Below are positions 1 to 64,000 of a DNA stretch of 64,000 bases, piece after piece (position 1 is the first letter of the stretch; each line of letters opens with the position of its first letter). The position numbers and the translations under genes were made by a program. The stretch covers positions 1-64,000 of the forward strand of contig CALVYK010000004.1 in NCBI GenBank assembly GCA_944372195.1. The letters are read 5' to 3'. The stretch comes from an uncultured Bacilli bacterium. GTDB taxonomy: Bacteria; Bacillota_I; Bacilli_A; RF39; UBA660. Below the pieces are notes generated by a model. It had not been told where the DNA came from, ran no database searches, and saw nothing but the letters and a program-made list of their open reading frames with translations.

Positions 1-46
1 CAAAAGCCACCGAAGAAGGAGAAATATTTAATCGTGAGATTAGATG

Positions 47-69
47 CAGTCAAATTTATTTGACTTTTG
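47..69 (+). terminator. Rho-independent terminator or end of a leader RNA
   Basis: A 7-bp perfect stem, AGTCAAA (48-54) with TTTGACT (59-65), is followed by a short T run. It precedes the promoter and ribosome binding site of the hydrolase gene at 94. Bases 1-46 may be the tail of a structured leader RNA cut by the window edge, but no known riboswitch can be assigned from this fragment. Confidence 0.5.
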
Positions 70-93
70 TTCTATAATTAAATAGGTGAGGAA

Positions 94-996
94 ATGAAAA
101 AAATAACCAAAAAAATAATAAATAAGCTATCGAAAATAGATATTGATTATAAAAAAGAAAGAATACTAAAAGAAATGATTGCAAATGAAAAAAATATAAA
201 ATATATTGATACTTTTATATTAGTTAAAGATCATAATGTAAAAATAAGATTATTTATTCCTAATATAATTAATCAGGTAATTATTTATTTTCATGGTGGG
301 GGATTTGTTACCGGTAATATCCATACATATAGTAAAACTTGTAATGATTTAGCTAACCATACTAATTCATTAGTTATAGCTGTTGATTATCGATTAGCGC
401 CAGAATATCCTTTCCCTAATGGATTAATTGATTGTTATAATGTTGCGAAATATTTATATAGTAGTGATAGTTTTCTAGATAATAAAAATATAATTATAAT
501 GGGTGACAGTGCAGGAGGCAATATTGCTAGTGTCATATCAATTATAGCTAGTGAAAAAAAAGAATTTAAAATAAAAAAACAAATACTATTATATCCTATG
601 ACTTATGATGTTCATGATGAAAGTTGCAAATTTGATTCTGTAAGACAAAATGGAAATGATTATATTTTAACTAATAAAAGAATAGATAATTATTTGGATT
701 TATATGTCAAAGATAAAAAATATTTAAAGAGTAAATATGTATCACCACTTAATGCTGACAATTTATATAATCAACCTGATACTTTAATCATAACTGCTAA
801 TTTAGATCCATTAAGAGATGAAGGAATTGAATATGGGAAAAAATTAATAAAATTTAATAATAAAGTTAAAATGTATCAAATTGATAATATTCATGGCTTT
901 TTCACTTTACCTATTAATAAAAAAGAGATAAATGAATGTTATAATTATATAAATGAATTTATAGGAGATGATATGATTGAAAAGAGAGTGGCTTAA
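94..996 (+). CDS. Alpha/beta hydrolase (HSL-like esterase/lipase family)
   Basis: A 300-aa cytoplasmic alpha/beta hydrolase of the hormone-sensitive-lipase/arylacetamide-deacetylase type, expected to cleave carboxylic esters. Visible motifs are the oxyanion-hole HGGG (67-70), the nucleophile elbow GDSAG with Ser139, the acid Asp238 in DPLRDEG and His267 in HGFF, so the catalytic set looks complete. There is no signal peptide. The ATG at 94 follows GGTGAGG. The 3' end overlaps the downstream acyltransferase-like gene by 20 bp, suggesting translational coupling and a shared role in making and hydrolysing an ester. The substrate is not identifiable from sequence. Confidence 0.88.
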   Translation: MKKITKKIINKLSKIDIDYKKERILKEMIANEKNIKYIDTFILVKDHNVKIRLFIPNIINQVIIYFHGGGFVTGNIHTYSKTCNDLANHTNSLVIAVDYRLAPEYPFPNGLIDCYNVAKYLYSSDSFLDNKNIIIMGDSAGGNIASVISIIASEKKEFKIKKQILLYPMTYDVHDESCKFDSVRQNGNDYILTNKRIDNYLDLYVKDKKYLKSKYVSPLNADNLYNQPDTLIITANLDPLRDEGIEYGKKLIKFNNKVKMYQIDNIHGFFTLPINKKEINECYNYINEFIGDDMIEKRVA

Positions 997-2203
997 ACTA
1001 GATAATGCTGCTAAAATATTTCCTCCTGTTAGTAATAAAAAAAATCCTAAAGTATTTAGATTTGTTTGTATTTTAAAAGAAAATGTTGATAATAACATTT
1101 TACAAGAATCAGTTAATGAAGCTTTAAACTTTTTTCCTAATTTTAAATCAATATTAAGAAAAGGCTTCTTTTGGCATTATCTAGAAACAACTGATTTTAA
1201 TCCGATTGTAAAAGAAGAAAAAAAGGATATATGTAGTCCTATTTATAATAAAAATAAAAAGAAGTTGTTATTTCGAGTAAATTATTATAAAAATAGAATT
1301 AATTTAGAAGTATATCATGCACTAACTGATGGAACAGGTGCTTTAGAATTTTTAAAAGCAATAGTTAACATTTACATTAGCAAAAAGTATAATATAGAAG
1401 AATTTAATTTTGATTATGATGCATCATTAAATGAAAAGAGTAGTGATAGCTTTAATAAATATTACCAGTTTCTATTAAATAAAATAAAAAAATCGGCTAA
1501 AGTATATCAAATTAAAGGTGAAAAATTAAATAAAATTAGAGTAATTAATGGAAGTATGAATACTAAAGACTTAATTGCTTTAGCTCACAAATATAACACA
1601 ACTTTAACTGGATTAATTGTAAGTATTTATATTTTGGCTATCAAAGAACATATGAATTTAAATGATGAAAATAAATATATTTGTATTGATATTCCAGTCA
1701 ATTTAAGAAAATATTTTAAATCGCAAACAGCTAGAAATTTCTTTAGTGTTATTAAAATAAAATATAATGGTTCTGATAATTTAGAAGATATAATAAAATA
1801 TGTTGATAAAAATTTAAAAGAAGAATTAAAAAAAGACAATTTGTTTAAAAAAATGAACAAATATGCTACTTTTGAACATAATTTCTTAATTAGATTGATT
1901 CCTTTGTTTATTAAAAATTTAATATTAAAAATAATAACAAAATTTGTTAAAACAACATCAACTGTCACTAATTTAGGGATAATTAAAGTAGATGATTCAA
2001 TAAAAGATTATATTGATAGTTTTGAAGTATATGTAAGCACTGATAAAATGCAGATTTCAATGTGTTCTTATTTAGATAAATTAAATATAGTATTTTCTTC
2101 AATCTTTGATAATATGGATATAATCAAAGATTTTTATCGCAAATTAAGTTCATTTGGTATAGATATAATAATAACAACTAATAAGATAGAAGGTATAAAA
2201 TGA
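977..2203 (+). CDS. Condensation-domain-like alcohol acetyltransferase/acyltransferase
   Basis: A 408-aa protein with an HxxxDG acyltransferase motif (His114, Asp118, Gly119 within YHALTDG). This motif is typical of the BAHD/condensation/PapA and bacterial alcohol-acetyltransferase superfamily, which moves acyl groups from CoA or a carrier to hydroxyls. The likely start is TTG at 977, preceded by AGGAG (963-967); no better ATG lies in frame. It overlaps both neighbours (20 bp upstream, ATGA downstream). The set hydrolase, acyltransferase, zinc-ribbon membrane protein is an arrangement I recall from other Firmicutes. Acceptor and donor are unknown. Confidence 0.75.
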   Translation: MKREWLKLDNAAKIFPPVSNKKNPKVFRFVCILKENVDNNILQESVNEALNFFPNFKSILRKGFFWHYLETTDFNPIVKEEKKDICSPIYNKNKKKLLFRVNYYKNRINLEVYHALTDGTGALEFLKAIVNIYISKKYNIEEFNFDYDASLNEKSSDSFNKYYQFLLNKIKKSAKVYQIKGEKLNKIRVINGSMNTKDLIALAHKYNTTLTGLIVSIYILAIKEHMNLNDENKYICIDIPVNLRKYFKSQTARNFFSVIKIKYNGSDNLEDIIKYVDKNLKEELKKDNLFKKMNKYATFEHNFLIRLIPLFIKNLILKIITKFVKTTSTVTNLGIIKVDDSIKDYIDSFEVYVSTDKMQISMCSYLDKLNIVFSSIFDNMDIIKDFYRKLSSFGIDIIITTNKIEGIK

Positions 2204-2853
2204 GAACATGTAAAAAATGTAATTTAAAAATTAAAACTGATTCTGATATATGTCCTTTGTGTCAAAATAAATTAGTGGGCAAAAAAGAAGAAAATGTTTT
2301 TCCAAGTATACCTAATATTTATAAAAAATTTTTTACTTTTTTTAAAATATTATTGTTAATTAGTTTTATTATATCTTTAATATGTTTAACAATTGATTTA
2401 ATGATTAACAAATTTCATTTTAGTATATTTGTTATATTAGGTTTTATTTGTTTGTTTATCATTTTAAAAACAGCATTTAATAATAAAGAAAGTTTATTTA
2501 AATCAATTTTAAGTCAATTAATTATTATAAGTATTTTATCTATTTTATGGGATTACTTTACAGGATTTCACTATTGGTCAATTACTTATGTTATACCTAT
2601 TTTATGTATAATTTCTACCCTTAATTTAGCAATCTTTTCTATGATTTTTAAAAATTATTTAGATGAAGAAATATTTTATTTTATATGTATATTTTTAATA
2701 GGGTTAATTCCATTAATTTTTATTATTGTTGGAATACCTAATAAAATTCCTTCTATTATTTCAGTTTTATTAAATTTAATTTGTATTGTAAGTTTATTAA
2801 TATTTAGATTTAAAGAAGTAAAAGAAGAATTAAAAAGAAGAATGCATATCTAA
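2200..2853 (+). CDS. Zinc-ribbon multi-pass membrane protein (DUF6320-like)
   Basis: A 217-aa protein that starts with a zinc-ribbon, two CxxC pairs (Cys4/Cys7 and Cys18/Cys21), followed by about six hydrophobic segments from residue ~45 to ~205 and a basic C-terminus. The layout matches the DUF6320 family that often accompanies alcohol-acetyltransferase genes; that assignment is from memory. Its start overlaps the acyltransferase stop as ATGA, so the three genes form one unit. The function is unknown; it may be a membrane partner or sensor for the acyltransferase. Confidence 0.7.
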   Translation: MRTCKKCNLKIKTDSDICPLCQNKLVGKKEENVFPSIPNIYKKFFTFFKILLLISFIISLICLTIDLMINKFHFSIFVILGFICLFIILKTAFNNKESLFKSILSQLIIISILSILWDYFTGFHYWSITYVIPILCIISTLNLAIFSMIFKNYLDEEIFYFICIFLIGLIPLIFIIVGIPNKIPSIISVLLNLICIVSLLIFRFKEVKEELKRRMHI

Positions 2854-2912
2854 TTTACATTTTTCTTTTTTTTTGATAAAATTAATAATGAAATTAAAGA
2901 AGAAGGTGTAAA

Positions 2913-4025
2913 ATGACGTATTTAGATTATTCTGCTACAACTCCTACTAGTGAAGATGTATTAAACACATTTGTAGAAGTTAGTAGAAAGTATATTGGAA
3001 ATCCTAATTCATTACATAAGTTAGGTGTTGAAGCAAATGAAATTATTAAAGCTTCTACTAAACAAATTAGTAATTTGTTAAAAATTAAAGAAAATGAAAT
3101 AATATATACAAGTGGTGCTTCAGAATCAAATAATACCGCTATTAAAGGTATTGCTTTAAAATATCAAAATAGAGGTAAACATATTATTACGACAGAATTT
3201 GAACATTCTTCGATATATGGCCCATTAACTTATTTACAAAAGCAAGGATTTAAAGTTGATTTTGTTAAAACGGATGAATTTGGTAGAGTTGATATTAATA
3301 ATTTAAAAGAATTATTAACTGATGAAACTATTTTAGTTAGTGTTGGTTATATTAATAGTGAAATTGGAATTATCCAACCAATAAATGAAATAGGTAAATT
3401 ATTAAAAGAATATCCTAAGTGTTATTTTCATGTTGATATGACGCAAGCTTTAGGAAAAATAAAAATTGATTTAACTAATGTTGATTTAGCTAGTTTTTCG
3501 GCTCATAAAATATATGGTATTAAAGGAATTGGCATGTTATATAAAAAAGAAAGTATTTCTTTAGAACCATTAATTCATGGTGGTAAAAGTACTACTGTAT
3601 TTAGAAGTGGGACACCTGCTACTGCTTTAATTGCATCATTTGCAAAAGCAATGCGCTTAATATTAGAAGATTTAGATAAAAAATATGAATATATATCTAA
3701 TTTAAATAAAATGTTAAAAGATGGATTAAAATATGATAATGTTTTTATAAATAGTAATGAACATTGTATTCCCAATGTTTTAAACATAAGTGTAGTAGGG
3801 GTTAAACCAGAGACAATGTTACATGCTTTAGAAAAATATGATATTTATATATCAACCCAAACGGCTTGTTCAACTGGTACCATTTCTAAGTCAGTATATG
3901 CCTTAATAAAGGATGAAAATAGGGCTAAATCAAGTCTTAGAATAAGTTTGTCACACTTTACTAAAGAAAGTGATATAGAATATTTTTTAGAAAAATTTGA
4001 TATTTGTTATAAGGAGTTAGTATGA
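2913..4025 (+). CDS. Cysteine desulfurase (NifS/IscS family)
   Basis: A 370-aa PLP-dependent class V aminotransferase-fold enzyme that converts cysteine to alanine and a protein persulfide for Fe-S clusters or thiolated tRNA. Visible are the LDYSATTP N-terminus, His98 in the EFEHSS motif, Asp175, the PLP Lys199 in SAHKIYG, and the catalytic Cys319 in the loop QTACSTG. It starts at ATG 2913 after AAGGTG. The stop overlaps the dCMP deaminase gene (ATGA). MnmA, a sulfur acceptor enzyme, is encoded at 39 kb, so tRNA thiolation is one plausible use of the sulfur; no scaffold gene is adjacent. Confidence 0.93.
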   Translation: MTYLDYSATTPTSEDVLNTFVEVSRKYIGNPNSLHKLGVEANEIIKASTKQISNLLKIKENEIIYTSGASESNNTAIKGIALKYQNRGKHIITTEFEHSSIYGPLTYLQKQGFKVDFVKTDEFGRVDINNLKELLTDETILVSVGYINSEIGIIQPINEIGKLLKEYPKCYFHVDMTQALGKIKIDLTNVDLASFSAHKIYGIKGIGMLYKKESISLEPLIHGGKSTTVFRSGTPATALIASFAKAMRLILEDLDKKYEYISNLNKMLKDGLKYDNVFINSNEHCIPNVLNISVVGVKPETMLHALEKYDIYISTQTACSTGTISKSVYALIKDENRAKSSLRISLSHFTKESDIEYFLEKFDICYKELV

Positions 4026-4507
4026 GAGTAGATAAAAATAATTATTATTTAGATATTGCAGAGGCAACTTTAGAAAGATCAACATGTGCTAGAAGAGCAT
4101 TCGGAGCAGTTATAGTTAATAACGATGAAATCATTTCAACAGGTTATAATGGGGCTCCAAGAGGGAGAAAAAATTGTACAGATTTAGGTTATTGTATGCG
4201 TGAGAAATTAGAAATTCCTCGCGGTGAAAGATATGAAATGTGTAGAAGTGTTCATGCAGAACAAAATGCTATTATAAGTGCTGCTAGAAAAGATGTGATT
4301 GGATCAACTTTATATTTAGTAGGTAAAGAAGTAAGTACTGGTGAATATGTAAAGAATGCTATGCCATGTATGTTTTGTAAAAGATTTATAATTAATGCAG
4401 GAATTAAAAAAATAGTCGTTAGAAATACTAAAGAAGAATATACCGAAGTTGATGTTAATAATTTTATTGAAAATGATGATAGTCTAGAAGGGGTGTTTGG
4501 CTATTAA
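4022..4507 (+). CDS. comEB: dCMP deaminase (ComEB family)
   Basis: A 161-aa zinc-dependent deoxycytidylate deaminase that supplies dUMP for dTMP synthesis. The zinc site is visible as HAEQN (His78, catalytic Glu80) and PCMFC (Cys116, Cys119), and GYNGAPRG is typical of the family. The ATG at 4022 overlaps the cysteine desulfurase stop. The 3' end overlaps the next small thioredoxin gene by 11 bp. The link between nucleotide metabolism and the redox genes downstream looks like operon convenience rather than a shared pathway. Confidence 0.93.
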   Translation: MRVDKNNYYLDIAEATLERSTCARRAFGAVIVNNDEIISTGYNGAPRGRKNCTDLGYCMREKLEIPRGERYEMCRSVHAEQNAIISAARKDVIGSTLYLVGKEVSTGEYVKNAMPCMFCKRFIINAGIKKIVVRNTKEEYTEVDVNNFIENDDSLEGVFGY

Positions 4508-4763
4508 ATTAATTAGAATAAGTGCTGTATGGTGCCCGGCATGTTTAATTATGCGTCCTAGAATGCAAGAAATAGAAAAAAGATTTCCTAATTTTGAACA
4601 TATTGAGTATGATTATGATTTAGATGAAGATATAATTAGTAAATATAAAGTAGGCGATATATTACCTGTATTTATATTATTAGATAATGATAAAGAAGTA
4701 ACAAGATTAGTAGGCGAAAAATCAGTTGAAGAAATTGAAAATAAATTGAGGTGTTTTGAATGA
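4497..4763 (+). CDS. Small thioredoxin-like protein
   Basis: An 88-aa cytosolic thioredoxin-fold protein with a WCPAC active site (CxxC) near residues 13-17 and the cis-Pro segment DILPVF. The start is probably TTG at 4497 behind AAGGGG inside the end of comEB. It is shorter than classical thioredoxins (about 105 aa). The stop overlaps the start of the DsbD-like gene (ATGA), so it is the obvious cytosolic electron donor for that membrane protein. Confidence 0.82.
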   Translation: MAIKLIRISAVWCPACLIMRPRMQEIEKRFPNFEHIEYDYDLDEDIISKYKVGDILPVFILLDNDKEVTRLVGEKSVEEIENKLRCFE

Positions 4764-5926
4764 AAAAAATAATTTTTTTAATTTTGTTATTATTATTTAT
4801 TCCTAAAGTTAACGCCTTAGATATTCATCTATTTTATTCAGAACTATGTAGTACTTGTGAAGAAGAAATTGATTTTTTAAAAGAATATCAAAAAGAAGCT
4901 GATATAAATATTATTTATTATGAAACAACTACAAATAAAGAAAATGATGAATTATTAACAAATGTTAGAAAAGCTTTGAATAATAACGATAAAACAGTAC
5001 CTTATACTGTTATAGGAACAACTGGTATTACTGGTTTTAATGAAACGGTAAAAAATCAAATTAAATCGGCATATGAATATTATACTGATGAATTTGTTGA
5101 TATCGTTGATGTTGTAAAAAATGATTTAGATGTAGATTATAAAATAATTCCACCAGAAGGGGAATATAACGTTCCCTTATTAGGTGATATAAATCCTAAA
5201 GATGTATCATTACCATTAGTTGCTGTGATAATAGGATTTATCGATGGCTTTAATCCTTGTGCAATGTGGGTGTTATTATTTTTATTATCAATAATAGTTA
5301 CTATGAAAGATAGAAAGAAAATGTGGACTATTGGTTTAACATTTTTAATAACATCTGCTTTAGTTTATTTAGCTTTTATGTTGGCTTGGCTACAAGTTGC
5401 TATAACTTTATCGCAAATAGTATGGGTAAGGTTTATAATTGCTTTAATAGCTTTATTAGGTGGCGCAATCAATTTAACAAGTTATTATAAGGAAAGAAAA
5501 AAAGATAATGGTTGTGCCGTTGTCGATAAAGAACAAAGAAAATCAATTTCCAAAAGAATTAATAAGATTTTAAAACAAATAGATAATAAAAAAACATTTT
5601 ATTTAGCTATATTAGGAGTTATGGGGTTAGCTGTTTCAGTTAACTTAATCGAACTTGCTTGTTCATCAGGACTACCTTTAATCTTTACTCAGATTTTAGC
5701 TATCAATAACTTAAATAGTTTTCAATACTTAATTTATATTTTAATTTACATTTTATTTTTCTTAATTGACGATATTGTTATATTTGCTATTGCAATGAAA
5801 ACATTAAAATTAACAGGTATATCAACTAAATATAATAAATTATCTCACTTAATCGGTGGTATATTGATGTTAATAATAGGAATTTTAATGATTTTTAAGC
5901 CAGAATGGTTGATGTTTAATTTTTAA
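4760..5926 (+). CDS. Thioredoxin-fold plus CcdA/DsbD-like membrane reductant conduit
   Basis: A 388-aa membrane protein with an N-terminal signal-like segment (1-19), an extracytoplasmic thioredoxin-like domain with CSTC (Cys30, Cys33), then a DsbD-beta/CcdA-type domain of about six segments from residue ~150. The paired membrane cysteines are Cys167 in NPC and Cys301 in ELACSSG. Family knowledge: such proteins pass electrons from cytosolic thioredoxin across the membrane. The extracytoplasmic domain precedes the membrane domain in a single chain, a partial DsbD architecture. The overlapping thioredoxin gene supports this reading. Cys-containing targets in this window include the Ig-repeat pilin adhesin at 10-14.7 kb. 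Confidence 0.85.
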   Translation: MKKIIFLILLLLFIPKVNALDIHLFYSELCSTCEEEIDFLKEYQKEADINIIYYETTTNKENDELLTNVRKALNNNDKTVPYTVIGTTGITGFNETVKNQIKSAYEYYTDEFVDIVDVVKNDLDVDYKIIPPEGEYNVPLLGDINPKDVSLPLVAVIIGFIDGFNPCAMWVLLFLLSIIVTMKDRKKMWTIGLTFLITSALVYLAFMLAWLQVAITLSQIVWVRFIIALIALLGGAINLTSYYKERKKDNGCAVVDKEQRKSISKRINKILKQIDNKKTFYLAILGVMGLAVSVNLIELACSSGLPLIFTQILAINNLNSFQYLIYILIYILFFLIDDIVIFAIAMKTLKLTGISTKYNKLSHLIGGILMLIIGILMIFKPEWLMFNF

Positions 5927-5938
5927 ACATCTTTTTTT
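5911..5938 (+). terminator. Rho-independent terminator of the cysteine desulfurase-DsbD operon
   Basis: The stem GATGTTTA/TAAACATC with a short AT loop is followed by seven T. The stem overlaps the stop codon of the DsbD-like gene. A -10-like TATAAT (5943-5948) follows immediately and starts the queH unit. Confidence 0.85.
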
Positions 5939-5963
5939 GTGGTATAATTATTTAGGTGATTTT

Positions 5964-6551
5964 ATGAATTATCAATTAGAATTAGAAAAAATAATAAATA
6001 ATTTAGATGGAAGAAAAACTTTGTTATTACATAGTTGTTGTGCTCCCTGTAGTAGTTATGTAATTTCATATTTAAAAGATTATTTTGATATTACTGTTCT
6101 TTATTATAATCCTAATATTGAACCTATTGAAGAATATAATAAAAGAAAAGAAGAACAAATAAGATTATGTAATTTGTTTAATATTAAAGTGTTAGACTGT
6201 GATTACGATAATAATTTATTTCATAAAACAGTATTAGGCTTAGAAGATTGTAAAGAAGGGGGAAGCAGATGCTTTAAATGTTACGAGTTAAGATTAAGAA
6301 AAACTGCTTTACTAGCTTCTAAATATGATTTTTTTGGTACAACATTAACTGTAAGTCCTTTTAAAAATAGTAACAAATTAAATGAAATAGGCTTAAATTT
6401 AGAAAAGGAATATAATGTAAAGTATTTGGTAAGTGATTTTAAAAAGAAAGACGGATATAAAAAAAGCATTATATTATCTAAAGAATATAACTTATATCGA
6501 CAAGATTTTTGTGGATGTATATATAGTAAAAGAGATAAAATAATCGATTAA
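5964..6551 (+). CDS. queH: Epoxyqueuosine reductase QueH
   Basis: A 195-aa QueH (DUF208) protein, which reduces epoxyqueuosine in tRNA to queuosine using an Fe-S cluster and adjacent metal. Cysteine motifs are visible in the family order: HSCCAPCS near the N-terminus, RCFKCYELRL in the middle and QDFCGC near the end. The start at 5964 is chosen because AGGTG lies 6 bp upstream; a nine-codon extension would run over the -10 element. Other queuosine genes are not in the window. Confidence 0.93.
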   Translation: MNYQLELEKIINNLDGRKTLLLHSCCAPCSSYVISYLKDYFDITVLYYNPNIEPIEEYNKRKEEQIRLCNLFNIKVLDCDYDNNLFHKTVLGLEDCKEGGSRCFKCYELRLRKTALLASKYDFFGTTLTVSPFKNSNKLNEIGLNLEKEYNVKYLVSDFKKKDGYKKSIILSKEYNLYRQDFCGCIYSKRDKIID

Positions 6552-6600
6552 ATCATATACTTATTTTAGTAAATATGGTAAAATGAATAAGGTGATTTAA

Positions 6601-7410
6601 ATGTTAGATATAATAATTTTGGGGATAATTCAAGGGATAGCTGAGTTTTTACCAATTTCATCTTCAGCCCATTTAATAATATTTAGGAATATATTTGAAA
6701 TTGGCGCAAATATAGGAAGTAGTGTTGAGCTTACTTTCGATTTAGCGTTACATTTTGGAACATTATTAGCTATTATAATATTTTTCTTTAATGATTTATT
6801 TAAAATATTAGTGGAAGGACTAACCAAAGGGGTTAAAACTAAAGATGGTAAATTATTTTGGTATTTAATTTTAGCTACTATTCCTGCCGGTATTGTAGGA
6901 GTATTGTTCGAAGATATTTTTGATTCTTTTTTTAGAAAACAACTATGGTTAATTGCCATTGCATTAATCGTCATGGGTATTATAATTTATTTAGTTGATA
7001 AAAAATCTAAAATATCAATTAATATAAAAGAAATGAAATGGTATCAAGCATTGATAGTTGGATGTGCCCAAGTATTTGCTTTGATTCCTGGATTTTCTAG
7101 AAGTGGTACAACAATTACAGCTAGTCGTGCTTTAGGATTAAATAGGGAAGATAGTGCGAAATTTTCGTTTTATTTATCTGTACCAGTTGTTGCAGGAGCT
7201 TCATTATTAAGTTTAATTAAAGATGATACTTTAGCAATTATATTAGATAATTTAATGATATTTGGAACAGGGATATTGATTTCGTTTATAACAGGTTTAT
7301 TATGTATTTCATTTTTATTAAAGTACATTAAGAAAAATGATTTTAAAATATTTATGATATATAGAATACTTTTAGGAATATTGATATTATTCATTTTATG
7401 GCAACGATAG
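6601..7410 (+). CDS. uppP: Undecaprenyl-diphosphatase UppP (BacA)
   Basis: A 269-aa integral membrane phosphatase that recycles undecaprenyl diphosphate to the monophosphate carrier for peptidoglycan and other envelope polymers; overexpression gives bacitracin tolerance in known cases. Both signature blocks are present: the QGIAEFLPISSSAH region near residue 10-25 and PGFSRSGTT with the following SxxxSF segment near residue 160-190. About eight hydrophobic segments are visible and the length is normal. The start ATG is preceded by AAGGTG and a -10-like TAAAAT. It is monocistronic and convergent with the pilus ATPase gene. Confidence 0.96.
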   Translation: MLDIIILGIIQGIAEFLPISSSAHLIIFRNIFEIGANIGSSVELTFDLALHFGTLLAIIIFFFNDLFKILVEGLTKGVKTKDGKLFWYLILATIPAGIVGVLFEDIFDSFFRKQLWLIAIALIVMGIIIYLVDKKSKISINIKEMKWYQALIVGCAQVFALIPGFSRSGTTITASRALGLNREDSAKFSFYLSVPVVAGASLLSLIKDDTLAIILDNLMIFGTGILISFITGLLCISFLLKYIKKNDFKIFMIYRILLGILILFILWQR

Positions 7411-7461
7411 TTGCTTTTTTATATAATTAATTATTTTAACTTATAAAATAGGTTTATTATA

Positions 7462-7488
7462 TAAAAAAATTAAGGTTTAATCCTTAAT
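7462..7488 (-). terminator. Terminator of the pilus ATPase gene
   Basis: The stem ATTAAGG (7469-7475) with CCTTAAT (7482-7488) is followed on the minus strand by seven T (7462-7468). It overlaps the ATPase stop codon and may also act weakly for uppP. Confidence 0.8.
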
Positions 7489-8893
7489 TTGCTCGATTTA
7501 TCAAATCGTTTATAGTTTGTGGTTTATCTTGTTTATTAGCATTATCATTTTTTTCTTTATCATCTTCATTTTTAGAATGTTTTTTATGGTCTTTATCTTT
7601 TAATTCTGAATAATTATTCATTTTAAAATCATTATTATTTACATTTGTATTTGCGAGAACTGTATTATTAATTGCGCTTTTTAAACCATATGCCTTAGAA
7701 CCTTTTTCATCGTCTTCTAATTCAATTAATTTTAGCACTTCTTCGACAGTAGTTAATCCCATTAAAACTTTTTCTAATCCATCTTCTAACATTGTGTTGA
7801 CATCAGATTGGTATACTAAATCTCTTAATTTTTCTCTTCTGATACCAGCACTTATAGAATCTCTAATTTCTTGATTAAATAATAAAACTTCATGAATTGC
7901 TATACGTCCTGAATACCCATTACCACATATTTCGCATCCCTCAGTAGTATATATTTCATCAACATCTTTATTTAATACTTCTTTAAATAATTGTTTTTCA
8001 TATTCGTTAGTTTTTCTTAATTTTTTACAATGAGGGCACAATTTACGTGCTAGAACTTGTGAAATTATTCCTTCTAATGAACTAGCTAATAAATATCTTT
8101 CAACTCCCATATCAAGTAAACGTTCAATTGTATTTAAAGAGTTATTGGTGTGAATTGTTGATAATACTAAATGTCCAGTAATAGATGCACGAACAGCTAT
8201 TTTAGCAGTTTCGGTATCACGTATTTCTCCGATCATAATTACATTTGGATCTTGACGTAAAATTGAACGTAATGCAGTAGCAAATGTTAATCCAATCTCA
8301 CTATTTGTTTGAATTTGATTAACACCTTCAATGTTCATTTCAACTGGATCTTCAACTGTAATTACATTAGCAGCTTCAGTATTTAGTCGTTGTAAAATTG
8401 AGTAAACAGTAGTTGATTTACCTGTACCGGTAGCTCCGGTAACCAATATTATTCCATTAGGTTCACTAATCATTTTAAGAACTTTTTTATAATTATTATC
8501 ACTAAATCCTAAGTTTTCAACACCGGCTAAGCTCATTGAATAGTCTAGGATACGTATAACAATTTTTTCGCCATTATTTGTTGGTATACATGAAACACGA
8601 AGATCTAGATTTGTATCTTGAAGTGTTGCTTTTATTGCACCATCTTGTGGCAATCTAGATTCAGTAATGTTCATACCTGAAATAATCTTAATGCGAGTAA
8701 TTAGGTTTTTCTTTATAGAATTAGGAACAACAGCGTAATTATGCAGTATTCCATCTATTCTTATCCTAATATGCATTTCATTTTCTAATGGATCAAAATG
8801 AATATCTGAAGCACCTCTTTTGGTAGCATCAACCATTATTTCATTTACTATTTCAACTACTGGTATTTTTTCAAAATCAAATTGTCTAATCAT
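7484..8893 (-). CDS. Type IV pilus assembly/type II secretion ATPase (PilB/GspE-like)
   Basis: A 469-aa hexameric ATPase that powers pilin polymerisation at the inner face of the membrane. Walker A GATGTGKST (153-161), Walker B IMIGEIRD (219-226), the His box HLVLSTIHTN (241-250) and the tetracysteine zinc site (Cys286/289 and Cys320/323) are all visible. The protein begins directly at the N2-like domain, so the N1 domain of long PilB/GspE proteins is absent. The last ~65 residues are a charged, low-complexity Asn/Lys/Asp tail. It is divergent from the prepilin genes at 8987. AAGGGG precedes the start. No PilC, PilD or PilT gene lies in the window. Confidence 0.92.
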   Translation of the reverse strand: MIRQFDFEKIPVVEIVNEIMVDATKRGASDIHFDPLENEMHIRIRIDGILHNYAVVPNSIKKNLITRIKIISGMNITESRLPQDGAIKATLQDTNLDLRVSCIPTNNGEKIVIRILDYSMSLAGVENLGFSDNNYKKVLKMISEPNGIILVTGATGTGKSTTVYSILQRLNTEAANVITVEDPVEMNIEGVNQIQTNSEIGLTFATALRSILRQDPNVIMIGEIRDTETAKIAVRASITGHLVLSTIHTNNSLNTIERLLDMGVERYLLASSLEGIISQVLARKLCPHCKKLRKTNEYEKQLFKEVLNKDVDEIYTTEGCEICGNGYSGRIAIHEVLLFNQEIRDSISAGIRREKLRDLVYQSDVNTMLEDGLEKVLMGLTTVEEVLKLIELEDDEKGSKAYGLKSAINNTVLANTNVNNNDFKMNNYSELKDKDHKKHSKNEDDKEKNDNANKQDKPQTINDLINRAN

Positions 8894-8986
8894 ATTTTCA
8901 ACCCCTTTTTCATTTTAGGACTAGTTTTTATTCTAAAAATATTATATAATATATTTGAAATAATTTCAAGGTAAAAGGAGATAATT

Positions 8987-9478
8987 ATGAAAAAAAATAA
9001 TAAAAAAGGATTCATATTAGCAGAAACTATAGCTGTTTCTGTAGTTATTATGACAAGTTTAGTTATTGTCTATACTCAATTTTCTACACTAAACAATAGT
9101 TATAAAACTTCATTCGAATATAATAATGTAAATAATTTGTATTTGGTGAATAATTTAAGAAATTTTATTAAAACCGATGGTTCGGATTTTGATAATTTAA
9201 TTTCACGATTGGGTGAAAACGAATATATTGATATTACTTCTTGCCCAAATGATATTTTTGATGAATATTTATACTGCGAATTATTGATTGAGAATTCAAA
9301 TATAAAAACAGTTTTATTTACAAATGAGGATATTTCAAATTTAAAAAATATTATAGATAATACAAATTATTCTCAAAATATGAAAAATTTTATAAAAAAG
9401 ATAAACAATTCTACACAAAATAGTAAAAGATTAATCGTCGGATTTAACGATGATACATATGCTACTTTGTTATTTTAA
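8987..9478 (+). CDS. Type IV prepilin-like protein (minor pilin)
   Basis: A 163-aa minor pilin candidate. A short basic leader ends in the prepilin-peptidase motif KKGFILAE, with Gly at the cleavage site and Glu at +5, followed by a ~20-residue hydrophobic helix. The rest is a polar, Asn-rich domain with two cysteines near the middle that I do not recognise. It starts at ATG 8987 after AAGGAG and is divergent from the PilB-like ATPase. Two further prepilins follow on the same strand, so a pilus or pseudopilus is assembled from these genes. Confidence 0.82.
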   Translation: MKKNNKKGFILAETIAVSVVIMTSLVIVYTQFSTLNNSYKTSFEYNNVNNLYLVNNLRNFIKTDGSDFDNLISRLGENEYIDITSCPNDIFDEYLYCELLIENSNIKTVLFTNEDISNLKNIIDNTNYSQNMKNFIKKINNSTQNSKRLIVGFNDDTYATLLF

Positions 9479-9628
9479 TTAAACTTACCTTAATATTGGC
9501 AATATTATTAATTTGTTGAATTTAGAACTTTATTCTTATATATTAAGTTTATATTAAGATTAAAAAATAATTATGATTTATAAAGTCTGTGTGATTAATA
9601 TCTGACTTTATTATGGGAGGAGTAATTT

Positions 9629-10150
9629 ATGAAAAAAGGATTTACAACGGTAGAATTGATTGTTTCTTTTTCTTTAACAATGGTTATAGTAGTATTTTTG
9701 TTTCAAATAGTTATTGATCTAAAAAAAATATATGATGTTGATTTGTTAAAAACAGAGTTACTTAATAAGCAATCTATTATTAGTGATAAAATCAATAGTA
9801 GTTTTAATGAAAAACAGCTTATTGACATATCAAATTGTGGGGAAAATTGTTTAAATTTTATATATAGTGACAATTCAAGTGATATATTGAAAATAGATTA
9901 TAATGAAAATTCGTTTCAATTTGGTTCATATAAGACCATTTTGCCAGATGATAGTTATATATCTAATCCAAGAATCGAGACTGTTCATTCTGGAACCTTT
10001 TATCAATATTCAGATAATTCAATATTATTGATCAATATTCCTATATATAATGATTATTTAAAAAATCAGAATTATGGAATTACAGTTATTTATCGGTACA
10101 ATTCTAACGAATTTGATTTAAATGTTCCAGAATTTAACGATTCAAGTTAA
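9629..10150 (+). CDS. Type IV prepilin-like protein (PilW/ComGF-like)
   Basis: A 173-aa protein with the leader MKKGFTTVE, an exact type IV prepilin processing site (Gly, Phe, Glu at +5), and a hydrophobic N-terminal helix. The C-terminal part contains a Cys pair (CGENC) and beta-rich polar sequence. It starts after a strong GGGAGGAG site. The 150-bp gap upstream contains no gene; it carries an AT-rich stretch and a short inverted repeat (AAAGTC/GACTTT). It is probably a minor pilin or pseudopilin of the same filament. Confidence 0.82.
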   Translation: MKKGFTTVELIVSFSLTMVIVVFLFQIVIDLKKIYDVDLLKTELLNKQSIISDKINSSFNEKQLIDISNCGENCLNFIYSDNSSDILKIDYNENSFQFGSYKTILPDDSYISNPRIETVHSGTFYQYSDNSILLINIPIYNDYLKNQNYGITVIYRYNSNEFDLNVPEFNDSS

Positions 10151-10215
10151 AATTTTAACTATCTTTATTGTTATAGAGAATTATTTTAAGTGTGGATAAT
10201 AGTAGGAGAGATGTT

Positions 10216-13200
10216 ATGGAAAATATAACAAACAAATTTAAAAAAATATGTGAGCAAAAAGGCTTTACCCTAATAGAATTATTAGGCGTAATAATAATAT
10301 TAGCCGTAATAGCTTTAATAACATATCCAATAGTAGATAAATCAATCCAAAGAAGTAGAGAGAGTGCTTTAGAAAGAACAATCGAAAATATCGAGGGAGC
10401 AGCCTATAATTATAGTGTTGAATATGATTTGGGTTATCCAAGAGAACAACAAATATTAGAATTAAAAGAATTGGCTAACAAGGGTTTTATAAGTGATAAA
10501 GAACATATCAATCCAGTAACCAATAATGAATTGGAAGGATGTGTGTTATATAGATGGAATGAGGCAACTAGTCAATATTATTTTAAATATGCTGAACCAT
10601 GCGTAAGAACAGAAATCGCACCAACAATGACATTAGTTTATGATAAAGAAAATATAAATGAAAATGACTGGCTAAATAAAAATATAATGGTAAATATAAA
10701 TGGGACAGGCACAAAATATTATTATTGTATAGGAAATACAGAATGTGAGCCAAACATAGAAGAAAATAAAACAAATGGAACAAAAATAATAATAAATGAA
10801 GGAACAAATGTATTGTGTGCCAAAGCAGAAAATGCATATGGCGAAAGTAAAGTAGTATGTACAGAGGAATTAAATTTAGATAAGACAGCGCCAAATATAG
10901 AAGGAATAGGGGATAAAACAGTTCAAAGGAATACGAATGTAGATTTAATAACAGGAGTAACATATAACGATGCATTATCAGGAATATCAGGCGAATTAAT
11001 AATCGAGCCAACAATTGTAGATACATCAGTAACTGGAACAAAAGTAGTAAAATATAAAATAACAGATAAAGCAGGAAATACAAAAGAAGCAACAAGAAAT
11101 ATCATAGTGGATGCCCCAGCGCCAACAATAACATACAATTTAGTTGATAGCAGTTCAATAAATAGTAACGGTTGGGCAAAGAGTAATTTCTTTGTAAGAG
11201 CAACTATTACAGATAATAGTGGAAGTGGAATCAATATTGCCAAAAGTTGTTCAAGTAATAGTTCGAGTGAATGTACGCCAAGTGCAAGCTTTACATCAAC
11301 AACAAAAGACTTCTATATTCAAACTGAAGGAAATAATAGAATGTGTATCGAAGTAACAGATAATAATAATAAGACATCAAAAGTATGTAGTGATACATAT
11401 AAACTAGATAAGACATTACCAACGATTTCAGGCTTAACAACACAAACAGTTCAAAGACATTCAAGTGTAGACTTAAAGACAGGAGTAACATATAACGATG
11501 CGTTATCAGGAATCTCAGGCGAATTAATAATTGAGCCAGCAAGTGTAGATACATCAGTAACAGGAACAAAGACAGTAAAATATAAAGTAACAGATAAAGC
11601 AGGAAATACAAAGGAAGCAACAAGAAGTATTATCGTAGATGCTCCATCACCAACGATAACATATACTTTAGCAGATAGTAATTCTATAAATGGTAATGGC
11701 TGGGCAAAGAGTGATTTCTTTGTAAGAGCGACGATTACAGATAATAGTGGAAGTGGAATAAAATCGACTAAAAGTTGTTCAAGTAATAGTTCTAACGAAT
11801 GTACACCAAGTGCAAGCTTTACTGGTACAACAAAAGACTTTTATATTCAAGCTGAAGGAGACAATAAATTATGTATCGAAGTAACCGATAATAATAATAA
11901 GACATCAAAGATTTGTAGTGATACGTATAAACTAGATAAGACATTGCCAACGATTTCAGGATTAACCACACAAACAGTACAAAGACATGCAAGTGTGGAT
12001 TTAAAGACAGGAGTAACATATAACGATGCGTTATCAGGAATCTCAGGCGAATTGATAATTGAGCCATCAGTTTTAGATACATCGGTAGCAGGAACAAAGA
12101 CAGTAAAATACAAAATAAGAGATAAAGCAGGAAATACAAAAGAAGCAACAAGAAGTATTATAGTAGATGCCCCAGCGCCAACAATAACATACAATTTAGT
12201 AAATAGTAGTTCTGTAAATAGCAACGGTTGGGCAAAGAGTAATTTCTTTGTAAGAGCGACAATCACAGATAATAGTGGAACTGGAATAAAGACAGCTAAA
12301 AACTGTTCAACTAATAGTTCCAATGAATGTACACCAAGCGCAAGTTTTACAGGAACAACTAAGGAATTCTCTATTCAAACAGAAGGAGATAATAAATTGT
12401 GTATCGAAGTAACGGATAATAATAATAAAACATCAAAAGTATGTAGTGATACATACAAACTAGATAAGACATTACCAAACATAGCTGGAGTAGCTGATAA
12501 GACAGTACAAAGAAATACAACAGTAGACTTGAAAGCAGGAGTAACATATAGTGATGCATTATCAGGAATCTCAGGAGAATTGATAATCGAGCCAGCAAGT
12601 GTAGATACATCAGTAACTGGAACAAAGACAGTAAAATATAAAGTAACAGATAAAGCAGGAAATACAAGAGAAGTTACAAGAAATATTATTGTCGATGCAG
12701 CTGCACCAACAATAACATATAAATTAGTTGATAGTAGTTCTGTAAATAGTAATGGTTGGGCAAAGAGTAATTTCTTTGTAAGAGCGACGATTACAGATAA
12801 TAGTGGAAGCGGAATCAAGACTGCAAAAAGTTGTTCAAGTAATAGTTCAAGTGAATGTACGCCAGTAGCAAGCTTTACCGGAACAACCAAAGATTTCTAT
12901 ATAGAAGTAGAAGGAAATAATAGGTTATGTATCGAAGTAGCCGATAATAATAATAAGACATCAAAGATTTGTAGTGATACTTACAAATTAGATAAGACAG
13001 CACCAACAGCCGGAACTGCAACATTTACAGGAACATTAGGAAGTAATAGTTGGTATACAAGTAATGTAACAGTAAATAAAGTAAATGGAAGTGATAGTTT
13101 ATCAGGACATTCAAGTACAACAAGTAATATAAGCAGTATAACATCAAATACAAGTGGAACAAAAGTAACAATAACAACAACAGATTTAGCCGGAAATAGT

Positions 13201-14745
13201 TCAACTAGAAATTATACAATAAAGATTGATAAAAATAGTCCAACGATAACAGCAAAAAGTGGAACAGTAAGTATCACAGAGGGTGATAGCAATGCAACAA
13301 GTAATTACTTTACGGTAAGTTATGGAATAAGTGGCGGAAGTTTAAGTTGTAGTCCAACTAATACAAGCAGTTTATCACCAGGAACAAGAACAGTTACATG
13401 TACAGCAACTGGAGGTAATGGCAAGAAATCAACTGCTACAAAACAAATTGAAGTTAAACCAAAAACATTAATTTCGGCGTTACTACAACAATATAATCCA
13501 AATAATACAACAGGTTTGGTTAAAGATGAAACCAATGAAAATTTGTATTATTATACTGGCAACAACGAACAGGTAAATAGCAATTTCCTATGGTATGGTG
13601 GGCATCAATGGCGAATAATGGAATTTGATACAAGTGCAAAAACATTAACTTTAATAACACAACAGCCATTGACAGCAATCCAACCATCTAGCGTAGTATG
13701 GGCAACGAAACAACAATATGAATCAAGCTATGTAAACACATGGCTAAACGAGTATTTTTGGAATAGTTTAGATAGTAGTATTAAAAATAATATATTAAAT
13801 AATACATTTAATGTAGGAATATATACCAATGTTAGTGAGATAACAACAACACAAAAAGTTGGTTTATTAGATGAAGCACAATATGTAAGAGCAGGATATA
13901 GTAATTCTTATTTAAATATTAAGGACGATTGGTGGTTAGGAAACAGATATAGTTCGACACATATGGGGTATATTACAAGTGCAGGAGTAATTTATAATGA
14001 TTATACTACGACCGCTGCAGGAATACGTGTAGTTATTAAAATTTCTAATATTGACATTGTTGAAGGAAATGGTACACTTAAAGATAGTTATCGTGGCAAT
14101 AGTGATACTACGAGTACATCTGACGTACAAGTTGGAGAATATATAAATGTTCCTTACAGTGGAAGCGATGGTGCTTGCGGAAATGATAATATTTGTACAT
14201 TTAGAGTTGTAAGTAAGGATAATGATAGCATTAAGGTAATATTGAATGGCCTAATTTCAAAAACAAGTTCATATGGCACTTCTACCAAAATAAATACTTA
14301 TAGTACAATATATACTGTTTTAAATCAATATGCTCAGCAAATAAGTTCCACATATCGATATACAAATAATAAAGTATTTAATATAGGAAGCTATGTAAGT
14401 TATATTCCAAATTCAACAACAAATTACAAAGATGTTGCTAATGAGCAACTTTCAGCTAATGTTGGATTACCAACAATTGGGGAAATGTTTAGTGGTAATG
14501 ATGTAGATTTAGTAACAGGAAATTTTGTTGATCCTGATACAGTAGAGAATTTTAGCTTAAGTAGTGCATTTTGGACGATGAATAGATATGATTCATCTAG
14601 TGTAAGGTATGTTAATGGTCTTGGATCTTTATATTATCTTCCACCAAATAATTTATATGGTGTGCGTCCTGTAATCTTTTTAAAGAATAATTTGAAATTT
14701 ACTGGTGGTGAAGGAACTGCGCAAAATCCTTATACGTTACAATAA
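10216..14745 (+). CDS. Giant prepilin-like adhesin with four tandem Ig-like repeat units
   Basis: A 1509-aa protein that begins with a perfect prepilin N-terminus (QKGFTLIELLGVIIILAVIA). After a pilin-like head (to about residue 110) come four exact 176-aa units, each built from two beta-sandwich/Ig-like segments with motifs such as GVTYNDALSGISGELIIEP and SNGWAKSNFFVRATITDNSG. A threonine/serine-rich linker follows, then two C-terminal globular segments (from about 13.47 kb and 14.05 kb) that share WxxLN-type and GVRPVI patterns and may be DUF6273-like. Paired cysteines recur in every unit, suggesting disulfides. The start at 10216 is chosen over an upstream GTG because AGGAG lies 7 bp before it. 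It is probably a pilus-tip or filament-displayed adhesin; the ligand is unknown. Confidence 0.85.
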   Translation: MENITNKFKKICEQKGFTLIELLGVIIILAVIALITYPIVDKSIQRSRESALERTIENIEGAAYNYSVEYDLGYPREQQILELKELANKGFISDKEHINPVTNNELEGCVLYRWNEATSQYYFKYAEPCVRTEIAPTMTLVYDKENINENDWLNKNIMVNINGTGTKYYYCIGNTECEPNIEENKTNGTKIIINEGTNVLCAKAENAYGESKVVCTEELNLDKTAPNIEGIGDKTVQRNTNVDLITGVTYNDALSGISGELIIEPTIVDTSVTGTKVVKYKITDKAGNTKEATRNIIVDAPAPTITYNLVDSSSINSNGWAKSNFFVRATITDNSGSGINIAKSCSSNSSSECTPSASFTSTTKDFYIQTEGNNRMCIEVTDNNNKTSKVCSDTYKLDKTLPTISGLTTQTVQRHSSVDLKTGVTYNDALSGISGELIIEPASVDTSVTGTKTVKYKVTDKAGNTKEATRSIIVDAPSPTITYTLADSNSINGNGWAKSDFFVRATITDNSGSGIKSTKSCSSNSSNECTPSASFTGTTKDFYIQAEGDNKLCIEVTDNNNKTSKICSDTYKLDKTLPTISGLTTQTVQRHASVDLKTGVTYNDALSGISGELIIEPSVLDTSVAGTKTVKYKIRDKAGNTKEATRSIIVDAPAPTITYNLVNSSSVNSNGWAKSNFFVRATITDNSGTGIKTAKNCSTNSSNECTPSASFTGTTKEFSIQTEGDNKLCIEVTDNNNKTSKVCSDTYKLDKTLPNIAGVADKTVQRNTTVDLKAGVTYSDALSGISGELIIEPASVDTSVTGTKTVKYKVTDKAGNTREVTRNIIVDAAAPTITYKLVDSSSVNSNGWAKSNFFVRATITDNSGSGIKTAKSCSSNSSSECTPVASFTGTTKDFYIEVEGNNRLCIEVADNNNKTSKICSDTYKLDKTAPTAGTATFTGTLGSNSWYTSNVTVNKVNGSDSLSGHSSTTSNISSITSNTSGTKVTITTTDLAGNSSTRNYTIKIDKNSPTITAKSGTVSITEGDSNATSNYFTVSYGISGGSLSCSPTNTSSLSPGTRTVTCTATGGNGKKSTATKQIEVKPKTLISALLQQYNPNNTTGLVKDETNENLYYYTGNNEQVNSNFLWYGGHQWRIMEFDTSAKTLTLITQQPLTAIQPSSVVWATKQQYESSYVNTWLNEYFWNSLDSSIKNNILNNTFNVGIYTNVSEITTTQKVGLLDEAQYVRAGYSNSYLNIKDDWWLGNRYSSTHMGYITSAGVIYNDYTTTAAGIRVVIKISNIDIVEGNGTLKDSYRGNSDTTSTSDVQVGEYINVPYSGSDGACGNDNICTFRVVSKDNDSIKVILNGLISKTSSYGTSTKINTYSTIYTVLNQYAQQISSTYRYTNNKVFNIGSYVSYIPNSTTNYKDVANEQLSANVGLPTIGEMFSGNDVDLVTGNFVDPDTVENFSLSSAFWTMNRYDSSSVRYVNGLGSLYYLPPNNLYGVRPVIFLKNNLKFTGGEGTAQNPYTLQ
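10879..12990 (+). repeat. Four tandem 528-bp coding repeats in the pilin adhesin
   Basis: Each unit runs from the codons for DKT-P to the next identical boundary. Boundaries at 10879, 11407, 11935, 12463 and 12991 are exactly 528 bp apart, so every unit is 176 codons. The units are highly similar in DNA (for example the segment for SNGWAKS recurs with few changes), which should permit copy-number change by recombination. Confidence 0.9.
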
Positions 14746-14846
14746 ACAAATAACATAGTTAATTAAAATTTTATAAAATAGTATTTATAGAAAAACAAAA
14801 TTCCATGTTTGTTAAACACAAAATATATTCGTAACTATTTCGTCGT

Positions 14847-14908
14847 GCATAACTAATTATTTAATTCCATAATTTTGATTATTCAAAGTTATGGAATTAA
14901 TGTTATGC
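14847..14908. repeat. Two-arm inverted repeat between convergent genes
   Basis: The outer arms GCATAAC (14847-14853) and GTTATGC (14902-14908) enclose the inner arms TAATTCCATAA (14862-14872) and TTATGGAATTA (14889-14899), separated by internal loops. It lies in the 189-bp gap between the adhesin and the YlbJ-like gene. It could be a terminator for both strands, though neither side has a strong T run, or a small mobile-element relic. Confidence 0.6.
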
Positions 14909-14934
14909 ATGTGTAATATTTATAATAGTTAAAT

Positions 14935-15903
14935 TTAATAAAATAACAGTATAATAGTTAAACAAATAATTACCGAAATAATTAAATGAATTATTCTAGC
15001 TAATAAAAAAGGTTTATATTTAATTTTGGTATCACTGATAATGCTTAATGTTTGAGTATGAACAGATAACCCACCAAATGATATTATCATGCATATTATA
15101 ATTGCTTTATAAGTTTTTGGAATGTTTAATAAACTAGCGTGTTTTAATCCTTGTGTCATTTCCAAAAAACCACTTATAAATGTCTTGTTTAATAAAGATA
15201 AATGGAAGTTATTATCTATAATTGTTGTTATAATTAAAAATGTTGTAATTACTCCTAGTATCAATAATAATGTATTTATTGTATTTATAATTGAATTTGT
15301 GATAATAATTCCAAATCTTTTATTATTATTAATTCTTTTATTGTGCATACTTAAAATAGCTTTTTTAAAGGAAAATTTGTCATTTGTAACTTTGCTTGGG
15401 CAATAATTTCTAAATATTAATCCAATAATGATATTAGTTATATAATGTGAGAACATGACAATTAGGCCTAATTTTTTATCTTTTAAAAATGTAATAGAAA
15501 TTGTACCTAAAATAAATAGTGGATTTGAGAAATGTGAGAACATTAGAATTTTAGATGCTTCATTTTCATTTAGTTTATTTTGTAAATATAATTCTTTTGT
15601 ATATTTTGCATTGCTTGGAAATCCGGATAACATACTCATTATAAAGACAAAAGAAGCATTACCATTTATTTTAAATAATTTTTCAAATATTGGTTTAAAT
15701 AGTTCACCAACCAATTCTATGAAACCATAATTTATTAATATTTCTGATAACACAAAAAAAGGAAATAATGAAGGAAAAACATTATTTATCCATATATTAA
15801 ATGAATATGATACTGCATTCATTATTGTTTCTGATTCACTTAATATTTCATAACCACAAATTATCAGACATATTATTATTAATATACTAGTTAACTTATT
15901 CAT
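14935..15903 (-). CDS. ylbJ: YlbJ-like nucleoside-recognition (Gate) domain membrane protein
   Basis: A 322-aa polytopic membrane protein. It shows the YlbJ signature order: FPSLFPFFVLSEIL near residue 45, MLSGFPSNAKY with a downstream FSHFSNPLF segment, and a second symmetrical half ending with SFGGLSVHTQ. In Bacillus, YlbJ is a sporulation-related membrane protein of unclear transport role. The gene is divergent from the YlbL-like protease at 15935, matching the conserved ylbJ-ylbL neighbourhood. No sporulation regulon is evident here, so a vegetative role is likely. Confidence 0.85.
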   Translation of the reverse strand: MNKLTSILIIICLIICGYEILSESETIMNAVSYSFNIWINNVFPSLFPFFVLSEILINYGFIELVGELFKPIFEKLFKINGNASFVFIMSMLSGFPSNAKYTKELYLQNKLNENEASKILMFSHFSNPLFILGTISITFLKDKKLGLIVMFSHYITNIIIGLIFRNYCPSKVTNDKFSFKKAILSMHNKRINNNKRFGIIITNSIINTINTLLLILGVITTFLIITTIIDNNFHLSLLNKTFISGFLEMTQGLKHASLLNIPKTYKAIIICMIISFGGLSVHTQTLSIISDTKIKYKPFLLARIIHLIISVIICLTIILLFY

Positions 15904-15934
15904 TCAATCACTCATTTTCTAAAGGAGGAACATA

Positions 15935-16948
15935 ATGTTTAATAAAATATATGATAAAATATATAAATTTATAAAACAAAATTATATTTATTTAATAATT
16001 TTAGTAATTGCTGGTTTTCTTTTCCATTTTCCTTTACCTTACTATATTGATGCTTCAGGCGGATTAATAAATGTGTCTGAAAGATTGGAGGTAGAAGATG
16101 GTTATTCGATTAATGGCTCTTTAAATTTAGCATATATTTCCGAATTTAAAGCTAATATACCTATTTTAATATATGCTTATTTTAATAAAGATTGGGAAAT
16201 TGTAAAAAAAGAAGATGTCGTCGCTTCTAATGAAACTATAGAAGAAAATGATTATCGTAATCATTTATTATTAGAGGAGGCTAATCAAAATGCAATAATG
16301 GTTGCATTTGATAAGGCTAATTTGGAATATGAAGTTAAAAATAGGGTAGTAAATATTATTTATATATATGAAAATTCAGATACGGATTTAAAAATAGGTG
16401 ATCAAATTATTGAAGTAAATGGAGTTAGAGTAAATAGTAAAGAGGAAGTTTTAAACGAGATAAATAAATCTAATAATATTATTTTTAAGGTTATAAATAA
16501 TGGAATTGAATATGAAAGATATGCTAACAAAGTTGATATTGACGGAGAAAATTTAATTGGAATAATGGTGTGTGAGACTAAAGAAGTAATACCGTCCAAA
16601 AAAGTTAGTATTAATTTTGAAAAATCTGAATCAGGACCTTCTGGCGGTTTTATGATGGCTTTATCTATATATGATCTTTTGACAAAAGAAGATTTAACAA
16701 AAGGATTAAAAATAGTTGGAACAGGAACTATTGATGAATATGGTAATGTAGGAGTAATTGGTGGCGTTGAACATAAAATAAAGGCTGCCGTTAAAGAAAA
16801 AGCTGATATATTTTTTGTGCCAACAGGAAATTATGATGAAGCAAAAAAGACGGTTTTAGAAGAAAATTTAGACACAGAATTAGTTGAAGTAAAACATATT
16901 GATGATGCAATAAATTATTTAAGACAATTAGAAAATATTGACAAATAA
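15935..16948 (+). CDS. ylbL: YlbL-like membrane-anchored PDZ/Lon-type serine protease
   Basis: A 337-aa protein with one N-terminal transmembrane helix (~17-34), an extracytoplasmic region, a PDZ-like segment around residues 145-200 and a C-terminal Lon (S16) proteolytic domain. The catalytic dyad is visible as Ser236 in ESGPSGG and Lys281 in GGVEHKIKAA. YlbL in Bacillus acts at the membrane in checkpoint recovery and protein turnover. It starts at ATG 15935 after AAAGGAGG. It is divergent from ylbJ with only 31 bp between the starts. Confidence 0.9.
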   Translation: MFNKIYDKIYKFIKQNYIYLIILVIAGFLFHFPLPYYIDASGGLINVSERLEVEDGYSINGSLNLAYISEFKANIPILIYAYFNKDWEIVKKEDVVASNETIEENDYRNHLLLEEANQNAIMVAFDKANLEYEVKNRVVNIIYIYENSDTDLKIGDQIIEVNGVRVNSKEEVLNEINKSNNIIFKVINNGIEYERYANKVDIDGENLIGIMVCETKEVIPSKKVSINFEKSESGPSGGFMMALSIYDLLTKEDLTKGLKIVGTGTIDEYGNVGVIGGVEHKIKAAVKEKADIFFVPTGNYDEAKKTVLEENLDTELVEVKHIDDAINYLRQLENIDK

Positions 16949-16995
16949 TTATTTTAAATGTAAAATATATAGCACATTTGGAAAAGAGGAATTTT

Positions 16996-17676
16996 ATGGA
17001 TAAATATCTTATGTTAATAAATCAATTGGAAAAAAAAATATCAAGTTTAGAAAACAAATTAAAAAACATCCAAAGTGATGTCTTAGAAAAAAAACAATTA
17101 GTTGTAAGTTTAAAATCAAAAAATACTATAGATGATAATAGAATTTCAGTTAACAATTCAAAAATTAATTATAAAAATGATATCAAAAATCATTATAAAA
17201 AGATTTTAAAAAATTTCATGATTACATTTTTAATACTATTTTCATTAACTGCAATTATTTTAGCTTTACCAAATTTAGTAACTGGCACATTAACAGGTCT
17301 TGCTGTTAAATTGATTGCATCTTTTGGAGTTTGGGCAAGTTTAGTTGGAGGTACTTATATCGGTGTTAAAAATAGTGAAAAAAAATATTTCGATAGTATT
17401 GATTTTGAAAGCTTGACTAAAGATAATAAAGATTTAAATACTAATATAAACTTAAGAAATATGGAAATTAAAACATTAACTAAAAAAATAGAACAATTAG
17501 AAAATTTATTAGATAGAATACAAAACATTATTAAAGAAAAACGTACTGAATTAAGTGAAATTGAATCTAAACGTAGAACAATTGTTAATGATATTTTAAG
17601 CGAACTAGTTGAACAAAGAATTGCTGAAACAGAACATCTAAGTGAAAAACCTAAACAAATGATAATAAATAAATGA
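16996..17676 (+). CDS. Coiled-coil protein with central transmembrane hairpin
   Basis: A 226-aa protein not assignable to a named family. Residues ~5-65 are a charged heptad-like coiled coil, ~75-125 hold two hydrophobic segments rich in Gly/Ala/Leu with a short turn, and ~130-215 form a second long coiled coil. The topology places both coils on the same side of the membrane. The ATG at 16996 is preferred because AAGAGGA lies just upstream; a TTG six codons earlier is the alternative. It is followed by its own terminator. The shape suggests a scaffold or membrane-bending protein, which is inference only. Confidence 0.7.
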   Translation: MDKYLMLINQLEKKISSLENKLKNIQSDVLEKKQLVVSLKSKNTIDDNRISVNNSKINYKNDIKNHYKKILKNFMITFLILFSLTAIILALPNLVTGTLTGLAVKLIASFGVWASLVGGTYIGVKNSEKKYFDSIDFESLTKDNKDLNTNINLRNMEIKTLTKKIEQLENLLDRIQNIIKEKRTELSEIESKRRTIVNDILSELVEQRIAETEHLSEKPKQMIINK

Positions 17677-17683
17677 ATTTTAT

Positions 17684-17705
17684 AAAGCATAAAATGCTTT
17701 TTTTT
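17684..17705 (+). terminator. Rho-independent terminator
   Basis: AAAGCAT (17684-17690) pairs with ATGCTTT (17694-17700) and is followed by five more T. It separates the coiled-coil gene from mutS, whose own -10-like TAAAAT follows. Confidence 0.85.
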
Positions 17706-17744
17706 CTTGTTATTTTTTGGTAAAATATTAAATGTGGTGATTAT

Positions 17745-20276
17745 ATGACATTAGATAGTGTAGATATAAATAAAGTAACGCCGATGATGAGGCAATATAT
17801 AGAAACTAAAAAGCAAAATAAAGATATTATTTTATTTTATCGATTGGGAGATTTTTATGAAATGTTTTTTGAGGATGCAATCACAGCTTCTCATGAACTA
17901 GAACTTACTTTAACTGGTAAATCAGCTGGTTTAGAAGAAAGAATACCGATGTGTGGTGTCCCTTTTCATTCGGCTAATATCTATATAGATAAATTAGTAG
18001 CTAAAGGTTATAAAGTTGGTATTTGTGAACAATTAGAAGATCCTAAAAATGCTAAAGGTATTGTTAAAAGAGGAATGGTTCAAATTGTAAGTAGTGGTAC
18101 TTTATTTAATGAATCTTTAAACGAAAAAGAAAATAATTATATTGGAGCAATTATTGATTTTAATTATGAATATGCTGTCAGTTATGGAGATATAACGACT
18201 GGTTCAATTTATACTTTTTTATTAGAACATAATCCTTCTAAATTAGTAAGTGAAATAGTAAGTATTGGAATTAAAGAAGTGGTTGTTAGTGAGTCTTTCA
18301 ATAAAGATATTTACTCATTATTTAAAAATAACTTTAAAATAACTGTTTCTTTATTTGATAAAAAGACAGATTTAATCAAATATGATTATATTTATGAAGA
18401 TATATCAGATGCAAGATTAGTTGAAGTAATAAAATATTTATTAAGTTATATTGATTATACTCAGTTTAGAGATTTATCTCACTTACAAAAAGCTATTTTA
18501 AGAGAAACTAAAAATTATTTAAAAATGGACATTCATACTAAACGTAATTTAGAACTAACTGAAACTTTAAGATTAAAACAAAGAAATCATTCTTTAATTT
18601 GGTTATTAGATAAAACTAAAACAGCAATGGGTTCAAGATTACTTAAAAATTTTATTGAAAATCCATTAATTGATAAAAAAGAAATTGAAAAAAGATACGA
18701 TTGTATTGAAAAATTATTAGAAGAATTTATTTTAACTAATGATTTGGAAAAATATTTATTAGAAGTATATGATTTAGAAAGATTATCGGGTCGTATTGCT
18801 TTTGGCTCAGCTAATGCAAGAGACATGTTACAACTTAAAAACTCATTAAAAGTTTTACCTAATATTAAAGATATATTAACTAAAATTGATTTTTATAAAA
18901 ATATTGAAGATTTAAATGATTTATATGAATTATTAGATAGAAGTATTTATGAAAATCCACCTATGACTATTAAAGAAGGATATATAATTAAAGAAGGATA
19001 TAATAGTGAATTGGATGAATTAAAAGATTTAAGAAAAGGTGGAAAAGATTTTGTTGCTAAGTTTGAAAATGAAGAACGAGAAAGAACAGGCATTAAAAAT
19101 CTAAAGGTTGGTTACAATAAAGTATTTGGTTACTATATTGAAATATCTAAAGGAAATATAAACTTAGTAAAAGATGAATATGGTTACGAAAGAAAACAAA
19201 CTTTATCTAATTGTGAAAGATATATAAGTCCAATTTTAAAAGAAAAAGAAAACTTAATATTAAATGCGGAAGAAAAGATTATCGATTTAGAATATCAATT
19301 GTTTGTTGAAATAAGAGATAAAGTTAAAGAATATATTCCAAGATTACAAGAAATTTCTAAAGTAATTAGTGAAATAGATTGCCTACAATCATTTGCTAAT
19401 GTTTCATCTTGCAATAATTATGTAAGGCCTAAATTAGTTGATGAAAGAGTTATCAAATTAATTGATGATCGGCATCCTGTAGTTGAACAAGTAATTGATT
19501 CTGAATATGTTCCAAATGATATTATTATGGATGAAAACACTAATATTTTATTGATTACAGGACCTAATATGGCTGGTAAATCAACATACATGCGTCAATT
19601 AGCAATAACTGTTATTATGTCTCAAATAGGCTGTTTTGTTCCTGCCAGTGAAGCTACATTACCAATATTTGATGCTATATTTACTCGTATTGGTGCATCT
19701 GATGATTTAGTAAGTGGTGAATCAACATTTATGGTTGAAATGAATGAAGCAAATAATGCTATTAGTAATGCAACTTCTAATTCATTAATATTATTTGATG
19801 AATTGGGTAGGGGAACAGCAACATTTGATGGTATGGCTTTAGCTCAATCTATAATTGAATATATACATGATAATATTAAATGTAAAACTTTATTTTCAAC
19901 TCATTATCACGAATTAACTGATTTAGAAAATAATCTAAAAAATCTTAAAAATATTCATGTATCTGCTATTGAAGAAGATGGTAATATTACGTTTTTGCAT
20001 AAAATTAAAAATGGTAGTATCGATAAAAGTTATGGTATCCATGTTGCTAAATTAGCAAATTTACCTGATTCATTAATTAAAAGAGCTAATCAAATATTAA
20101 GTGTCTATGAAAATAAAGAGAAAAAAAGAGATGTTATTATTCAAGAATCTTTACCATTAGATGATTTAATAAAAGAAGAATCAGTTGTAGAAAAAGAACT
20201 TAAAAAAATAAATCCTTTAGAAATGACTCCTATTGAAGCAATTAACTTTTTATATGAATTAAAGAAAAAGATTTGA
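17745..20276 (+). CDS. mutS: DNA mismatch repair protein MutS
   Basis: A 843-aa MutS1. The N-terminal mismatch-recognition domain has the family pattern DFYEMFFEDA with the Phe/Glu wedge pair. Connector, lever and clamp regions follow in normal proportion. The ATPase has Walker A GPNMAGKST from residue 606, then STFMVEM and the Walker B region LILFDELGRGT, and the STHYHEL histidine switch. The C-terminus ends with EAINFLYELKKK, a typical MutS tail. MutL is not in the window. It starts at ATG 17745 after GTGGTGAT and ends in a terminator that overlaps the stop. Confidence 0.97.
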   Translation: MTLDSVDINKVTPMMRQYIETKKQNKDIILFYRLGDFYEMFFEDAITASHELELTLTGKSAGLEERIPMCGVPFHSANIYIDKLVAKGYKVGICEQLEDPKNAKGIVKRGMVQIVSSGTLFNESLNEKENNYIGAIIDFNYEYAVSYGDITTGSIYTFLLEHNPSKLVSEIVSIGIKEVVVSESFNKDIYSLFKNNFKITVSLFDKKTDLIKYDYIYEDISDARLVEVIKYLLSYIDYTQFRDLSHLQKAILRETKNYLKMDIHTKRNLELTETLRLKQRNHSLIWLLDKTKTAMGSRLLKNFIENPLIDKKEIEKRYDCIEKLLEEFILTNDLEKYLLEVYDLERLSGRIAFGSANARDMLQLKNSLKVLPNIKDILTKIDFYKNIEDLNDLYELLDRSIYENPPMTIKEGYIIKEGYNSELDELKDLRKGGKDFVAKFENEERERTGIKNLKVGYNKVFGYYIEISKGNINLVKDEYGYERKQTLSNCERYISPILKEKENLILNAEEKIIDLEYQLFVEIRDKVKEYIPRLQEISKVISEIDCLQSFANVSSCNNYVRPKLVDERVIKLIDDRHPVVEQVIDSEYVPNDIIMDENTNILLITGPNMAGKSTYMRQLAITVIMSQIGCFVPASEATLPIFDAIFTRIGASDDLVSGESTFMVEMNEANNAISNATSNSLILFDELGRGTATFDGMALAQSIIEYIHDNIKCKTLFSTHYHELTDLENNLKNLKNIHVSAIEEDGNITFLHKIKNGSIDKSYGIHVAKLANLPDSLIKRANQILSVYENKEKKRDVIIQESLPLDDLIKEESVVEKELKKINPLEMTPIEAINFLYELKKKI

Positions 20277-20294
20277 TAAAATTCAAATCTTTTT
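20268..20294 (+). terminator. Terminator of mutS
   Basis: AAGATTTGA (20268-20276) pairs with TCAAATCTT (20283-20291), followed by TTT. The mutS stop codon TGA forms the top of the stem. Confidence 0.85.
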
Positions 20295-20303
20295 GTTAAT
20301 TTA

Positions 20304-20332
20304 TTGTTATATGAGTTAATTTATAGTATAAT
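20304..20332 (+). promoter_or_regulatory. Promoter of small-peptide mRNA, copy 1
   Basis: TTGTTA (20304-20309), a 17-bp spacer and TATAAT (20327-20332) give a predicted start near 20339, just before GGGAATATTAAC, which pairs with the 3' end of the same transcript. Confidence 0.75.
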
Positions 20333-20396
20333 TATATATAGGGAATATTAACTGTTGGGTACTTGCCGAGTTCTACAAGAAGGAGGCTTGATAATT

Positions 20397-20486
20397 ATGA
20401 AGAAAAAAGATTTATTAATCTCATATCTAATATTAATTATCATTTTATTAACAATATCTTTATTGATATTATGTATAAAAAAATAG
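20397..20486 (+). CDS. 29-aa hydrophobic peptide, putative type I toxin
   Basis: The peptide has a basic start (MKKKD), a single ~20-residue Ile/Leu-rich transmembrane stretch (LISYLILIIILLTISLLIL) and the end CIKK. AGGAGG (20381-20386) lies 10 bp before the ATG, a very strong ribosome site. The stop codon sits inside the stem of a bidirectional terminator. A consensus promoter on the minus strand downstream would make an RNA complementary to the 3' part of this mRNA. This is the layout of TxpA/RatA- and BsrG/SR4-type membrane-peptide toxins. No sequence match to a named toxin is claimed. Confidence 0.75.
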   Translation: MKKKDLLISYLILIIILLTISLLILCIKK

Positions 20487-20594
20487 TACTCAATCTAACG
20501 GATTAAGTACTTTTCTAAAATTAAAATAATAGGTGAGTACTCAACATAGGAAAGTTAAGTATTCCCTTTTTTATTATATTCAAGTTTCCTTGAC
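20477..20594 (-). ncRNA. Predicted antisense antitoxin RNA, copy 1
   Basis: It is predicted to start near 20594, downstream of the minus-strand promoter at 20601-20629. It ends at the stem AGTACTCAATC (20485-20495)/GATTAAGTACT (20501-20511), followed on the minus strand by seven T (20477-20483). The RNA would be about 118 nt and would pair with the end of the toxin ORF and its 3' untranslated region. Confidence 0.7.
20532..20566 (+). promoter_or_regulatory. 3' region complementary to the toxin mRNA 5' end
   Basis: GTTAAGTATTCCC (20554-20566) pairs with GGGAATATTAAC (20341-20352) with one bulged base, and the 15-bp segment at 20532-20546 pairs imperfectly with 20353-20367. Closure of the mRNA ends is a known device that keeps type I toxin messages untranslated and stable. 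A T run follows, so this probably also acts as the toxin mRNA terminator. Confidence 0.65.
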
Positions 20595-20600
20595 AAATAC

Positions 20601-20629
20601 ATTGTATCATAAAATGATATGTTTGTCAA
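20601..20629 (-). promoter_or_regulatory. Consensus minus-strand promoter of antisense RNA, copy 1
   Basis: Read on the minus strand: TTGACA (20629-20624), a 17-bp spacer, TACAAT (20606-20601). This is close to the sigma-A consensus and stronger than the opposing toxin promoter, as expected for a labile antitoxin RNA. Confidence 0.85.
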
Positions 20630-20658
20630 AACAAATTAATTAAAAATTAACAAAATTA

Positions 20659-20687
20659 TTGTATATAAAGTTAATTTATAGTATAAT
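20659..20687 (+). promoter_or_regulatory. Promoter of small-peptide mRNA, copy 2
   Basis: TTGTAT (20659-20664), a 17-bp spacer and TATAAT (20682-20687), equivalent to the promoter of copy 1. The start is predicted near 20694. Confidence 0.7.
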
Positions 20688-20751
20688 TACTTATAGGGAA
20701 TATTAACTGTTGGGTACTTGCCGAGTTCTTAACGAAGGAGGCTTGATGATT

Positions 20752-20840
20752 ATGAAGAAAAAAGATTATTAATCTCATATCTAATATTAATTATCATTTT
20801 ATTAACAATATCTTTATTGATATTATGTATAAAAAAATAG
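20752..20840 (+). pseudogene. Frameshifted copy of the 29-aa hydrophobic peptide
   Basis: Compared with copy 1, one T is missing in the codon-5/6 region (AAAAAAGATTATT versus AAAAAAGATTTATT). The frame therefore ends after MKKKDY with TAA at 20770-20772. The rest of the old reading frame is intact to the former stop at 20838-20840. The Shine-Dalgarno and RNA elements are unchanged, so loss is confined to the peptide. Confidence 0.85.
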
Positions 20841-20944
20841 TACTCAATCAAATTGATTAAGTACTTACCAAAACAAATTATAGGCGAGTACTCAACATAG
20901 CAAAGTTAAGCATTCCCTTTTTATTATACGCAAGTTTCCTTGAC
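20831..20944 (-). ncRNA. Predicted antisense RNA, copy 2
   Basis: Predicted to start near 20944 and end at the stem AGTACTCAATC (20839-20849)/GATTAAGTACT (20855-20865), followed by minus-strand T's (20831-20837). It is nearly identical to the copy 1 antisense RNA, so it could also silence the intact toxin message in trans. Confidence 0.65.
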
Positions 20945-20950
20945 AAATAC

Positions 20951-20979
20951 ATTGTATCATAAAATAATATGTTTGTCAA
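20951..20979 (-). promoter_or_regulatory. Consensus minus-strand promoter of antisense RNA, copy 2
   Basis: Minus strand: TTGACA (20979-20974), 17-bp spacer, TACAAT (20956-20951), the same as in copy 1. Bases 20992-21124 contain no gene that I can see beyond the AT-rich promoter region of the next gene. Confidence 0.85.
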
Positions 20980-21124
20980 AACAAATTAATTTTTAATTAA
21001 TTTTATATTTCTAATTACTATAAATATTTTTATAAAATAATTTTCAATTTAACATAATTTGTTTTTTGCCTATAATAATAGTCATTATTTATACTTTTAT
21101 TAATAAATTTTGGGTGATGATTAT

Positions 21125-22087
21125 ATGAACAAAAATAGAGAAATATTAATTAAACAAAAAATATTAAATACAAGACTTGCAAAGTTTTTGAAAGAAAATA
21201 AAATTAAAAATTTAAGAATGATAAGTATGGGCAATTCTATTGCTTCTGGATATTCAGTTGTTAGAGTGACTATACCTTTGTTATTGAGAAATGAATCTTT
21301 ATTTAATATTATGCAAAAAAATGGAATAAATGTTGATCTACATCATTTTGCTCGTGCACAAAATAATTATGACGAACATATTTTTGAATGGATAGAAAAT
21401 AATATCAAAGAATCCATAATACATAAAATGAATAGAAGCGATTACGAAAGTGATATTGTTGGTATGGGTACTCATGGATTATCTAAACAAAAAATAGAGG
21501 AGTATTATCCAACTGAAATTGAAAATGATAATGGCCTACAAAAAGTAATAACGGAATCAAATGATAATTTAGCAAATGTTATTATATATAATGGTGCTAC
21601 TGGATCTTTAATTGATGGCTTAACTAGACACGGTACTATTTTTCAGCAATTTCTACATGGTGTAAAAAGAGATATTAACAGCATTGAATCTATTTTAAAA
21701 GTAATTCAAACATATAATAGAGAAAAGAATAGTAATACTCAAGTATATTTGTGTGGTGTTCCTAATTTTTTAGGTTTAAATTTATCAGAATTAATTAATG
21801 CTAAACTAAAAAAAATAGCTAGCAAATATGCAAACGTTACATATGTCGAACCTGTAAAATCAAAACTTTTTTATCAAAAGATGAATAAAAAAAATAATTT
21901 TTTGGAATTTAAAGGAATAGATGTTCATTATGATGAAGACGAATATATTGAATTTAACAATAATATAATAAAATCTATTGTTGATAATTATCAAATTTTA
22001 CAATCATTAATTAATGTTGATAGATTATTTTACAAATTAAATAGACAAATTGAACTAGAAAAAAAATTATTTAATATCAGATCTTGA
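21125..22087 (+). CDS. SGNH/GDSL-like hydrolase domain protein
   Basis: A 320-aa protein of uncertain function. It has SGNH-hydrolase-like blocks: MGNSIASG near residue 36 in place of GDS, an Asn/Gly-rich YNGATGS segment near 158-164, and a late DVHYDEDEY segment resembling the catalytic Asp-x-x-His block in a variant order. There is no signal peptide. The start at 21125 follows GGGTGATG; an upstream TTG would add five residues. It stands alone between the toxin-like modules and a small ORF. If it is a hydrolase, the nucleophile Ser is not in the canonical GDS context. Confidence 0.6.
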   Translation: MNKNREILIKQKILNTRLAKFLKENKIKNLRMISMGNSIASGYSVVRVTIPLLLRNESLFNIMQKNGINVDLHHFARAQNNYDEHIFEWIENNIKESIIHKMNRSDYESDIVGMGTHGLSKQKIEEYYPTEIENDNGLQKVITESNDNLANVIIYNGATGSLIDGLTRHGTIFQQFLHGVKRDINSIESILKVIQTYNREKNSNTQVYLCGVPNFLGLNLSELINAKLKKIASKYANVTYVEPVKSKLFYQKMNKKNNFLEFKGIDVHYDEDEYIEFNNNIIKSIVDNYQILQSLINVDRLFYKLNRQIELEKKLFNIRS

Positions 22088-22127
22088 AACAAAAAATCAA
22101 ATTATTTTTCAAGTAATCTATAATGGA

Positions 22128-22277
22128 ATGAACAAGATAAATAATTTGAAAAAAAGATGCATATTTTTAAGACGATTAAAAAAGTATATAATAGAGAGAT
22201 TTCCATATGATTTTGCTTATTTAGGCAAGAGTGAAATAAATGAAACTATGAATAAATTAAAAATACATAATAAATAA
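22128..22277 (+). CDS. Small basic ORF of unknown status (49 aa)
   Basis: A 49-codon frame, Lys/Arg-rich at the start (KKR, RRLKK) and ending with IHNK, directly followed by a good terminator. There is no clear Shine-Dalgarno before the ATG and no family I recognise. It may be a real small protein or the 3' remnant of a lost gene. Otherwise 22088-22410 contains no gene. Confidence 0.35.
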   Translation: MNKINNLKKRCIFLRRLKKYIIERFPYDFAYLGKSEINETMNKLKIHNK

Positions 22278-22289
22278 ATATGTATTTTT
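22259..22289 (+). terminator. Rho-independent terminator
   Basis: AAAAATACATA (22259-22269) pairs with TATGTATTTTT (22279-22289). It overlaps the end of the 49-aa ORF, which supports transcription through that region. Confidence 0.8.
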
Positions 22290-22410
22290 AATTATGCTTA
22301 TTATATTGTGATTAAATCTATTAAATTACGCAATATAAATTTGTTAAAATAGTCTTTTTAAATATTGCATTTCGTGATATAATTAATATTATGAAAAAGA
22401 GGTTATATGC

Positions 22411-22824
22411 ATGGAACAATTAAATAGAAGTGAAGCAAGAAAAATTATTATGACCATTCTTTATCAAATGGTTGTTTATGATAAAAATAAAATGATTTAT
22501 GAAGTAGATGATGTTATAAAAGAAAATTTAGAAATCGATAATGAATTTGTTAAAGATATTGTATATGGTGTTATAACGTATCAAAATGATTTAGATAAAA
22601 TTGCTAATAAATATTTAAATAATTGGACAATTGATCGTTTGGGTAGTACCGATATTGCTATTTTAAGAATGGGTATTTATGAATTATTGTATACTAAAAC
22701 GCCAAGTATAGTTTCTATTAACGAAGCTGTTGAACTAGCTAAAACATATAGTGATGAAAGTGTTGCTAAAATGATTAATGCCGTTTTAGATAAAGTATAT
22801 CATGAGATGGTGGAACATGAATGA
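22411..22824 (+). CDS. nusB: Transcription antitermination factor NusB
   Basis: A 137-aa all-helical NusB of normal length. Hallmarks are SEARKIIMTILYQ at the N-terminus, the central LDKIANKYLNNWTIDRLGSTDIAILRMGIYELLY block, and INEAVELAKTYSDESVAKMINAVLDKV at the end. It binds boxA RNA with NusE during rRNA transcription. A -10-like TATAAT lies upstream and GAGG precedes the start. The gene overlaps xseA by 8 bp, a common nusB-xseA-xseB order in Firmicutes. Confidence 0.96.
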   Translation: MEQLNRSEARKIIMTILYQMVVYDKNKMIYEVDDVIKENLEIDNEFVKDIVYGVITYQNDLDKIANKYLNNWTIDRLGSTDIAILRMGIYELLYTKTPSIVSINEAVELAKTYSDESVAKMINAVLDKVYHEMVEHE

Positions 22825-24154
22825 TAAGTATTTAAGTGTAAGTGTTATAAATAGATATATTAAACATGTAATAGATACTGATGCTAATTTACAAAGAGTC
22901 TTTATTAAAGGTGAAATATCTAATTTTAAAGCTCATTCAACAGGGCATTTATATTTTTCAATTAAAGATGAAACTAGTAAAATAAATGCTATTATGTTTA
23001 GTGGTAATGCACGCAAATTAAATTTTAATCCGACTGATGGAACTAAAGTTTTAATAACAGGAAGAATTAGTGTATATGAAGCTACCGGTAATTATCAAAT
23101 TTATGTTGATGAAATGATCGAAGATGGAGTCGGCAATTTATATATCGCTTTTGAAAAATTAAAAAAGAAATTAGCCGCTGAAGGATTATTTGATAGCAAA
23201 TATAAAAAGCCAATACCTAAATATCCTACTAAAATAGGAGTGGTTACGGCAAATACCGGGGCTGCTATTAAGGATATTTTATCAACAATTAAAAGAAGAT
23301 TTCCGATTGCACAAGTTATATTATTTCCGAGTTTAGTCCAAGGAGATAATGCGGCTAAAGATATTGTTAAAAATATTAAATTAGCAAATACTTATGATTT
23401 AGATGTTTTAATAGTTGGTCGTGGTGGTGGATCTATTGAAGATTTGTGGCCTTTTAATGAAGAGATTGTAGCTAGAGCTATATTTGATTCTAAAATACCA
23501 GTTATTAGTGCAGTAGGTCATGAAGTTGATTTTACAATAGCTGATTTTGTAGCTGATTTAAGGGCCCCAACTCCAACTGGTGCTGCTGAAATGGCTGTTC
23601 CTAATTTAGTTGATTTAAATAAATATATCGAACAATTAAAAATAAGATTAAGTTCTGATATAATTAAAAAAATAAATATTCTTAAATTAAATTTAGATAG
23701 TTTAAGAAATTCTTATATACTTAAAAATCCATCAATTTTATTTGAAAACAAAAAACAAAATTTAGATTTAATAAGTAATAAAATAAATGAATTATTGTTA
23801 AAAAAATTAGAACTAAAAAAACTGCATTTGGATAGTTTAAGAAATTCATATATTTTAAAAAATCCTAATATGTTGTTTGAAAATAAAAAGCAAAATTTAA
23901 TTTTATTAACTAAAGAATTAAATAAAACAATTAATTTAAAAATAGATAATAATGTTAATAAATTAAATACTATTATTGAAAAACTAGAACTTATTAATCC
24001 TTTAAATGTTATGAAAAGAGGTTTTAGTTTAACTTATAAAGATAATAAATTAATTAGAAGTGTTAAAAAAATTAAGAAAGATGATGAATTAAATATTAAA
24101 TTTAATGATGGTAATATAATAGTAAATGTAAAGGAGATAAATAATGAAATTTGA
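22817..24154 (+). CDS. xseA: Exodeoxyribonuclease VII large subunit XseA
   Basis: A 445-aa catalytic subunit of ExoVII, which degrades single-stranded DNA to oligonucleotides. The N-terminal OB-fold begins with YLSVSVINRYIK and contains GEISNFKAHSTGHLYFSIKD. The catalytic core includes VVTANTGAAIKDI, the GRGGGS motif, VISAVGHEVD and LRAPTPTGAAE. The start at 22817, inside the end of nusB, fits the family N-terminus better than a start five codons earlier. The coiled-coil region contains a 45-codon direct duplication (from about 23.69 and 23.82 kb), each copy with LDSLRNSYILKNP. Confidence 0.95.
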   Translation: MNDKYLSVSVINRYIKHVIDTDANLQRVFIKGEISNFKAHSTGHLYFSIKDETSKINAIMFSGNARKLNFNPTDGTKVLITGRISVYEATGNYQIYVDEMIEDGVGNLYIAFEKLKKKLAAEGLFDSKYKKPIPKYPTKIGVVTANTGAAIKDILSTIKRRFPIAQVILFPSLVQGDNAAKDIVKNIKLANTYDLDVLIVGRGGGSIEDLWPFNEEIVARAIFDSKIPVISAVGHEVDFTIADFVADLRAPTPTGAAEMAVPNLVDLNKYIEQLKIRLSSDIIKKINILKLNLDSLRNSYILKNPSILFENKKQNLDLISNKINELLLKKLELKKLHLDSLRNSYILKNPNMLFENKKQNLILLTKELNKTINLKIDNNVNKLNTIIEKLELINPLNVMKRGFSLTYKDNKLIRSVKKIKKDDELNIKFNDGNIIVNVKEINNEI

Positions 24155-24353
24155 AGAAAAAATTAAAAAATTAGAAGATATTGTTGCTACTTTAGAAAGT
24201 GATACAAATGATTTAGAAGATTCAATTAATAAATATAGTGAAGCAATGAAATTAGTTAAAGAATGTGATGAACAATTAAAAAATGTCGAAGAAAGTGTTA
24301 ATAAAATAGTTAGTGAAAACGGTGAATTAGAAGACTTAAATATCGAAGAATAA
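24144..24353 (+). CDS. xseB: Exodeoxyribonuclease VII small subunit XseB
   Basis: A 69-aa helical small subunit of ExoVII. FEEKIKKLEDIVATLE at the N-terminus and the following LEDSINKYSEAMKLVKECDEQLKN are typical of XseB. It overlaps the 3' end of xseA by 11 bp, implying coupled synthesis of the two subunits. The stop lies inside the terminator stem. Confidence 0.95.
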   Translation: MKFEEKIKKLEDIVATLESDTNDLEDSINKYSEAMKLVKECDEQLKNVEESVNKIVSENGELEDLNIEE

Positions 24354-24364
24354 GTCTTTTTTTC
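24333..24364 (+). terminator. Terminator of nusB-xseA-xseB
   Basis: GACTTA (24333-24338) pairs with TAAGTC (24351-24356), followed by seven T. It overlaps the xseB stop. Confidence 0.8.
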
Positions 24365-24449
24365 TTGCTAAAAATAAATAAATAATGTATACTTTTTATA
24401 GAAAAAAATCTATATAAAATGATAAGACGTTATAATAATGAGGTGAAAA

Positions 24450-25469
24450 ATGAAAGATAAATTAATTGGAAATGAAAAAAATATTTTATTTTATAATGAT
24501 AATGAAGGAAACATAAAAGTTGAAGTTCTTCTAGAAAATGAAGATGTTTGGTTAAATACAGAAGCACTTGCTACACTTTTTAATATTGATAGAAGTGGTA
24601 TTGCAAGACATATTAATAATATCTATAAAGATGAAGAATTAGAAGAAAATATCACATGTGCAAAAATTGCACATGTGGGTAATGATGGAAAGCAATCATA
24701 TAATACAAAATATTATAATTTAGATATGATTATTTCTATTGGCTTTAGAGTTAATTCTAAAAAGGCAATAAAATTTAGGACTTGGGCTAATAAAATAATA
24801 AAAGATTATATGGTACAAGGCTTTGTTTTAAATGATGAAAGATTTATGAAAGCAAAGAAAACGGATCAAGAATATTTTAAAAGATTACTTGAAAGAATAA
24901 AATTAATTCGTACAAGTGAAAGAATGTTTTATCAGAAAATTACTGATATTTTTGCTGAGTGTTCAATTGATTATGATAGAAATAGTGATATGGCAATAAC
25001 ATTTTATAAAACAATTCAAAATAAATTTCACTATGCTATTACAGGCCAAACTGCAGCCGAAATAGTTTATAATAGAGTAGATTCTAACAAGAAAAATATG
25101 GGTCTTACTACTTGGGAAAATTCTCCTGATGGTAAGATATTAAAATCTGATTGTATAATTGCTAAAAATTATTTAGATGAAAAAGAAATAAAAAATTTAA
25201 ATAATTTGGTAAACTTATTTTTAGATATTGCTGAGAATAATGCTGAAAGAAATATACCGATGTATATGAATGATTGGACCAACGAGGTAGAAAATGCTTT
25301 GAAATTATTTCATTATGAAGTATTAGAAGGAAAAGGAAAGATTTCACATAAGCAAGCAGTAGAAAAGGCAGAAAGTGAATATGAAAAATACAAAGTGATT
25401 CAAGATAAAAATTATATTTCTGATTTTGATAAATTATTAAATGAAGCAAAACAAATAGAAAATAATTAA
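24450..25469 (+). CDS. RhuM family protein
   Basis: A 339-aa homologue of RhuM, a Salmonella pathogenicity-island protein of unknown biochemical function found in many commensals. Recognisable features are EDVWLNTEALATLFNIDRSGIARHI (helix-turn-helix-like, about residues 28-52), the TCAKIAHVG segment and IISIGFRVNS with RFRTW-like KFRTWANKI. The C-terminal half is helical. The coding sequence contains a perfect 11-bp inverted repeat, CACATGTGCAA/TTGCACATGTG (24653-24677). RhuM genes often travel with mobile or defence genes; here the next gene is an Imm-5-like protein. Confidence 0.88.
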   Translation: MKDKLIGNEKNILFYNDNEGNIKVEVLLENEDVWLNTEALATLFNIDRSGIARHINNIYKDEELEENITCAKIAHVGNDGKQSYNTKYYNLDMIISIGFRVNSKKAIKFRTWANKIIKDYMVQGFVLNDERFMKAKKTDQEYFKRLLERIKLIRTSERMFYQKITDIFAECSIDYDRNSDMAITFYKTIQNKFHYAITGQTAAEIVYNRVDSNKKNMGLTTWENSPDGKILKSDCIIAKNYLDEKEIKNLNNLVNLFLDIAENNAERNIPMYMNDWTNEVENALKLFHYEVLEGKGKISHKQAVEKAESEYEKYKVIQDKNYISDFDKLLNEAKQIENN

Positions 25470-25533
25470 AATTGTAATCAAAACTAATAAAAATTGATAG
25501 AGTTTAAAAATATTTTATTTTTAGGAGAAATAT

Positions 25534-26070
25534 ATGGATGTTATAATAGAAGTTAAAGAAAAATTAAAAAGAAAACATCAAATATTATTTGATAAAAAAA
25601 GTCTTTTTTTACAAGATTTGATGTTTTTAATAAGTGAACAAAATCATAAAGTATTAACACTATGGGCTTTAGATTTAGCACTTGAATTAGTTAATTATTT
25701 AGAAGAAAAATATCCAAATGAAGATAGATTTAGAATAGCTTTAGATAAAACTAAGTTATGGGCGCAAGGTGAAATTAAAATGCCAGAAGCTAAAAGAGCA
25801 ATTTTAAATTGTCATGCTGTAGCTAAAGAATTAACTAATAAAGAAGATATCGCTTTATGTCATGCCATTGGTCAAGCCTGTGGCGTTGTTCATACGGTTG
25901 GTCACGCAATTGGACTTCCTATTTATGAACTAACAGCTATTGTTTATAAATATGGTATTGGTAATTGCAAAGATAAATTAATAAATAGAAAAAATGAATA
26001 TATTGATAAAATATATTATTATCAAGAACATTATAAAGAATATCAAAAATGGGCTAAATTTTATAATTAA
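25534..26070 (+). CDS. Putative Imm-5-like immunity-domain protein
   Basis: A 178-aa protein with the spaced pattern LWALDLALELVNYLEEKYP, then a Trp-x-x-GE segment (LWAQGEIKMPEAKRA) and HAVAKE...AIGQACGVVHTVGHAIGLPIYE. This is the helical layout I associate with the putative immunity protein Imm-5 family. No toxin gene is adjacent, so an orphan immunity or a housekeeping role is equally possible. AGGAGA precedes the ATG. The stop overlaps the next start by one base (TAATG). Confidence 0.6.
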   Translation: MDVIIEVKEKLKRKHQILFDKKSLFLQDLMFLISEQNHKVLTLWALDLALELVNYLEEKYPNEDRFRIALDKTKLWAQGEIKMPEAKRAILNCHAVAKELTNKEDIALCHAIGQACGVVHTVGHAIGLPIYELTAIVYKYGIGNCKDKLINRKNEYIDKIYYYQEHYKEYQKWAKFYN

Positions 26071-26363
26071 TGGAAAATATAATGATGATGACAAATTTTT
26101 TATTTGAAAAATATATTTTAATATATTTAATTATAATAAATTCGACAACTTTTATAGTGTTTGCTCTTGATAAAATTTGTGCAATAAAGAAAAAATGGCG
26201 ATATAAGGAAGCTTCTTTATTAGGAATGTGTTTAGTTGGTGGAGCAATTGGTGGCTTTTTAGCAATGCATTTATTTCATCACAAAACTAAGAAAAAAGTT
26301 TTTGTAATTGGAGTTCCATTAATGTTAATAATTCAAATAATGATTTTGTTGTTTATTAAATGA
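26070..26363 (+). CDS. DUF1294 family membrane protein
   Basis: A 97-aa small membrane protein with three hydrophobic segments. The signature FALDKICAIKKKWRYKEASLLGMCLVGGAIGGFLAM followed by FHHKTKKKVF is typical of DUF1294. Function is unknown in the family. It starts by stop-start overlap with the Imm-5-like gene; further in-frame ATGs at codons 5-7 cannot be excluded. Confidence 0.85.
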   Translation: MENIMMMTNFLFEKYILIYLIIINSTTFIVFALDKICAIKKKWRYKEASLLGMCLVGGAIGGFLAMHLFHHKTKKKVFVIGVPLMLIIQIMILLFIK

Positions 26364-26486
26364 TATTAAATTTATTAAAGAAGTGTTTTTTATTTCAATT
26401 TTATTACAAAACCATAATATTAAATGTGTAATATAAAAATTAATGATATAACAATTGTTATATATAATAATTAAAGGAGAATATGG

Positions 26487-26996
26487 ATGAAAAAAATAAT
26501 AATTATAATTTTAATATTTTTAGTTATTGGTGTATGTACTTTGTTATATTTAAAAATGAAATCTAATGAAAGTGGCAATTTAAATGAAGTAGATAATCAA
26601 TTGAATAATAAAAATGATAAAGTTGGAGGTGAAAGTGTGAATGAGTTTGTAAATAAAATTAATATAAATATCAATGGTGTAACTTATACGGCTACTTTAG
26701 AAGATAATGATACAGCAAAAGAATTAGTTAGTAGAATGCCTTTTACAATTGAAATGAATGAATTAAATAGTAATGAAAAATATTATTATTTTGATAAATC
26801 ATTTCCAACCAATTCATCACGAATAAATAGAATTAATAATGGTGATATTATGCTTTATGGAAGTGATTGTTTAGTTTTATTTTATGAATCTTTTAATACC
26901 AGTTATTCATATACAAGAATTGGTAAAATAGATAATCCAAATAATTTAAAAAATGTTGTTGGTAATGGTAACATAACAATTACATTTACAAAATAG
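26487..26996 (+). CDS. Membrane-anchored cyclophilin-like domain protein
   Basis: A 169-aa protein with an N-terminal membrane anchor (residues ~3-24), a polar linker and a C-terminal domain from about residue 57. The domain fits the bacterial cyclophilin-like fold (ININGVTYTATLEDNDTAKELVSRMPFTIEMNEL, then NNGDIMLYGSDCLVLFYE and YTRIGKID). Such domains are mostly uncharacterised and need not be peptidyl-prolyl isomerases. AAAGGAGA precedes the ATG. The anchor ends in VIGVC, a poor lipobox, so a plain signal anchor is more likely. Confidence 0.75.
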   Translation: MKKIIIIILIFLVIGVCTLLYLKMKSNESGNLNEVDNQLNNKNDKVGGESVNEFVNKINININGVTYTATLEDNDTAKELVSRMPFTIEMNELNSNEKYYYFDKSFPTNSSRINRINNGDIMLYGSDCLVLFYESFNTSYSYTRIGKIDNPNNLKNVVGNGNITITFTK

Positions 26997-27012
26997 AAAG
27001 AAGGAATATTTA

Positions 27013-27115
27013 ATGAAAAATGATAATGGCAACTGGTGGGGGAATAAGTATTATAATAATTATCATTTCATTATTTATGATTATTAAAGCAATTGAATAT
27101 TTAAATAAAGAATAA
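27013..27115 (+). pseudogene. Small hydrophobic peptide gene, probably split by a G-run frameshift
   Basis: AAGGA precedes ATG 27013, whose frame gives 24 residues ending at TAA 27085-27087. A second frame (ATG 27020 to TAA 27115, 31 codons) encodes a strongly hydrophobic peptide with SIIIIIISLFMIIKAIEYL. Removing one G from the GGGGG run near 27040 fuses the two into a single 33-aa peptide with a polar MKNDNGNWWG start and a membrane helix. I infer a frameshift, a slippage site or a sequencing error. Confidence 0.5.
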
Positions 27116-27197
27116 TAAACCAGAACTATTAAGTTTTGTTTTTTTTATGATATAATGCTTTTAATAGATAAGTAATAATTTTAAAATGAGGCGTTAT

Positions 27198-27611
27198 ATG
27201 AAAAATAAATTATTGTATATAGTAATTGCAATATTAAGTTTTATTTTTATATTCGTTGATAAATTTATTATAAAATCAGAATATGGTTGGTTAGAAATAA
27301 TTCTTTTTATAATATGTATTATATTATTAATTTTTAGCATAATAAAATTGTTTCAATTATCAAAATTCTCAAAACCAGTAAAAATAATATTAGAAATAGT
27401 AACTATTTTAATTGTTATATGGTTTTCTTTATTAAGTATTGATTATAAAAGACATATAAATTTATATTCACCATTATTTAGTATTGGTTATAAAGTGGTT
27501 CAAGATTACGACATGAATATAGAAAATGGTAGAGTAAATACAATTAAAAGTACATTTTATTTGTTTGGTATTAAAATAAATGAAGTTTATGTTGTAGTAG
27601 ATTACTACTAA
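27198..27611 (+). CDS. Small multi-pass membrane protein, unknown function
   Basis: A 137-aa protein with three hydrophobic segments in the first ~85 residues, followed by a ~50-residue polar, beta-rich tail (ending YVVVDYY) probably outside the membrane. I do not recognise the family. The start at 27198 is chosen because GAGGCG lies just upstream; an ATG four codons earlier overlaps that site. It has its own upstream -10-like TATAAT. It lies alone between small membrane-peptide genes. Confidence 0.65.
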   Translation: MKNKLLYIVIAILSFIFIFVDKFIIKSEYGWLEIILFIICIILLIFSIIKLFQLSKFSKPVKIILEIVTILIVIWFSLLSIDYKRHINLYSPLFSIGYKVVQDYDMNIENGRVNTIKSTFYLFGIKINEVYVVVDYY

Positions 27612-27714
27612 ATTATAATTTTGTGATTTATTATAAGTATTATATGACTAAATTGTAAGATTAATATAATTTCTTTTGTGATATAATTAAAGATAAATAA
27701 AAGGAGTTGATAAA

Positions 27715-28815
27715 ATGGGTTATATTGAAGCTATTAAAACAGCAGTTGTTATTTTTCCTTTTATTGCTTTTTTATTTACACTACCATTTATACTACACCA
27801 ATATCACAAATATGGATCAATTCATAAATTTCGAACATTAATTATTTACTCGTTTATTTTATACATGATTACTATTTATTTTTTAGTTATTTTACCGCTT
27901 CCGGCAATTGATTCGGTAACTAAGCCAGATAGATTAATGAATTTAGTACCATTTTCTTTTGTTGATGATTTTATCAATAAAAGTTCATTTATTATAAATG
28001 ATCCTGATACTTATTTAAAAACATTAACTAGTTCAAGTTTTTATGTAGCGGCTTTTAATATTTTAATGACTATACCATTTGGTATGTATTTAAGATATTA
28101 TTTTAAATGTAGTTTAAAAAAAGTATTTTTATTTAGTTTTTGTTTAAGTTTATTTTTTGAGTTAACGCAACTAACAGGATTATATTTTATTTATCCTTAT
28201 CCATATCGCTTATTTGATGTTGATGATTTAATATTAAATACTTTAGGTGGAATATTAGGTTATTTTATAATGGGGTTAGTTGATAACTTTTTACCAACTC
28301 GTGATGAAATAGATAAGCAATCAAAAGAATTAGGCAAAACGGTATCTGGGTTAAGAAGAGTTGTATTATTCTTTTTAGATATGTTTATTTATTTTATATT
28401 ATTTATTTTAGTAAGCATATTTACTGATAAATCTTTATATATTGTATTTATAATATATTATATTTTAATACCATATTTTAAAAACAATCAAACATTAGGT
28501 GGGATGTTTTTAAATGTTAAATTAGAATTTCCAAATAAAAGATTAATTAGATTAATATTTAGATCAATATTTATTTTTCTATATTATTTTGTATTAGTTT
28601 ATTTTTTAATAATAGGTTCTATTTTTATAGTAAATTATTTAAATTTAAATCAATTTATATCTTTTGCTTTATATATTTTAGTTTTGTTAGGAATATTTAT
28701 TTTCTATTTAACAAACATAATAATAATTTTAAAAGATAAGAAAATATTTTATGATAAGTTATTTAAAGTTACATATGAAAGCACAATTGTAATTGAAGAA
28801 GTAAGTCAAGAATGA
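27715..28815 (+). CDS. VanZ-RDD fusion membrane protein
   Basis: A 366-aa protein. Residues ~1-190 are a VanZ-like domain with four or five membrane segments and the characteristic NLVPF and ELTQLTG...FDVDDLILNTLGGILGY motifs; VanZ proteins are linked to teicoplanin and lipoglycopeptide tolerance. Residues ~205-345 are an RDD-type domain that begins LRRVVLFFLDMF. VanZ-RDD fusions are common in Firmicutes. AAAGGAG precedes the ATG, and the gene ends in its own terminator. Confidence 0.88.
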   Translation: MGYIEAIKTAVVIFPFIAFLFTLPFILHQYHKYGSIHKFRTLIIYSFILYMITIYFLVILPLPAIDSVTKPDRLMNLVPFSFVDDFINKSSFIINDPDTYLKTLTSSSFYVAAFNILMTIPFGMYLRYYFKCSLKKVFLFSFCLSLFFELTQLTGLYFIYPYPYRLFDVDDLILNTLGGILGYFIMGLVDNFLPTRDEIDKQSKELGKTVSGLRRVVLFFLDMFIYFILFILVSIFTDKSLYIVFIIYYILIPYFKNNQTLGGMFLNVKLEFPNKRLIRLIFRSIFIFLYYFVLVYFLIIGSIFIVNYLNLNQFISFALYILVLLGIFIFYLTNIIIILKDKKIFYDKLFKVTYESTIVIEEVSQE

Positions 28816-28826
28816 TTTACTTTTTT
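28799..28826 (+). terminator. Terminator of the VanZ-RDD gene
   Basis: AAGTAA (28799-28804) pairs with TTACTT (28817-28822), followed by T's. It overlaps the stop codon. Confidence 0.7.
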
Positions 28827-28840
28827 CATATACCCCCTTA

Positions 28841-28869
28841 TTTACAATATACCTAGTAGGGTATATAAT
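28841..28869 (+). promoter_or_regulatory. Copper-operon promoter with CsoR-type operator in the spacer
   Basis: TTTACA (28841-28846), a 17-bp spacer and TATAAT (28864-28869). The spacer carries the near-palindrome ATACCTAGTAGGGTAT (28849-28864), close to known CsoR sites with TACC/GGTA half-sites. Repressor bound here would block RNA polymerase; copper-bound CsoR would release it. Confidence 0.75.
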
Positions 28870-28885
28870 GGTAGTGGTGATATAA

Positions 28886-29179
28886 ATGGAATTAGAAAAT
28901 CAAAAGAAAACAGTAAGAAGCGAGGAAGAAAAGAAAAAAATAATAAATCGCCTAAATAGAATAAAAGGGCAAATTACAGGAATTGAAAAAATGGTTAATA
29001 ATGATTCATATTGTAATGATATATTAATACAAGTTGTTGCTGTTGAAAAATCAATGAAAAGTTTAGCTAATTTTATATTACAGGATCACTTATATAAATG
29101 CATAGCAAATGATTTAGAAAATGGCAATTTTGAAGTAATAGATGAATTAATTAGTTTGTTTAAAAGATTTAATAATTAA
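28886..29179 (+). CDS. csoR: CsoR/RcnR-type metal-sensing repressor
   Basis: A 97-aa DUF156 repressor. RLNRIKGQITGIEKM is the DNA-binding helix. The Cu(I) ligand pattern Cys-His-Cys is visible as Cys in SYCNDI and His plus Cys four residues apart in DHLYKC, matching copper-type CsoR rather than nickel/cobalt RcnR. It is the first gene of a four-gene metal operon and probably represses its own promoter. Confidence 0.92.
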   Translation: MELENQKKTVRSEEEKKKIINRLNRIKGQITGIEKMVNNDSYCNDILIQVVAVEKSMKSLANFILQDHLYKCIANDLENGNFEVIDELISLFKRFNN

Positions 29180-29190
29180 AGGAGGTTTTT

Positions 29191-30078
29191 ATGAAAACAG
29201 AAAGAAATATTTTAGTAGCATTTATTTTAAATATATCATTTTCTTTATTTGAATTAATAGGAGGATTTTTTACTAATAGTATATCGATAATATCAGATGC
29301 TATTCATGATTTTGCTGATGCTTTAAGTATAGGCATATCATTAATATTAGAAAAAATAAGTAAAAGAAAACCAGATGAAAAATATACATATGGTTATATA
29401 AGATATTCGGTATTAGGGGCATTAATAACAACTGTAATTTTAACCGTTGGTTCTATCTTTGTAATAATAGGTGGAATTAAAAGAATTTTAAATCCTGTTA
29501 CAATCAATTATAATGGTATGATTATTTTTGCAATATTTGGTGTAATAATTAACTTTTTAGCGGCTTATTTTACTAAAGAAGGTAATTCGATAAATCAAAA
29601 AGCCGTTAATTTACATATGCTTGAAGATGTTTTAGGCTGGGTTGTTGTATTGATAGGATCTATTTTAATGAAATTTACAAACATTTCATTAATAGATTCA
29701 ATTATGTCAATTGCTATAGCTATATTTATATTTGTAAATGCATTTAAAAACTTAAAAAACATTTTATTTTTATTCTTAGAAAAGACTCCGATTGGAATTG
29801 ATTTAAATGAAATAAAAAAACATTTATTAAAAATAGCTGGTGTTATTGATGTTCATCATATTCATGTTTGGAGTATGGATGGATTTAGTAATTATTCAAC
29901 TATGCATGTTGTAACAGATAAACAAAATATTAATAAAATAAAGCATGAAATAAAAGAAGAAATGAAAGAGTTTAATATATGTCATACTACAATTGAAATT
30001 GAAAATAAAAATGATTTATGTGATGAAAGAAATTGTGAAATTAAAGTTTCTCCTAGTTCTCATCATCATCATCATTAA
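29191..30078 (+). CDS. Cation diffusion facilitator (CDF) metal efflux transporter
   Basis: A 295-aa CDF antiporter with six transmembrane segments, the metal-site motif SDAIHDFADA in helix II, a second site segment HMLEDVLGWVV in helix V, and a cytoplasmic C-terminal domain (HHIHVWSMDG). The C-terminus ends in a polyhistidine tail (SSHHHHH), unusual in position and likely metal-binding. CDFs usually export zinc, iron, cobalt or manganese, so its place between a copper-type CsoR and CopZ/CopA is odd. AAGGAGG precedes the ATG. Confidence 0.9.
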   Translation: MKTERNILVAFILNISFSLFELIGGFFTNSISIISDAIHDFADALSIGISLILEKISKRKPDEKYTYGYIRYSVLGALITTVILTVGSIFVIIGGIKRILNPVTINYNGMIIFAIFGVIINFLAAYFTKEGNSINQKAVNLHMLEDVLGWVVVLIGSILMKFTNISLIDSIMSIAIAIFIFVNAFKNLKNILFLFLEKTPIGIDLNEIKKHLLKIAGVIDVHHIHVWSMDGFSNYSTMHVVTDKQNINKIKHEIKEEMKEFNICHTTIEIENKNDLCDERNCEIKVSPSSHHHHH

Positions 30079-30095
30079 ATAGAAAGGAAATTAAA

Positions 30096-30305
30096 ATGAA
30101 AGAAGAAAAAATAATTGTCGTTGGTATGCATTGTGAAGGATGCCAAAATAGAATTGAAAATTCATTAAAATTAATCGATGGAATTGTTGATGTAAAAGCT
30201 GATTATAAAACTGGTTTAGTTACAATTAAAACAAATAAAAAAATTGATTTAAATGAAGTTATAACTACTATAAATGACATTGGCTTTGAAATAAAGGAAA
30301 ATTAA
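30096..30305 (+). CDS. copZ: CopZ-like copper chaperone (HMA domain)
   Basis: A 69-aa single heavy-metal-associated domain with the Cu(I) site GMHCEGC (Cys13, Cys16) in a ferredoxin-like fold. It would ferry Cu(I) to the P-type ATPase encoded one base downstream of its stop. AAAGGAAA precedes the ATG. Length and motif are standard. Confidence 0.92.
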   Translation: MKEEKIIVVGMHCEGCQNRIENSLKLIDGIVDVKADYKTGLVTIKTNKKIDLNEVITTINDIGFEIKEN

Positions 30306-30306
30306 T

Positions 30307-32508
30307 ATGAAGAAAATTATTTTAGAAGTTGAAGGAATGACATGCAGTGCTTGTTCAACGGGATTAGAAAAATATTTAAATAAACAAAATGGAATCATAA
30401 ATGCTAGTGTAAATCTAGTAATGGCAAATGTTAGTGTCGATTATGATGAAAAAATATTAAATCAAGAAAAGATAGAAAAATATATTAAACAAGCGGGATT
30501 TAAAAGTGGCGGAATTTTTAAAGAAGTTGATATTGTTAAAAGTAAAAAACATGAAAAAATAGAAGTTTTAATATTTTCTATTTTAGTAGTATTAATGATG
30601 TTTATATCACTAGTAAATATGTTTAAAATAAAAATACCATTAATATTTAATTTAGTTAGTAATCCTTTGATTTATACATTATTATTATTTGGCTTTGCAA
30701 TATTATTTTTGATTTATGGCTTTGATATTTTAAAAAATGGATATAAAAATTTAATTCACAAAATACCAAACATGGATACATTAGTTACATTGGGTGTAAT
30801 CAGTAGTTTTATTTATAGTTTATATGGAATGTATAAAATTATAGTAGGTGATTATAGTTATTTAGAAAATTTATATTTTGAATCATCTGTTATGGTTATT
30901 TATTTTGTTAAATTGGGTAGATTTTTAGAAGGAATTAACAAAGATAAAACTAAAGAAGCAATAAAAAAGTTAGTTGAAATAACGCCTAATCAAGCCGTTA
31001 TTGAAATTGATGGCAAAGAAAAAATAATAACTTTAGATGAAATAAAAAAAGGTAATATATTAATAAGTAAGCCTGGAGAAAAAATAGCAGTTGATGGGAA
31101 GATAATTGAAGGTAAGGCTCATTTTGATGAATCATTTATAACAGGAGAAAGTAAGCCAGTAATGAAAGAAAATGGTCAAAATATTATTGCTGGAAGTTTT
31201 AACTATGATGGTTTTATAAAATACGAGGCGGAAAAAATTGGTAAAGAATCGACTATTTCTGAAATAGTGCGATTAGTAATTGAAGCAAGCAATTCAAAAC
31301 CTAAAATTGCTAAAACAGTAGATAAAATATCAGGATTTTTTGTTCCGATTGTTTTAATTATTGCTTTTGTAACATTTTTAGTTTATTTGTTATTAGGATA
31401 TGATTTATCAGATGCTATTGAACCATTTATTACGATATTAGTAGTTGCTTGTCCTTGTAGTTTAGGGCTTGCTACACCACTTGCTATTGTAGTAAGTGAA
31501 GGTGTATGCATTAATAATGGAATATTAGTTAAGAAAAGTGAAGTTCTTGAAACAGCATCAAAAATTGATACAATAGTTTTTGATAAAACTGGAACACTTA
31601 CTTATGGAAAACTAAAAATATCTAAAATGTATAATTATAGTAATTTAAGTGATGAAAAACTTTTACAAATTGTAGGAAGTATTGAAGCAAAATCAACTCA
31701 TCCGATTAAAGAAGCATTTGTTGATTTTATGAAAAATAAAAAATTAAATAATTTGCAAGTAAAAGAATTTAAAAATATATCCGGATATGGAGTAAGTGGT
31801 AAAATAGAAAATCAAGAATATTTGTTAGGCAGTAGAAGTTTAGTAGAAAAATATAATATTCCTAATTCTTATATTAAAGATGAAGAAAAATTAACTGCTT
31901 TAGGAAATAGTATTGTCTATGTAATTAAAAATAAAAAAATAATAGCTTTAATCGGGACTAATGATATTATAAGAACTAATGCTCATCAAATTATAGAAGA
32001 ATTAAACAAAATGAATATTCAAACTATAATGCTAACAGGTGATAATAAAAAAACGGCTGAAATTATTGGTAAAAAAATAGAAATTAGAAAAATAATTTCT
32101 AATGCTTTACCAAAAGAAAAAGTTAATATCATTAAACAACTTAAAGAAGAAAATAAAATTGTAATGATGTGTGGCGACGGTATAAACGATAGTCCTGCTT
32201 TAGCGAATAGTGATATAGGTGTTAGTGTAAAAAGTGGTACCGATATTGCAATAGATTCTTCGGATGTAATATTAATAAAAAATGATTTAAATTCTATTTT
32301 AAAACTAATAAATATAAGTGAAAAAACGATAAAAAATATAAAGCAAAATTTATTCTGGGCCTTTTTTTACAATGTTTTAATGATACCGATTGCTATGGGA
32401 TTATTAAAGCCAATAGGTATTTCAATAAATCCGATGATCGCAAGTTTAGCAATGGTACTTAGTAGTTTAATAGTGGTTGCTAATACGTTAAGATTAAGAA
32501 AAATATAA
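30307..32508 (+). CDS. copA: Copper-exporting P-type ATPase CopA
   Basis: A 733-aa P1B-ATPase. One N-terminal HMA domain has GMTCSAC (Cys13, Cys16). The transmembrane metal site is CPC (382-384). The phosphorylation motif DKTGT starts at Asp426. TGES occurs in the actuator domain, HP in THPIKEA, and GDGINDSPAL in the hinge. It exports Cu(I) from the cytoplasm. It is the last transporter of the csoR-CDF-copZ-copA unit. Confidence 0.96.
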   Translation: MKKIILEVEGMTCSACSTGLEKYLNKQNGIINASVNLVMANVSVDYDEKILNQEKIEKYIKQAGFKSGGIFKEVDIVKSKKHEKIEVLIFSILVVLMMFISLVNMFKIKIPLIFNLVSNPLIYTLLLFGFAILFLIYGFDILKNGYKNLIHKIPNMDTLVTLGVISSFIYSLYGMYKIIVGDYSYLENLYFESSVMVIYFVKLGRFLEGINKDKTKEAIKKLVEITPNQAVIEIDGKEKIITLDEIKKGNILISKPGEKIAVDGKIIEGKAHFDESFITGESKPVMKENGQNIIAGSFNYDGFIKYEAEKIGKESTISEIVRLVIEASNSKPKIAKTVDKISGFFVPIVLIIAFVTFLVYLLLGYDLSDAIEPFITILVVACPCSLGLATPLAIVVSEGVCINNGILVKKSEVLETASKIDTIVFDKTGTLTYGKLKISKMYNYSNLSDEKLLQIVGSIEAKSTHPIKEAFVDFMKNKKLNNLQVKEFKNISGYGVSGKIENQEYLLGSRSLVEKYNIPNSYIKDEEKLTALGNSIVYVIKNKKIIALIGTNDIIRTNAHQIIEELNKMNIQTIMLTGDNKKTAEIIGKKIEIRKIISNALPKEKVNIIKQLKEENKIVMMCGDGINDSPALANSDIGVSVKSGTDIAIDSSDVILIKNDLNSILKLINISEKTIKNIKQNLFWAFFYNVLMIPIAMGLLKPIGISINPMIASLAMVLSSLIVVANTLRLRKI

Positions 32509-32520
32509 AAAGGTGCGATA

Positions 32521-32820
32521 ATGTTAAAAGAAAAAGTATATAATTATTTACTTACAATTCCTAAAGGAAAAGTTGTGACTTATAAACAAATTGCTGAACA
32601 CTTAGGTAATACTAAATTAGCGCGAGTAGTAGGAAATATATTACATAAAAACCCTAACGAAAAAAAATATCCTTGTTATAAAGTAGTAAACAGTAAAGGA
32701 TATTTATCAAAAAATTTTGCTTTTGGCGGAATTGAAAAACAAAAAGAAAAATTAGAAAAAGAAAATATTGAAGTTTCTGATTATAAAGTTAATTTAGAAA
32801 AATATCAGTATAAAGATTAA
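32521..32820 (+). CDS. MGMT-like DNA-binding domain protein (alkyltransferase-like)
   Basis: A 99-aa protein corresponding to only the C-terminal domain of O6-alkylguanine-DNA alkyltransferase. It shows YNYLLTIPKGKVVTYKQIAEHLGN and RVVGNILHKNP, and the active-site region is YPCYKVVNSKG, where Cys is kept but the usual PCHRV reads PCYKV. It could be a short alkyltransferase or a YbaZ/ATL-type lesion sensor with residual Cys. It follows copA by 12 bp, probably as an operon passenger. Confidence 0.82.
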   Translation: MLKEKVYNYLLTIPKGKVVTYKQIAEHLGNTKLARVVGNILHKNPNEKKYPCYKVVNSKGYLSKNFAFGGIEKQKEKLEKENIEVSDYKVNLEKYQYKD

Positions 32821-32823
32821 TAT

Positions 32824-32852
32824 AAAAACAAATCTAATTAGGTTTGTTTTTT
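32824..32852. terminator. Bidirectional terminator between convergent genes
   Basis: A long near-perfect palindrome with AAACAAA and TTTGTTT arms and T runs on both strands lies between the MGMT-like gene and the HxlR-type regulator. Confidence 0.85.
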
Positions 32853-33169
32853 TCTCCCCAGTCACATAATTGATCTAAAATAGGCATCAAAGATTTACCT
32901 TTTTGAGATAAAAAATATTCTACTTTAGGGGGAATTTTTTGATATTCTTTTCTTATAATTAATCCGCAATCTTCTAATTCTTTTAAATTTGAAGTTAATG
33001 TTTTAAAAGAAATAGGATCTATAAACCTTTTTAGTTCGTTATATCTAAATGTTCCATAAAAAGCTAAAGCATATAAAATAGGTAACTTATATTTTCCTGA
33101 TATTAGAGACATGCTATATGAAAAACCAGTATTTTGAAAATTCATTCCTTTTTTTATACAATTATTCAT
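32834..33169 (-). CDS. HxlR family winged-helix transcriptional regulator
   Basis: A 111-aa HxlR/DUF24 regulator. FSYSMSLISGKYKLPILYALAFYGTFRYNELKRFI, then FKTLTSNLKELEDCGLIIRKEY and PPKVEYFLSQKG, give the family pattern. Many members sense electrophiles or redox state through an N-terminal Cys; here the only N-terminal Cys is Cys4. It is divergent from a flavodoxin gene, its likely target. Confidence 0.9.
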   Translation of the reverse strand: MNNCIKKGMNFQNTGFSYSMSLISGKYKLPILYALAFYGTFRYNELKRFIDPISFKTLTSNLKELEDCGLIIRKEYQKIPPKVEYFLSQKGKSLMPILDQLCDWGEKNKPN

Positions 33170-33261
33170 TTCACACTCTCCTTTAAGTAAGTACTTTAAC
33201 TTCTTTTTTAATTTACTTATTAAATTATAAATGATATAATTATATTAATAAGGAGTGTCAT
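33170..33261. promoter_or_regulatory. Divergent HxlR/flavodoxin control region
   Basis: A 92-bp AT-rich gap with TAAGTAAGTACTTTA near 33184-33198, containing the palindromic core AAGTACTT, a plausible operator for the HxlR-type regulator. A -10-like TATAAT lies near 33235 for the flavodoxin gene. Confidence 0.5.
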
Positions 33262-33759
33262 ATGAAAATAGCAATTATTTATTCAAGTATTACAGGTAAT
33301 ACTAAATTATTAGCTGAGACTATAAAAAATGAATTAAAAGAAGATGCAGTTTATTTTGGAAAACCAAATGATGATATTGATGCTGATATCTATTTTATTG
33401 GATCTTGGACTAATAAAGGTGATGCATCTATTGATATTATAAATTATTTAAAGAAATTGAAAAACAAAAAAATAGCCTACTTTGCAACAGCTGGATATGG
33501 TGGTAGTAGTGAATATTACAATACTTTATTTAATCGTGTAAAGCAATATATTGATTCTTCTAATACTATTTTAGGTAGTTTTTATTGTCAGGGTAAAATG
33601 CCTATTCAAGTAAAAGAACGTTACGTAAAAATGATAACTGAACATCCAGAAGACAAAAATTTAGAAGTAAGTCTTAAGAATTTTGAAGATGCTCTTACAC
33701 ATCCAGATAAAAAAGATTTAGAAAATGTTAAAAAATGGGTAAATAAAATATTAAAATAA
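33262..33759 (+). CDS. Flavodoxin family protein
   Basis: A 165-aa protein with the FMN phosphate-binding loop SSITGNTKLLA at the N-terminus and FATAGYGGSSEYY in the second FMN-contact region. The C-terminal segment (FYCQGKMPIQVKERY and a HPDKKDLE stretch) resembles short flavodoxins such as BilS that act as electron carriers for partner reductases. No partner is adjacent. The divergent HxlR regulator suggests control by redox or electrophile stress. Confidence 0.85.
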   Translation: MKIAIIYSSITGNTKLLAETIKNELKEDAVYFGKPNDDIDADIYFIGSWTNKGDASIDIINYLKKLKNKKIAYFATAGYGGSSEYYNTLFNRVKQYIDSSNTILGSFYCQGKMPIQVKERYVKMITEHPEDKNLEVSLKNFEDALTHPDKKDLENVKKWVNKILK

Positions 33760-33785
33760 ATATTATATTAAAAAGGAGAGATAAA

Positions 33786-34805
33786 ATGAAAAATATTTTA
33801 AAATTTATTTTGTTCTTAATAATAAGTTTTGCTTTGATTAGTCCTATTAAAGCTGCTACTAATCCTTATGCTCAATCAGGTACTTATGATATTAATTGTA
33901 CTTGGTATGCATGGAAGATGGCTTATGAAAAAGGCAAAGTTGCACTACCCAGTTGGGGAAATGCAAATCAGTGGTATAATGAAGCTAAAAATGATGGTTA
34001 TAAGGTAGGTAAAACACCTAAAGCTAATTCAATTGTGGTATGGAACAATTGGACAAAATATGGTCATGTTGGCTATGTAGAAAAGGTCGCAGGAGAAAGT
34101 ATTTATGTTTGGGATTCAACCGGCCCTTGTCTTGATGAAGAAGATCCGGAATTTATTGAATGTATTGCTAATAGTATAAATCAAGATACTGAAAAAATTT
34201 GTTATCAAAATGCCAAAAGAATTGCATGCGAATATGATGTTAATGATCCTTATTATATTATAACAGGTTTTATATATTTAGATGAAATACCAAAAAAAGA
34301 AAATACATCATCAAATAATACATCTAACAATACATCTAATAAAACCGAGAAGCCTACTGTTGTTACAAAATCAAATAATAACAATTTAAGTAATATTGAA
34401 TTAAGTGTGGGAAATTTAACCTTTGATAAAAACATTTTAGAATATAATGTCGAAGTTTTAAATGATTTAGATACAATAACAATAAATGCAACTAAAGAAG
34501 ATGAAAAATCAACTATTGAAGGAACTGGTGAATATGAATTAAATGTCGGTTTAAATGAATTTAAATTAATTGTGACAGCCGAAGATAATAGTAAGAAAGA
34601 ATATGTTATTAATATAACAAGAAAAGAACCAGAAATAATGGATGAAATTGAAGAAGGTAAACAAGAAAATATTGTAGAGAATGTCGAAGAAGTTAATGAA
34701 AATAATAGCAAAATAGACATTTATGCAATAGTTATTCCTACAATTGCTGTTTTGGTAATTATTTTAATATTTGTTTTAAAAAAGAGATTAGGTAAAAATG
34801 AATAA
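33786..34805 (+). CDS. Secreted, membrane-anchored CHAP domain protein
   Basis: A 339-aa protein: signal peptide (1-23), a CHAP amidase/endopeptidase domain (about 25-170) with Cys38 in NCTWYAW and His94 in YGHVGYVEK, an Asn/Ser/Thr linker, a cadherin-like beta-sandwich domain (about 200-285; LSNIELSVGNLTFDKN) and an acidic linker, then a C-terminal transmembrane helix with a KKR stop-transfer. It probably cleaves peptidoglycan stem or bridge peptides at the cell surface. Its stop overlaps the next gene by 8 bp. Confidence 0.9.
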   Translation: MKNILKFILFLIISFALISPIKAATNPYAQSGTYDINCTWYAWKMAYEKGKVALPSWGNANQWYNEAKNDGYKVGKTPKANSIVVWNNWTKYGHVGYVEKVAGESIYVWDSTGPCLDEEDPEFIECIANSINQDTEKICYQNAKRIACEYDVNDPYYIITGFIYLDEIPKKENTSSNNTSNNTSNKTEKPTVVTKSNNNNLSNIELSVGNLTFDKNILEYNVEVLNDLDTITINATKEDEKSTIEGTGEYELNVGLNEFKLIVTAEDNSKKEYVINITRKEPEIMDEIEEGKQENIVENVEEVNENNSKIDIYAIVIPTIAVLVIILIFVLKKRLGKNE

Positions 34806-35799
34806 AAAGTTTAGATTAATTTATAAACTGATAATTGAATTAATTTTTATAATAATGTTGTTTTACACTTTTTTAAGAAATAATATTTTGATTAATTTAC
34901 TATTTTTACCTTTTATAATTTGTATAGCTGGTAGTTTTGTAAAAATAATATTTTTATTAAAAGGTGAAAATGTGAATAATAGTATTCTTGGAAAAATATC
35001 TATTGTTGGCTATTTCTCTTTTGTATTTCTATTTTTAATAATATGGGCAGTTTTATCTATATTAAGTAAAGATTATTTCTTAATAATTTTATCTATTCCA
35101 TTTTGGTTAATTTGTGTTTTTTCTGTAAAAAAAAGATTGTTTGAAAAAGATGTAAAAATATTTAAAAATATTAATTTTAAACAAATGTTTCCTTATATAT
35201 TTTTGAGTTTGTTTATCTTAATTGGTATTATTATGTTATATTTTGGAGCAAGTAGTTTATTAAAAAAAGTTATTAAAACAAGTAATTATGTTGACATTGT
35301 TGGTTACTTTGTTGATTATGAAATATATGATAGTGATGAAGATGGAGCAACTTATAAATTGATTTATTCTTATACAATTAATGATAATGAATATACTGTT
35401 TCAACTGATTATGGAACTAGTATAATTCCGAAAGAAGGTAGTACTAGAAATATTAAATATAATCCAAATGATCCTAGCCAAGCAATTATAGCTGGTGGTA
35501 GTAGAGAAATTATATTATTATTGATTGGATTTATGTTTACAATGATTCCGTTTATTATGATTATAAATATATCGCCTAAAATAAAAGAAAAAGTAGTTAA
35601 TTTAAACTTTAATTTAACAAATTTATTAATAGGTATTATATTTTTAATGATTGGTCTTATGGCTTTATATATGATGACTGGTACATTGTCAATTATAAAA
35701 ATATATAAATCATTTAGTTTAAACTATTTAATACCATATTTAATTTTAATAATATTTATTATAGTTGGCATTATATTAATTAAAAAAAGTTTTAAATGA
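34798..35799 (+). CDS. Membrane protein with DUF3592-like domain
   Basis: A 333-aa protein with about eight hydrophobic segments. Between membrane segments (residues ~158-238) is an extracytoplasmic DUF3592-type insert: VDIVGYFVDYEIYDSDEDGATYKLIYSYTINDNEYTV, then YNPNDPSQAIIAGG. Function of the family is unknown. It overlaps the CHAP gene and probably shares its transcript, so a cell-surface role is plausible. Confidence 0.75.
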   Translation: MNKKFRLIYKLIIELIFIIMLFYTFLRNNILINLLFLPFIICIAGSFVKIIFLLKGENVNNSILGKISIVGYFSFVFLFLIIWAVLSILSKDYFLIILSIPFWLICVFSVKKRLFEKDVKIFKNINFKQMFPYIFLSLFILIGIIMLYFGASSLLKKVIKTSNYVDIVGYFVDYEIYDSDEDGATYKLIYSYTINDNEYTVSTDYGTSIIPKEGSTRNIKYNPNDPSQAIIAGGSREIILLLIGFMFTMIPFIMIINISPKIKEKVVNLNFNLTNLLIGIIFLMIGLMALYMMTGTLSIIKIYKSFSLNYLIPYLILIIFIIVGIILIKKSFK

Positions 35800-36097
35800 A
35801 CAATATGAAAAATATAAATCTATATCTACTAAAATAAATGAATTTTATCCGGGTGAACCTCATGAAACAAATGCAATTAATAAAGCTTTAACATGGTATG
35901 GTGTTGAAATGAAAACACTTATGGATAACAGTTCTTCTAAAATTGCTGAATTATTGCTTCAAGTAACTAATATGGGAATTATTGAAGGTAGAAAATTATT
36001 AAATCATAAGGAAACTGATGAAAAAGTTCACAAATTAATTCAAGAATATGTCGATATGCAAGAAGAGATGATCGAAAAATTAAAGCAATTTTTATAG
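35780..36097 (+). pseudogene. Start-less C-terminal gene fragment
   Basis: A frame opens after a TAA at 35777-35779 and reads on to 36097, giving a coherent helical, charged sequence (for example INEFYPGEPHETNAINKALT, then TNMGIIEGRKLLNHKETDEK). There is no ATG, GTG or TTG until Met at 35909, and that Met has no Shine-Dalgarno. The likely history is deletion of the 5' part of a gene. A 62-aa product from 35909 remains possible. Confidence 0.5.
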
Positions 36098-36140
36098 AAT
36101 AAGTTTATATTAAAAGTAATAAAATAATAATGGTGATATA

Positions 36141-36596
36141 ATGAAAATTAATTTTAAATCATTATTATTATGTATCGTTATTACTTTTTTTATTGGTAGT
36201 TTTTTTGCTCTATTTATTAATAGTAATTCATATGTTGATTTAAATAAAGCAATTGATGTTCCAGGTTATATTTTTCCAATTGTTTGGATTATTTTATATC
36301 TAATAATGGGAATATCATTATATATTATTTATGAAAGTTTTGGTTATAATAAAAAAGATGCTATAAAAACTTATTTTTTACAATTATTAGTTAATTCTTT
36401 TTGGACTTTAATATTTTTTGGATTTAAATTATATTTATTTGGTTTTATTTGGATTTTATTATTAATAGTATTAGTTATTATGATGATTATTAAATTTTAT
36501 AATATTAATAAATTTGCTGGATTGATGAATATTCCATATTTATTTTGGTTATTTTTTGCTGCTTTTTTAAATTTATCTATTGTTATTTTAAATTAG
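36141..36596 (+). CDS. TspO/MBR family membrane protein
   Basis: A 151-aa five-helix membrane protein of the TspO/peripheral benzodiazepine receptor family. Markers are FPIVWIILYLIMGISLYIIY and QLLVNSFWTLIFFGF followed by the paired C-terminal helices with NIPYLFWLFFAAFLN. TspO proteins bind porphyrins and have stress-related roles. GGTGATAT precedes the ATG. It stands alone. Confidence 0.88.
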   Translation: MKINFKSLLLCIVITFFIGSFFALFINSNSYVDLNKAIDVPGYIFPIVWIILYLIMGISLYIIYESFGYNKKDAIKTYFLQLLVNSFWTLIFFGFKLYLFGFIWILLLIVLVIMMIIKFYNINKFAGLMNIPYLFWLFFAAFLNLSIVILN

Positions 36597-36672
36597 AAAT
36601 TATTGTAAATCATAAATGATTAAATTAAGCTAATAATATAAATGTAGTCTATGTTAGAAAAGGAGATGTCTG

Positions 36673-37635
36673 ATGTTTAAAAAAGCACTTCTTTTCCTTC
36701 TTCTATTTGTTCCTTCTATTGCTTTAGCTTATTCAGACTACGTTTATGTTGGTGGTGAAAACATCGGTATTGAATTAAAAGCAGATGGTGTTTTAATAGT
36801 CGGTTTTTACAAAGTAAATGATTCTTATATTGCTAGTGATGCTGGATTACAAATTGGTGATAGAATAGTTTCAGTTAACAATCAAAAAATCAATTCTATT
36901 TATGATTTAACTAATCAAATTAAAGCAAGTAATGGTAATATAAATGTTACTTATGTAAGAGATAATCAAACTAAAACAACAGCTTTAACTTTGCCAAAAG
37001 AAAACAATACCTACAAAACAGGTATTTATGTAAAAGATAGTATTACAGGTATTGGGACATTGACTTATGTTGATCCAAATACAAAATTGTTTGGAGCATT
37101 AGGACACGAAATAATCGATAGTAGAACTGGTCAAATTTTAGATATTTCTGGTGGCAGTATTTATGATTCAACTGTTACAGGTATTGAACCAAGTTCTAAT
37201 GGAACACCTGGCGAAAAGAATGCTCAAATAAATACAGAAAATATCAATGGCACAATATTTGAAAATACTATAAAAGGTATATTTGGCAATTATACAAGCA
37301 ATTTCGATGATTCAAAACTTTATAAAGTTGCTAAGCCTGATGAAATAAAAAAAGGTAGTGCTAAAATTTTAACTGTTTTAGAAGATGATGTAGTAAAAGA
37401 ATATGAAATTGAAATTACTAAAATAAGTAAAAATCAAGATACTAAAAACATATCATTTAAGATAACAGATTCTGAATTACTTCAAAAAACAAATGGTATA
37501 GTGCAGGGGATGAGTGGTTCACCTATTATTCAGGATGACTACATAATAGGTGCGGTTACCCATGTCGTTGTTGATAATCCACATAAAGGTTATGGTATAT
37601 TTATTACTAGTATGTTAGAAGAAGGAGAAAACTAA
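36673..37635 (+). CDS. SpoIVB-like S55 serine protease with PDZ domain
   Basis: A 320-aa secreted or anchored protease: signal peptide (1-20), a PDZ domain (about 25-115; LQIGDRIVSVNNQKI), then an S55 protease domain with GIGTLTYVDPNTKLFGALGHEIIDS (catalytic His in GH) and the nucleophile Ser in MSGSPIIQDD. In Bacillus, SpoIVB starts sigma-K activation during sporulation. No SpoIVFB, SpoIVFA or sigma-K gene is nearby, so the role here is unclear and perhaps vegetative. Confidence 0.9.
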   Translation: MFKKALLFLLLFVPSIALAYSDYVYVGGENIGIELKADGVLIVGFYKVNDSYIASDAGLQIGDRIVSVNNQKINSIYDLTNQIKASNGNINVTYVRDNQTKTTALTLPKENNTYKTGIYVKDSITGIGTLTYVDPNTKLFGALGHEIIDSRTGQILDISGGSIYDSTVTGIEPSSNGTPGEKNAQINTENINGTIFENTIKGIFGNYTSNFDDSKLYKVAKPDEIKKGSAKILTVLEDDVVKEYEIEITKISKNQDTKNISFKITDSELLQKTNGIVQGMSGSPIIQDDYIIGAVTHVVVDNPHKGYGIFITSMLEEGEN

Positions 37636-37657
37636 GAGGATATTTCCTCTTTTTTTA
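37635..37657 (+). terminator. Terminator of the SpoIVB-like gene
   Basis: AGAGGA (37635-37640), TATT loop, TCCTCT (37645-37650), seven T. It overlaps the last base of the stop codon. Confidence 0.9.
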
Positions 37658-37757
37658 TTATAAATAATTAAATAACTTGATTTTTTTTAAAATATAGGTT
37701 ATAAATATTTATATATAATTTTTAGTTTTTGTACTAAAATATAAGGAGAATTTAATT

Positions 37758-38084
37758 ATGGATATAAAAGAATTTTATGGCATTGGTATTATAGAAGTTT
37801 TTTGGAGATATGATGAATTTACTGAAGATTGGAAAAAAGCTTTTATAGAAATATATATTCCAAAAAATGAAGGATTTAATTATGGAGAGCAATATTGTAT
37901 TAAATATTCTTTTTTAAATAATAATATTGTTGTTAATGAGGAAATATTTGAATCATCAAAATTAAATTTATCTTATAAAAAAATAAATGAAAATTTATAT
38001 GATGTTTATATTTTATGTGAAAAACACAGATTTAATAAAGCTCAATTATTATATTTAATAGATATTATAAATAAGAAAAATTAA
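37758..38084 (+). CDS. Hypothetical 108-aa protein
   Basis: A soluble, acidic-to-neutral 108-aa protein that I cannot assign. It is aromatic-rich (FYGIGIIEVFWRYDEF) with predicted mixed beta and helical structure and two cysteines. AAGGAG precedes the ATG with good spacing, so it is likely expressed. It is monocistronic between terminators. Confidence 0.6.
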   Translation: MDIKEFYGIGIIEVFWRYDEFTEDWKKAFIEIYIPKNEGFNYGEQYCIKYSFLNNNIVVNEEIFESSKLNLSYKKINENLYDVYILCEKHRFNKAQLLYLIDIINKKN

Positions 38085-38238
38085 TAATATTTTTCATTAT
38101 GTTATAATAAGATTGTAGAGATTTTATAAAAAAATAAAATAAGAAATATAATAATGTCAGAACTGGTTGGAAAATAATTAAAATATTGAATTTGTGCTTA
38201 TGAAAAAAATATATAAGTGAAGAAAAACACAATAAATT
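38085..38238. other. AT-rich intergenic stretch without a supported gene
   Basis: The 154 bp after the 108-aa gene contain short stop-rich frames only. No convincing ribosome site, hairpin or promoter pair was found before the bidirectional terminator at 38239. Confidence 0.5.
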
Positions 38239-38261
38239 AAAAAGAGGATTATCCTCTTTTT
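38239..38261. terminator. Palindromic bidirectional terminator
   Basis: AAAAAGAGGAT and ATCCTCTTTTT form an 11-bp perfect stem around a single T. It terminates the minus-strand 29-aa gene and possibly transcripts from the plus strand. Confidence 0.85.
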
Positions 38262-38349
38262 AAATTAATACTAATGATGCTAATGTTGATATTACCATAA
38301 TTGCTAACATAACAATAGCCATTACTTTTCCTATTTTCTCGTTTTTCAA
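38260..38349 (-). CDS. 29-aa single-pass membrane peptide (DUF4044-like)
   Basis: A minus-strand TTG start with AGGTG seven bases upstream and a TATAAT -10 (near 38367) gives a 29-residue peptide with a KNEKIGK start and a membrane helix (MAIVMLAIMVISTLASLVLI). The pattern K-x-MA-x-x-ML-x-x-M-x-x-ST recalls the small DUF4044 proteins of Firmicutes. It ends in a palindromic terminator. It is divergent from the SpoIIM-like gene. Function is unknown. Confidence 0.65.
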   Translation of the reverse strand: MKNEKIGKVMAIVMLAIMVISTLASLVLI

Positions 38350-38435
38350 TTTAATCACCTTAGTTAATTATACTATATTTTTTAAAAAAAAGGAATATTT
38401 TTATTTAATTTTAATATCTTTAATTAGGTGAAAAT

Positions 38436-39047
38436 ATGGACAAACTAAAAATAAAAATAAATAAAAAAATATTCGTATTCTTATTTGTATTAATGTTAAT
38501 TGGAATAATTGCTGGATCTATTTTTACAACAATTTTAAATAATTCTGATAAAGAATTGGTAATTAATCATTTAAACAATTTTATTGATAATATAAATAAT
38601 GATAAATTAGATTATTTATTTGCTTTAAAAAACAATTTAATTACCAATATCAGCTATGTAATATTAATATGGTTATTAGGTATATCAGTTATTGGATTAC
38701 CTATTATAATTATTATGTTTTTTACAAAATGTTTTATTTTAGGTTTTAGTGTAGGATCTGTTTTAACAACTTTTAAATTAAAAGGAATATTAGTAAGTTT
38801 AGTATATGTTTTTCCAGGTCAAGTGATTAGCTTATTATTTTTGTTATTACTAATGATGTATTCGATGAGTTTTACTTTTAAATTGATATATGCAATATTA
38901 AAAAAGAAATCAATTGATTTTAAACTGATTATGAATAAATATTTTAAAATTTTATTAATTGTTTTAGTAGTTATTATATTAATGAGTTTATACGACACTT
39001 ATTTAATGCTAAGATTAATAAAACTTTTAATTCCTTTCATTATGTGA
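38436..39047 (+). CDS. SpoIIM-like (stage II sporulation protein M) membrane protein
   Basis: A 203-aa protein with about five membrane segments and the SpoIIM-domain pattern: an N-terminal helix with GIIAGSIFTTIL, then NLITNISYVILIWLLGISVIG and FTKCFILGFSVG, with VFPGQVISL. In sporulating Bacillota, SpoIIM is a scaffold of the peptidoglycan-hydrolase complex in engulfment. SpoIID and SpoIIP are not in the window. AGGTGA precedes the ATG. Confidence 0.82.
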   Translation: MDKLKIKINKKIFVFLFVLMLIGIIAGSIFTTILNNSDKELVINHLNNFIDNINNDKLDYLFALKNNLITNISYVILIWLLGISVIGLPIIIIMFFTKCFILGFSVGSVLTTFKLKGILVSLVYVFPGQVISLLFLLLLMMYSMSFTFKLIYAILKKKSIDFKLIMNKYFKILLIVLVVIILMSLYDTYLMLRLIKLLIPFIM

Positions 39048-39070
39048 TATAATGTTTTCGGTGAAGACGT

Positions 39071-40171
39071 ATGAAAAAAGTTGTAGTTGGTATGTCAGGC
39101 GGTGTTGATAGTAGTGTAGCTGCTATTTTACTTAAAGAACAAGGCTATGAAGTAATAGGATTATTTATGCGTAATTGGGATGCTTCTTTAAATAATGATA
39201 TTTTAGGTAATCCAACATTAAATAATAATATTTGTCCCCAAGAACAAGATTATAATGATGCTATAGAAGTTTGTAAAAAAATAGGTATTCCATTACATAG
39301 AGTAGATTTTGTTAAAGAATATTGGGATTATGTATTTACTTATTTTTTAGATGAATTAAAAAAAGGAAGAACTCCTAATCCTGACATAATGTGTAATAAA
39401 TATATTAAATTTGATATGTTCGCTAAAGAAGCAATTAAATTAGGTGCTGATTATATTGCTACTGGTCATTATGCTAGAATGGTTGATGGCAAATTATTAA
39501 GAGGAGTGGACGATAATAAAGATCAAACTTATTTTTTATCTCAAGTATCTAAAGAACAATTAAAAAATGTATTATTTCCTGTTGGACATTTAAATAAAAA
39601 AGAAGTAAGAGAAATAGCTAATAAATATGATTTGATTACAGCAAATAAAAAAGATTCAACTGGTATTTGTTTTATTGGTGAAAGAAATATTACTAAATTT
39701 TTGGAAAACTATTTACCTAATACTCCAGGTGATATTGTTAATATTGAAAATAATGAAGTTATAGGTAAACACATTGGTTTGATGTATTATACAATTGGTC
39801 AAAGAAGAGGATTAAATATTGGTGGTTATGAAGATAGAATGTTTGTTGTTGGTAAAGATTTAAATAAAAATATTTTATATATATCTTTAGGTAATAGTGA
39901 ATATCTATATAGTGATTCATGTATCGTTACTGATATTAATTGGTTAGGTGATGAAAAAGTTAGTAAATGTACAGCTAAGTTTAGATATCGACAACCTGAT
40001 AATGATGTTGAATTAGAGTTTATTGATGATTATATTTTAGTTAAATATCCTCAAAAAGTTAAATCTGTAACACCAGGTCAAGCATGTGTATTTTATTTAG
40101 GTGAACAATGCTTAGGTGGTGGCATAATTAAAGAAGTAAGGAAAAATAATGAAAAACTTTGGTATCTCTAA
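39071..40171 (+). CDS. mnmA: tRNA-specific 2-thiouridylase MnmA
   Basis: A 366-aa ATP-pyrophosphatase that makes s2U34 in tRNA using persulfide sulfur. The PP-loop is [12 protein letters not shown] at the N-terminus, the first catalytic Cys is in [12 protein letters not shown] and the second in GICFIGER. The C-terminal beta-barrel ends with [20 protein letters not shown] -10-like TATAAT lies just upstream. It is probably supplied by the cysteine desulfurase encoded at 2.9 kb. The stop lies in the terminator stem. Confidence 0.96.
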
Positions 40172-40180
40172 AGTTTTTTT
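40152..40180 (+). terminator. Terminator of mnmA
   Basis: AAAAACTTT (40152-40160) pairs with AAAGTTTTT (40170-40178) with a GGTATCTCT loop, followed by more T. Confidence 0.85.
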
Positions 40181-40249
40181 CATATACTTTTACTTTACGC
40201 TTGACAATTGACAATAATGTGGTAAAATTATTGTAGGAGGGTTAACAAA

Positions 40250-41020
40250 ATGAATAAATTAAACGAATTGTTACATGAACTTGGCATATCTAAAGTCAAA
40301 TTAGCAAAATTTTTAGGAGTATCTAGACAAATGATATACAATTATTTGGAATTAGATAATATCAATAAATGGCCAAAAGATAAGAAAGTATTATTATTAA
40401 ATTTATTAGGAGTAAAATCAGCTGAAGAAATTAATAAAATAAAAATTACTACTGATTATATATATGAAGTAGATGATAGACTTAATTCTTTAGCAAAATC
40501 TAATGATGGAGAAAATAATTTAGCATTAGACGGCTTAGGTAAAAAACAAAAAATATTATTACAAGATATTATAGAATTATTAAAAGAAAAAGTAGAAGAC
40601 GAAAATGATAGTGATGGATATTACACATTATTGTATTTGTATCATTATCTACAATCAATTGATAATTCTAAAGAATTGAAATATATTTTAGGTTATGTAT
40701 CTAAAGCAGCAGGTTTTACAAAACCAATGGAATTTGTTTTTGATGAAGAACAACAATTTACTTTTGAAAGTATTTTATTTTCAGCATTTTCATTGTATAA
40801 CGGTGGTGGAGCTTCTAAAACTAAGTTAGCTGCATCTCACGAAAGATTTGTAGCTCAAATTGAACATAAAATTGAAGAAAAGATGAGTAGAACAATGGAA
40901 TTAAATACTGTTAAAGTACAAGCTTTAAAAGAATTAGGATATACTGAAATAAATGAAAATAATGCTACTGAAGTATTTGAAAAAATAGCCGAAATACAAT
41001 CAAGAAAAGTAACTAATTAA
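40250..41020 (+). CDS. Helix-turn-helix DNA-binding protein, unknown role
   Basis: A 256-aa protein. Residues 1-55 fit a lambda-repressor/XRE-like helix-turn-helix (ISKVKLAKFLGVSRQMIYNY). The rest is a helical region with no assignment, including FVFDEEQQFTFESILFSAF and a long charged helix ending TEVFEKIAEIQSRK. It is preceded by TTGACA, 16 bp, TAAAAT and a GGAGGG ribosome site, so it is well expressed. It may be a regulator with a helical sensor or dimer domain. No target is obvious. Confidence 0.7.
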   Translation: MNKLNELLHELGISKVKLAKFLGVSRQMIYNYLELDNINKWPKDKKVLLLNLLGVKSAEEINKIKITTDYIYEVDDRLNSLAKSNDGENNLALDGLGKKQKILLQDIIELLKEKVEDENDSDGYYTLLYLYHYLQSIDNSKELKYILGYVSKAAGFTKPMEFVFDEEQQFTFESILFSAFSLYNGGGASKTKLAASHERFVAQIEHKIEEKMSRTMELNTVKVQALKELGYTEINENNATEVFEKIAEIQSRKVTN

Positions 41021-41062
41021 GTTGGTGATGTGTATGAAAAAAAGTAATATAATATAAATTTA

Positions 41063-41091
41063 AGAGCAATAGGTTTATTGTCTCTTTTTTT
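41063..41091 (+). terminator. Rho-independent terminator
   Basis: AGAG-C-AATA pairs with TATT-G-(T)CTCT around GGTT, followed by a T run. It ends the helix-turn-helix gene unit; a seven-codon frame at 41034-41057 lies in between and is probably not a gene. Confidence 0.8.
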
Positions 41092-41110
41092 GTGGATAGG
41101 AGTATTTTAA

Positions 41111-41506
41111 ATGGATGTAACAAATTTAATGATTAAAAGGTTTAATATAAGAGAATTAGGATATGATTTTATGGGATATTCTTTACAAACAGGAACTGTT
41201 TTGACTTTTCATCATTTAATTATCCCTAATAGATTAGGTGGTCGTAGAACTATGAATAATGGAGCTATTTTATGTGGCGATACAGCACATACATATCTTC
41301 ATTTAATTGAACTATTAAATCAACACATTTTTAATTTAATAACTAGTGAAATGATTGATATGAATGTAAAAAGAGAATTAAATATTTATAATTTAAAAAG
41401 AATTAATGAAATTTTATGTGAATTTGAAAATTTATATTGTGATAAAAGAAATTCTAAAGATGAACCTTTTATAAAAGAAAAATATAAAGAAAGGATATTT
41501 ACATAA
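41111..41506 (+). CDS. HNH-nuclease-like small protein
   Basis: A 131-aa protein with an HNH-like core: FHHLIIPNRLGGRRT (His-His), NNGAILC and HTYLHLIE. The spacing His...Asn...His resembles short HNH domains, though the fold is incomplete compared with characterised nucleases. The C-terminal 60 residues are basic and helical. It could bind or cut nucleic acid; this is inference. AGGAG precedes the ATG. Confidence 0.6.
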   Translation: MDVTNLMIKRFNIRELGYDFMGYSLQTGTVLTFHHLIIPNRLGGRRTMNNGAILCGDTAHTYLHLIELLNQHIFNLITSEMIDMNVKRELNIYNLKRINEILCEFENLYCDKRNSKDEPFIKEKYKERIFT

Positions 41507-41507
41507 T

Positions 41508-41592
41508 TTGTAAATTTTAATGTAAAAATATATATAAATTATAAAAGAATATTGAATATATTCTTTTTTTTGATATACTAGAAAATAGTATT
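41508..41592. repeat. Intergenic family element A (terminator plus promoter)
   Basis: It contains TGTAAAAATA, AAGAATATTGA and TTGATATACTAGAAAATAGTA, which match the element at 53819-53903 and in part 45345-45383. The stem AGAATAT/ATATTCT with a T run can terminate the upstream gene, and TTGAAT, 16 bp, TATACT (41574-41579) can start the SGNH gene downstream. Confidence 0.7.
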
Positions 41593-41622
41593 AAATTTTT
41601 AAGGTATTAAGAGGGTAATAAA

Positions 41623-42393
41623 ATGAAGAAAAACATATTAATAAAAATAGTAATTTGTTTAATCATAGCATTAATAATAAGTATCAGTTTGGTGAATGTT
41701 TCTTTTTTTGATTTTAAAAGTGACAAATTTAAAGATACCGAAGAATTTTTAAATAAGGATAATTCTAAAGATATTAATGAAATAAAAGAAGAAATTGAAA
41801 ACAATAATAAACCTCTAGAACCTGTTATTCCTGAGGAGCCAGAAGAAAATTTGGAACCTAAAAAAGCATTTCAAAAATATAAAATATTAATGATTGGTGA
41901 TTCGTTTGTAGAAGGTATGGAAGCTTATGAAGTTTTGTATTCTTCCAATGTTGTTTGGGAACGTGGAAAAAGAATTGATAATATGCAAGATCATTTAAAT
42001 AAAGCAATAACATTTAATCCAAATATATTAATACTTGTATATGGATCTAATGATGTTCAAATGTGGGATTCTAATGTTGATGGATTTATTAATGCTTATG
42101 AAAAAAGCCTAGATAAAATATCTAATTCATTACCAAATACAAAAATATATGTAACTTCTATATTACCTGTTAATGATGTTGCTTTAAAAGAAGATCCTTC
42201 TTTTAAATATATAGATTTATTTAATGATAGATTACAAGAATTATGTGATGAAAAAGGAATATCTTTTTTAGATAGTAGTTATATTTTAAACTTAGAATCT
42301 AATCCTTATAGTAGTGATGGAATTCATCCTAAAGGATTTTTTTATGAAAAATGGGCTTTAGATATATTAGATAAAATAGAGGTAGTAAGATGA
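41623..42393 (+). CDS. Membrane-anchored SGNH/GDSL hydrolase
   Basis: A 256-aa protein with an N-terminal anchor (residues ~3-27), a charged linker with a Pro/Glu stretch, and an SGNH hydrolase domain from residue ~85. Block I is MIGDSFVEGM (Ser nucleophile), an oxyanion block GSNDVQ, and block V SDGIHPKG (Asp and His). It is the first gene of a four-gene operon with DUF4358, MBOAT and DHHW proteins, so it probably adds or removes O-acyl groups on an envelope polymer outside the membrane. Confidence 0.88.
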   Translation: MKKNILIKIVICLIIALIISISLVNVSFFDFKSDKFKDTEEFLNKDNSKDINEIKEEIENNNKPLEPVIPEEPEENLEPKKAFQKYKILMIGDSFVEGMEAYEVLYSSNVVWERGKRIDNMQDHLNKAITFNPNILILVYGSNDVQMWDSNVDGFINAYEKSLDKISNSLPNTKIYVTSILPVNDVALKEDPSFKYIDLFNDRLQELCDEKGISFLDSSYILNLESNPYSSDGIHPKGFFYEKWALDILDKIEVVR

Positions 42394-42851
42394 AAAGAAA
42401 ACAAATAATATTTATTATATTTTTTATAATTATTCTTTTAACTATTCCTTTTATTACTAAAGATAAAAATGTTGAGTTTACAAAAATTAAAGAAGCTATA
42501 AAACCATATATAGATAGTGAAATAATAAAAGAAATAGATTCTAAAACTATTTATACTAATTTTGGTATAAATCCTAATCTATTAGATGATTATATAAGTT
42601 ATGCTCCTATATCATTTATGAATGTTGAAGAAATAACAATTTTTAAAGAAGAAGATAAACAACAAAGAGAAATTTTAATAGATAAAATAAATGATTATAT
42701 AAATAAAAAAATTATTACATTTGAAGGGTATGGACCTACACAAGTAGAATTATTAAAAAATAGTATTGTTAAAACAAAAGGCGATTATGTTTTTTGTATA
42801 ATATTAGAAAATAATGAAGAAATATGGAAAGATATAACTAAATTATTTTAG
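42390..42851 (+). CDS. DUF4358 family lipoprotein-like membrane protein
   Basis: A 153-aa protein with one N-terminal hydrophobic anchor and an extracytoplasmic domain with FTKIKEAIKPYI, FGINPNLLDDYISYAP and YIFxxE-like spacing of the DUF4358 family, commonly encoded next to MBOAT acyltransferases. It overlaps the SGNH stop as ATGA. It is a probable accessory subunit of the envelope acylation system. Confidence 0.75.
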   Translation: MKRKQIIFIIFFIIILLTIPFITKDKNVEFTKIKEAIKPYIDSEIIKEIDSKTIYTNFGINPNLLDDYISYAPISFMNVEEITIFKEEDKQQREILIDKINDYINKKIITFEGYGPTQVELLKNSIVKTKGDYVFCIILENNEEIWKDITKLF

Positions 42852-42866
42852 AAAGAAGGAATTATT

Positions 42867-44222
42867 ATGTCTTTTAGTAGTATTATTTTTTGTTTCATAT
42901 TTTTACCAATAGTAACAATATTATATTTTTTAATTCCTAAAAAAATTAAAACTATTTATTTATTAATTATTAGTATTATTTTTTATTCTTATGGCGGTTT
43001 ATTTAATACTTTTATATTGTTATTAATTGTTTTATATAACTTTATTTCAGTTAAAATAATGGATAATTTAAAGAATAAAGATAGAAAGTATAAATTAATT
43101 GAAATATTAATTATAAATATCTTTACTCTTTGTTATTTTAAATATTATTATATATTATTAAACAATATTTTTAGTAATATATCATTTAAACAAATTATTC
43201 TTCCTTTAGGAATGTCATTTTATTTATTTACTGTTTTATCTTATGTTATAGATGTTTATAGACAAAAAATAAAATGTGAATCTAATTTTATAAAATTTAG
43301 TTTATATATATTATTTTTTCCGAAATTAATAATGGGACCAATTGTTAGATATAGTGATTTTAATAAACAAATTGATAATCTGAATAATAATTTATTTAAT
43401 TATGGCTTTAAAAGATTTATTATTGGTTTATCAATGAAAATAATATTAGCTGATACTTTTTCTAGAATAATTAGTACAATTTCTATTAATTCAATGTTTA
43501 GCAGTTTAATATTAATGATTTTATATTCTCTACAAATATATTATGATTTTGCAGGTTATACTAATATGGCTTTAGGATTAAGTAATATATTTGGATTTGA
43601 ATTTGAAGAAAACTTTAATTATCCTTATTTATCAAAAAGTGTTGGTGAATTTTTTAGAAGATGGCATATTACATTAGGTAGTTGGTTTAAAGATTATGTA
43701 TATATTCCATTAGGTGGTAGTAGAGTATCAAAAGTAAAATTGATAAGAAATTTATTAATTGTTTGGATATTAACAGGTATGTGGCATGGCGCTAATTTAA
43801 ATTTTATTTTATGGGGATTATTTTTAGGTATAATAATTGTTTTAGAAAAACTGGTATTTAATAAAATAAATATAAATGAAATATTTAAAATATTAATAAC
43901 TTTTTTTCTCATATCAATAAGTTGGGTATTTTTCTTTAATTCCAATTTAAATGATATAATAGTTATATTAAAAAACCTATTTAATTTTGCTTGTATAATT
44001 GATAAAGAAACATATTTTATAGTAAAAAATAACATTGTTTATCTATTATTAGGTTTATTATTTTTAACGCCACTTTTAAGAAATATTGGTTATGTAGCAA
44101 AAACTAAATTCAATTATATATATAATATTTTAAATAATGTTTGTCTATTTGTTTTATTAATATTATCAACTGCATACTTAATAAGTTATTCATATCAAAC
44201 ATTTTTATATTTTAATTTTTAA
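42867..44222 (+). CDS. MBOAT family O-acyltransferase (AlgI/DltB-like)
   Basis: A 451-aa polytopic membrane-bound O-acyltransferase. FRRWHITLGSWFKDYVYIPLGGSR is the cytosolic re-entrant motif, and the catalytic His lies in TGMWHGANLNFILWG. About eleven membrane segments and length match AlgI/PatA-type proteins, which pass acyl groups across the membrane to extracytoplasmic transferases. The flanking SGNH and DHHW proteins are the expected acceptor-side partners. Confidence 0.93.
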   Translation: MSFSSIIFCFIFLPIVTILYFLIPKKIKTIYLLIISIIFYSYGGLFNTFILLLIVLYNFISVKIMDNLKNKDRKYKLIEILIINIFTLCYFKYYYILLNNIFSNISFKQIILPLGMSFYLFTVLSYVIDVYRQKIKCESNFIKFSLYILFFPKLIMGPIVRYSDFNKQIDNLNNNLFNYGFKRFIIGLSMKIILADTFSRIISTISINSMFSSLILMILYSLQIYYDFAGYTNMALGLSNIFGFEFEENFNYPYLSKSVGEFFRRWHITLGSWFKDYVYIPLGGSRVSKVKLIRNLLIVWILTGMWHGANLNFILWGLFLGIIIVLEKLVFNKININEIFKILITFFLISISWVFFFNSNLNDIIVILKNLFNFACIIDKETYFIVKNNIVYLLLGLLFLTPLLRNIGYVAKTKFNYIYNILNNVCLFVLLILSTAYLISYSYQTFLYFNF

Positions 44223-44234
44223 GAGGTGATTAGA

Positions 44235-45329
44235 TTGAAAAAAAATATTAAATTTATTGGCTATATAGCTTTAACATTTTTATTAACAATATTTTTTCTT
44301 AATTTATTTTTACCTGTTAAAACATTTTCTAAAGAAGAAAATAGGACTCTTGCTTCAAAACCTAAACTTCAACTTAGTAGCATAATTGATGGCAGTTATT
44401 TTTCTTCATATAATAAATATTTAGAAGATCAATTTTGGAATAAAGCAACCTGGAAGAGTTTAAAAACAAAATTTGAAAAATTTATAGGATTAAAGAAAAT
44501 TGATAATATTTATTTTGGTAATAATAAATTAATTGAAGAAATTGTAATTCCTAATGAAGAATTTTTAAATAGAAGAGTAAACAATATTAAAAAATTAAAT
44601 CAGTATTATCAAAATTTAAGTATTGTTTTAATTCCAAATAAAATAGGAATATATTATGATGAAGTAGATAGTTCTAATGTTCAAAAAGAAATATATGATG
44701 AATTTACCAATAACTTTAATGATTTGTTTAAAATAAATAGTTTTGAGGTTTTAAATAATCATAAAGAAGAAGATATTTTTTATAAAACTGATCATCATTA
44801 TACTACTAAAGCTGCGCTTTATATCAGTGAAGCATTATATAGTAAAAAAATAGATTATTCTAAATATATTGTAAACAATAGCTTTTATGGTACTAGTGCT
44901 AATAAAATAGGATATTATAATTATTCTGATACTATAGAATTATATATACCAAATAATGATATAAAATATTATCTAACATACAATAATGAAGATACTATTT
45001 ATACATCAATATATGATAAAACTAAACAATATAGTTATAATCCATACGAAATATTTTTTGGTGGTAATAAGAGTATTATTGATATAAAAACAACTTCTAA
45101 AAATAAAGATAAATTACTATTAATAAAAGATTCTTATGCCAATAGTTTCGTACCTTTTATTTTAGAAGAGTATCAAGAAATAATAATTATTGACCCAAGA
45201 TATTATCATGATGATTTGAATAATTTAATAAATGATAAAGAAATTACTAATATAATGTTATTTTATAATATGAATACTTTTTTTGAAGATAGTTCTTTAG
45301 ATGATTTAATAGAAAATTTAAAAGAATAA
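44235..45329 (+). CDS. DHHW family protein (AlgJ/AlgX-like SGNH fold)
   Basis: A 364-aa protein with an N-terminal anchor and an extracytoplasmic AlgX/AlgJ-like domain. The late DHHYTTKAAL motif and an earlier KEENRTLA segment are typical of DHHW proteins associated with MBOAT genes. A further LLIKDSYANSFVPF segment holds the likely Ser nucleophile. TTG at 44235, 7 bp after AAGAGGTG, is preferred over GTG at 44226. Last gene of the operon. Confidence 0.85.
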   Translation: MKKNIKFIGYIALTFLLTIFFLNLFLPVKTFSKEENRTLASKPKLQLSSIIDGSYFSSYNKYLEDQFWNKATWKSLKTKFEKFIGLKKIDNIYFGNNKLIEEIVIPNEEFLNRRVNNIKKLNQYYQNLSIVLIPNKIGIYYDEVDSSNVQKEIYDEFTNNFNDLFKINSFEVLNNHKEEDIFYKTDHHYTTKAALYISEALYSKKIDYSKYIVNNSFYGTSANKIGYYNYSDTIELYIPNNDIKYYLTYNNEDTIYTSIYDKTKQYSYNPYEIFFGGNKSIIDIKTTSKNKDKLLLIKDSYANSFVPFILEEYQEIIIIDPRYYHDDLNNLINDKEITNIMLFYNMNTFFEDSSLDDLIENLKE

Positions 45330-45344
45330 TATGTCAATTTAATT

Positions 45345-45383
45345 GTAAAAAATACATAGAAATAATAGAAGAATATTGATTAT
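45345..45383. repeat. Intergenic family element B, left flank of CRISPR-Cas
   Basis: It is near-identical to 53832-53869, sharing ATACATAGAAATAATAGAAG and the following AATATTGATTAT. It lacks the promoter half that elements A and C carry. It lies 92 bp before cas9. Confidence 0.8.
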
Positions 45384-45425
45384 ATTATTTTTTTATGCAT
45401 AAATTAATATCTTTTATCCAATTAT

Positions 45426-45454
45426 TTCCATTTTTAAATCAGATATGCTATAAT
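45426..45454 (+). promoter_or_regulatory. cas9 promoter
   Basis: An extended -10, TGCTATAAT (45446-45454), with a weak -35 (TTCCAT at 45426). GGAG (45463-45466) follows, 8 bp before the cas9 ATG. The predicted untranslated leader is short. Confidence 0.65.
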
Positions 45455-45474
45455 TTATGTATGGAGTGTGATTT

Positions 45475-48400
45475 ATGCAAAGATATGCTATAGGACTAGA
45501 TTTAGGAATCAAAAATATTGGTTGGTCTATTTATGATTTAGATAATAATAATATCGCAAATTATGGAGTTAGAATTTTTAATGAAAGTAGTAATGCTAGC
45601 GATAGAAGAAGTTTTCGCGCTGGAAGAAGGCTAAGAAAAAGGAAAAAAAATCGTATTAAAGATATTAAAAAAATATTAAATCAAATTAATTTTCCGACTA
45701 CTAATACATTGGATACAAAAATGATTTATACAAGATGTAATGGTTTAAATAATCAAATATCTAAGCAGGATATTACAAATATTTTATTTTATTTTTGTAC
45801 TAATCGTGGATATATTCCGTTTGATGAAAATGATGACTCTAAAACAAAATTAGAATTTATTTCTTTAGATGGTAAATTTCCATGTGAATACTATAAAGAA
45901 ATGCTAAATGATATAAATAAATATCATAATATGAATAAATTAGTTTTAAACAAAGATAATTTAAGAGAAATTAATAAATTATTATCAGTACAAAAGAAAT
46001 ATTATTCTGAATTAACTGATGATGTAATATCTAATATAATTGGTATTATTTCTAGAAAAAGAAATTTTTGGGAAGGACCTGGTGGAGGTAAAAATTCAGT
46101 TATTACACCTTATGGTAGATTTAAATCAGAAAAAGATGTTGAAAATTATCTTGAAAATAAAGAAGTAAACCCTTACTATGAAGAATATTTATTTGAAGAT
46201 TTAATTGGAAATTGTGAAATTGAAATTAATGAAAAAAAAGCACCTATTCTTAATTACTATTCAGAAAAATTTAATGCCATTAATTTATTAATAAATATTT
46301 ATTTTGTTTGTGATAATTTATTAGGTGAATATTACAAAAAAGAAAAAGATATTTATAAATTAAATAAAAAAGGAATTGAAACTATATTAAATTATGCGTT
46401 AGAAAATAACGAAATGTCATTGAAAAATCTTATTAAAAAAGTTTTAAATATTGACTTTAATATTGTTAAAGGTTATAGTGATGAAGAATTAAAAATATTT
46501 GAACATTATATCTATATAAAAAAACAATTTATAAAATCAAATCATGATATAAGTTGGATGAGTAATATTCAGTTATATAATAAAATAGTTTATTATTTAA
46601 CTTTTACGCCAGGTATTTTAGAATTTACAAAATTTGTAAATAATAATTTAAATGAAGAATATAATTTTGACGATGATTTTTTTGAAATTTTTAAAGAAAT
46701 AAGAAGAAAAAGAATTAGTTATTTAAAATATCATAGACTATCTGAAAAAGTTTTAGTTAGATCAATTAATGATATGTTGGAGCACGAAGAAAATTTTTCT
46801 AAATTAAGAAGAAGTTTAAATTATGATAAACAAGCAATGGAATATTTTAAGAAAAATTATACTAATCAAACACGAGACTTGATTTTATTAGATCCAAAAC
46901 ATATTGATAATATCATTGCTTCACCACAAGTAAAAAAGACTTTAAGACAAGCAATAAAAATTATAAATGCTATTATTAAAGAAGAAAAAAGATATCCTGA
47001 AGTTATTGCTATTGAATCAACAAAAGAAGTTAATACGCAACTTCAACAAAAAAGTATTGCTAAATCTCAAAAAATTCAAAAAGATTTACGAGATGCTGCA
47101 ATTAAAGAACTTGGAGATATTAAAAATTATAAATTAATTGAAAAATATATGTTGTTTAAAGAGATAAATGGAATTTGTCCTTATTGTGGTAAACCATTAA
47201 CTAAAGATTTTACTTCATGGGATAATATTCATATTGATCATATTTTGCCAAGAAGTATTACTTTTGATAATTCATTCGAAAATAAAACTGCTTGTTGTCA
47301 CGATTGTAATGAACACAAAAAAAATTGTTCACCTTATGAATATTTAAAAGGAAAAAATCTATATGATGAATTTAAAAAAAGAATTGAAAATTTAAAAATA
47401 AGTGATGAAAAAAAAGAAAACTTTTTAAACGAAAACATTTTAAATAAATATAAAATTAGATTTTTTAATCGAAATTTAAGAGATACAGCTTATGCAACAA
47501 CAGAATTAATAAATCAAATTAATTTGCTAAATAATTATAATAGTAATGATAATATAATCAAAACATTTACAACATCTGGTAAAATCACTAGTGAAATAAG
47601 AAAAAAATATAATTTAGAAAAAAATAGGGATACACTATTTCATCATGCAGTAGATGCTTCAATTTTAACATCTATAATTAATACTGAATATGGGAAAATA
47701 ATATTAGAATCTCAAAATGATAGAAAATTTTGGATAAATAATGGTTATAATAAAATAAATAATATAAATGACATAATTGATAATATTGATATATCTAAAA
47801 ATATTGATGAAATTAGAACGATTGATGATGATAATATTAGAAAATCATTACAAGTTGATAAAACTTATCAAGGTGCATATGCAAATGCAAATTTATATAA
47901 AATTATTAAAAAAGAAGATAATTTTTATAAAATAGAACAAGTTGATATTTATAGTGATTTATTATTCGATGGTAAAAATAGTAATGGAATTGCTAAATTT
48001 GAAACTTTATTTGACGAAAATGATAAAAAAATGGTTTTATTATGTCAAGAAAAAGATTATAAATTATTTAAAAAATTAAAAAAAATTTATTATCAATATA
48101 AAGAAATTAAAGGAAATCCTTTTATAAATTATTTGATAGAAATAGGTGAATACAAAAAAGGCGGCATTGCAGGTGTTCATTATGGTATAAGACAAAGTGA
48201 TAAAAATTCGGCATTAGTTAAAACTTTAAGATATTATACACCAATTACAGATCCTTATTTGATTAATAAGAAAAGCATTAATAAAAAAGCTAAAACATAT
48301 ATAGGTTATAATAGTTTAACACAAGTATGTACTCAAATATTTTATGATGAAGAAAAGAAAAAATATGTTTTCTTACCAATTAATAAAATATGTGTTAAAA

Positions 48401-48678
48401 ATGGAAAAATTGATGAAAATAATGAATATTATAAAATGATTTATCAAAAAACAATAGGGGATAAAAAACTAAAATTTATAGATAATATATATTGTGGTGA
48501 TCGTGTTGATGTAGTTAAAAAAGATGGAACAATTATATCTGATTATTATAGTTGTTATCATAAAACAGCAAATTGCGGAATGCTAAAGAATGGAAAATAT
48601 ATTGCTTCTACTGATCAAGATATAATAATTTATGATGTAGATGTTTTAGGTAATAAAAAAAGAAGATTAAGGGATTGA
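45475..48678 (+). CDS. cas9: CRISPR-associated endonuclease Cas9 (compact, type II-A-like)
   Basis: A 1067-aa RNA-guided DNA nuclease. RuvC-I is IGLDLGIKNIGW with Asp9, the arginine-rich bridge helix lies at about 44-65 (RRSFRAGRRLRKRKK), RuvC-II is VIAIES with Glu514, HNH is at about 560-625 with Asp588/His589 in HIDHILPRS, and RuvC-III is FHHAVDAS with Asp727. The HNH is flanked by CPYC (568-571) and CCHDC (Cys608, Cys611), a possible zinc site. The C-terminal ~330 residues hold the wedge/PAM-interacting region. Size is like SaCas9 rather than SpCas9. All catalytic residues are present. The PAM cannot be read from this sequence. Confidence 0.97.
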   Translation: MQRYAIGLDLGIKNIGWSIYDLDNNNIANYGVRIFNESSNASDRRSFRAGRRLRKRKKNRIKDIKKILNQINFPTTNTLDTKMIYTRCNGLNNQISKQDITNILFYFCTNRGYIPFDENDDSKTKLEFISLDGKFPCEYYKEMLNDINKYHNMNKLVLNKDNLREINKLLSVQKKYYSELTDDVISNIIGIISRKRNFWEGPGGGKNSVITPYGRFKSEKDVENYLENKEVNPYYEEYLFEDLIGNCEIEINEKKAPILNYYSEKFNAINLLINIYFVCDNLLGEYYKKEKDIYKLNKKGIETILNYALENNEMSLKNLIKKVLNIDFNIVKGYSDEELKIFEHYIYIKKQFIKSNHDISWMSNIQLYNKIVYYLTFTPGILEFTKFVNNNLNEEYNFDDDFFEIFKEIRRKRISYLKYHRLSEKVLVRSINDMLEHEENFSKLRRSLNYDKQAMEYFKKNYTNQTRDLILLDPKHIDNIIASPQVKKTLRQAIKIINAIIKEEKRYPEVIAIESTKEVNTQLQQKSIAKSQKIQKDLRDAAIKELGDIKNYKLIEKYMLFKEINGICPYCGKPLTKDFTSWDNIHIDHILPRSITFDNSFENKTACCHDCNEHKKNCSPYEYLKGKNLYDEFKKRIENLKISDEKKENFLNENILNKYKIRFFNRNLRDTAYATTELINQINLLNNYNSNDNIIKTFTTSGKITSEIRKKYNLEKNRDTLFHHAVDASILTSIINTEYGKIILESQNDRKFWINNGYNKINNINDIIDNIDISKNIDEIRTIDDDNIRKSLQVDKTYQGAYANANLYKIIKKEDNFYKIEQVDIYSDLLFDGKNSNGIAKFETLFDENDKKMVLLCQEKDYKLFKKLKKIYYQYKEIKGNPFINYLIEIGEYKKGGIAGVHYGIRQSDKNSALVKTLRYYTPITDPYLINKKSINKKAKTYIGYNSLTQVCTQIFYDEEKKKYVFLPINKICVKNGKIDENNEYYKMIYQKTIGDKKLKFIDNIYCGDRVDVVKKDGTIISDYYSCYHKTANCGMLKNGKYIASTDQDIIIYDVDVLGNKKRRLRD

Positions 48679-48703
48679 CAAAAAATAATAATTACTGTAG
48701 AAT
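48675..48703 (+). promoter_or_regulatory. tracrRNA promoter at the cas9 stop
   Basis: TTGACA (48675-48680) overlaps the cas9 stop codon, followed by a 17-bp spacer and TAGAAT (48698-48703). The predicted start is near 48710, just before the first anti-repeat. Confidence 0.85.
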
Positions 48704-48709
48704 TATAAG

Positions 48710-48858
48710 TGAGTTTTATATTACTTGAATTTTACAGTATCCAAATAAGAAAACCTATATCTTATTTAAAAGTTTTATATTACTCAAATTTTACAGGGTT
48801 TCCTATTATTACTCTTTATGAGGAACCCGAGACCATGATATTATTCGTGGTCTTTTTT
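48710..48858 (+). ncRNA. tracrRNA with two tandem anti-repeats
   Basis: Anti-repeat 1 (48713-48742) pairs with 30 of 36 repeat bases with two G-U pairs and one mismatch, and AAAAC (48750-48754) can add the repeat's first five bases. Anti-repeat 2 (48772-48796) pairs with the last 25 repeat bases with one mismatch. The sequence after it can form the usual internal bulge and lower stem (TCCTA with TAGGA), a small nexus-like CTC/GAG hairpin near 48812-48822 and a terminator. A 7-bp hairpin AAATAAG/CTTATTT (48743-48767) separates the anti-repeats. Confidence 0.85.
48831..48858 (+). terminator. tracrRNA terminator
   Basis: GACCATGA (48831-48838) pairs with TCGTGGTC (48845-48852) with one G-U pair, followed by six T. 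The cas1 start codon comes only 6 bp later. An alternative hairpin GGGTTTCCT/AGGAACCC (48796-48828) lies just upstream. Confidence 0.9.
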
Positions 48859-48864
48859 ATTTAT

Positions 48865-49743
48865 ATGTCTTTTAGAACTATATTAATAGATAAACCGGCA
48901 AGGTTATATTTAGATTTAAATAATATTGTTGTACATTGTGAAGATAAGTATTGGATAAATTTAGATGAGATAAATACAATTATAATTGATGATTTAAGAT
49001 GTAATATAACATTAAAACTACTATCTTTATTATGTGAAAAAGGAATAAATGTTATAATCACAAATAATTCACATATGCCAGTCGGGTGTATAGAAACATT
49101 ATATAATCACTCTAGATCTTCTAAAAATATTAAAAATCAAATAAATTGGAAAAATGAATATAAAGTTAATTTGTGGACGATAATTGTAAAACAAAAAATT
49201 AAAAACCAAATCTATACTTTAATAAATCATGATAAAAAAGATAAAATTGAAATGTTGACAAATTTTTTTAACGATGTGAAATTAAATGATGTTACAAATA
49301 GAGAAGGTTTAACTAGTAGAGTTTATTTTAAAGAATTATTTGGTAATAATTTTAAAAGGTTTAATGAAGATATGATTAATTATTCTTTAAACTATAGTTA
49401 TCAAATCGTAAGAGCTAAAATAAGTCAAGAAATAGTTAGTTTGGGGTATATTACTGCTATAGGTATAAATCATCGAAGTGAATATAATCAATTTAATTTA
49501 TCTGATGATTTAATAGAAGTATATAGGCCTATAATTGATTATTATGTATATAAATTATTATTGGATTGCGAATGTTTTTCATCTAGTTTTAAAGAAAAAT
49601 TGGTAAATATTTTAAATGAAATAATAAAAATAGATGGAAAGGAATATAAAATACATAATAGTATAACTATTTATTTACAATCTGTTTTTACTTATTTATT
49701 AGTGGGAGATTTAACTAAATTAAAATTTCCAGAATTAAAATGA
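48865..49743 (+). CDS. cas1: CRISPR-associated integrase Cas1
   Basis: A 292-aa Cas1 integrase. The start at 48865 gives the normal N-terminus (MSFRTILIDKPARLYLDLNN). A GTG-started extension from 48709 would translate the tracrRNA and is rejected. Catalytic residues are Glu147 in REGLTSRVYF, His203 in INHRSEYNQF and the acidic segment LSDDLIEVYRPIID (214-225). There is no Shine-Dalgarno before the ATG, and the gene starts 6 bp after the tracrRNA terminator, so it relies on read-through. An in-frame ATG at 48835 is a weak alternative. Confidence 0.93.
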   Translation: MSFRTILIDKPARLYLDLNNIVVHCEDKYWINLDEINTIIIDDLRCNITLKLLSLLCEKGINVIITNNSHMPVGCIETLYNHSRSSKNIKNQINWKNEYKVNLWTIIVKQKIKNQIYTLINHDKKDKIEMLTNFFNDVKLNDVTNREGLTSRVYFKELFGNNFKRFNEDMINYSLNYSYQIVRAKISQEIVSLGYITAIGINHRSEYNQFNLSDDLIEVYRPIIDYYVYKLLLDCECFSSSFKEKLVNILNEIIKIDGKEYKIHNSITIYLQSVFTYLLVGDLTKLKFPELK

Positions 49744-50081
49744 ATTTATATAGGCAAATGAGAATAATTTTAATTTATGATCTTCCTACTAATGAAAAAA
49801 TAGAGCAAAAAATTTATAATAAATTTCATAATGATATTAAGAAAATAGGCTTTTATATGCTTCAATATTCTGTTTATGTAAAAATAATTCAAAATGATAG
49901 TAATTTTAATCAAATTTATAATAAATTAGCTACTATAATTCCAGATATAGGGAATATTATCCTATTCAAGATAACTGAAAAACAATTTTCTGAATTAATA
50001 TATTTAAGAGGAGAAAAAAATAAATATGAAACAATAGTTGGTAATAATGAATTAGTGGTGTTTAGGAGTGATACTAATTAA
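49740..50081 (+). CDS. cas2: CRISPR-associated protein Cas2
   Basis: A 113-aa Cas2 with the type II pattern MRIILIYDLPTNEK (Asp14) and a second beta-strand region LQYSVYVKI. It forms the adaptation complex with Cas1. It overlaps cas1 as ATGA and the next gene by 14 bp, so cas1-cas2-csn2 are translationally coupled. Confidence 0.95.
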   Translation: MNLYRQMRIILIYDLPTNEKIEQKIYNKFHNDIKKIGFYMLQYSVYVKIIQNDSNFNQIYNKLATIIPDIGNIILFKITEKQFSELIYLRGEKNKYETIVGNNELVVFRSDTN

Positions 50082-50943
50082 AGAATTAATAATAAATAAT
50101 GAAAGCATATTAATTGATTTGTATAATAATTTAATTTATGAAAAATATACAGATATATTAAATTTGTATAAATATTTTGATGAATGCATAAATGAAAAAA
50201 ATAAAGATTTAAATGTAAAAATAGGAGATAAGAACATTAACAATAAAGATTATATATTATATAATTTTATGGATATACAAACTATTTTGGAAAGTATAAA
50301 ATATAAAAAGAATTCATTATTATTTGATTATTTAAATTCTTATTTACTAGATAACATTACTGATATCGATGATTTAAATGAATATGTGAAAAAATATTTC
50401 TTAAAGTATTTAAAAAATTGTAATATTGATTTAAATGTTAATTCTATTGACAATACTTTGAAGATCTTTTCAAATTGTTTGGAAATAATTCCAAATGTAG
50501 ATAATCCTATAGAAAAAATAAATTATATGTTAAAATACATTATTAATAATAATTTAAATAAAACGGTAATTATATTTTTAAATTCGGATAATTTTTATAT
50601 TCCTTATAATTTTGAAAATATCATATTTTTTGACATTTCTAAAAAAATTAATATAAATGACAATAATATTTTAATAACTGATAATTTTTATAAAAATTTA
50701 GATTTTCAAATTATTTTAGAATATTTAGAAATAAATTGGCCAATTCAATTTAACAAAGAATCTACTTTATATTGGTTAAAATATTATTTTATAAATTGTT
50801 TTTCATTGTCTAAAATTAAAATTACTAATGATGAATTATTGATAATTGCATTTTTATTAAAAAAAATGTATAAATTAAATCAAAATATTTATTATTCTAA
50901 TAAAATAAACGATATTATTAAATCTTTTATTGCCAATTTATAA
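50068..50943 (+). CDS. csn2: Divergent long Csn2-like adaptation protein
   Basis: A 291-aa protein in the csn2 position of a type II-A operon. Its N-terminal ~210 residues keep the Csn2 layout: IKELIINNESILIDLYNN at the start, a long helical insert, then VIIFLNSDNFYIPYNFENIIFFDISKK and NILITDNF, which align by eye with the Csn2 Walker-like core and its closing strand. About 80 further C-terminal residues (from YKNLDFQII) are absent from short Csn2 proteins such as that of S. pyogenes. The start is GTG at 50068, inside cas2. Its 3' end carries the -35 box of the array promoter. Confidence 0.75.
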   Translation: MILIKELIINNESILIDLYNNLIYEKYTDILNLYKYFDECINEKNKDLNVKIGDKNINNKDYILYNFMDIQTILESIKYKKNSLLFDYLNSYLLDNITDIDDLNEYVKKYFLKYLKNCNIDLNVNSIDNTLKIFSNCLEIIPNVDNPIEKINYMLKYIINNNLNKTVIIFLNSDNFYIPYNFENIIFFDISKKININDNNILITDNFYKNLDFQIILEYLEINWPIQFNKESTLYWLKYYFINCFSLSKIKITNDELLIIAFLLKKMYKLNQNIYYSNKINDIIKSFIANL

Positions 50944-50958
50944 TTATAATGGTATAAT
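50930..50958 (+). promoter_or_regulatory. CRISPR array promoter at the csn2 end
   Basis: TTGCCA (50930-50935), inside the end of csn2, a 17-bp spacer and TATAAT (50953-50958) place the transcription start near 50965, about 4 nt before the first repeat. Only 25 bp separate the csn2 stop from the array, so the leader is extremely short or extends into csn2. Confidence 0.75.
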
Positions 50959-50968
50959 CAATTTATAG

Positions 50969-53510
50969 GTTTTAGGATACTGTAAAATTTGAATAATATA
51001 AAACTCGTCATATTGATATTTTTCTGGATTATCTGTTTTAGGATACTGTAAAATTTGAATAATATAAAACGTTACTACTGTTTTTAAGACGTCTAATACT
51101 GTTTTAGGATACTGTAAAATTTGAATAATATAAAACAGGATATCCACTTGTTAAAAATTCTTTTTCGTTTTAGGATACTGTAAAATTTGAATAATATAAA
51201 ACCCCATATAGTGATGTGTGACAAGTGTCGTCGTTTTAGGATACTGTAAAATTTGAATAATATAAAACAATATAAATCCCTAAAATTAAAATTATATTGT
51301 TTTAGGATACTGTAAAATTTGAATAATATAAAACGAATGCAAATGATACACATAAGAAAAATTGGTTTTAGGATACTGTAAAATTTGAATAATATAAAAC
51401 TCTTTTGTTAAAAAAGAAACAGCAACTAATGTTTTAGGATACTGTAAAATTTGAATAATATAAAACAATTTCCTCCTATTAAAGTGATACATTGCCGTTT
51501 TAGGATACTGTAAAATTTGAATAATATAAAACTAGTATTTGAGATATTGTATTATTCAATGTGTTTTAGGATACTGTAAAATTTGAATAATATAAAACTA
51601 TTTTTTTTATAAGTTTTACTAACTCTATGTTTTAGGATACTGTAAAATTTGAATAATATAAAACTGCTTAAATATGGATAATGAAGAATTAAAAGTTTTA
51701 GGATACTGTAAAATTTGAATAATATAAAACACCTTGAGCGTCTGTTGTTAATCCAACACTGTTTTAGGATACTGTAAAATTTGAATAATATAAAACAAAA
51801 TCATAAATTTAAAAATAACAATGAATGTTTTAGGATACTGTAAAATTTGAATAATATAAAACAGAATATGGGCTGAATGCTAACCATAGATGGTTTTAGG
51901 ATACTGTAAAATTTGAATAATATAAAACATTAGAATATTCTTTTAAATACACTAATAGGTTTTAGGATACTGTAAAATTTGAATAATATAAAACATGTTC
52001 GTATAACCAACTATCACATATACAGTTTTAGGATACTGTAAAATTTGAATAATATAAAACTATTCATTACTTTATTATAAACATTTCCTGTTTTAGGATA
52101 CTGTAAAATTTGAATAATATAAAACTATAATAGATGGATAATCTTTATATGATATGTTTTAGGATACTGTAAAATTTGAATAATATAAAACATATTTATT
52201 AGTTAGTAATAATGCAGGTAGGTTTTAGGATACTGTAAAATTTGAATAATATAAAACTAATACTTCATGGGGTAGTCCAATTTGGTCGTTTTAGGATACT
52301 GTAAAATTTGAATAATATAAAACATTTCTCGTAATTCATATCCATCTTTTCTTGTTTTAGGATACTGTAAAATTTGAATAATATAAAACAACTATATTAT
52401 TATCATTTTCATAATTATAGTTTTAGGATACTGTAAAATTTGAATAATATAAAACTATAATAGATGGATAATCTTTATATGATATGTTTTAGGATACTGT
52501 AAAATTTGAATAATATAAAACTTCTGATAATTTATAGGTTAATGATGTTTCGTTTTAGGATACTGTAAAATTTGAATAATATAAAACCCTGTATAACTAT
52601 ACCATTGTCCTATATTCGTTTTAGGATACTGTAAAATTTGAATAATATAAAACATATTTATTAGTTAGTAATAATGCAGGTAGGTTTTAGGATACTGTAA
52701 AATTTGAATAATATAAAACTAATACTTCATGGGGTAGTCCAATTTGGTCGTTTTAGGATACTGTAAAATTTGAATAATATAAAACATTTCTCGTAATTCA
52801 TATCCATCTTTTCTTGTTTTAGGATACTGTAAAATTTGAATAATATAAAACAACTATATTATTATCATTTTCATAATTATAGTTTTAGGATACTGTAAAA
52901 TTTGAATAATATAAAACTAATTCGTTTAATTTCCTTTTTAATTCTGTGTTTTAGGATACTGTAAAATTTGAATAATATAAAACTCAACTATTTCGTTATA
53001 ATAATTATCTATTGTTTTAGGATACTGTAAAATTTGAATAATATAAAACTTTGCAATACTTTATAGAGAAAATATGACAGTTTTAGGATACTGTAAAATT
53101 TGAATAATATAAAACTGGAAAAAATGTATTCCAATCTTTATTTGAGTTTTAGGATACTGTAAAATTTGAATAATATAAAACTGGCTTTCATCTACTTCTC
53201 CAAAGTAAGCAGTTTTAGGATACTGTAAAATTTGAATAATATAAAACCTCCATGGTCTACGCACAACTTGATAAAAAGTTTTAGGATACTGTAAAATTTG
53301 AATAATATAAAACAACAAAAGTTTGAGAAGCATTAATGGTTGTGTTTTAGGATACTGTAAAATTTGAATAATATAAAACGATATTTGAAGTATATTACTA
53401 TCTATTCCGTTTTAGGATACTGTAAAATTTGAATAATATAAAACAAGCACGAATGTGTGTAAGGTAGTGTTCAAGTTTTAGGATACTGTAAAATTTGAAT
53501 AATGTAAAAC
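50969..53510 (+). CRISPR. Type II CRISPR array, 39 repeats and 38 spacers
   Basis: The 36-bp repeat starts GTTTTAGGATACTG and ends ATAATATAAAAC. Thirty-six spacers are 30 bp and two are 29 bp (52061-52089 and 53380-53408). Repeats are identical except the last (53475-53510), which has one change (AATAATG), marking the distal end. Orientation follows from the repeat start GTTTT, the promoter at the csn2 side and the degenerate terminal repeat. Spacers 18-22 recur as 23 and 26-29, so 33 spacers are distinct. Confidence 0.98.
52126..52881 (+). repeat. Duplicated spacer block inside the CRISPR array
   Basis: Spacer 18 (52126-52155) equals spacer 23 (52456-52485). Spacers 19, 20, 21, 22 (52192-52419) equal 26, 27, 28, 29 (52654-52881). 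Spacers 24 and 25 occur only in the second block. The order fits a tandem duplication of seven units followed by loss of two units from the leader-side copy. Confidence 0.9.
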
Positions 53511-53580
53511 ACTATATATATTATTTTTGGTATAAATACATATATTAATATATTTTTATTAAAAAGGTAGTAGATGATAA

Positions 53581-53796
53581 ATGAACGAAAAAATAATGAA
53601 TATAAATACAATTGATGATTTGTTAGAAATAGAATCAAAAATAATCAAACAATATAGAAATGATTTTTATAATCAATTATTGAAAGATGAAGAAATAAAA
53701 AAACACATATGTGAAATCTTTAAAATTGATGAAAATGTTATACAAAATGTGCTTATGATAAACGGTCATCCACCATTAGATTATTTTGAAGAATAA
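53581..53796 (+). CDS. Hypothetical 71-aa protein next to the CRISPR array
   Basis: A 71-aa, highly charged, mainly helical protein (for example DLLEIESKIIKQYRNDFYNQ) ending INGHPPLDYFEE. I recognise no family. AAGGTAG precedes the ATG by about 13 bp. It lies between the terminal repeat and intergenic element C, within the segment bounded by the flanking direct repeats, and could be a CRISPR-associated accessory or an unrelated passenger. Confidence 0.5.
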   Translation: MNEKIMNINTIDDLLEIESKIIKQYRNDFYNQLLKDEEIKKHICEIFKIDENVIQNVLMINGHPPLDYFEE

Positions 53797-53831
53797 TTGT
53801 TATATATTTTGTAACAATTGTCAAATTTAAT

Positions 53832-53869
53832 GTAAAAATACATAGAAATAATAGAAGAATATTGATTAT
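53832..53869. repeat. Intergenic family element C, right flank of CRISPR-Cas
   Basis: The direct-repeat partner of 45345-45383. The longer element 53819-53903 continues with TTGATATACTAGGAAATAGTA as in element A and offers TTGATT, 16 bp, TATACT (53884-53889) as promoter for the deacetylase gene. Confidence 0.8.
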
Positions 53870-53941
53870 GTTTTATTTTTTGATATACTAGGAAATAGTA
53901 TTGTTTTAAGAAACATATTATTAAGTAGTTGGAGGTATTGT

Positions 53942-55303
53942 ATGAAAAGACATTTAAATAGAAGAGGCAAAATATTAGTTTTAAGTTTAAGTTTAATTAT
54001 TTTAATAAGTGGTATATTTGTAATAAAAGGTTTAAATAAAAAAGAAGAATTACATATATTGGAAAGTACAGATAATTATGATTTAAAAATTGATTATCCT
54101 GATGTAGAAAATAAAGAAATAAAGAAAAAAATTGATGAATATGTAAAAAAACAAAAAGATGATTTTCTTAATAATGTTAAAGCTGTAGAAGATATTGAAC
54201 AACCAAAATATGATTTTAATTTGAGTGTTAATGTAAATGATTATAAAGATATTACTCATGTTTATATGTTAACATTTGCCTACACTGGAGGAGCACATTA
54301 TACTAGAGATGATACAAGCTTATATTATGATAATAAAACAAAAGAATTTGTTGATTTAAAATATTTTTTTAAAGATGAAGAATCATTTAAAAAATTATCT
54401 AGTATCGCTTATTATTATGTTTTAAAATTAGAAGATAAAACATTTGATGAATTATGGGTTAAAAGAGGAACTGATCCAACAATAGATAATTATAGACATT
54501 TTAATTTTAAAGATGAAGGTTTAGAAATATTATTTCCACCTTATCAAATTGCTTCATGGGCTGATGGAGAAATAAAAATTACTATACCTTATGAAGAAAT
54601 AAACGATTTATTAAAAGAAGAATATAGAAATACAAGTAAAGAAGAAGAAGTTGTAAGTATCATTCCTGAAGTAAGAGATTTAACTAAATATCAAGATAAA
54701 AAATTAATTGCTTTTACTTTTGATGATGGACCTAGTGAAACTAACACTAATTATTTATTAGATAATTTAGACAAATATGATGCTAAAGTTACTTTCTTTG
54801 TTTTAGGTAGTAGGGTGAATAGTAATAAAGAAACAATTAAAAGAGCTTATTTAGAAGGGAATGCTATTGGCAGTCATACTTATAATCATAGAAATTTAAA
54901 TTTATTAAGTGATGTTGCTTTAATGGATGAAGTTAAGAAAACTAATGAAGCAATTAAAGATATAATTGGTACGAGTCCAACTTTATTAAGACCACCTTAT
55001 GGTAACTTAACTGATTATGGTAAAGAACTTGCCAATATGAGTATTGTTTTATGGAATATTGATCCTTTAGATTGGAAATATAAAGATAAAAACAGAGTGG
55101 CTCAAGAAATAATTGAACATGCTCATGATGGAGCTATTGTATTAGTTCACGATATATATAAATCATCAGTAGATGGTGCTTTACTTGCTATGGAAGAATT
55201 ACAAAAACAAGGTTATGCTTTTGTAACAATTAATGAAATGGCACAATTAAGGGGCATTAAATTAGATACAACAACATCATATTTCAGTATGAAAAAACAG
55301 TAA
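53942..55303 (+). CDS. PdaC-like polysaccharide deacetylase
   Basis: A 453-aa protein: N-terminal anchor (residues ~11-29), a DUF4163/DUF3298-type extracytoplasmic domain (about 35-220; YTGGAHYTRDDTSL and FxxxDLKYFFKDEE), then a NodB deacetylase domain. NodB motifs are visible: TFDDGP (residues 259-264), SHTYNH, RPPYGN, WNIDPLDW and LVHD, with the metal-binding Asp-His-His set intact. The architecture matches Bacillus PdaC, which deacetylates peptidoglycan. GGAGG precedes the ATG. Confidence 0.93.
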   Translation: MKRHLNRRGKILVLSLSLIILISGIFVIKGLNKKEELHILESTDNYDLKIDYPDVENKEIKKKIDEYVKKQKDDFLNNVKAVEDIEQPKYDFNLSVNVNDYKDITHVYMLTFAYTGGAHYTRDDTSLYYDNKTKEFVDLKYFFKDEESFKKLSSIAYYYVLKLEDKTFDELWVKRGTDPTIDNYRHFNFKDEGLEILFPPYQIASWADGEIKITIPYEEINDLLKEEYRNTSKEEEVVSIIPEVRDLTKYQDKKLIAFTFDDGPSETNTNYLLDNLDKYDAKVTFFVLGSRVNSNKETIKRAYLEGNAIGSHTYNHRNLNLLSDVALMDEVKKTNEAIKDIIGTSPTLLRPPYGNLTDYGKELANMSIVLWNIDPLDWKYKDKNRVAQEIIEHAHDGAIVLVHDIYKSSVDGALLAMEELQKQGYAFVTINEMAQLRGIKLDTTTSYFSMKKQ

Positions 55304-55319
55304 AATTTTACTGTTTTTT
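55292..55319. terminator. Palindromic bidirectional terminator
   Basis: AAAAAACAGTAAAA and its exact complement TTTTACTGTTTTTT form a 14-bp stem between the convergent deacetylase and FAD/Rieske genes. It overlaps the stop codon of each. Confidence 0.9.
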
Positions 55320-56684
55320 GTATGTTATATTATAACAACTTGGTCCCATAATACAATTACCATCAATGTCAAATCTTGAGCCATGACAAGGACAATCCCA
55401 GGTTAATTCTACATCATTAAATAATAAATTACATTTTAAATGAGGACATTTATTATATACTATATGTTTTTTATTATCTTTATCAATATAAATACCTACA
55501 TTATCATTATTAATTTTAGTAAATATAACATTTTTAGAATTCCATTTTTTATTAGGTATTAATTTATTTTCAATAAGTGTTTTAGAAGTTGATAATAAAT
55601 TATTAATATTATTTATTCTAAATATTAAGTTTCTTTTTGGAGAAAATAATTCATATTCTTTATCATATAAAATGATATCACTTAATATTTTACCTGCTAT
55701 CGTACCATTAGTCATACCCCATGTATTATAACCAGTTCCAATTAATAAATTGTTTTTTAGTTTTCCGATAATAGGTAAGTGATCCGTGGTAATAATATCG
55801 TGATTAGACCATATATATTCTATATCACCATAAATACTTGCTTCTTTAATTAAGTTGTTAAAATTTTTATTTTCATTATAGTTGTCAGTAATCTTATGAG
55901 AACCATTTAAATAAATTAAATTATCTTTATAATATCGTATTGATATAGTTGGTATTTTTGATGTGATTGAAGATATTTTTTTATTTGTAACATTTTTAAC
56001 ACTACATAAATAAGATCTTTCTAAATAACAATGAATTGGAATTAATAATGGAAATAAGAAAAAAGGATAGTGGCAAGCTAAAATAATTTTTTTAGCTTTT
56101 ATTTTATATTTATCTGTATAAACTAAATCATGGATTTTAATAACATTTGTTTTTTCATATATTTCAATATTGTTTTTTAATAATATTTCTTTTAATTTTA
56201 ACAAATATTTAATTGGATGGAATACATATGTATCATTAACTGAAATAGAATTTTCATTCATATTTACTTTTATCTTAAATGATTCTAATATTTCTTTTTC
56301 TTTAATTAAATTTTCTTTATTATTATCATAAACAAATGATTCTACTTGTTCTAAATCACAATCAATATTTTCTTTTTCTATTATATATTTAAGAATGTTA
56401 ATAGCTTGCAATTGATATTTTAAATATGGTAGTGCTTTATCTTTTAATTTTGAATATATTAACTCTTGCAAATAGGTTATTTTAGCAGTTGATTTAGAAG
56501 TAGCTCCGCATCCTATTTGATTTTTTTCTACTATAACTACTTTTAAGTTTTTATTCATTAGATGATAAGCGGTAGTTAAACCTGTTATCCCACCACCAAT
56601 TATTAAAACATCACATTCTATATCTTTATCTAATTTATTTACTTTATTTTGATAATCTTTCATCCAAATACTTTGCTTTTTCAT
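55308..56684 (-). CDS. FAD-dependent oxidoreductase with C-terminal Rieske domain
   Basis: A 458-aa protein. The N-terminal Rossmann motif LIIGGGITGLTTAYHL (from about residue 27) binds FAD, followed by VIVEKNQIGCGATSKSTAK of the DAO/glycine-oxidase-like family. The C-terminus is a Rieske [2Fe-2S] domain with Cys413/His415 and Cys431/His434 (CPCHGSRFD). Such fusions are widespread in Bacillota; substrate unknown. A stretch near 300-330 (TTDHLPIIGKLKNNLLIGTGYNTWG) closes the FAD site. Monocistronic, convergent with the deacetylase. Confidence 0.92.
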   Translation of the reverse strand: MKKQSIWMKDYQNKVNKLDKDIECDVLIIGGGITGLTTAYHLMNKNLKVVIVEKNQIGCGATSKSTAKITYLQELIYSKLKDKALPYLKYQLQAINILKYIIEKENIDCDLEQVESFVYDNNKENLIKEKEILESFKIKVNMNENSISVNDTYVFHPIKYLLKLKEILLKNNIEIYEKTNVIKIHDLVYTDKYKIKAKKIILACHYPFFLFPLLIPIHCYLERSYLCSVKNVTNKKISSITSKIPTISIRYYKDNLIYLNGSHKITDNYNENKNFNNLIKEASIYGDIEYIWSNHDIITTDHLPIIGKLKNNLLIGTGYNTWGMTNGTIAGKILSDIILYDKEYELFSPKRNLIFRINNINNLLSTSKTLIENKLIPNKKWNSKNVIFTKINNDNVGIYIDKDNKKHIVYNKCPHLKCNLLFNDVELTWDCPCHGSRFDIDGNCIMGPSCYNITYKKQ

Positions 56685-56757
56685 ACAATCACCAATATTA
56701 ATATGGACAATATTATTATTTGTATGTTATAATTAATACAAGGATATAGGTGAGTTT

Positions 56758-57165
56758 ATGAAAATATTGAAAAATATTATAGCAATTATTTTATCAATAG
56801 TAATAACATTTTTGTTTTTTGAAATTACTAATTGGTATCATTTAGGCGATGAATTAACACCATTTATTATATTTAGATTATTAACATTTTTTATATTGTT
56901 AACTTCTGTATTTATAGTATTAATTAATAAACTAGTCAAAACTTCATTAATAATTGGTTTAATTCCATTTATATTTGCTTTATTTGTAGGTGTTTATTTT
57001 GCGATAACAGGATTCTCTGGATTATGTTTTTGTGGTGATTTTTATGGATTTAAAGCGTTTATAGAAAGTATAATTTTATATTCTCAGAACTTTTATCAAA
57101 ACTATATTTTAGGATTTATTTTAATAATTTTTTTCATTATAAAAACTATTAACAAAAAAAGTTAA
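56758..57165 (+). CDS. Four-helix membrane protein, unknown function
   Basis: A 135-aa protein of four hydrophobic segments with a short Cys-Phe-Cys (LCFCGD) loop between helices 3 and 4. I do not recognise a family. GGTGAGTTT precedes the ATG with a -10-like TATAAT upstream. It is divergent from the FAD/Rieske gene. Confidence 0.65.
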   Translation: MKILKNIIAIILSIVITFLFFEITNWYHLGDELTPFIIFRLLTFFILLTSVFIVLINKLVKTSLIIGLIPFIFALFVGVYFAITGFSGLCFCGDFYGFKAFIESIILYSQNFYQNYILGFILIIFFIIKTINKKS

Positions 57166-57226
57166 TAGCCTTAATTTGACAAATATATTAAATTTATTAT
57201 AATAAAATATATTAAGGTGAATTTAT

Positions 57227-57775
57227 ATGAAAAACATTTTAAATGAAAATTATTTTGAAAAAATGAAAGAAAAACTTGCTGTTGAAAAAATAACAGTAGA
57301 AGAATATAAAGAATATTATATGCAATTAAAAGAAGCAATAAATAATAAGTCACTAAAACAACCATTAACATATATAAACTCATTGATGTGTGCTTTTGTT
57401 TGCCCAATAAATAATTTTTACGAAGAAGAATTATTTATTACAATTTCAAGTAGATTGAATAATTTAATAACAATTTTTGCTAAAGAAAAACTTAAAAATA
57501 TTGATTTTCCAAAATATTATAATAAAATTAGAAATATTCTAAATTCACAAATATTATCTGGTAAATTTTTTTTAGATAATTGTAATTTAATTACATTAGC
57601 ACATCTTGCAAAAATAGATAATGTTGATTTAAAAGAATGGATTTGTCTTATGCTTGATGCAAAAGTAATTGCAGAAACATATGATGAATATATCAAAATT
57701 AATTCAGAAAGAAAAAAATTAAACGTGCTATTGCATCATCTTGAACATATAAATGGCTTTCAAAAAAAGATCTAA
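57227..57775 (+). CDS. Hypothetical 182-aa helical protein
   Basis: A soluble, predicted all-helical 182-aa protein that I cannot assign. The middle holds LTYINSLMCAFVCPINNFYEEELF and a later LAHLAKIDNVDLKEWICLMLDAK, reminiscent of a helical repeat, with no catalytic motif. AAGGTGAAT precedes the ATG and a -10-like TATAAT lies upstream. Convergent with rarA. Confidence 0.65.
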   Translation: MKNILNENYFEKMKEKLAVEKITVEEYKEYYMQLKEAINNKSLKQPLTYINSLMCAFVCPINNFYEEELFITISSRLNNLITIFAKEKLKNIDFPKYYNKIRNILNSQILSGKFFLDNCNLITLAHLAKIDNVDLKEWICLMLDAKVIAETYDEYIKINSERKKLNVLLHHLEHINGFQKKI

Positions 57776-57804
57776 AAAATGATTGAAATTTACTCAATCA
57801 TTTT
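57775..57804. terminator. Bidirectional terminator
   Basis: AAAATGATTGA pairs with TCAATCATTTT around AATTTAC, with T/A runs on both sides, between the 182-aa gene and rarA. Confidence 0.85.
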
Positions 57805-59008
57805 CATTTTGCAATTTTTCTAATTTTTCATATATACTTTTTAAAGTAGTTTCATATTTACTTGTAGTTTTAGGAATGTAATATTTACGATTTCTAATTT
57901 TATCTGGTAGATATTGCTGCTTAACAAAAGCATTAGGGTAATCATGAGGATATTTATAGTCTTTAGAATTTGTTTTAATATGATCAGGAACATTTCCAGT
58001 ATTACCATTTCTAATATCTGATAATGCATTGTCTAAGGCAATATGAGCCGAATTTGATTTAGGAGATAGGGCTAACTCAACTACAACTGTAGCTAGTGGA
58101 ATTCTTGCTTCTGGTAGTCCTAATCGTTCACACGCATTAATACAAGCATCAACTTTTGGTCCCATCGATGGATTAGCTAATCCAATATCTTCGTAAGCAA
58201 TAACTGTCATTCTTCGGTAGATACTATCTAGATCTTCAGCTTCAATTAACCTAGCTAGATAATGTAGACTAGCATTAACATCACTACCTCTAATTGATTT
58301 CTGAAAAGCTGATAATACATCATAGTGACCATCTTCATTTTTATCATGAAAGAATACTGGCTTACTGTTTATTTTTTTAATATGTTCGACATTAACTATT
58401 TTGTCACTACTAGAATAGTAAGCTACCTCTAATAAATTATAAGCAAATCTTAAGTCACCACCAGACAATTTAACAATATAATTAATTGCTTCATCATCTA
58501 TTTGAATATTTTCTAAATATTTAATACCTTTTTGTAATGCTTCTTTGATATCTTCATCATTTAATTCTTTTAATTCAAATATTTGACATCTACTTCTAAT
58601 AGCAGGATTTATTTTGTGATAAGGGTTAGATGTTGTCATACCTATTAAAGTAATCAAACCATTTTCTAAATATGGTAATAATAAATCTTGTTTATCTTTA
58701 TTTAACCTATGAATTTCATCCATAATGATAATATATTCATTATTATATTTAGCTTCGGCAATTGCATCATCAAAGTCTTTTTTATTATTTATAACCGCAT
58801 TTAATAAAATATATTTATATCCTAATTCATTTACAATAGCTGTTGCAATACTAGTTTTACCAATACCAGGTTTACCATATAAAATCATTGAGAATAATTT
58901 TTTATTTTTAACTAAATTAGTTAATATTTTATCTTTACCAATTAAATGTTTCTGACCAACTATATCATCTAATTTAGTTGGCCTTAGTATGTGCGCTAAA
59001 GGTTCCAT
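57794..59008 (-). CDS. rarA: Replication-associated recombination protein A (RarA/MgsA)
   Basis: A 404-aa AAA+ ATPase related to clamp loaders, acting at stalled forks. The N-terminus is PLAHILRPTKLDDIVGQKHLIG, Walker A is GKPGIGKTS, Walker B IIIMDEIHRL, and sensor 1 TTSNPYHKINPAIRSRCQIFEL. The C-terminal tetramerisation region has HYDVLSAFQKSIRGSD and ALYYLARL-like LHYLARLIEAED. ATG at 59008 is preferred; a GTG four codons earlier forms the ribosome site GTGGTGAT. Divergent from the Xer gene. Confidence 0.95.
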   Translation of the reverse strand: MEPLAHILRPTKLDDIVGQKHLIGKDKILTNLVKNKKLFSMILYGKPGIGKTSIATAIVNELGYKYILLNAVINNKKDFDDAIAEAKYNNEYIIIMDEIHRLNKDKQDLLLPYLENGLITLIGMTTSNPYHKINPAIRSRCQIFELKELNDEDIKEALQKGIKYLENIQIDDEAINYIVKLSGGDLRFAYNLLEVAYYSSSDKIVNVEHIKKINSKPVFFHDKNEDGHYDVLSAFQKSIRGSDVNASLHYLARLIEAEDLDSIYRRMTVIAYEDIGLANPSMGPKVDACINACERLGLPEARIPLATVVVELALSPKSNSAHIALDNALSDIRNGNTGNVPDHIKTNSKDYKYPHDYPNAFVKQQYLPDKIRNRKYYIPKTTSKYETTLKSIYEKLEKLQNEND

Positions 59009-59083
59009 ATATATCACCACATATTATTTTATCAAAATTATTAAAAAATTAATAGAGTGTGATATAATTATATAGGTGATAAT

Positions 59084-59989
59084 ATGAATTTTATACCAAA
59101 TAAAGATGAATTTAATAATAAAGCATTGGAATTTAAAACATATTTATTAATAGATAAAAAATATAGTAATGAAACTATTAGTTCTTATATGAATGACTTA
59201 TATAAATATTATAAATATATTAGTAAAAAAAACTTAAATATTAATAATATCAAAAGAAAAGATATAATGGACTATACTAAATATTTAAGAGAACAGCAAT
59301 TATCTACTAGTTCGATTAATCATAATGTATCAGTTTTAAGAACATTTTATAAATTTCTAGTATTATCTAATAGATTTGTAACTGATCCAATGGATTATTT
59401 AGAAGTCCCAAAATTAAGGAAAACTTTACCTAAAGTTTTATCGATAGATGAAGTTAAAAAATTATTAGATATTGATTTGGTTGATAAATATAGTTATCGA
59501 AATAAAGCTATGTTAGAATTAATGTATGCTACAGGACTTAGAGTAAGCGAATTAGTTAATTTAAAATTAAATGATATTGATTTAGATAGCGATTTAATTA
59601 GAACTTTAGGTAAAGGTAGTAAAGAAAGAATAATTCCAATCGGTGATTATGCTATATACTATTTAAAAAAATACATATTAGAATATCGAAAAGAACTACT
59701 TAAAACTAATACTGATTATATATTTTTAAATAACCATGGTAAAAAATTATCAAGACAAAGTTTTTATAAATTAGTAAAAGAACTAGCAATTAAAAAAAAT
59801 ATAAAAACAGAATTTTCTCCTCATACTTTAAGACATTCATTTGCTACTCATTTACTTGATAGAGGCGCTGATATAGTAAGTATTAAAGAAATGTTAGGTC
59901 ATAGTTCATTATCTACTACACAAATATATACACATATATCCAATCAAAAATTAAAAGATGAATATACCAAATTCCATCCTCACGGATAA
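59084..59989 (+). CDS. Tyrosine recombinase XerC/XerD-like
   Basis: A 301-aa site-specific recombinase. The N-terminal core-binding domain runs to about residue 110. Catalytic residues are Arg153 (ATGLRVSEL), Lys177 (LGKGSKER), His247 and Arg250 (HTLRHSFATHLL), His273 (LGHSS) and Tyr282 (TQIYTH). Length and context fit a chromosomal XerC/XerD that resolves dimers at dif rather than a phage integrase. Which of the two cannot be told. It overlaps the AlkD-like gene by 32 bp. Confidence 0.92.
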   Translation: MNFIPNKDEFNNKALEFKTYLLIDKKYSNETISSYMNDLYKYYKYISKKNLNINNIKRKDIMDYTKYLREQQLSTSSINHNVSVLRTFYKFLVLSNRFVTDPMDYLEVPKLRKTLPKVLSIDEVKKLLDIDLVDKYSYRNKAMLELMYATGLRVSELVNLKLNDIDLDSDLIRTLGKGSKERIIPIGDYAIYYLKKYILEYRKELLKTNTDYIFLNNHGKKLSRQSFYKLVKELAIKKNIKTEFSPHTLRHSFATHLLDRGADIVSIKEMLGHSSLSTTQIYTHISNQKLKDEYTKFHPHG

Positions 59990-60653
59990 TAAAGAATTAA
60001 TTAAATATTTGTGTAGTATTAAAGATGAGGAATATAGAAAATTTAATGAAAAAATTATAAAAACTAATAATATAATTGGAGTTAGGATTCCTATTTTAAA
60101 GAAAATAGCTAAAGAAATATCTAAAAATGATTACTTAACTTTTATTAAGAATAATAAGCATAAATATTATGAAGAAATAATGTTGTATGGTTTAGTTATT
60201 ACTTATTTAAAAGATTATAATGAATCTATTAAATTATTTGATATTTATATTAATTACATTGATTCTTGGGCGACTTGTGATTCAATTGTTTTAAATTACA
60301 AAATTATTACTAAAAATTTAGATGATTATTTAATCAAAGTTAAGCAATATTTAAAAAATAATAGACCATTTATAAAAAGAGTAGGGGTAGTATCGTTATT
60401 TTATTATTTAAATGACGATTATATCGATGAAGTGTTTAATATGGTAAATTCTATTAGAACTAGTGAATATTACGTTAAAATGGCTATTGCATGGCTTATA
60501 TCGATATGTTTAGTAAAATATTACGACAAAACATTAAACTTCTTAAAAACTTGCAATTTAGATGATTGGACTTACAATAAAACATTACAAAAAGCAATTG
60601 AATCATATAAAATAAAAAATAAAGATTATTTAAGAAAATTAAAACGAATTTAA
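59958..60653 (+). CDS. AlkD-like DNA alkylation repair protein
   Basis: A 231-aa HEAT-like repeat protein of the DNA alkylation repair (AlkC/AlkD) family, which excises alkylated bases. GVRIPILKKIAKEI, the helix with YYEEIMLYGLVI, DSWATCDSIV (the Trp-Asp region) and NRPFIKRVGVVSL with VKMAIAWLISICLVKY are family hallmarks. It starts inside the Xer gene, so it is translationally coupled. Confidence 0.88.
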   Translation: MNIPNSILTDNKELIKYLCSIKDEEYRKFNEKIIKTNNIIGVRIPILKKIAKEISKNDYLTFIKNNKHKYYEEIMLYGLVITYLKDYNESIKLFDIYINYIDSWATCDSIVLNYKIITKNLDDYLIKVKQYLKNNRPFIKRVGVVSLFYYLNDDYIDEVFNMVNSIRTSEYYVKMAIAWLISICLVKYYDKTLNFLKTCNLDDWTYNKTLQKAIESYKIKNKDYLRKLKRI

Positions 60654-60731
60654 AAATAAAACATTAAATTTATATAGTTAATATAAGTTATTAAGTTTTT
60701 GTTTATTCATATAATTTTATAGGTGATATCG

Positions 60732-61466
60732 ATGAATAATGTATCATTTGCTTTTGTTTTAACTATATTAGCAGGATTATCGACAATGATTGGATCAATA
60801 TTTATATTTAAGAAAAAAAATGAGAATGTAATAATTGGTTCTCTTTCTTTTGCATCAGGTGTAATGTTTACAGTATCAATTACTGACTTAATACCTGAAT
60901 CATATAATTTGTTAATTAATATTTTCCCTAAATTTCCTGCTATTTTATATATGTTAATATTTGTTGTAAGTGGTATCATATTTTCTATGCTAATTGATAA
61001 ATATATACCAACAAATAATAATCTATATAGAGTAGGGGTATTCGCTATGTTAGCTATTATTATTCATAATATTCCTGAAGGAATAGCAACATTTATGGCT
61101 ACTAATACTAATATAATGTTAGGAATATCCTTAACTATAGCTATAGCATTGCATAATATACCAGAAGGTATTAGTATATCTATACCAATTTATTACGCTA
61201 CTAATAGCAAATTAAAAGCATTATTTTACACATTTATATCAGCTATATCCGAACCATTTGGGGCATTATTAACTTATTTATTTTTAAGTAATTATATTAA
61301 TGATCGAATTATGGGATTTTTATTTGGAATTATAGCAGGAATTATGATTCATATTTCAATGTATGAATTACTTCCAACTTCTAAAAGCTATAATAAATTA
61401 AGTATAACCTATTTATTTTTTGCTTTAGGAGTAATAATTATGTTAATAAATCATTTTGCTTTTTAA
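60732..61466 (+). CDS. ZIP family metal transporter (ZupT-like)
   Basis: A 244-aa divalent metal uptake transporter with eight membrane segments. The two signature helices carry HNIPEG (IIHNIPEGIATF and ALHNIPEGISISIP), which bind zinc, iron or manganese. An upstream GTG three codons earlier is part of the AGGTGATAT ribosome site, so ATG 60732 is chosen. It may counterbalance efflux by the CDF at 29 kb. Confidence 0.92.
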   Translation: MNNVSFAFVLTILAGLSTMIGSIFIFKKKNENVIIGSLSFASGVMFTVSITDLIPESYNLLINIFPKFPAILYMLIFVVSGIIFSMLIDKYIPTNNNLYRVGVFAMLAIIIHNIPEGIATFMATNTNIMLGISLTIAIALHNIPEGISISIPIYYATNSKLKALFYTFISAISEPFGALLTYLFLSNYINDRIMGFLFGIIAGIMIHISMYELLPTSKSYNKLSITYLFFALGVIIMLINHFAF

Positions 61467-61486
61467 AATGAAATAGGGGATTTCAA

Positions 61487-61520
61487 AAGAAAAAAGACCT
61501 TAAAATCGTCTTTTTTTCTT
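61487..61520. terminator. Bidirectional terminator
   Basis: AAGAAAAAAGAC pairs with GTCTTTTTTTCTT around CTTAAAATC. It ends the ZIP gene on the plus strand and the 43-aa gene on the minus strand. Confidence 0.85.
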
Positions 61521-61530
61521 GGGTTAAAAC

Positions 61531-61662
61531 TTATTCAAAATCATAATTTGAAGAAGTATTAGCACTTGTAGTTTCTTGTTTGTTCATGTTAGATTCCATT
61601 TTTTTGTTATCTTTGCATGACTTATTAGAATTACAATTTTTTGCTTGTTTATTCTTTTTCAT
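61531..61662 (-). CDS. 43-aa hydrophilic small protein
   Basis: A minus-strand frame with GGGTGAT seven bases before ATG 61662 and a terminator just after the stop. The product is Lys/Asn/Ser-rich (MKKNKQAKN start, SSNYDFE end) with two Cys spaced by six residues, resembling small spore-like or nucleic-acid-binding peptides in composition only. Gene structure supports expression; function is unknown. Confidence 0.6.
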   Translation of the reverse strand: MKKNKQAKNCNSNKSCKDNKKMESNMNKQETTSANTSSNYDFE

Positions 61663-61888
61663 TTTATCACCCATTAATATTATTAACATTTTATTTAAAT
61701 TTATTTATTAATATTATTGTTAAAATATGGAATTAATTAAAATATACAATACAAATAAATATTACTTATTTTTACATTTATAGTCTTATTTATGTTATAA
61801 TAAATATATAAATAACATATTATTATAGTATTTATTTAAAAATACGTTAGTTAACATAATATATATTATCGGAAGTTAAATAATTATT
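61663..61888. other. AT-rich gap without a recognised gene
   Basis: A very AT-rich 226-bp stretch between two minus-strand genes. It contains several -10-like TATAAT motifs on both strands but no ORF with a ribosome site. It must include the promoter of the 43-aa gene. Confidence 0.5.
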
Positions 61889-61915
61889 AAAAAGACATAT
61901 AATAGTGTCTTTTTA
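61889..61915 (-). terminator. Terminator of holA
   Basis: AAAAAGACA pairs with TGTCTTTTT around TATAATAG; on the minus strand the T run follows the stem directly after the holA stop. Confidence 0.85.
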
Positions 61916-62851
61916 TAATGCCAAAATAAATAATTCTAATCCTAATTGTTTATCTATTTTACCAGTTTTAATAGATATATCTAAATCAGCTAATTGTTTT
62001 AAATAATTTAATAATATATTTGAATCATATTTTTTTGAATTTTGATTTGCTAATTTAACTCTATATGGATGTATTTTTAAAATACTAGCAATATTATTTT
62101 CCGTATATCCGTTTAAATATAGTTGTTTTACTTGATACATTATCCTTATCTGATTTGCTAAAGCAATTATAATAGCAATTGGTTCTTCATTTAATTTAAT
62201 TCGATCTTGATATAATGTAAATGCATCATTTTTATTTTTATTTATAATAGCATCAATCAATTTAAAATTATTTACTTCTAATGATTTTGATACTAAATTA
62301 GTTATATCTTCTTTAGTTATTTTTTTGTCTTTATCCTTATATATTTTTATTTTATCAATTTCCGTAGCAAGTAGGGTGGTATCATCCCCTACTCGTTCTA
62401 ACAAATATTTTATATTATCAGTTGATATATTATATTCACCAAATAATTCTTTTACTAGTGAAATATTATCAATATTATTAAATTCTTTAACAATACCTAT
62501 TTTTTTAATTAATTTAGTTATTTTTTTTCTTTCATCTAATTTATCATTATTAACAATGAAAATTAAAATTGTATTATCATTTATATTATTTAAATAATTT
62601 TCTAAAATTGTTGAATCTTGTTCTAAAGATTTTTTAGTTGTTCCAGTAAATATATAACTATTATTAACAATAATAATTTTTTTATCATCAAATAATGACA
62701 TACTACTAGCATCATTAATTATATCTGTTAAATATGTATTAGTTAAATCATATTTATTTATATTTATTTCATCAATTTTATTATCTTTAATTATTTTATC
62801 TATTTCTTTATTTATTAAATAATTAATTGATCCATATAATATATATACCAT
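61913..62851 (-). CDS. holA: DNA polymerase III delta subunit HolA
   Basis: A 312-aa clamp-loader delta subunit. Family traits: VYILYGSINYLINKEIDKI at the N-terminus, SLFDDKKIIIVNNSYIFTG in the delta-specific position, a central helical lid and C-terminal collar with NQIRIMYQVKQLYLNGYTENNIASILKIHPYRVKLA and LADLDISIKTGKID. ATG 62851 with AGGTGAG upstream is preferred over a GTG three codons earlier. Divergent from the type I toxin-like locus. Confidence 0.93.
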   Translation of the reverse strand: MVYILYGSINYLINKEIDKIIKDNKIDEININKYDLTNTYLTDIINDASSMSLFDDKKIIIVNNSYIFTGTTKKSLEQDSTILENYLNNINDNTILIFIVNNDKLDERKKITKLIKKIGIVKEFNNIDNISLVKELFGEYNISTDNIKYLLERVGDDTTLLATEIDKIKIYKDKDKKITKEDITNLVSKSLEVNNFKLIDAIINKNKNDAFTLYQDRIKLNEEPIAIIIALANQIRIMYQVKQLYLNGYTENNIASILKIHPYRVKLANQNSKKYDSNILLNYLKQLADLDISIKTGKIDKQLGLELFILAL

Positions 62852-62908
62852 ACCACTCACCTACTTCATTATACTATAAATTTAGTAAAAATAAAAGTAA
62901 ATTTGTAG

Positions 62909-62937
62909 TTGACAAAATATAATAATTAATTTATAAT
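62909..62937 (+). promoter_or_regulatory. Perfect consensus promoter of small-peptide locus 3
   Basis: TTGACA (62909-62914), a 17-bp spacer and TATAAT (62932-62937), an exact sigma-A consensus. The predicted start is near 62944. Confidence 0.9.
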
Positions 62938-62972
62938 TAATATTGAGATATATTTAATAGTTAGGTGTTTTG

Positions 62973-62989
62973 CTCCGTATGAAACGGAG
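62973..62989 (+). promoter_or_regulatory. Hairpin that hides the Shine-Dalgarno of locus 3
   Basis: CTCCGT (62973-62978) pairs with ACGGAG (62984-62989) and so covers part of GGAGGTGAT (62987-62995), the ribosome site of the 29-codon ORF. Upstream GGTGTTTT (62964-62971) can pair with AAAACACC in the 3' stem (63104-63111). Confidence 0.75.
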
Positions 62990-62998
62990 GTGATCTTT

Positions 62999-63088
62999 AT
63001 GAATTTTAAATTAAACGAAAGGAATAAAGATGCAATTAATTATTGTATTTGCAATAATTGTGTTTTATACAGTTGTTGCTTTAAATAA
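62999..63088 (+). CDS. 29-codon Cys-rich leader ORF of locus 3
   Basis: ATG 62999 follows a near-perfect GGAGGTGAT. The product starts MNFKLNERNKDA and ends in a Cys-rich CICNNCVLYSCCFK. Its frame overlaps the downstream hydrophobic ORF in another register. It may be a regulatory leader whose translation opens the inner ribosome site, comparable in principle with overlapping mok/hok frames, or it may be the functional peptide. Confidence 0.5.
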   Translation: MNFKLNERNKDAINYCICNNCVLYSCCFK

Positions 63089-63098
63089 CAAAAATTAA
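63030..63098 (+). CDS. 22-aa hydrophobic peptide, putative type I toxin
   Basis: ATG 63030 has AAAGGA (63018-63023) at 6 bp. The 22-residue product is almost entirely one membrane helix (QLIIVFAIIVFYTVVAL) with a polar NNKN end. It lies inside the leader ORF in a different frame, upstream of a bidirectional terminator and opposite a consensus minus-strand promoter. This is the layout of type I toxins. Confidence 0.65.
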   Translation: MQLIIVFAIIVFYTVVALNNKN

Positions 63099-63212
63099 AA
63101 TTTAAAACACCGAATCATCATCGAAACGGTGTTTTCCCAAAAATTTTGAGCAAACATCTAATACAGGAATATTAAATGTATCTCTTTTTATTGTATGAAA
63201 TTTCTTTCATCT
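63090..63212 (-). ncRNA. Predicted antisense antitoxin RNA of locus 3
   Basis: Predicted to start near 63212 and terminate at the stem AAAACACCG/CGGTGTTTT with a T-rich tail on the minus strand near 63090. It covers the 3' end of the peptide message and carries AAAACACC, complementary to GGTGTTTT at the toxin 5' end, so it can contact both ends. Confidence 0.65.
63104..63135. terminator. Bidirectional terminator shared by converging small RNAs
   Basis: AAAACACCG (63104-63112) pairs with CGGTGTTTT (63127-63135). T-rich sequence follows on the minus strand and weaker T's on the plus strand. Shared terminators are typical of convergent Fst-type toxin-antitoxin RNAs. Confidence 0.8.
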
Positions 63213-63218
63213 ATATAC

Positions 63219-63247
63219 ATTATATAACATATAATTAATTTTGTCAA
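63219..63247 (-). promoter_or_regulatory. Perfect consensus minus-strand promoter of locus 3
   Basis: Minus strand: TTGACA (63247-63242), 17-bp spacer, TATAAT (63224-63219). It is an exact consensus and faces the plus-strand promoter at 62909. Confidence 0.9.
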
Positions 63248-63249
63248 AT

Positions 63250-63290
63250 AATTACAAAAATGTTAATTACAAAAATGTTAATTACAAAAA
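63250..63290. repeat. Short tandem repeat of about 15 bp
   Basis: ATTACAAAAATGTTA is repeated two and a half times just upstream of the antisense promoter. It may affect promoter UP-element activity or simply be slippage. Confidence 0.7.
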
Positions 63291-63310
63291 TTTATTTACA
63301 TAAACATATT

Positions 63311-63346
63311 AAAAAACACCAATTGTTATTAATTGATGTTTTTTTT
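63311..63346. terminator. Terminator of the BI-1 gene
   Basis: AAAAACACCAATT pairs with AATTGATGTTTTT with one mismatch, with T runs on both strands; on the minus strand it lies directly after the BI-1 stop. Confidence 0.85.
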
Positions 63347-63348
63347 AA

Positions 63349-63990
63349 TTAATTTTTTCTTTTTCCAAATAAACTTAATAATTTTAAGAATAAGTTAATA
63401 AAATCTAAATATAATTCTAATGCTCCATAAATGGCCAAATTATCTTGCGGGAATGTATCTAAATTATATTTTACTTTTTGAATATCGTAAGCTGTATAAC
63501 CTAAAAATATAACAATTCCTACTATAGTAAGTATTAAATCAAAAGTTTCATTACCAATAAACATATTGATTAAGCTGCAAATTACAATTGCCAATAAGCC
63601 CATAAATAAAAATGTACTAAATTTGCTTAAATCAATTTTAGTAAAATGTCCTATTAGTGCAAAAATCCCAAACAATAATGCAGTAATTCCAAAAATATAA
63701 ATCATTGAATATAATTCATAAGCTAAAAATAAATAAGAAAATGTAAGCCCTGTTACGAATGAATAAAGTAAAAAACACATTTTAGCAGCAGTACTGCTCA
63801 TAGTACGTATTTTAAGCGAAAAAAATATAACTAATCCTATTTCAATTATTGCATAGATAATAAATGGTACTTGAGCCACTAACAATAAAACATCATAACT
63901 ATTAGATACCACATATCCTGTTAAAAATGTTACTAATAATCCCATGAACATCCAGCCAAACATTTTAGAATAAACTTCTCTTAATTCCAT
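63349..63990 (-). CDS. Bax inhibitor-1 (YccA/YbhL) family membrane protein
   Basis: A 213-aa protein with seven hydrophobic segments and family motifs: VYSKMFGWMFMGLLVTFLTGY at the N-terminus, SSTAAKMCFLLYSFVTGLTFS in the middle and LGYTAYDIQKVK then YGALELYLDFINLFLKLLSLFG at the end, including the conserved acidic pair thought to form a pH-sensitive site. Bacterial members include YetJ, a calcium-leak channel. The start lies 10 bp from the window edge, behind AGGAAT, so the gene is complete but its promoter is not seen. Confidence 0.92.
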   Translation of the reverse strand: MELREVYSKMFGWMFMGLLVTFLTGYVVSNSYDVLLLVAQVPFIIYAIIEIGLVIFFSLKIRTMSSTAAKMCFLLYSFVTGLTFSYLFLAYELYSMIYIFGITALLFGIFALIGHFTKIDLSKFSTFLFMGLLAIVICSLINMFIGNETFDLILTIVGIVIFLGYTAYDIQKVKYNLDTFPQDNLAIYGALELYLDFINLFLKLLSLFGKRKN

Positions 63991-64000
63991 ATAAATTCCT

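Follow-up and report, generated by a model that had tools for sequence, protein, structure and literature searches.

A type II CRISPR-Cas locus of an uncultured Bacilli bacterium with two tandem anti-repeats in its tracrRNA

The tracrRNA encoded between cas9 and cas1 in the window, by which we mean the whole 64,000-nt stretch of DNA analysed, carries two tandem anti-repeats (AR1 and AR2) in one predicted transcript. Judged from sequence, this layout is real, conserved and unusual, and we consider the structural claim firm. The usual description of a tracrRNA has one anti-repeat, and a literature search of open-licence papers returned no described case of two in one tracrRNA transcript. Tentatively, and at somewhat less than an even chance, we propose that this RNA masks itself: AR1 would hide AR2, pre-crRNA binding at AR1 would open the structure, and RNase III would remove AR1.

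The window contains a complete type II locus on the forward strand, consisting of cas9 (45475–48678, 1067 aa; TIGR01865 with 411 bits, HNH_4), then, after about 185 nt, cas1 (48865–49743; TIGR03639, 261 bits), cas2 (49740–50081; TIGR01573), a gene for a 291-aa Csn2-like protein (50068–50943) and an array of 39 repeats of 36 nt with spacers of 29–30 nt (50969–53510). The Csn2-like protein has no match in Pfam or NCBIfam; in Foldseek the six highest-ranking matches are all Csn2-type structures, headed by Stu0660 of S. thermophilus, a long Csn2-like protein. With a best E-value of 2e-4, low TM-scores (0.33) and a model of moderate quality (pLDDT 69), these matches point to subtype II-A, short of proof. 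Only 25 nt (50944–50968), including a TATAAT word, separate the stop codon of this gene from the first repeat, so that the promoter of the array has to overlap with the end of the gene. Within the array (52126–52910), five spacers are present twice, a block of four again 462 bp away and a single one 330 bp away, pointing to recent rearrangement or internal duplication.

Transcription of the tracrRNA is expected from a consensus promoter (TTGACA-17-TAGAAT, 11/12 positions; 48675–48703) overlapping the cas9 stop, as the preliminary description had recognised, and a promoter lies at the same place in a sister species and in relatives with a single anti-repeat. AR1 (30 nt, 48713–48742) begins a few nucleotides from the expected transcript start, the promoter being the one promoter-like site found. 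It is followed by a hairpin predicted by folding (48743–48767, AAAUAAGA...UCUUAUUU), for which 7 bp had been given and which in fact has 8 bp, by AR2 (25 nt, 48772–48796), by a nexus-like scaffold hairpin (48796–48828, GGGUUUCCUAUUAUUAC...GAGGAACCC) and by a Rho-independent terminator (48829–48858, with 10 pairs at 48829–48854), all on the plus strand; the last two had likewise been anticipated and are conserved in relatives. About 6 nt separate the T run of the terminator from the start codon of cas1 (48829–48867), so the cas1 ribosome site overlaps the terminator and expression of cas1-cas2-csn2 probably needs read-through; the junction is of similar tightness in relatives.

Against the reverse complement of the 36-nt repeat, AR1 matches at 27 of 30 positions, with two G-U pairs and a single A/C mismatch at the others, and AR2 matches at 24 of 25, with an A/C mismatch identical to that of AR1. 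These counts, the lengths and coordinates of both elements and their start-to-start offset of 59 nt agree with the preliminary description. Chance pairing is excluded, since the repeat-pairing scores of 42 (AR1) and 36 (AR2) compare with a maximum of 25 in shuffled sequences. The complementarity of AR1 runs 5 nt further than that of AR2 (CAGUAUCC against CAG), and AR1 is therefore not a plain copy of AR2. Elsewhere in the genome the AR1 core TTTTACAGTATCC occurs only in the array, in the opposite sense, and the hairpin between the anti-repeats is unique with up to three mismatches allowed. Sequence features of a type II tracrRNA are present: an anti-repeat (here two) to the local array, a cas9/cas1/cas2/array locus and, behind the anti-repeat, a hairpin and then a Rho-independent terminator. 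In Rfam, which covers few tracrRNAs, none of the families attained its gathering score. Read on the complement strand the region is repeat, 29 nt, repeat, and we also considered an antisense mini-array; we rejected it, as the minus strand of the region has no promoter-like site and conservation follows the plus-strand layout.

This Cas9 occurs in two of the 18 genomes of the genus, that of the window and that of a sister species (locus L031), with 86 % identity between the proteins. The sister locus has both anti-repeats, the linker hairpin and the repeat in the same form, and AR1 is thus retained in the only congener found with the system, an outcome that had been set beforehand as a test of the two-copy layout; the layout is seen in these two species only, both represented by metagenome-type draft assemblies. 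Between them, two of the 30 AR1 positions and one of the 25 AR2 positions differ; the linker shows a gap of one base and no base substitution in its hairpin, the scaffold hairpin is identical, and base changes in the terminator keep its pairing. Four-fold sites of cas9 differ by 41 %, and simple arithmetic gives a chance of about 3 in 100,000 for two or fewer changes in 30 positions at this rate, four-fold sites being a rough neutral yardstick only in an A+T-rich genome. At both AR1 differences a G-U pair with the unchanged repeat stands in for a Watson-Crick pair, so pairing is kept, and the AR2 difference of the sister species breaks one pair with the repeat.

Ten relatives with Cas9 proteins of about 40 % identity (L032, L033, L034, L046, L047, L056, L057, L059, L060 and L061) have the same promoter place, scaffold and terminator and one anti-repeat each, which corresponds to AR2. 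All ten carry the motif UUCCUAUUAU(A/U)AC and a hairpin whose stem changes in pairs, as read by eye: GGGUU/AACCC in the window against GGUUU/AAACC in L059, and an inner stem of CUC/GAG in the window against CAC/GUG in L032 and L056. The motif adjoins AR2, not AR1. Since the junction of AR2 and scaffold is what the single-AR relatives share, AR2 would be the working copy, as had been suggested, and the view that AR2, the scaffold hairpin and the terminator represent the ancestral, Cas9-loaded tracrRNA is well supported by the comparison. As a side observation, cas9 of G039 is split over two frames at L034:9472–9490, by a frameshift or an assembly error.

In the Cas9 tree, the two species with two anti-repeats group together with full support on a long branch; the relatives next to them and the outgroups have a single anti-repeat, and throughout the wider Cas9 clade every relative with a readable tracr region has one anti-repeat. 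AR1 is hence most simply seen as a lineage-specific gain. The C opposite repeat position A25, shared by AR1 and AR2, had been correctly noted and had been read as evidence of an internal duplication; that reading is weakened, because the repeats of L033, L056, L059 and L060 have G at this position, so that the C is probably ancestral and the repeat has changed. The CAGUAUCC stretch of AR1, conversely, fits the repeat of this lineage (GGATACTG) and not that of most relatives (GGATCCTG). An AR2 copy that was later extended and an inverted copy of the repeat would both fit as the origin of AR1.

In the predicted fold of the free RNA, the first half of AR1 lies on the first half of AR2 with about 12 expected pairs, and the z-scores of the two two-AR tracrRNAs against shuffles are −2.6 and −3.4; this pairing is partly automatic because the repeat end is quasi-palindromic. 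The first half of AR1 appears to play the part of a 5' leader in both species. Among relatives of the same family, all seven cases tested have a 5' leader whose predicted fold places it on the distal half of the anti-repeat, with z of −2.5 or lower in five, the hairpins of L059 and L033 being not clearly better than shuffles; in members on the Acholeplasmataceae side the 5' hairpin stands beside the anti-repeat, not on it. Leaders vary in sequence, yet they pair with their own anti-repeat better than with those of others: across nine species, with the limits of leader and anti-repeat set by eye, the matched mean was −9.4 kcal/mol against −4.9 kcal/mol when permuted, a fraction of 0.0001 of permutations being as low, and for the relatives alone 5 of 5040 permutations were as low. 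The second half of AR1 is predicted to be unpaired in the free RNA, yet it is conserved and complementary to the repeat. Co-folding, which had been proposed as a check, lets the repeat pair with either anti-repeat and favours AR1, with computed binding energies for the full repeat of −29 kcal/mol (AR1 fragment) and −21 kcal/mol (AR2 region), and for its first 24 nt of −20 and −11 kcal/mol. Two repeats are predicted to bind one tracrRNA at once (−85.1 against −62.3 with one). All of these energies are for RNA alone, ignoring Cas9 and co-transcriptional folding.

A survey of 88 array-bearing type II loci, mostly from Bacilli and with an anti-repeat detected in 74, found tandem anti-repeats in a tracrRNA only in the window, in the sister species and in L093 of genome G422. 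The latter (L093:11560–11640, minus strand) belongs to the same bacterial family and lies upstream of an unrelated cas9; its anti-repeats abut with a period of 26 nt and are identical at 25 of 26 positions. Its leader has a sense-repeat-like arm predicted to fold on AR2 in the free RNA and on AR1 when crRNA occupies AR2. We regard this tandem as independent of that in the window, and it may also reflect an assembly slip or a recent duplication; no second genome with this tracrRNA was found among 244. One re-scan missed it, because isolated repeat copies outscored its anti-repeats, and such isolated, partly degraded single repeats are scattered around the locus outside the array (L093:2729–6770). 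Automatic tandem flags at L059, L087, L097 and L132 proved to be array remnants with a spacing of about 63–67 nt, and the candidate in L141 is one bulged anti-repeat. A pattern search in viral contigs gave one match, which was spurious, and a phage search gave one distant match only.

On the self-masking proposal, the helix of AR1 and AR2 would be this lineage's version of the hairpin between 5' leader and anti-repeat of the relatives, predicted to mask AR2 in the free RNA. Pre-crRNA would be expected to land first on AR1, as its second half, predicted to be single-stranded, is complementary to the repeat, and AR2 would thereby be freed for a repeat. RNase III may then cut off AR1 together with the bound pre-crRNA, leaving a mature tracrRNA headed by AR2, and an effect of AR1 on immunity could follow. 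If AR1 were a sensor or a processing handle, the tracrRNA itself would control the loading of Cas9, a form of control of which we know of no description and which, if true, would offer a natural model for gated guide RNAs.

Other readings were weighed as well. Possible, though on the doubtful side, is a switch opened by crRNA, in which a dedicated sensor anti-repeat would keep the working one closed as long as no pre-crRNA is bound, so that Cas9 is loaded in step with the supply of crRNA, and in which tandem designs would have arisen more than once. A decoy, with AR1 holding crRNA in a complex without the scaffold for Cas9 and so lowering active Cas9, would suit both the stronger predicted binding of AR1 and the conserved scaffold motif not following it. 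However, AR1 and AR2 sit on the same molecule at a fixed 1:1 ratio and can, by prediction, both be occupied, so titration of crRNA would be limited, and we judge a decoy unlikely. Just as unlikely appears a bivalent processing clamp, by which one tracrRNA would bind two adjacent repeats of pre-crRNA and aid RNase III, masking being incidental. The 29-nt linker nearly equals the 29–30-nt spacers, two repeats bind at once in silico, and the unrelated tandem of L093 would fit such a role, but the abutting anti-repeats of L093 with their 26-nt period show that this spacing is no general rule.

That AR1 serves only as one side of a 5' capping hairpin, with a complementarity to the repeat that is a relic of its origin, is quite improbable: relatives do retain a 5' hairpin of quite different sequence, but the second half of AR1 lies outside the hairpin and still differs at only 2 of 16 positions in the sister species, both times preserving the pair, and it fits the repeat of its own lineage. 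Very improbable is a weak internal promoter (TTTACA...TATATC) that would yield an AR2-only tracrRNA and place AR1 outside the functional RNA; such −35/−10-like words are visible by eye between the anti-repeats with 19-nt spacing and are kept in the sister species, but the scan for promoters detects the upstream site alone, placed where the relatives have theirs, and conservation of AR1 would then not be expected. Of the decoy, titration and switch roles put forward in the preliminary description, folding and comparison would favour a switch or a processing role.

With an ordinary type II tracrRNA, the RNA of the window shares the promoter, AR2, the scaffold hairpin, the terminator and the position between cas9 and cas1; the ordinary form is without a second, upstream anti-repeat, and AR1 has the longer complementarity to the repeat. 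Tools that choose the best-scoring anti-repeat would take AR1, probably the wrong choice for a single guide. The tracrRNA of L093 resembles that of the window in having two anti-repeats and a leader predicted to pair with one of them, and differs in its Cas9 and repeat, its place upstream of cas9 and its abutting anti-repeats. In S. pyogenes, transcription from a second promoter yields tracr-L, which works as a single guide directed at the cas promoter (PMC11417352, PMC8730458). The likeness to it, drawn in the preliminary description, is confined to an extension on the 5' side of the working anti-repeat, with a possible role in regulating Cas9, whereas the extension in the window is an antisense repeat behind one promoter. 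The single-guide reading was dropped, there being neither a sense-repeat segment nor a match to the cas9 promoter that is conserved: the promoter scan of the region found no second upstream promoter for a longer isoform, the longest guide match to the cas promoter in the window is 9–10 nt and A/T-rich, and none is common to both species, the sister species having a 13-nt, A/T-only match inside its tracr promoter spacer. Finally, in Cas13 arrays, leader-repeat hairpins are reported to limit RNA production (PMC13187072). There too, part of a CRISPR repeat element is covered by the fold of an RNA leader, with the difference that the Cas13 hairpins mask the crRNA side, whereas the fold predicted for the window would mask the anti-repeat of the tracrRNA.
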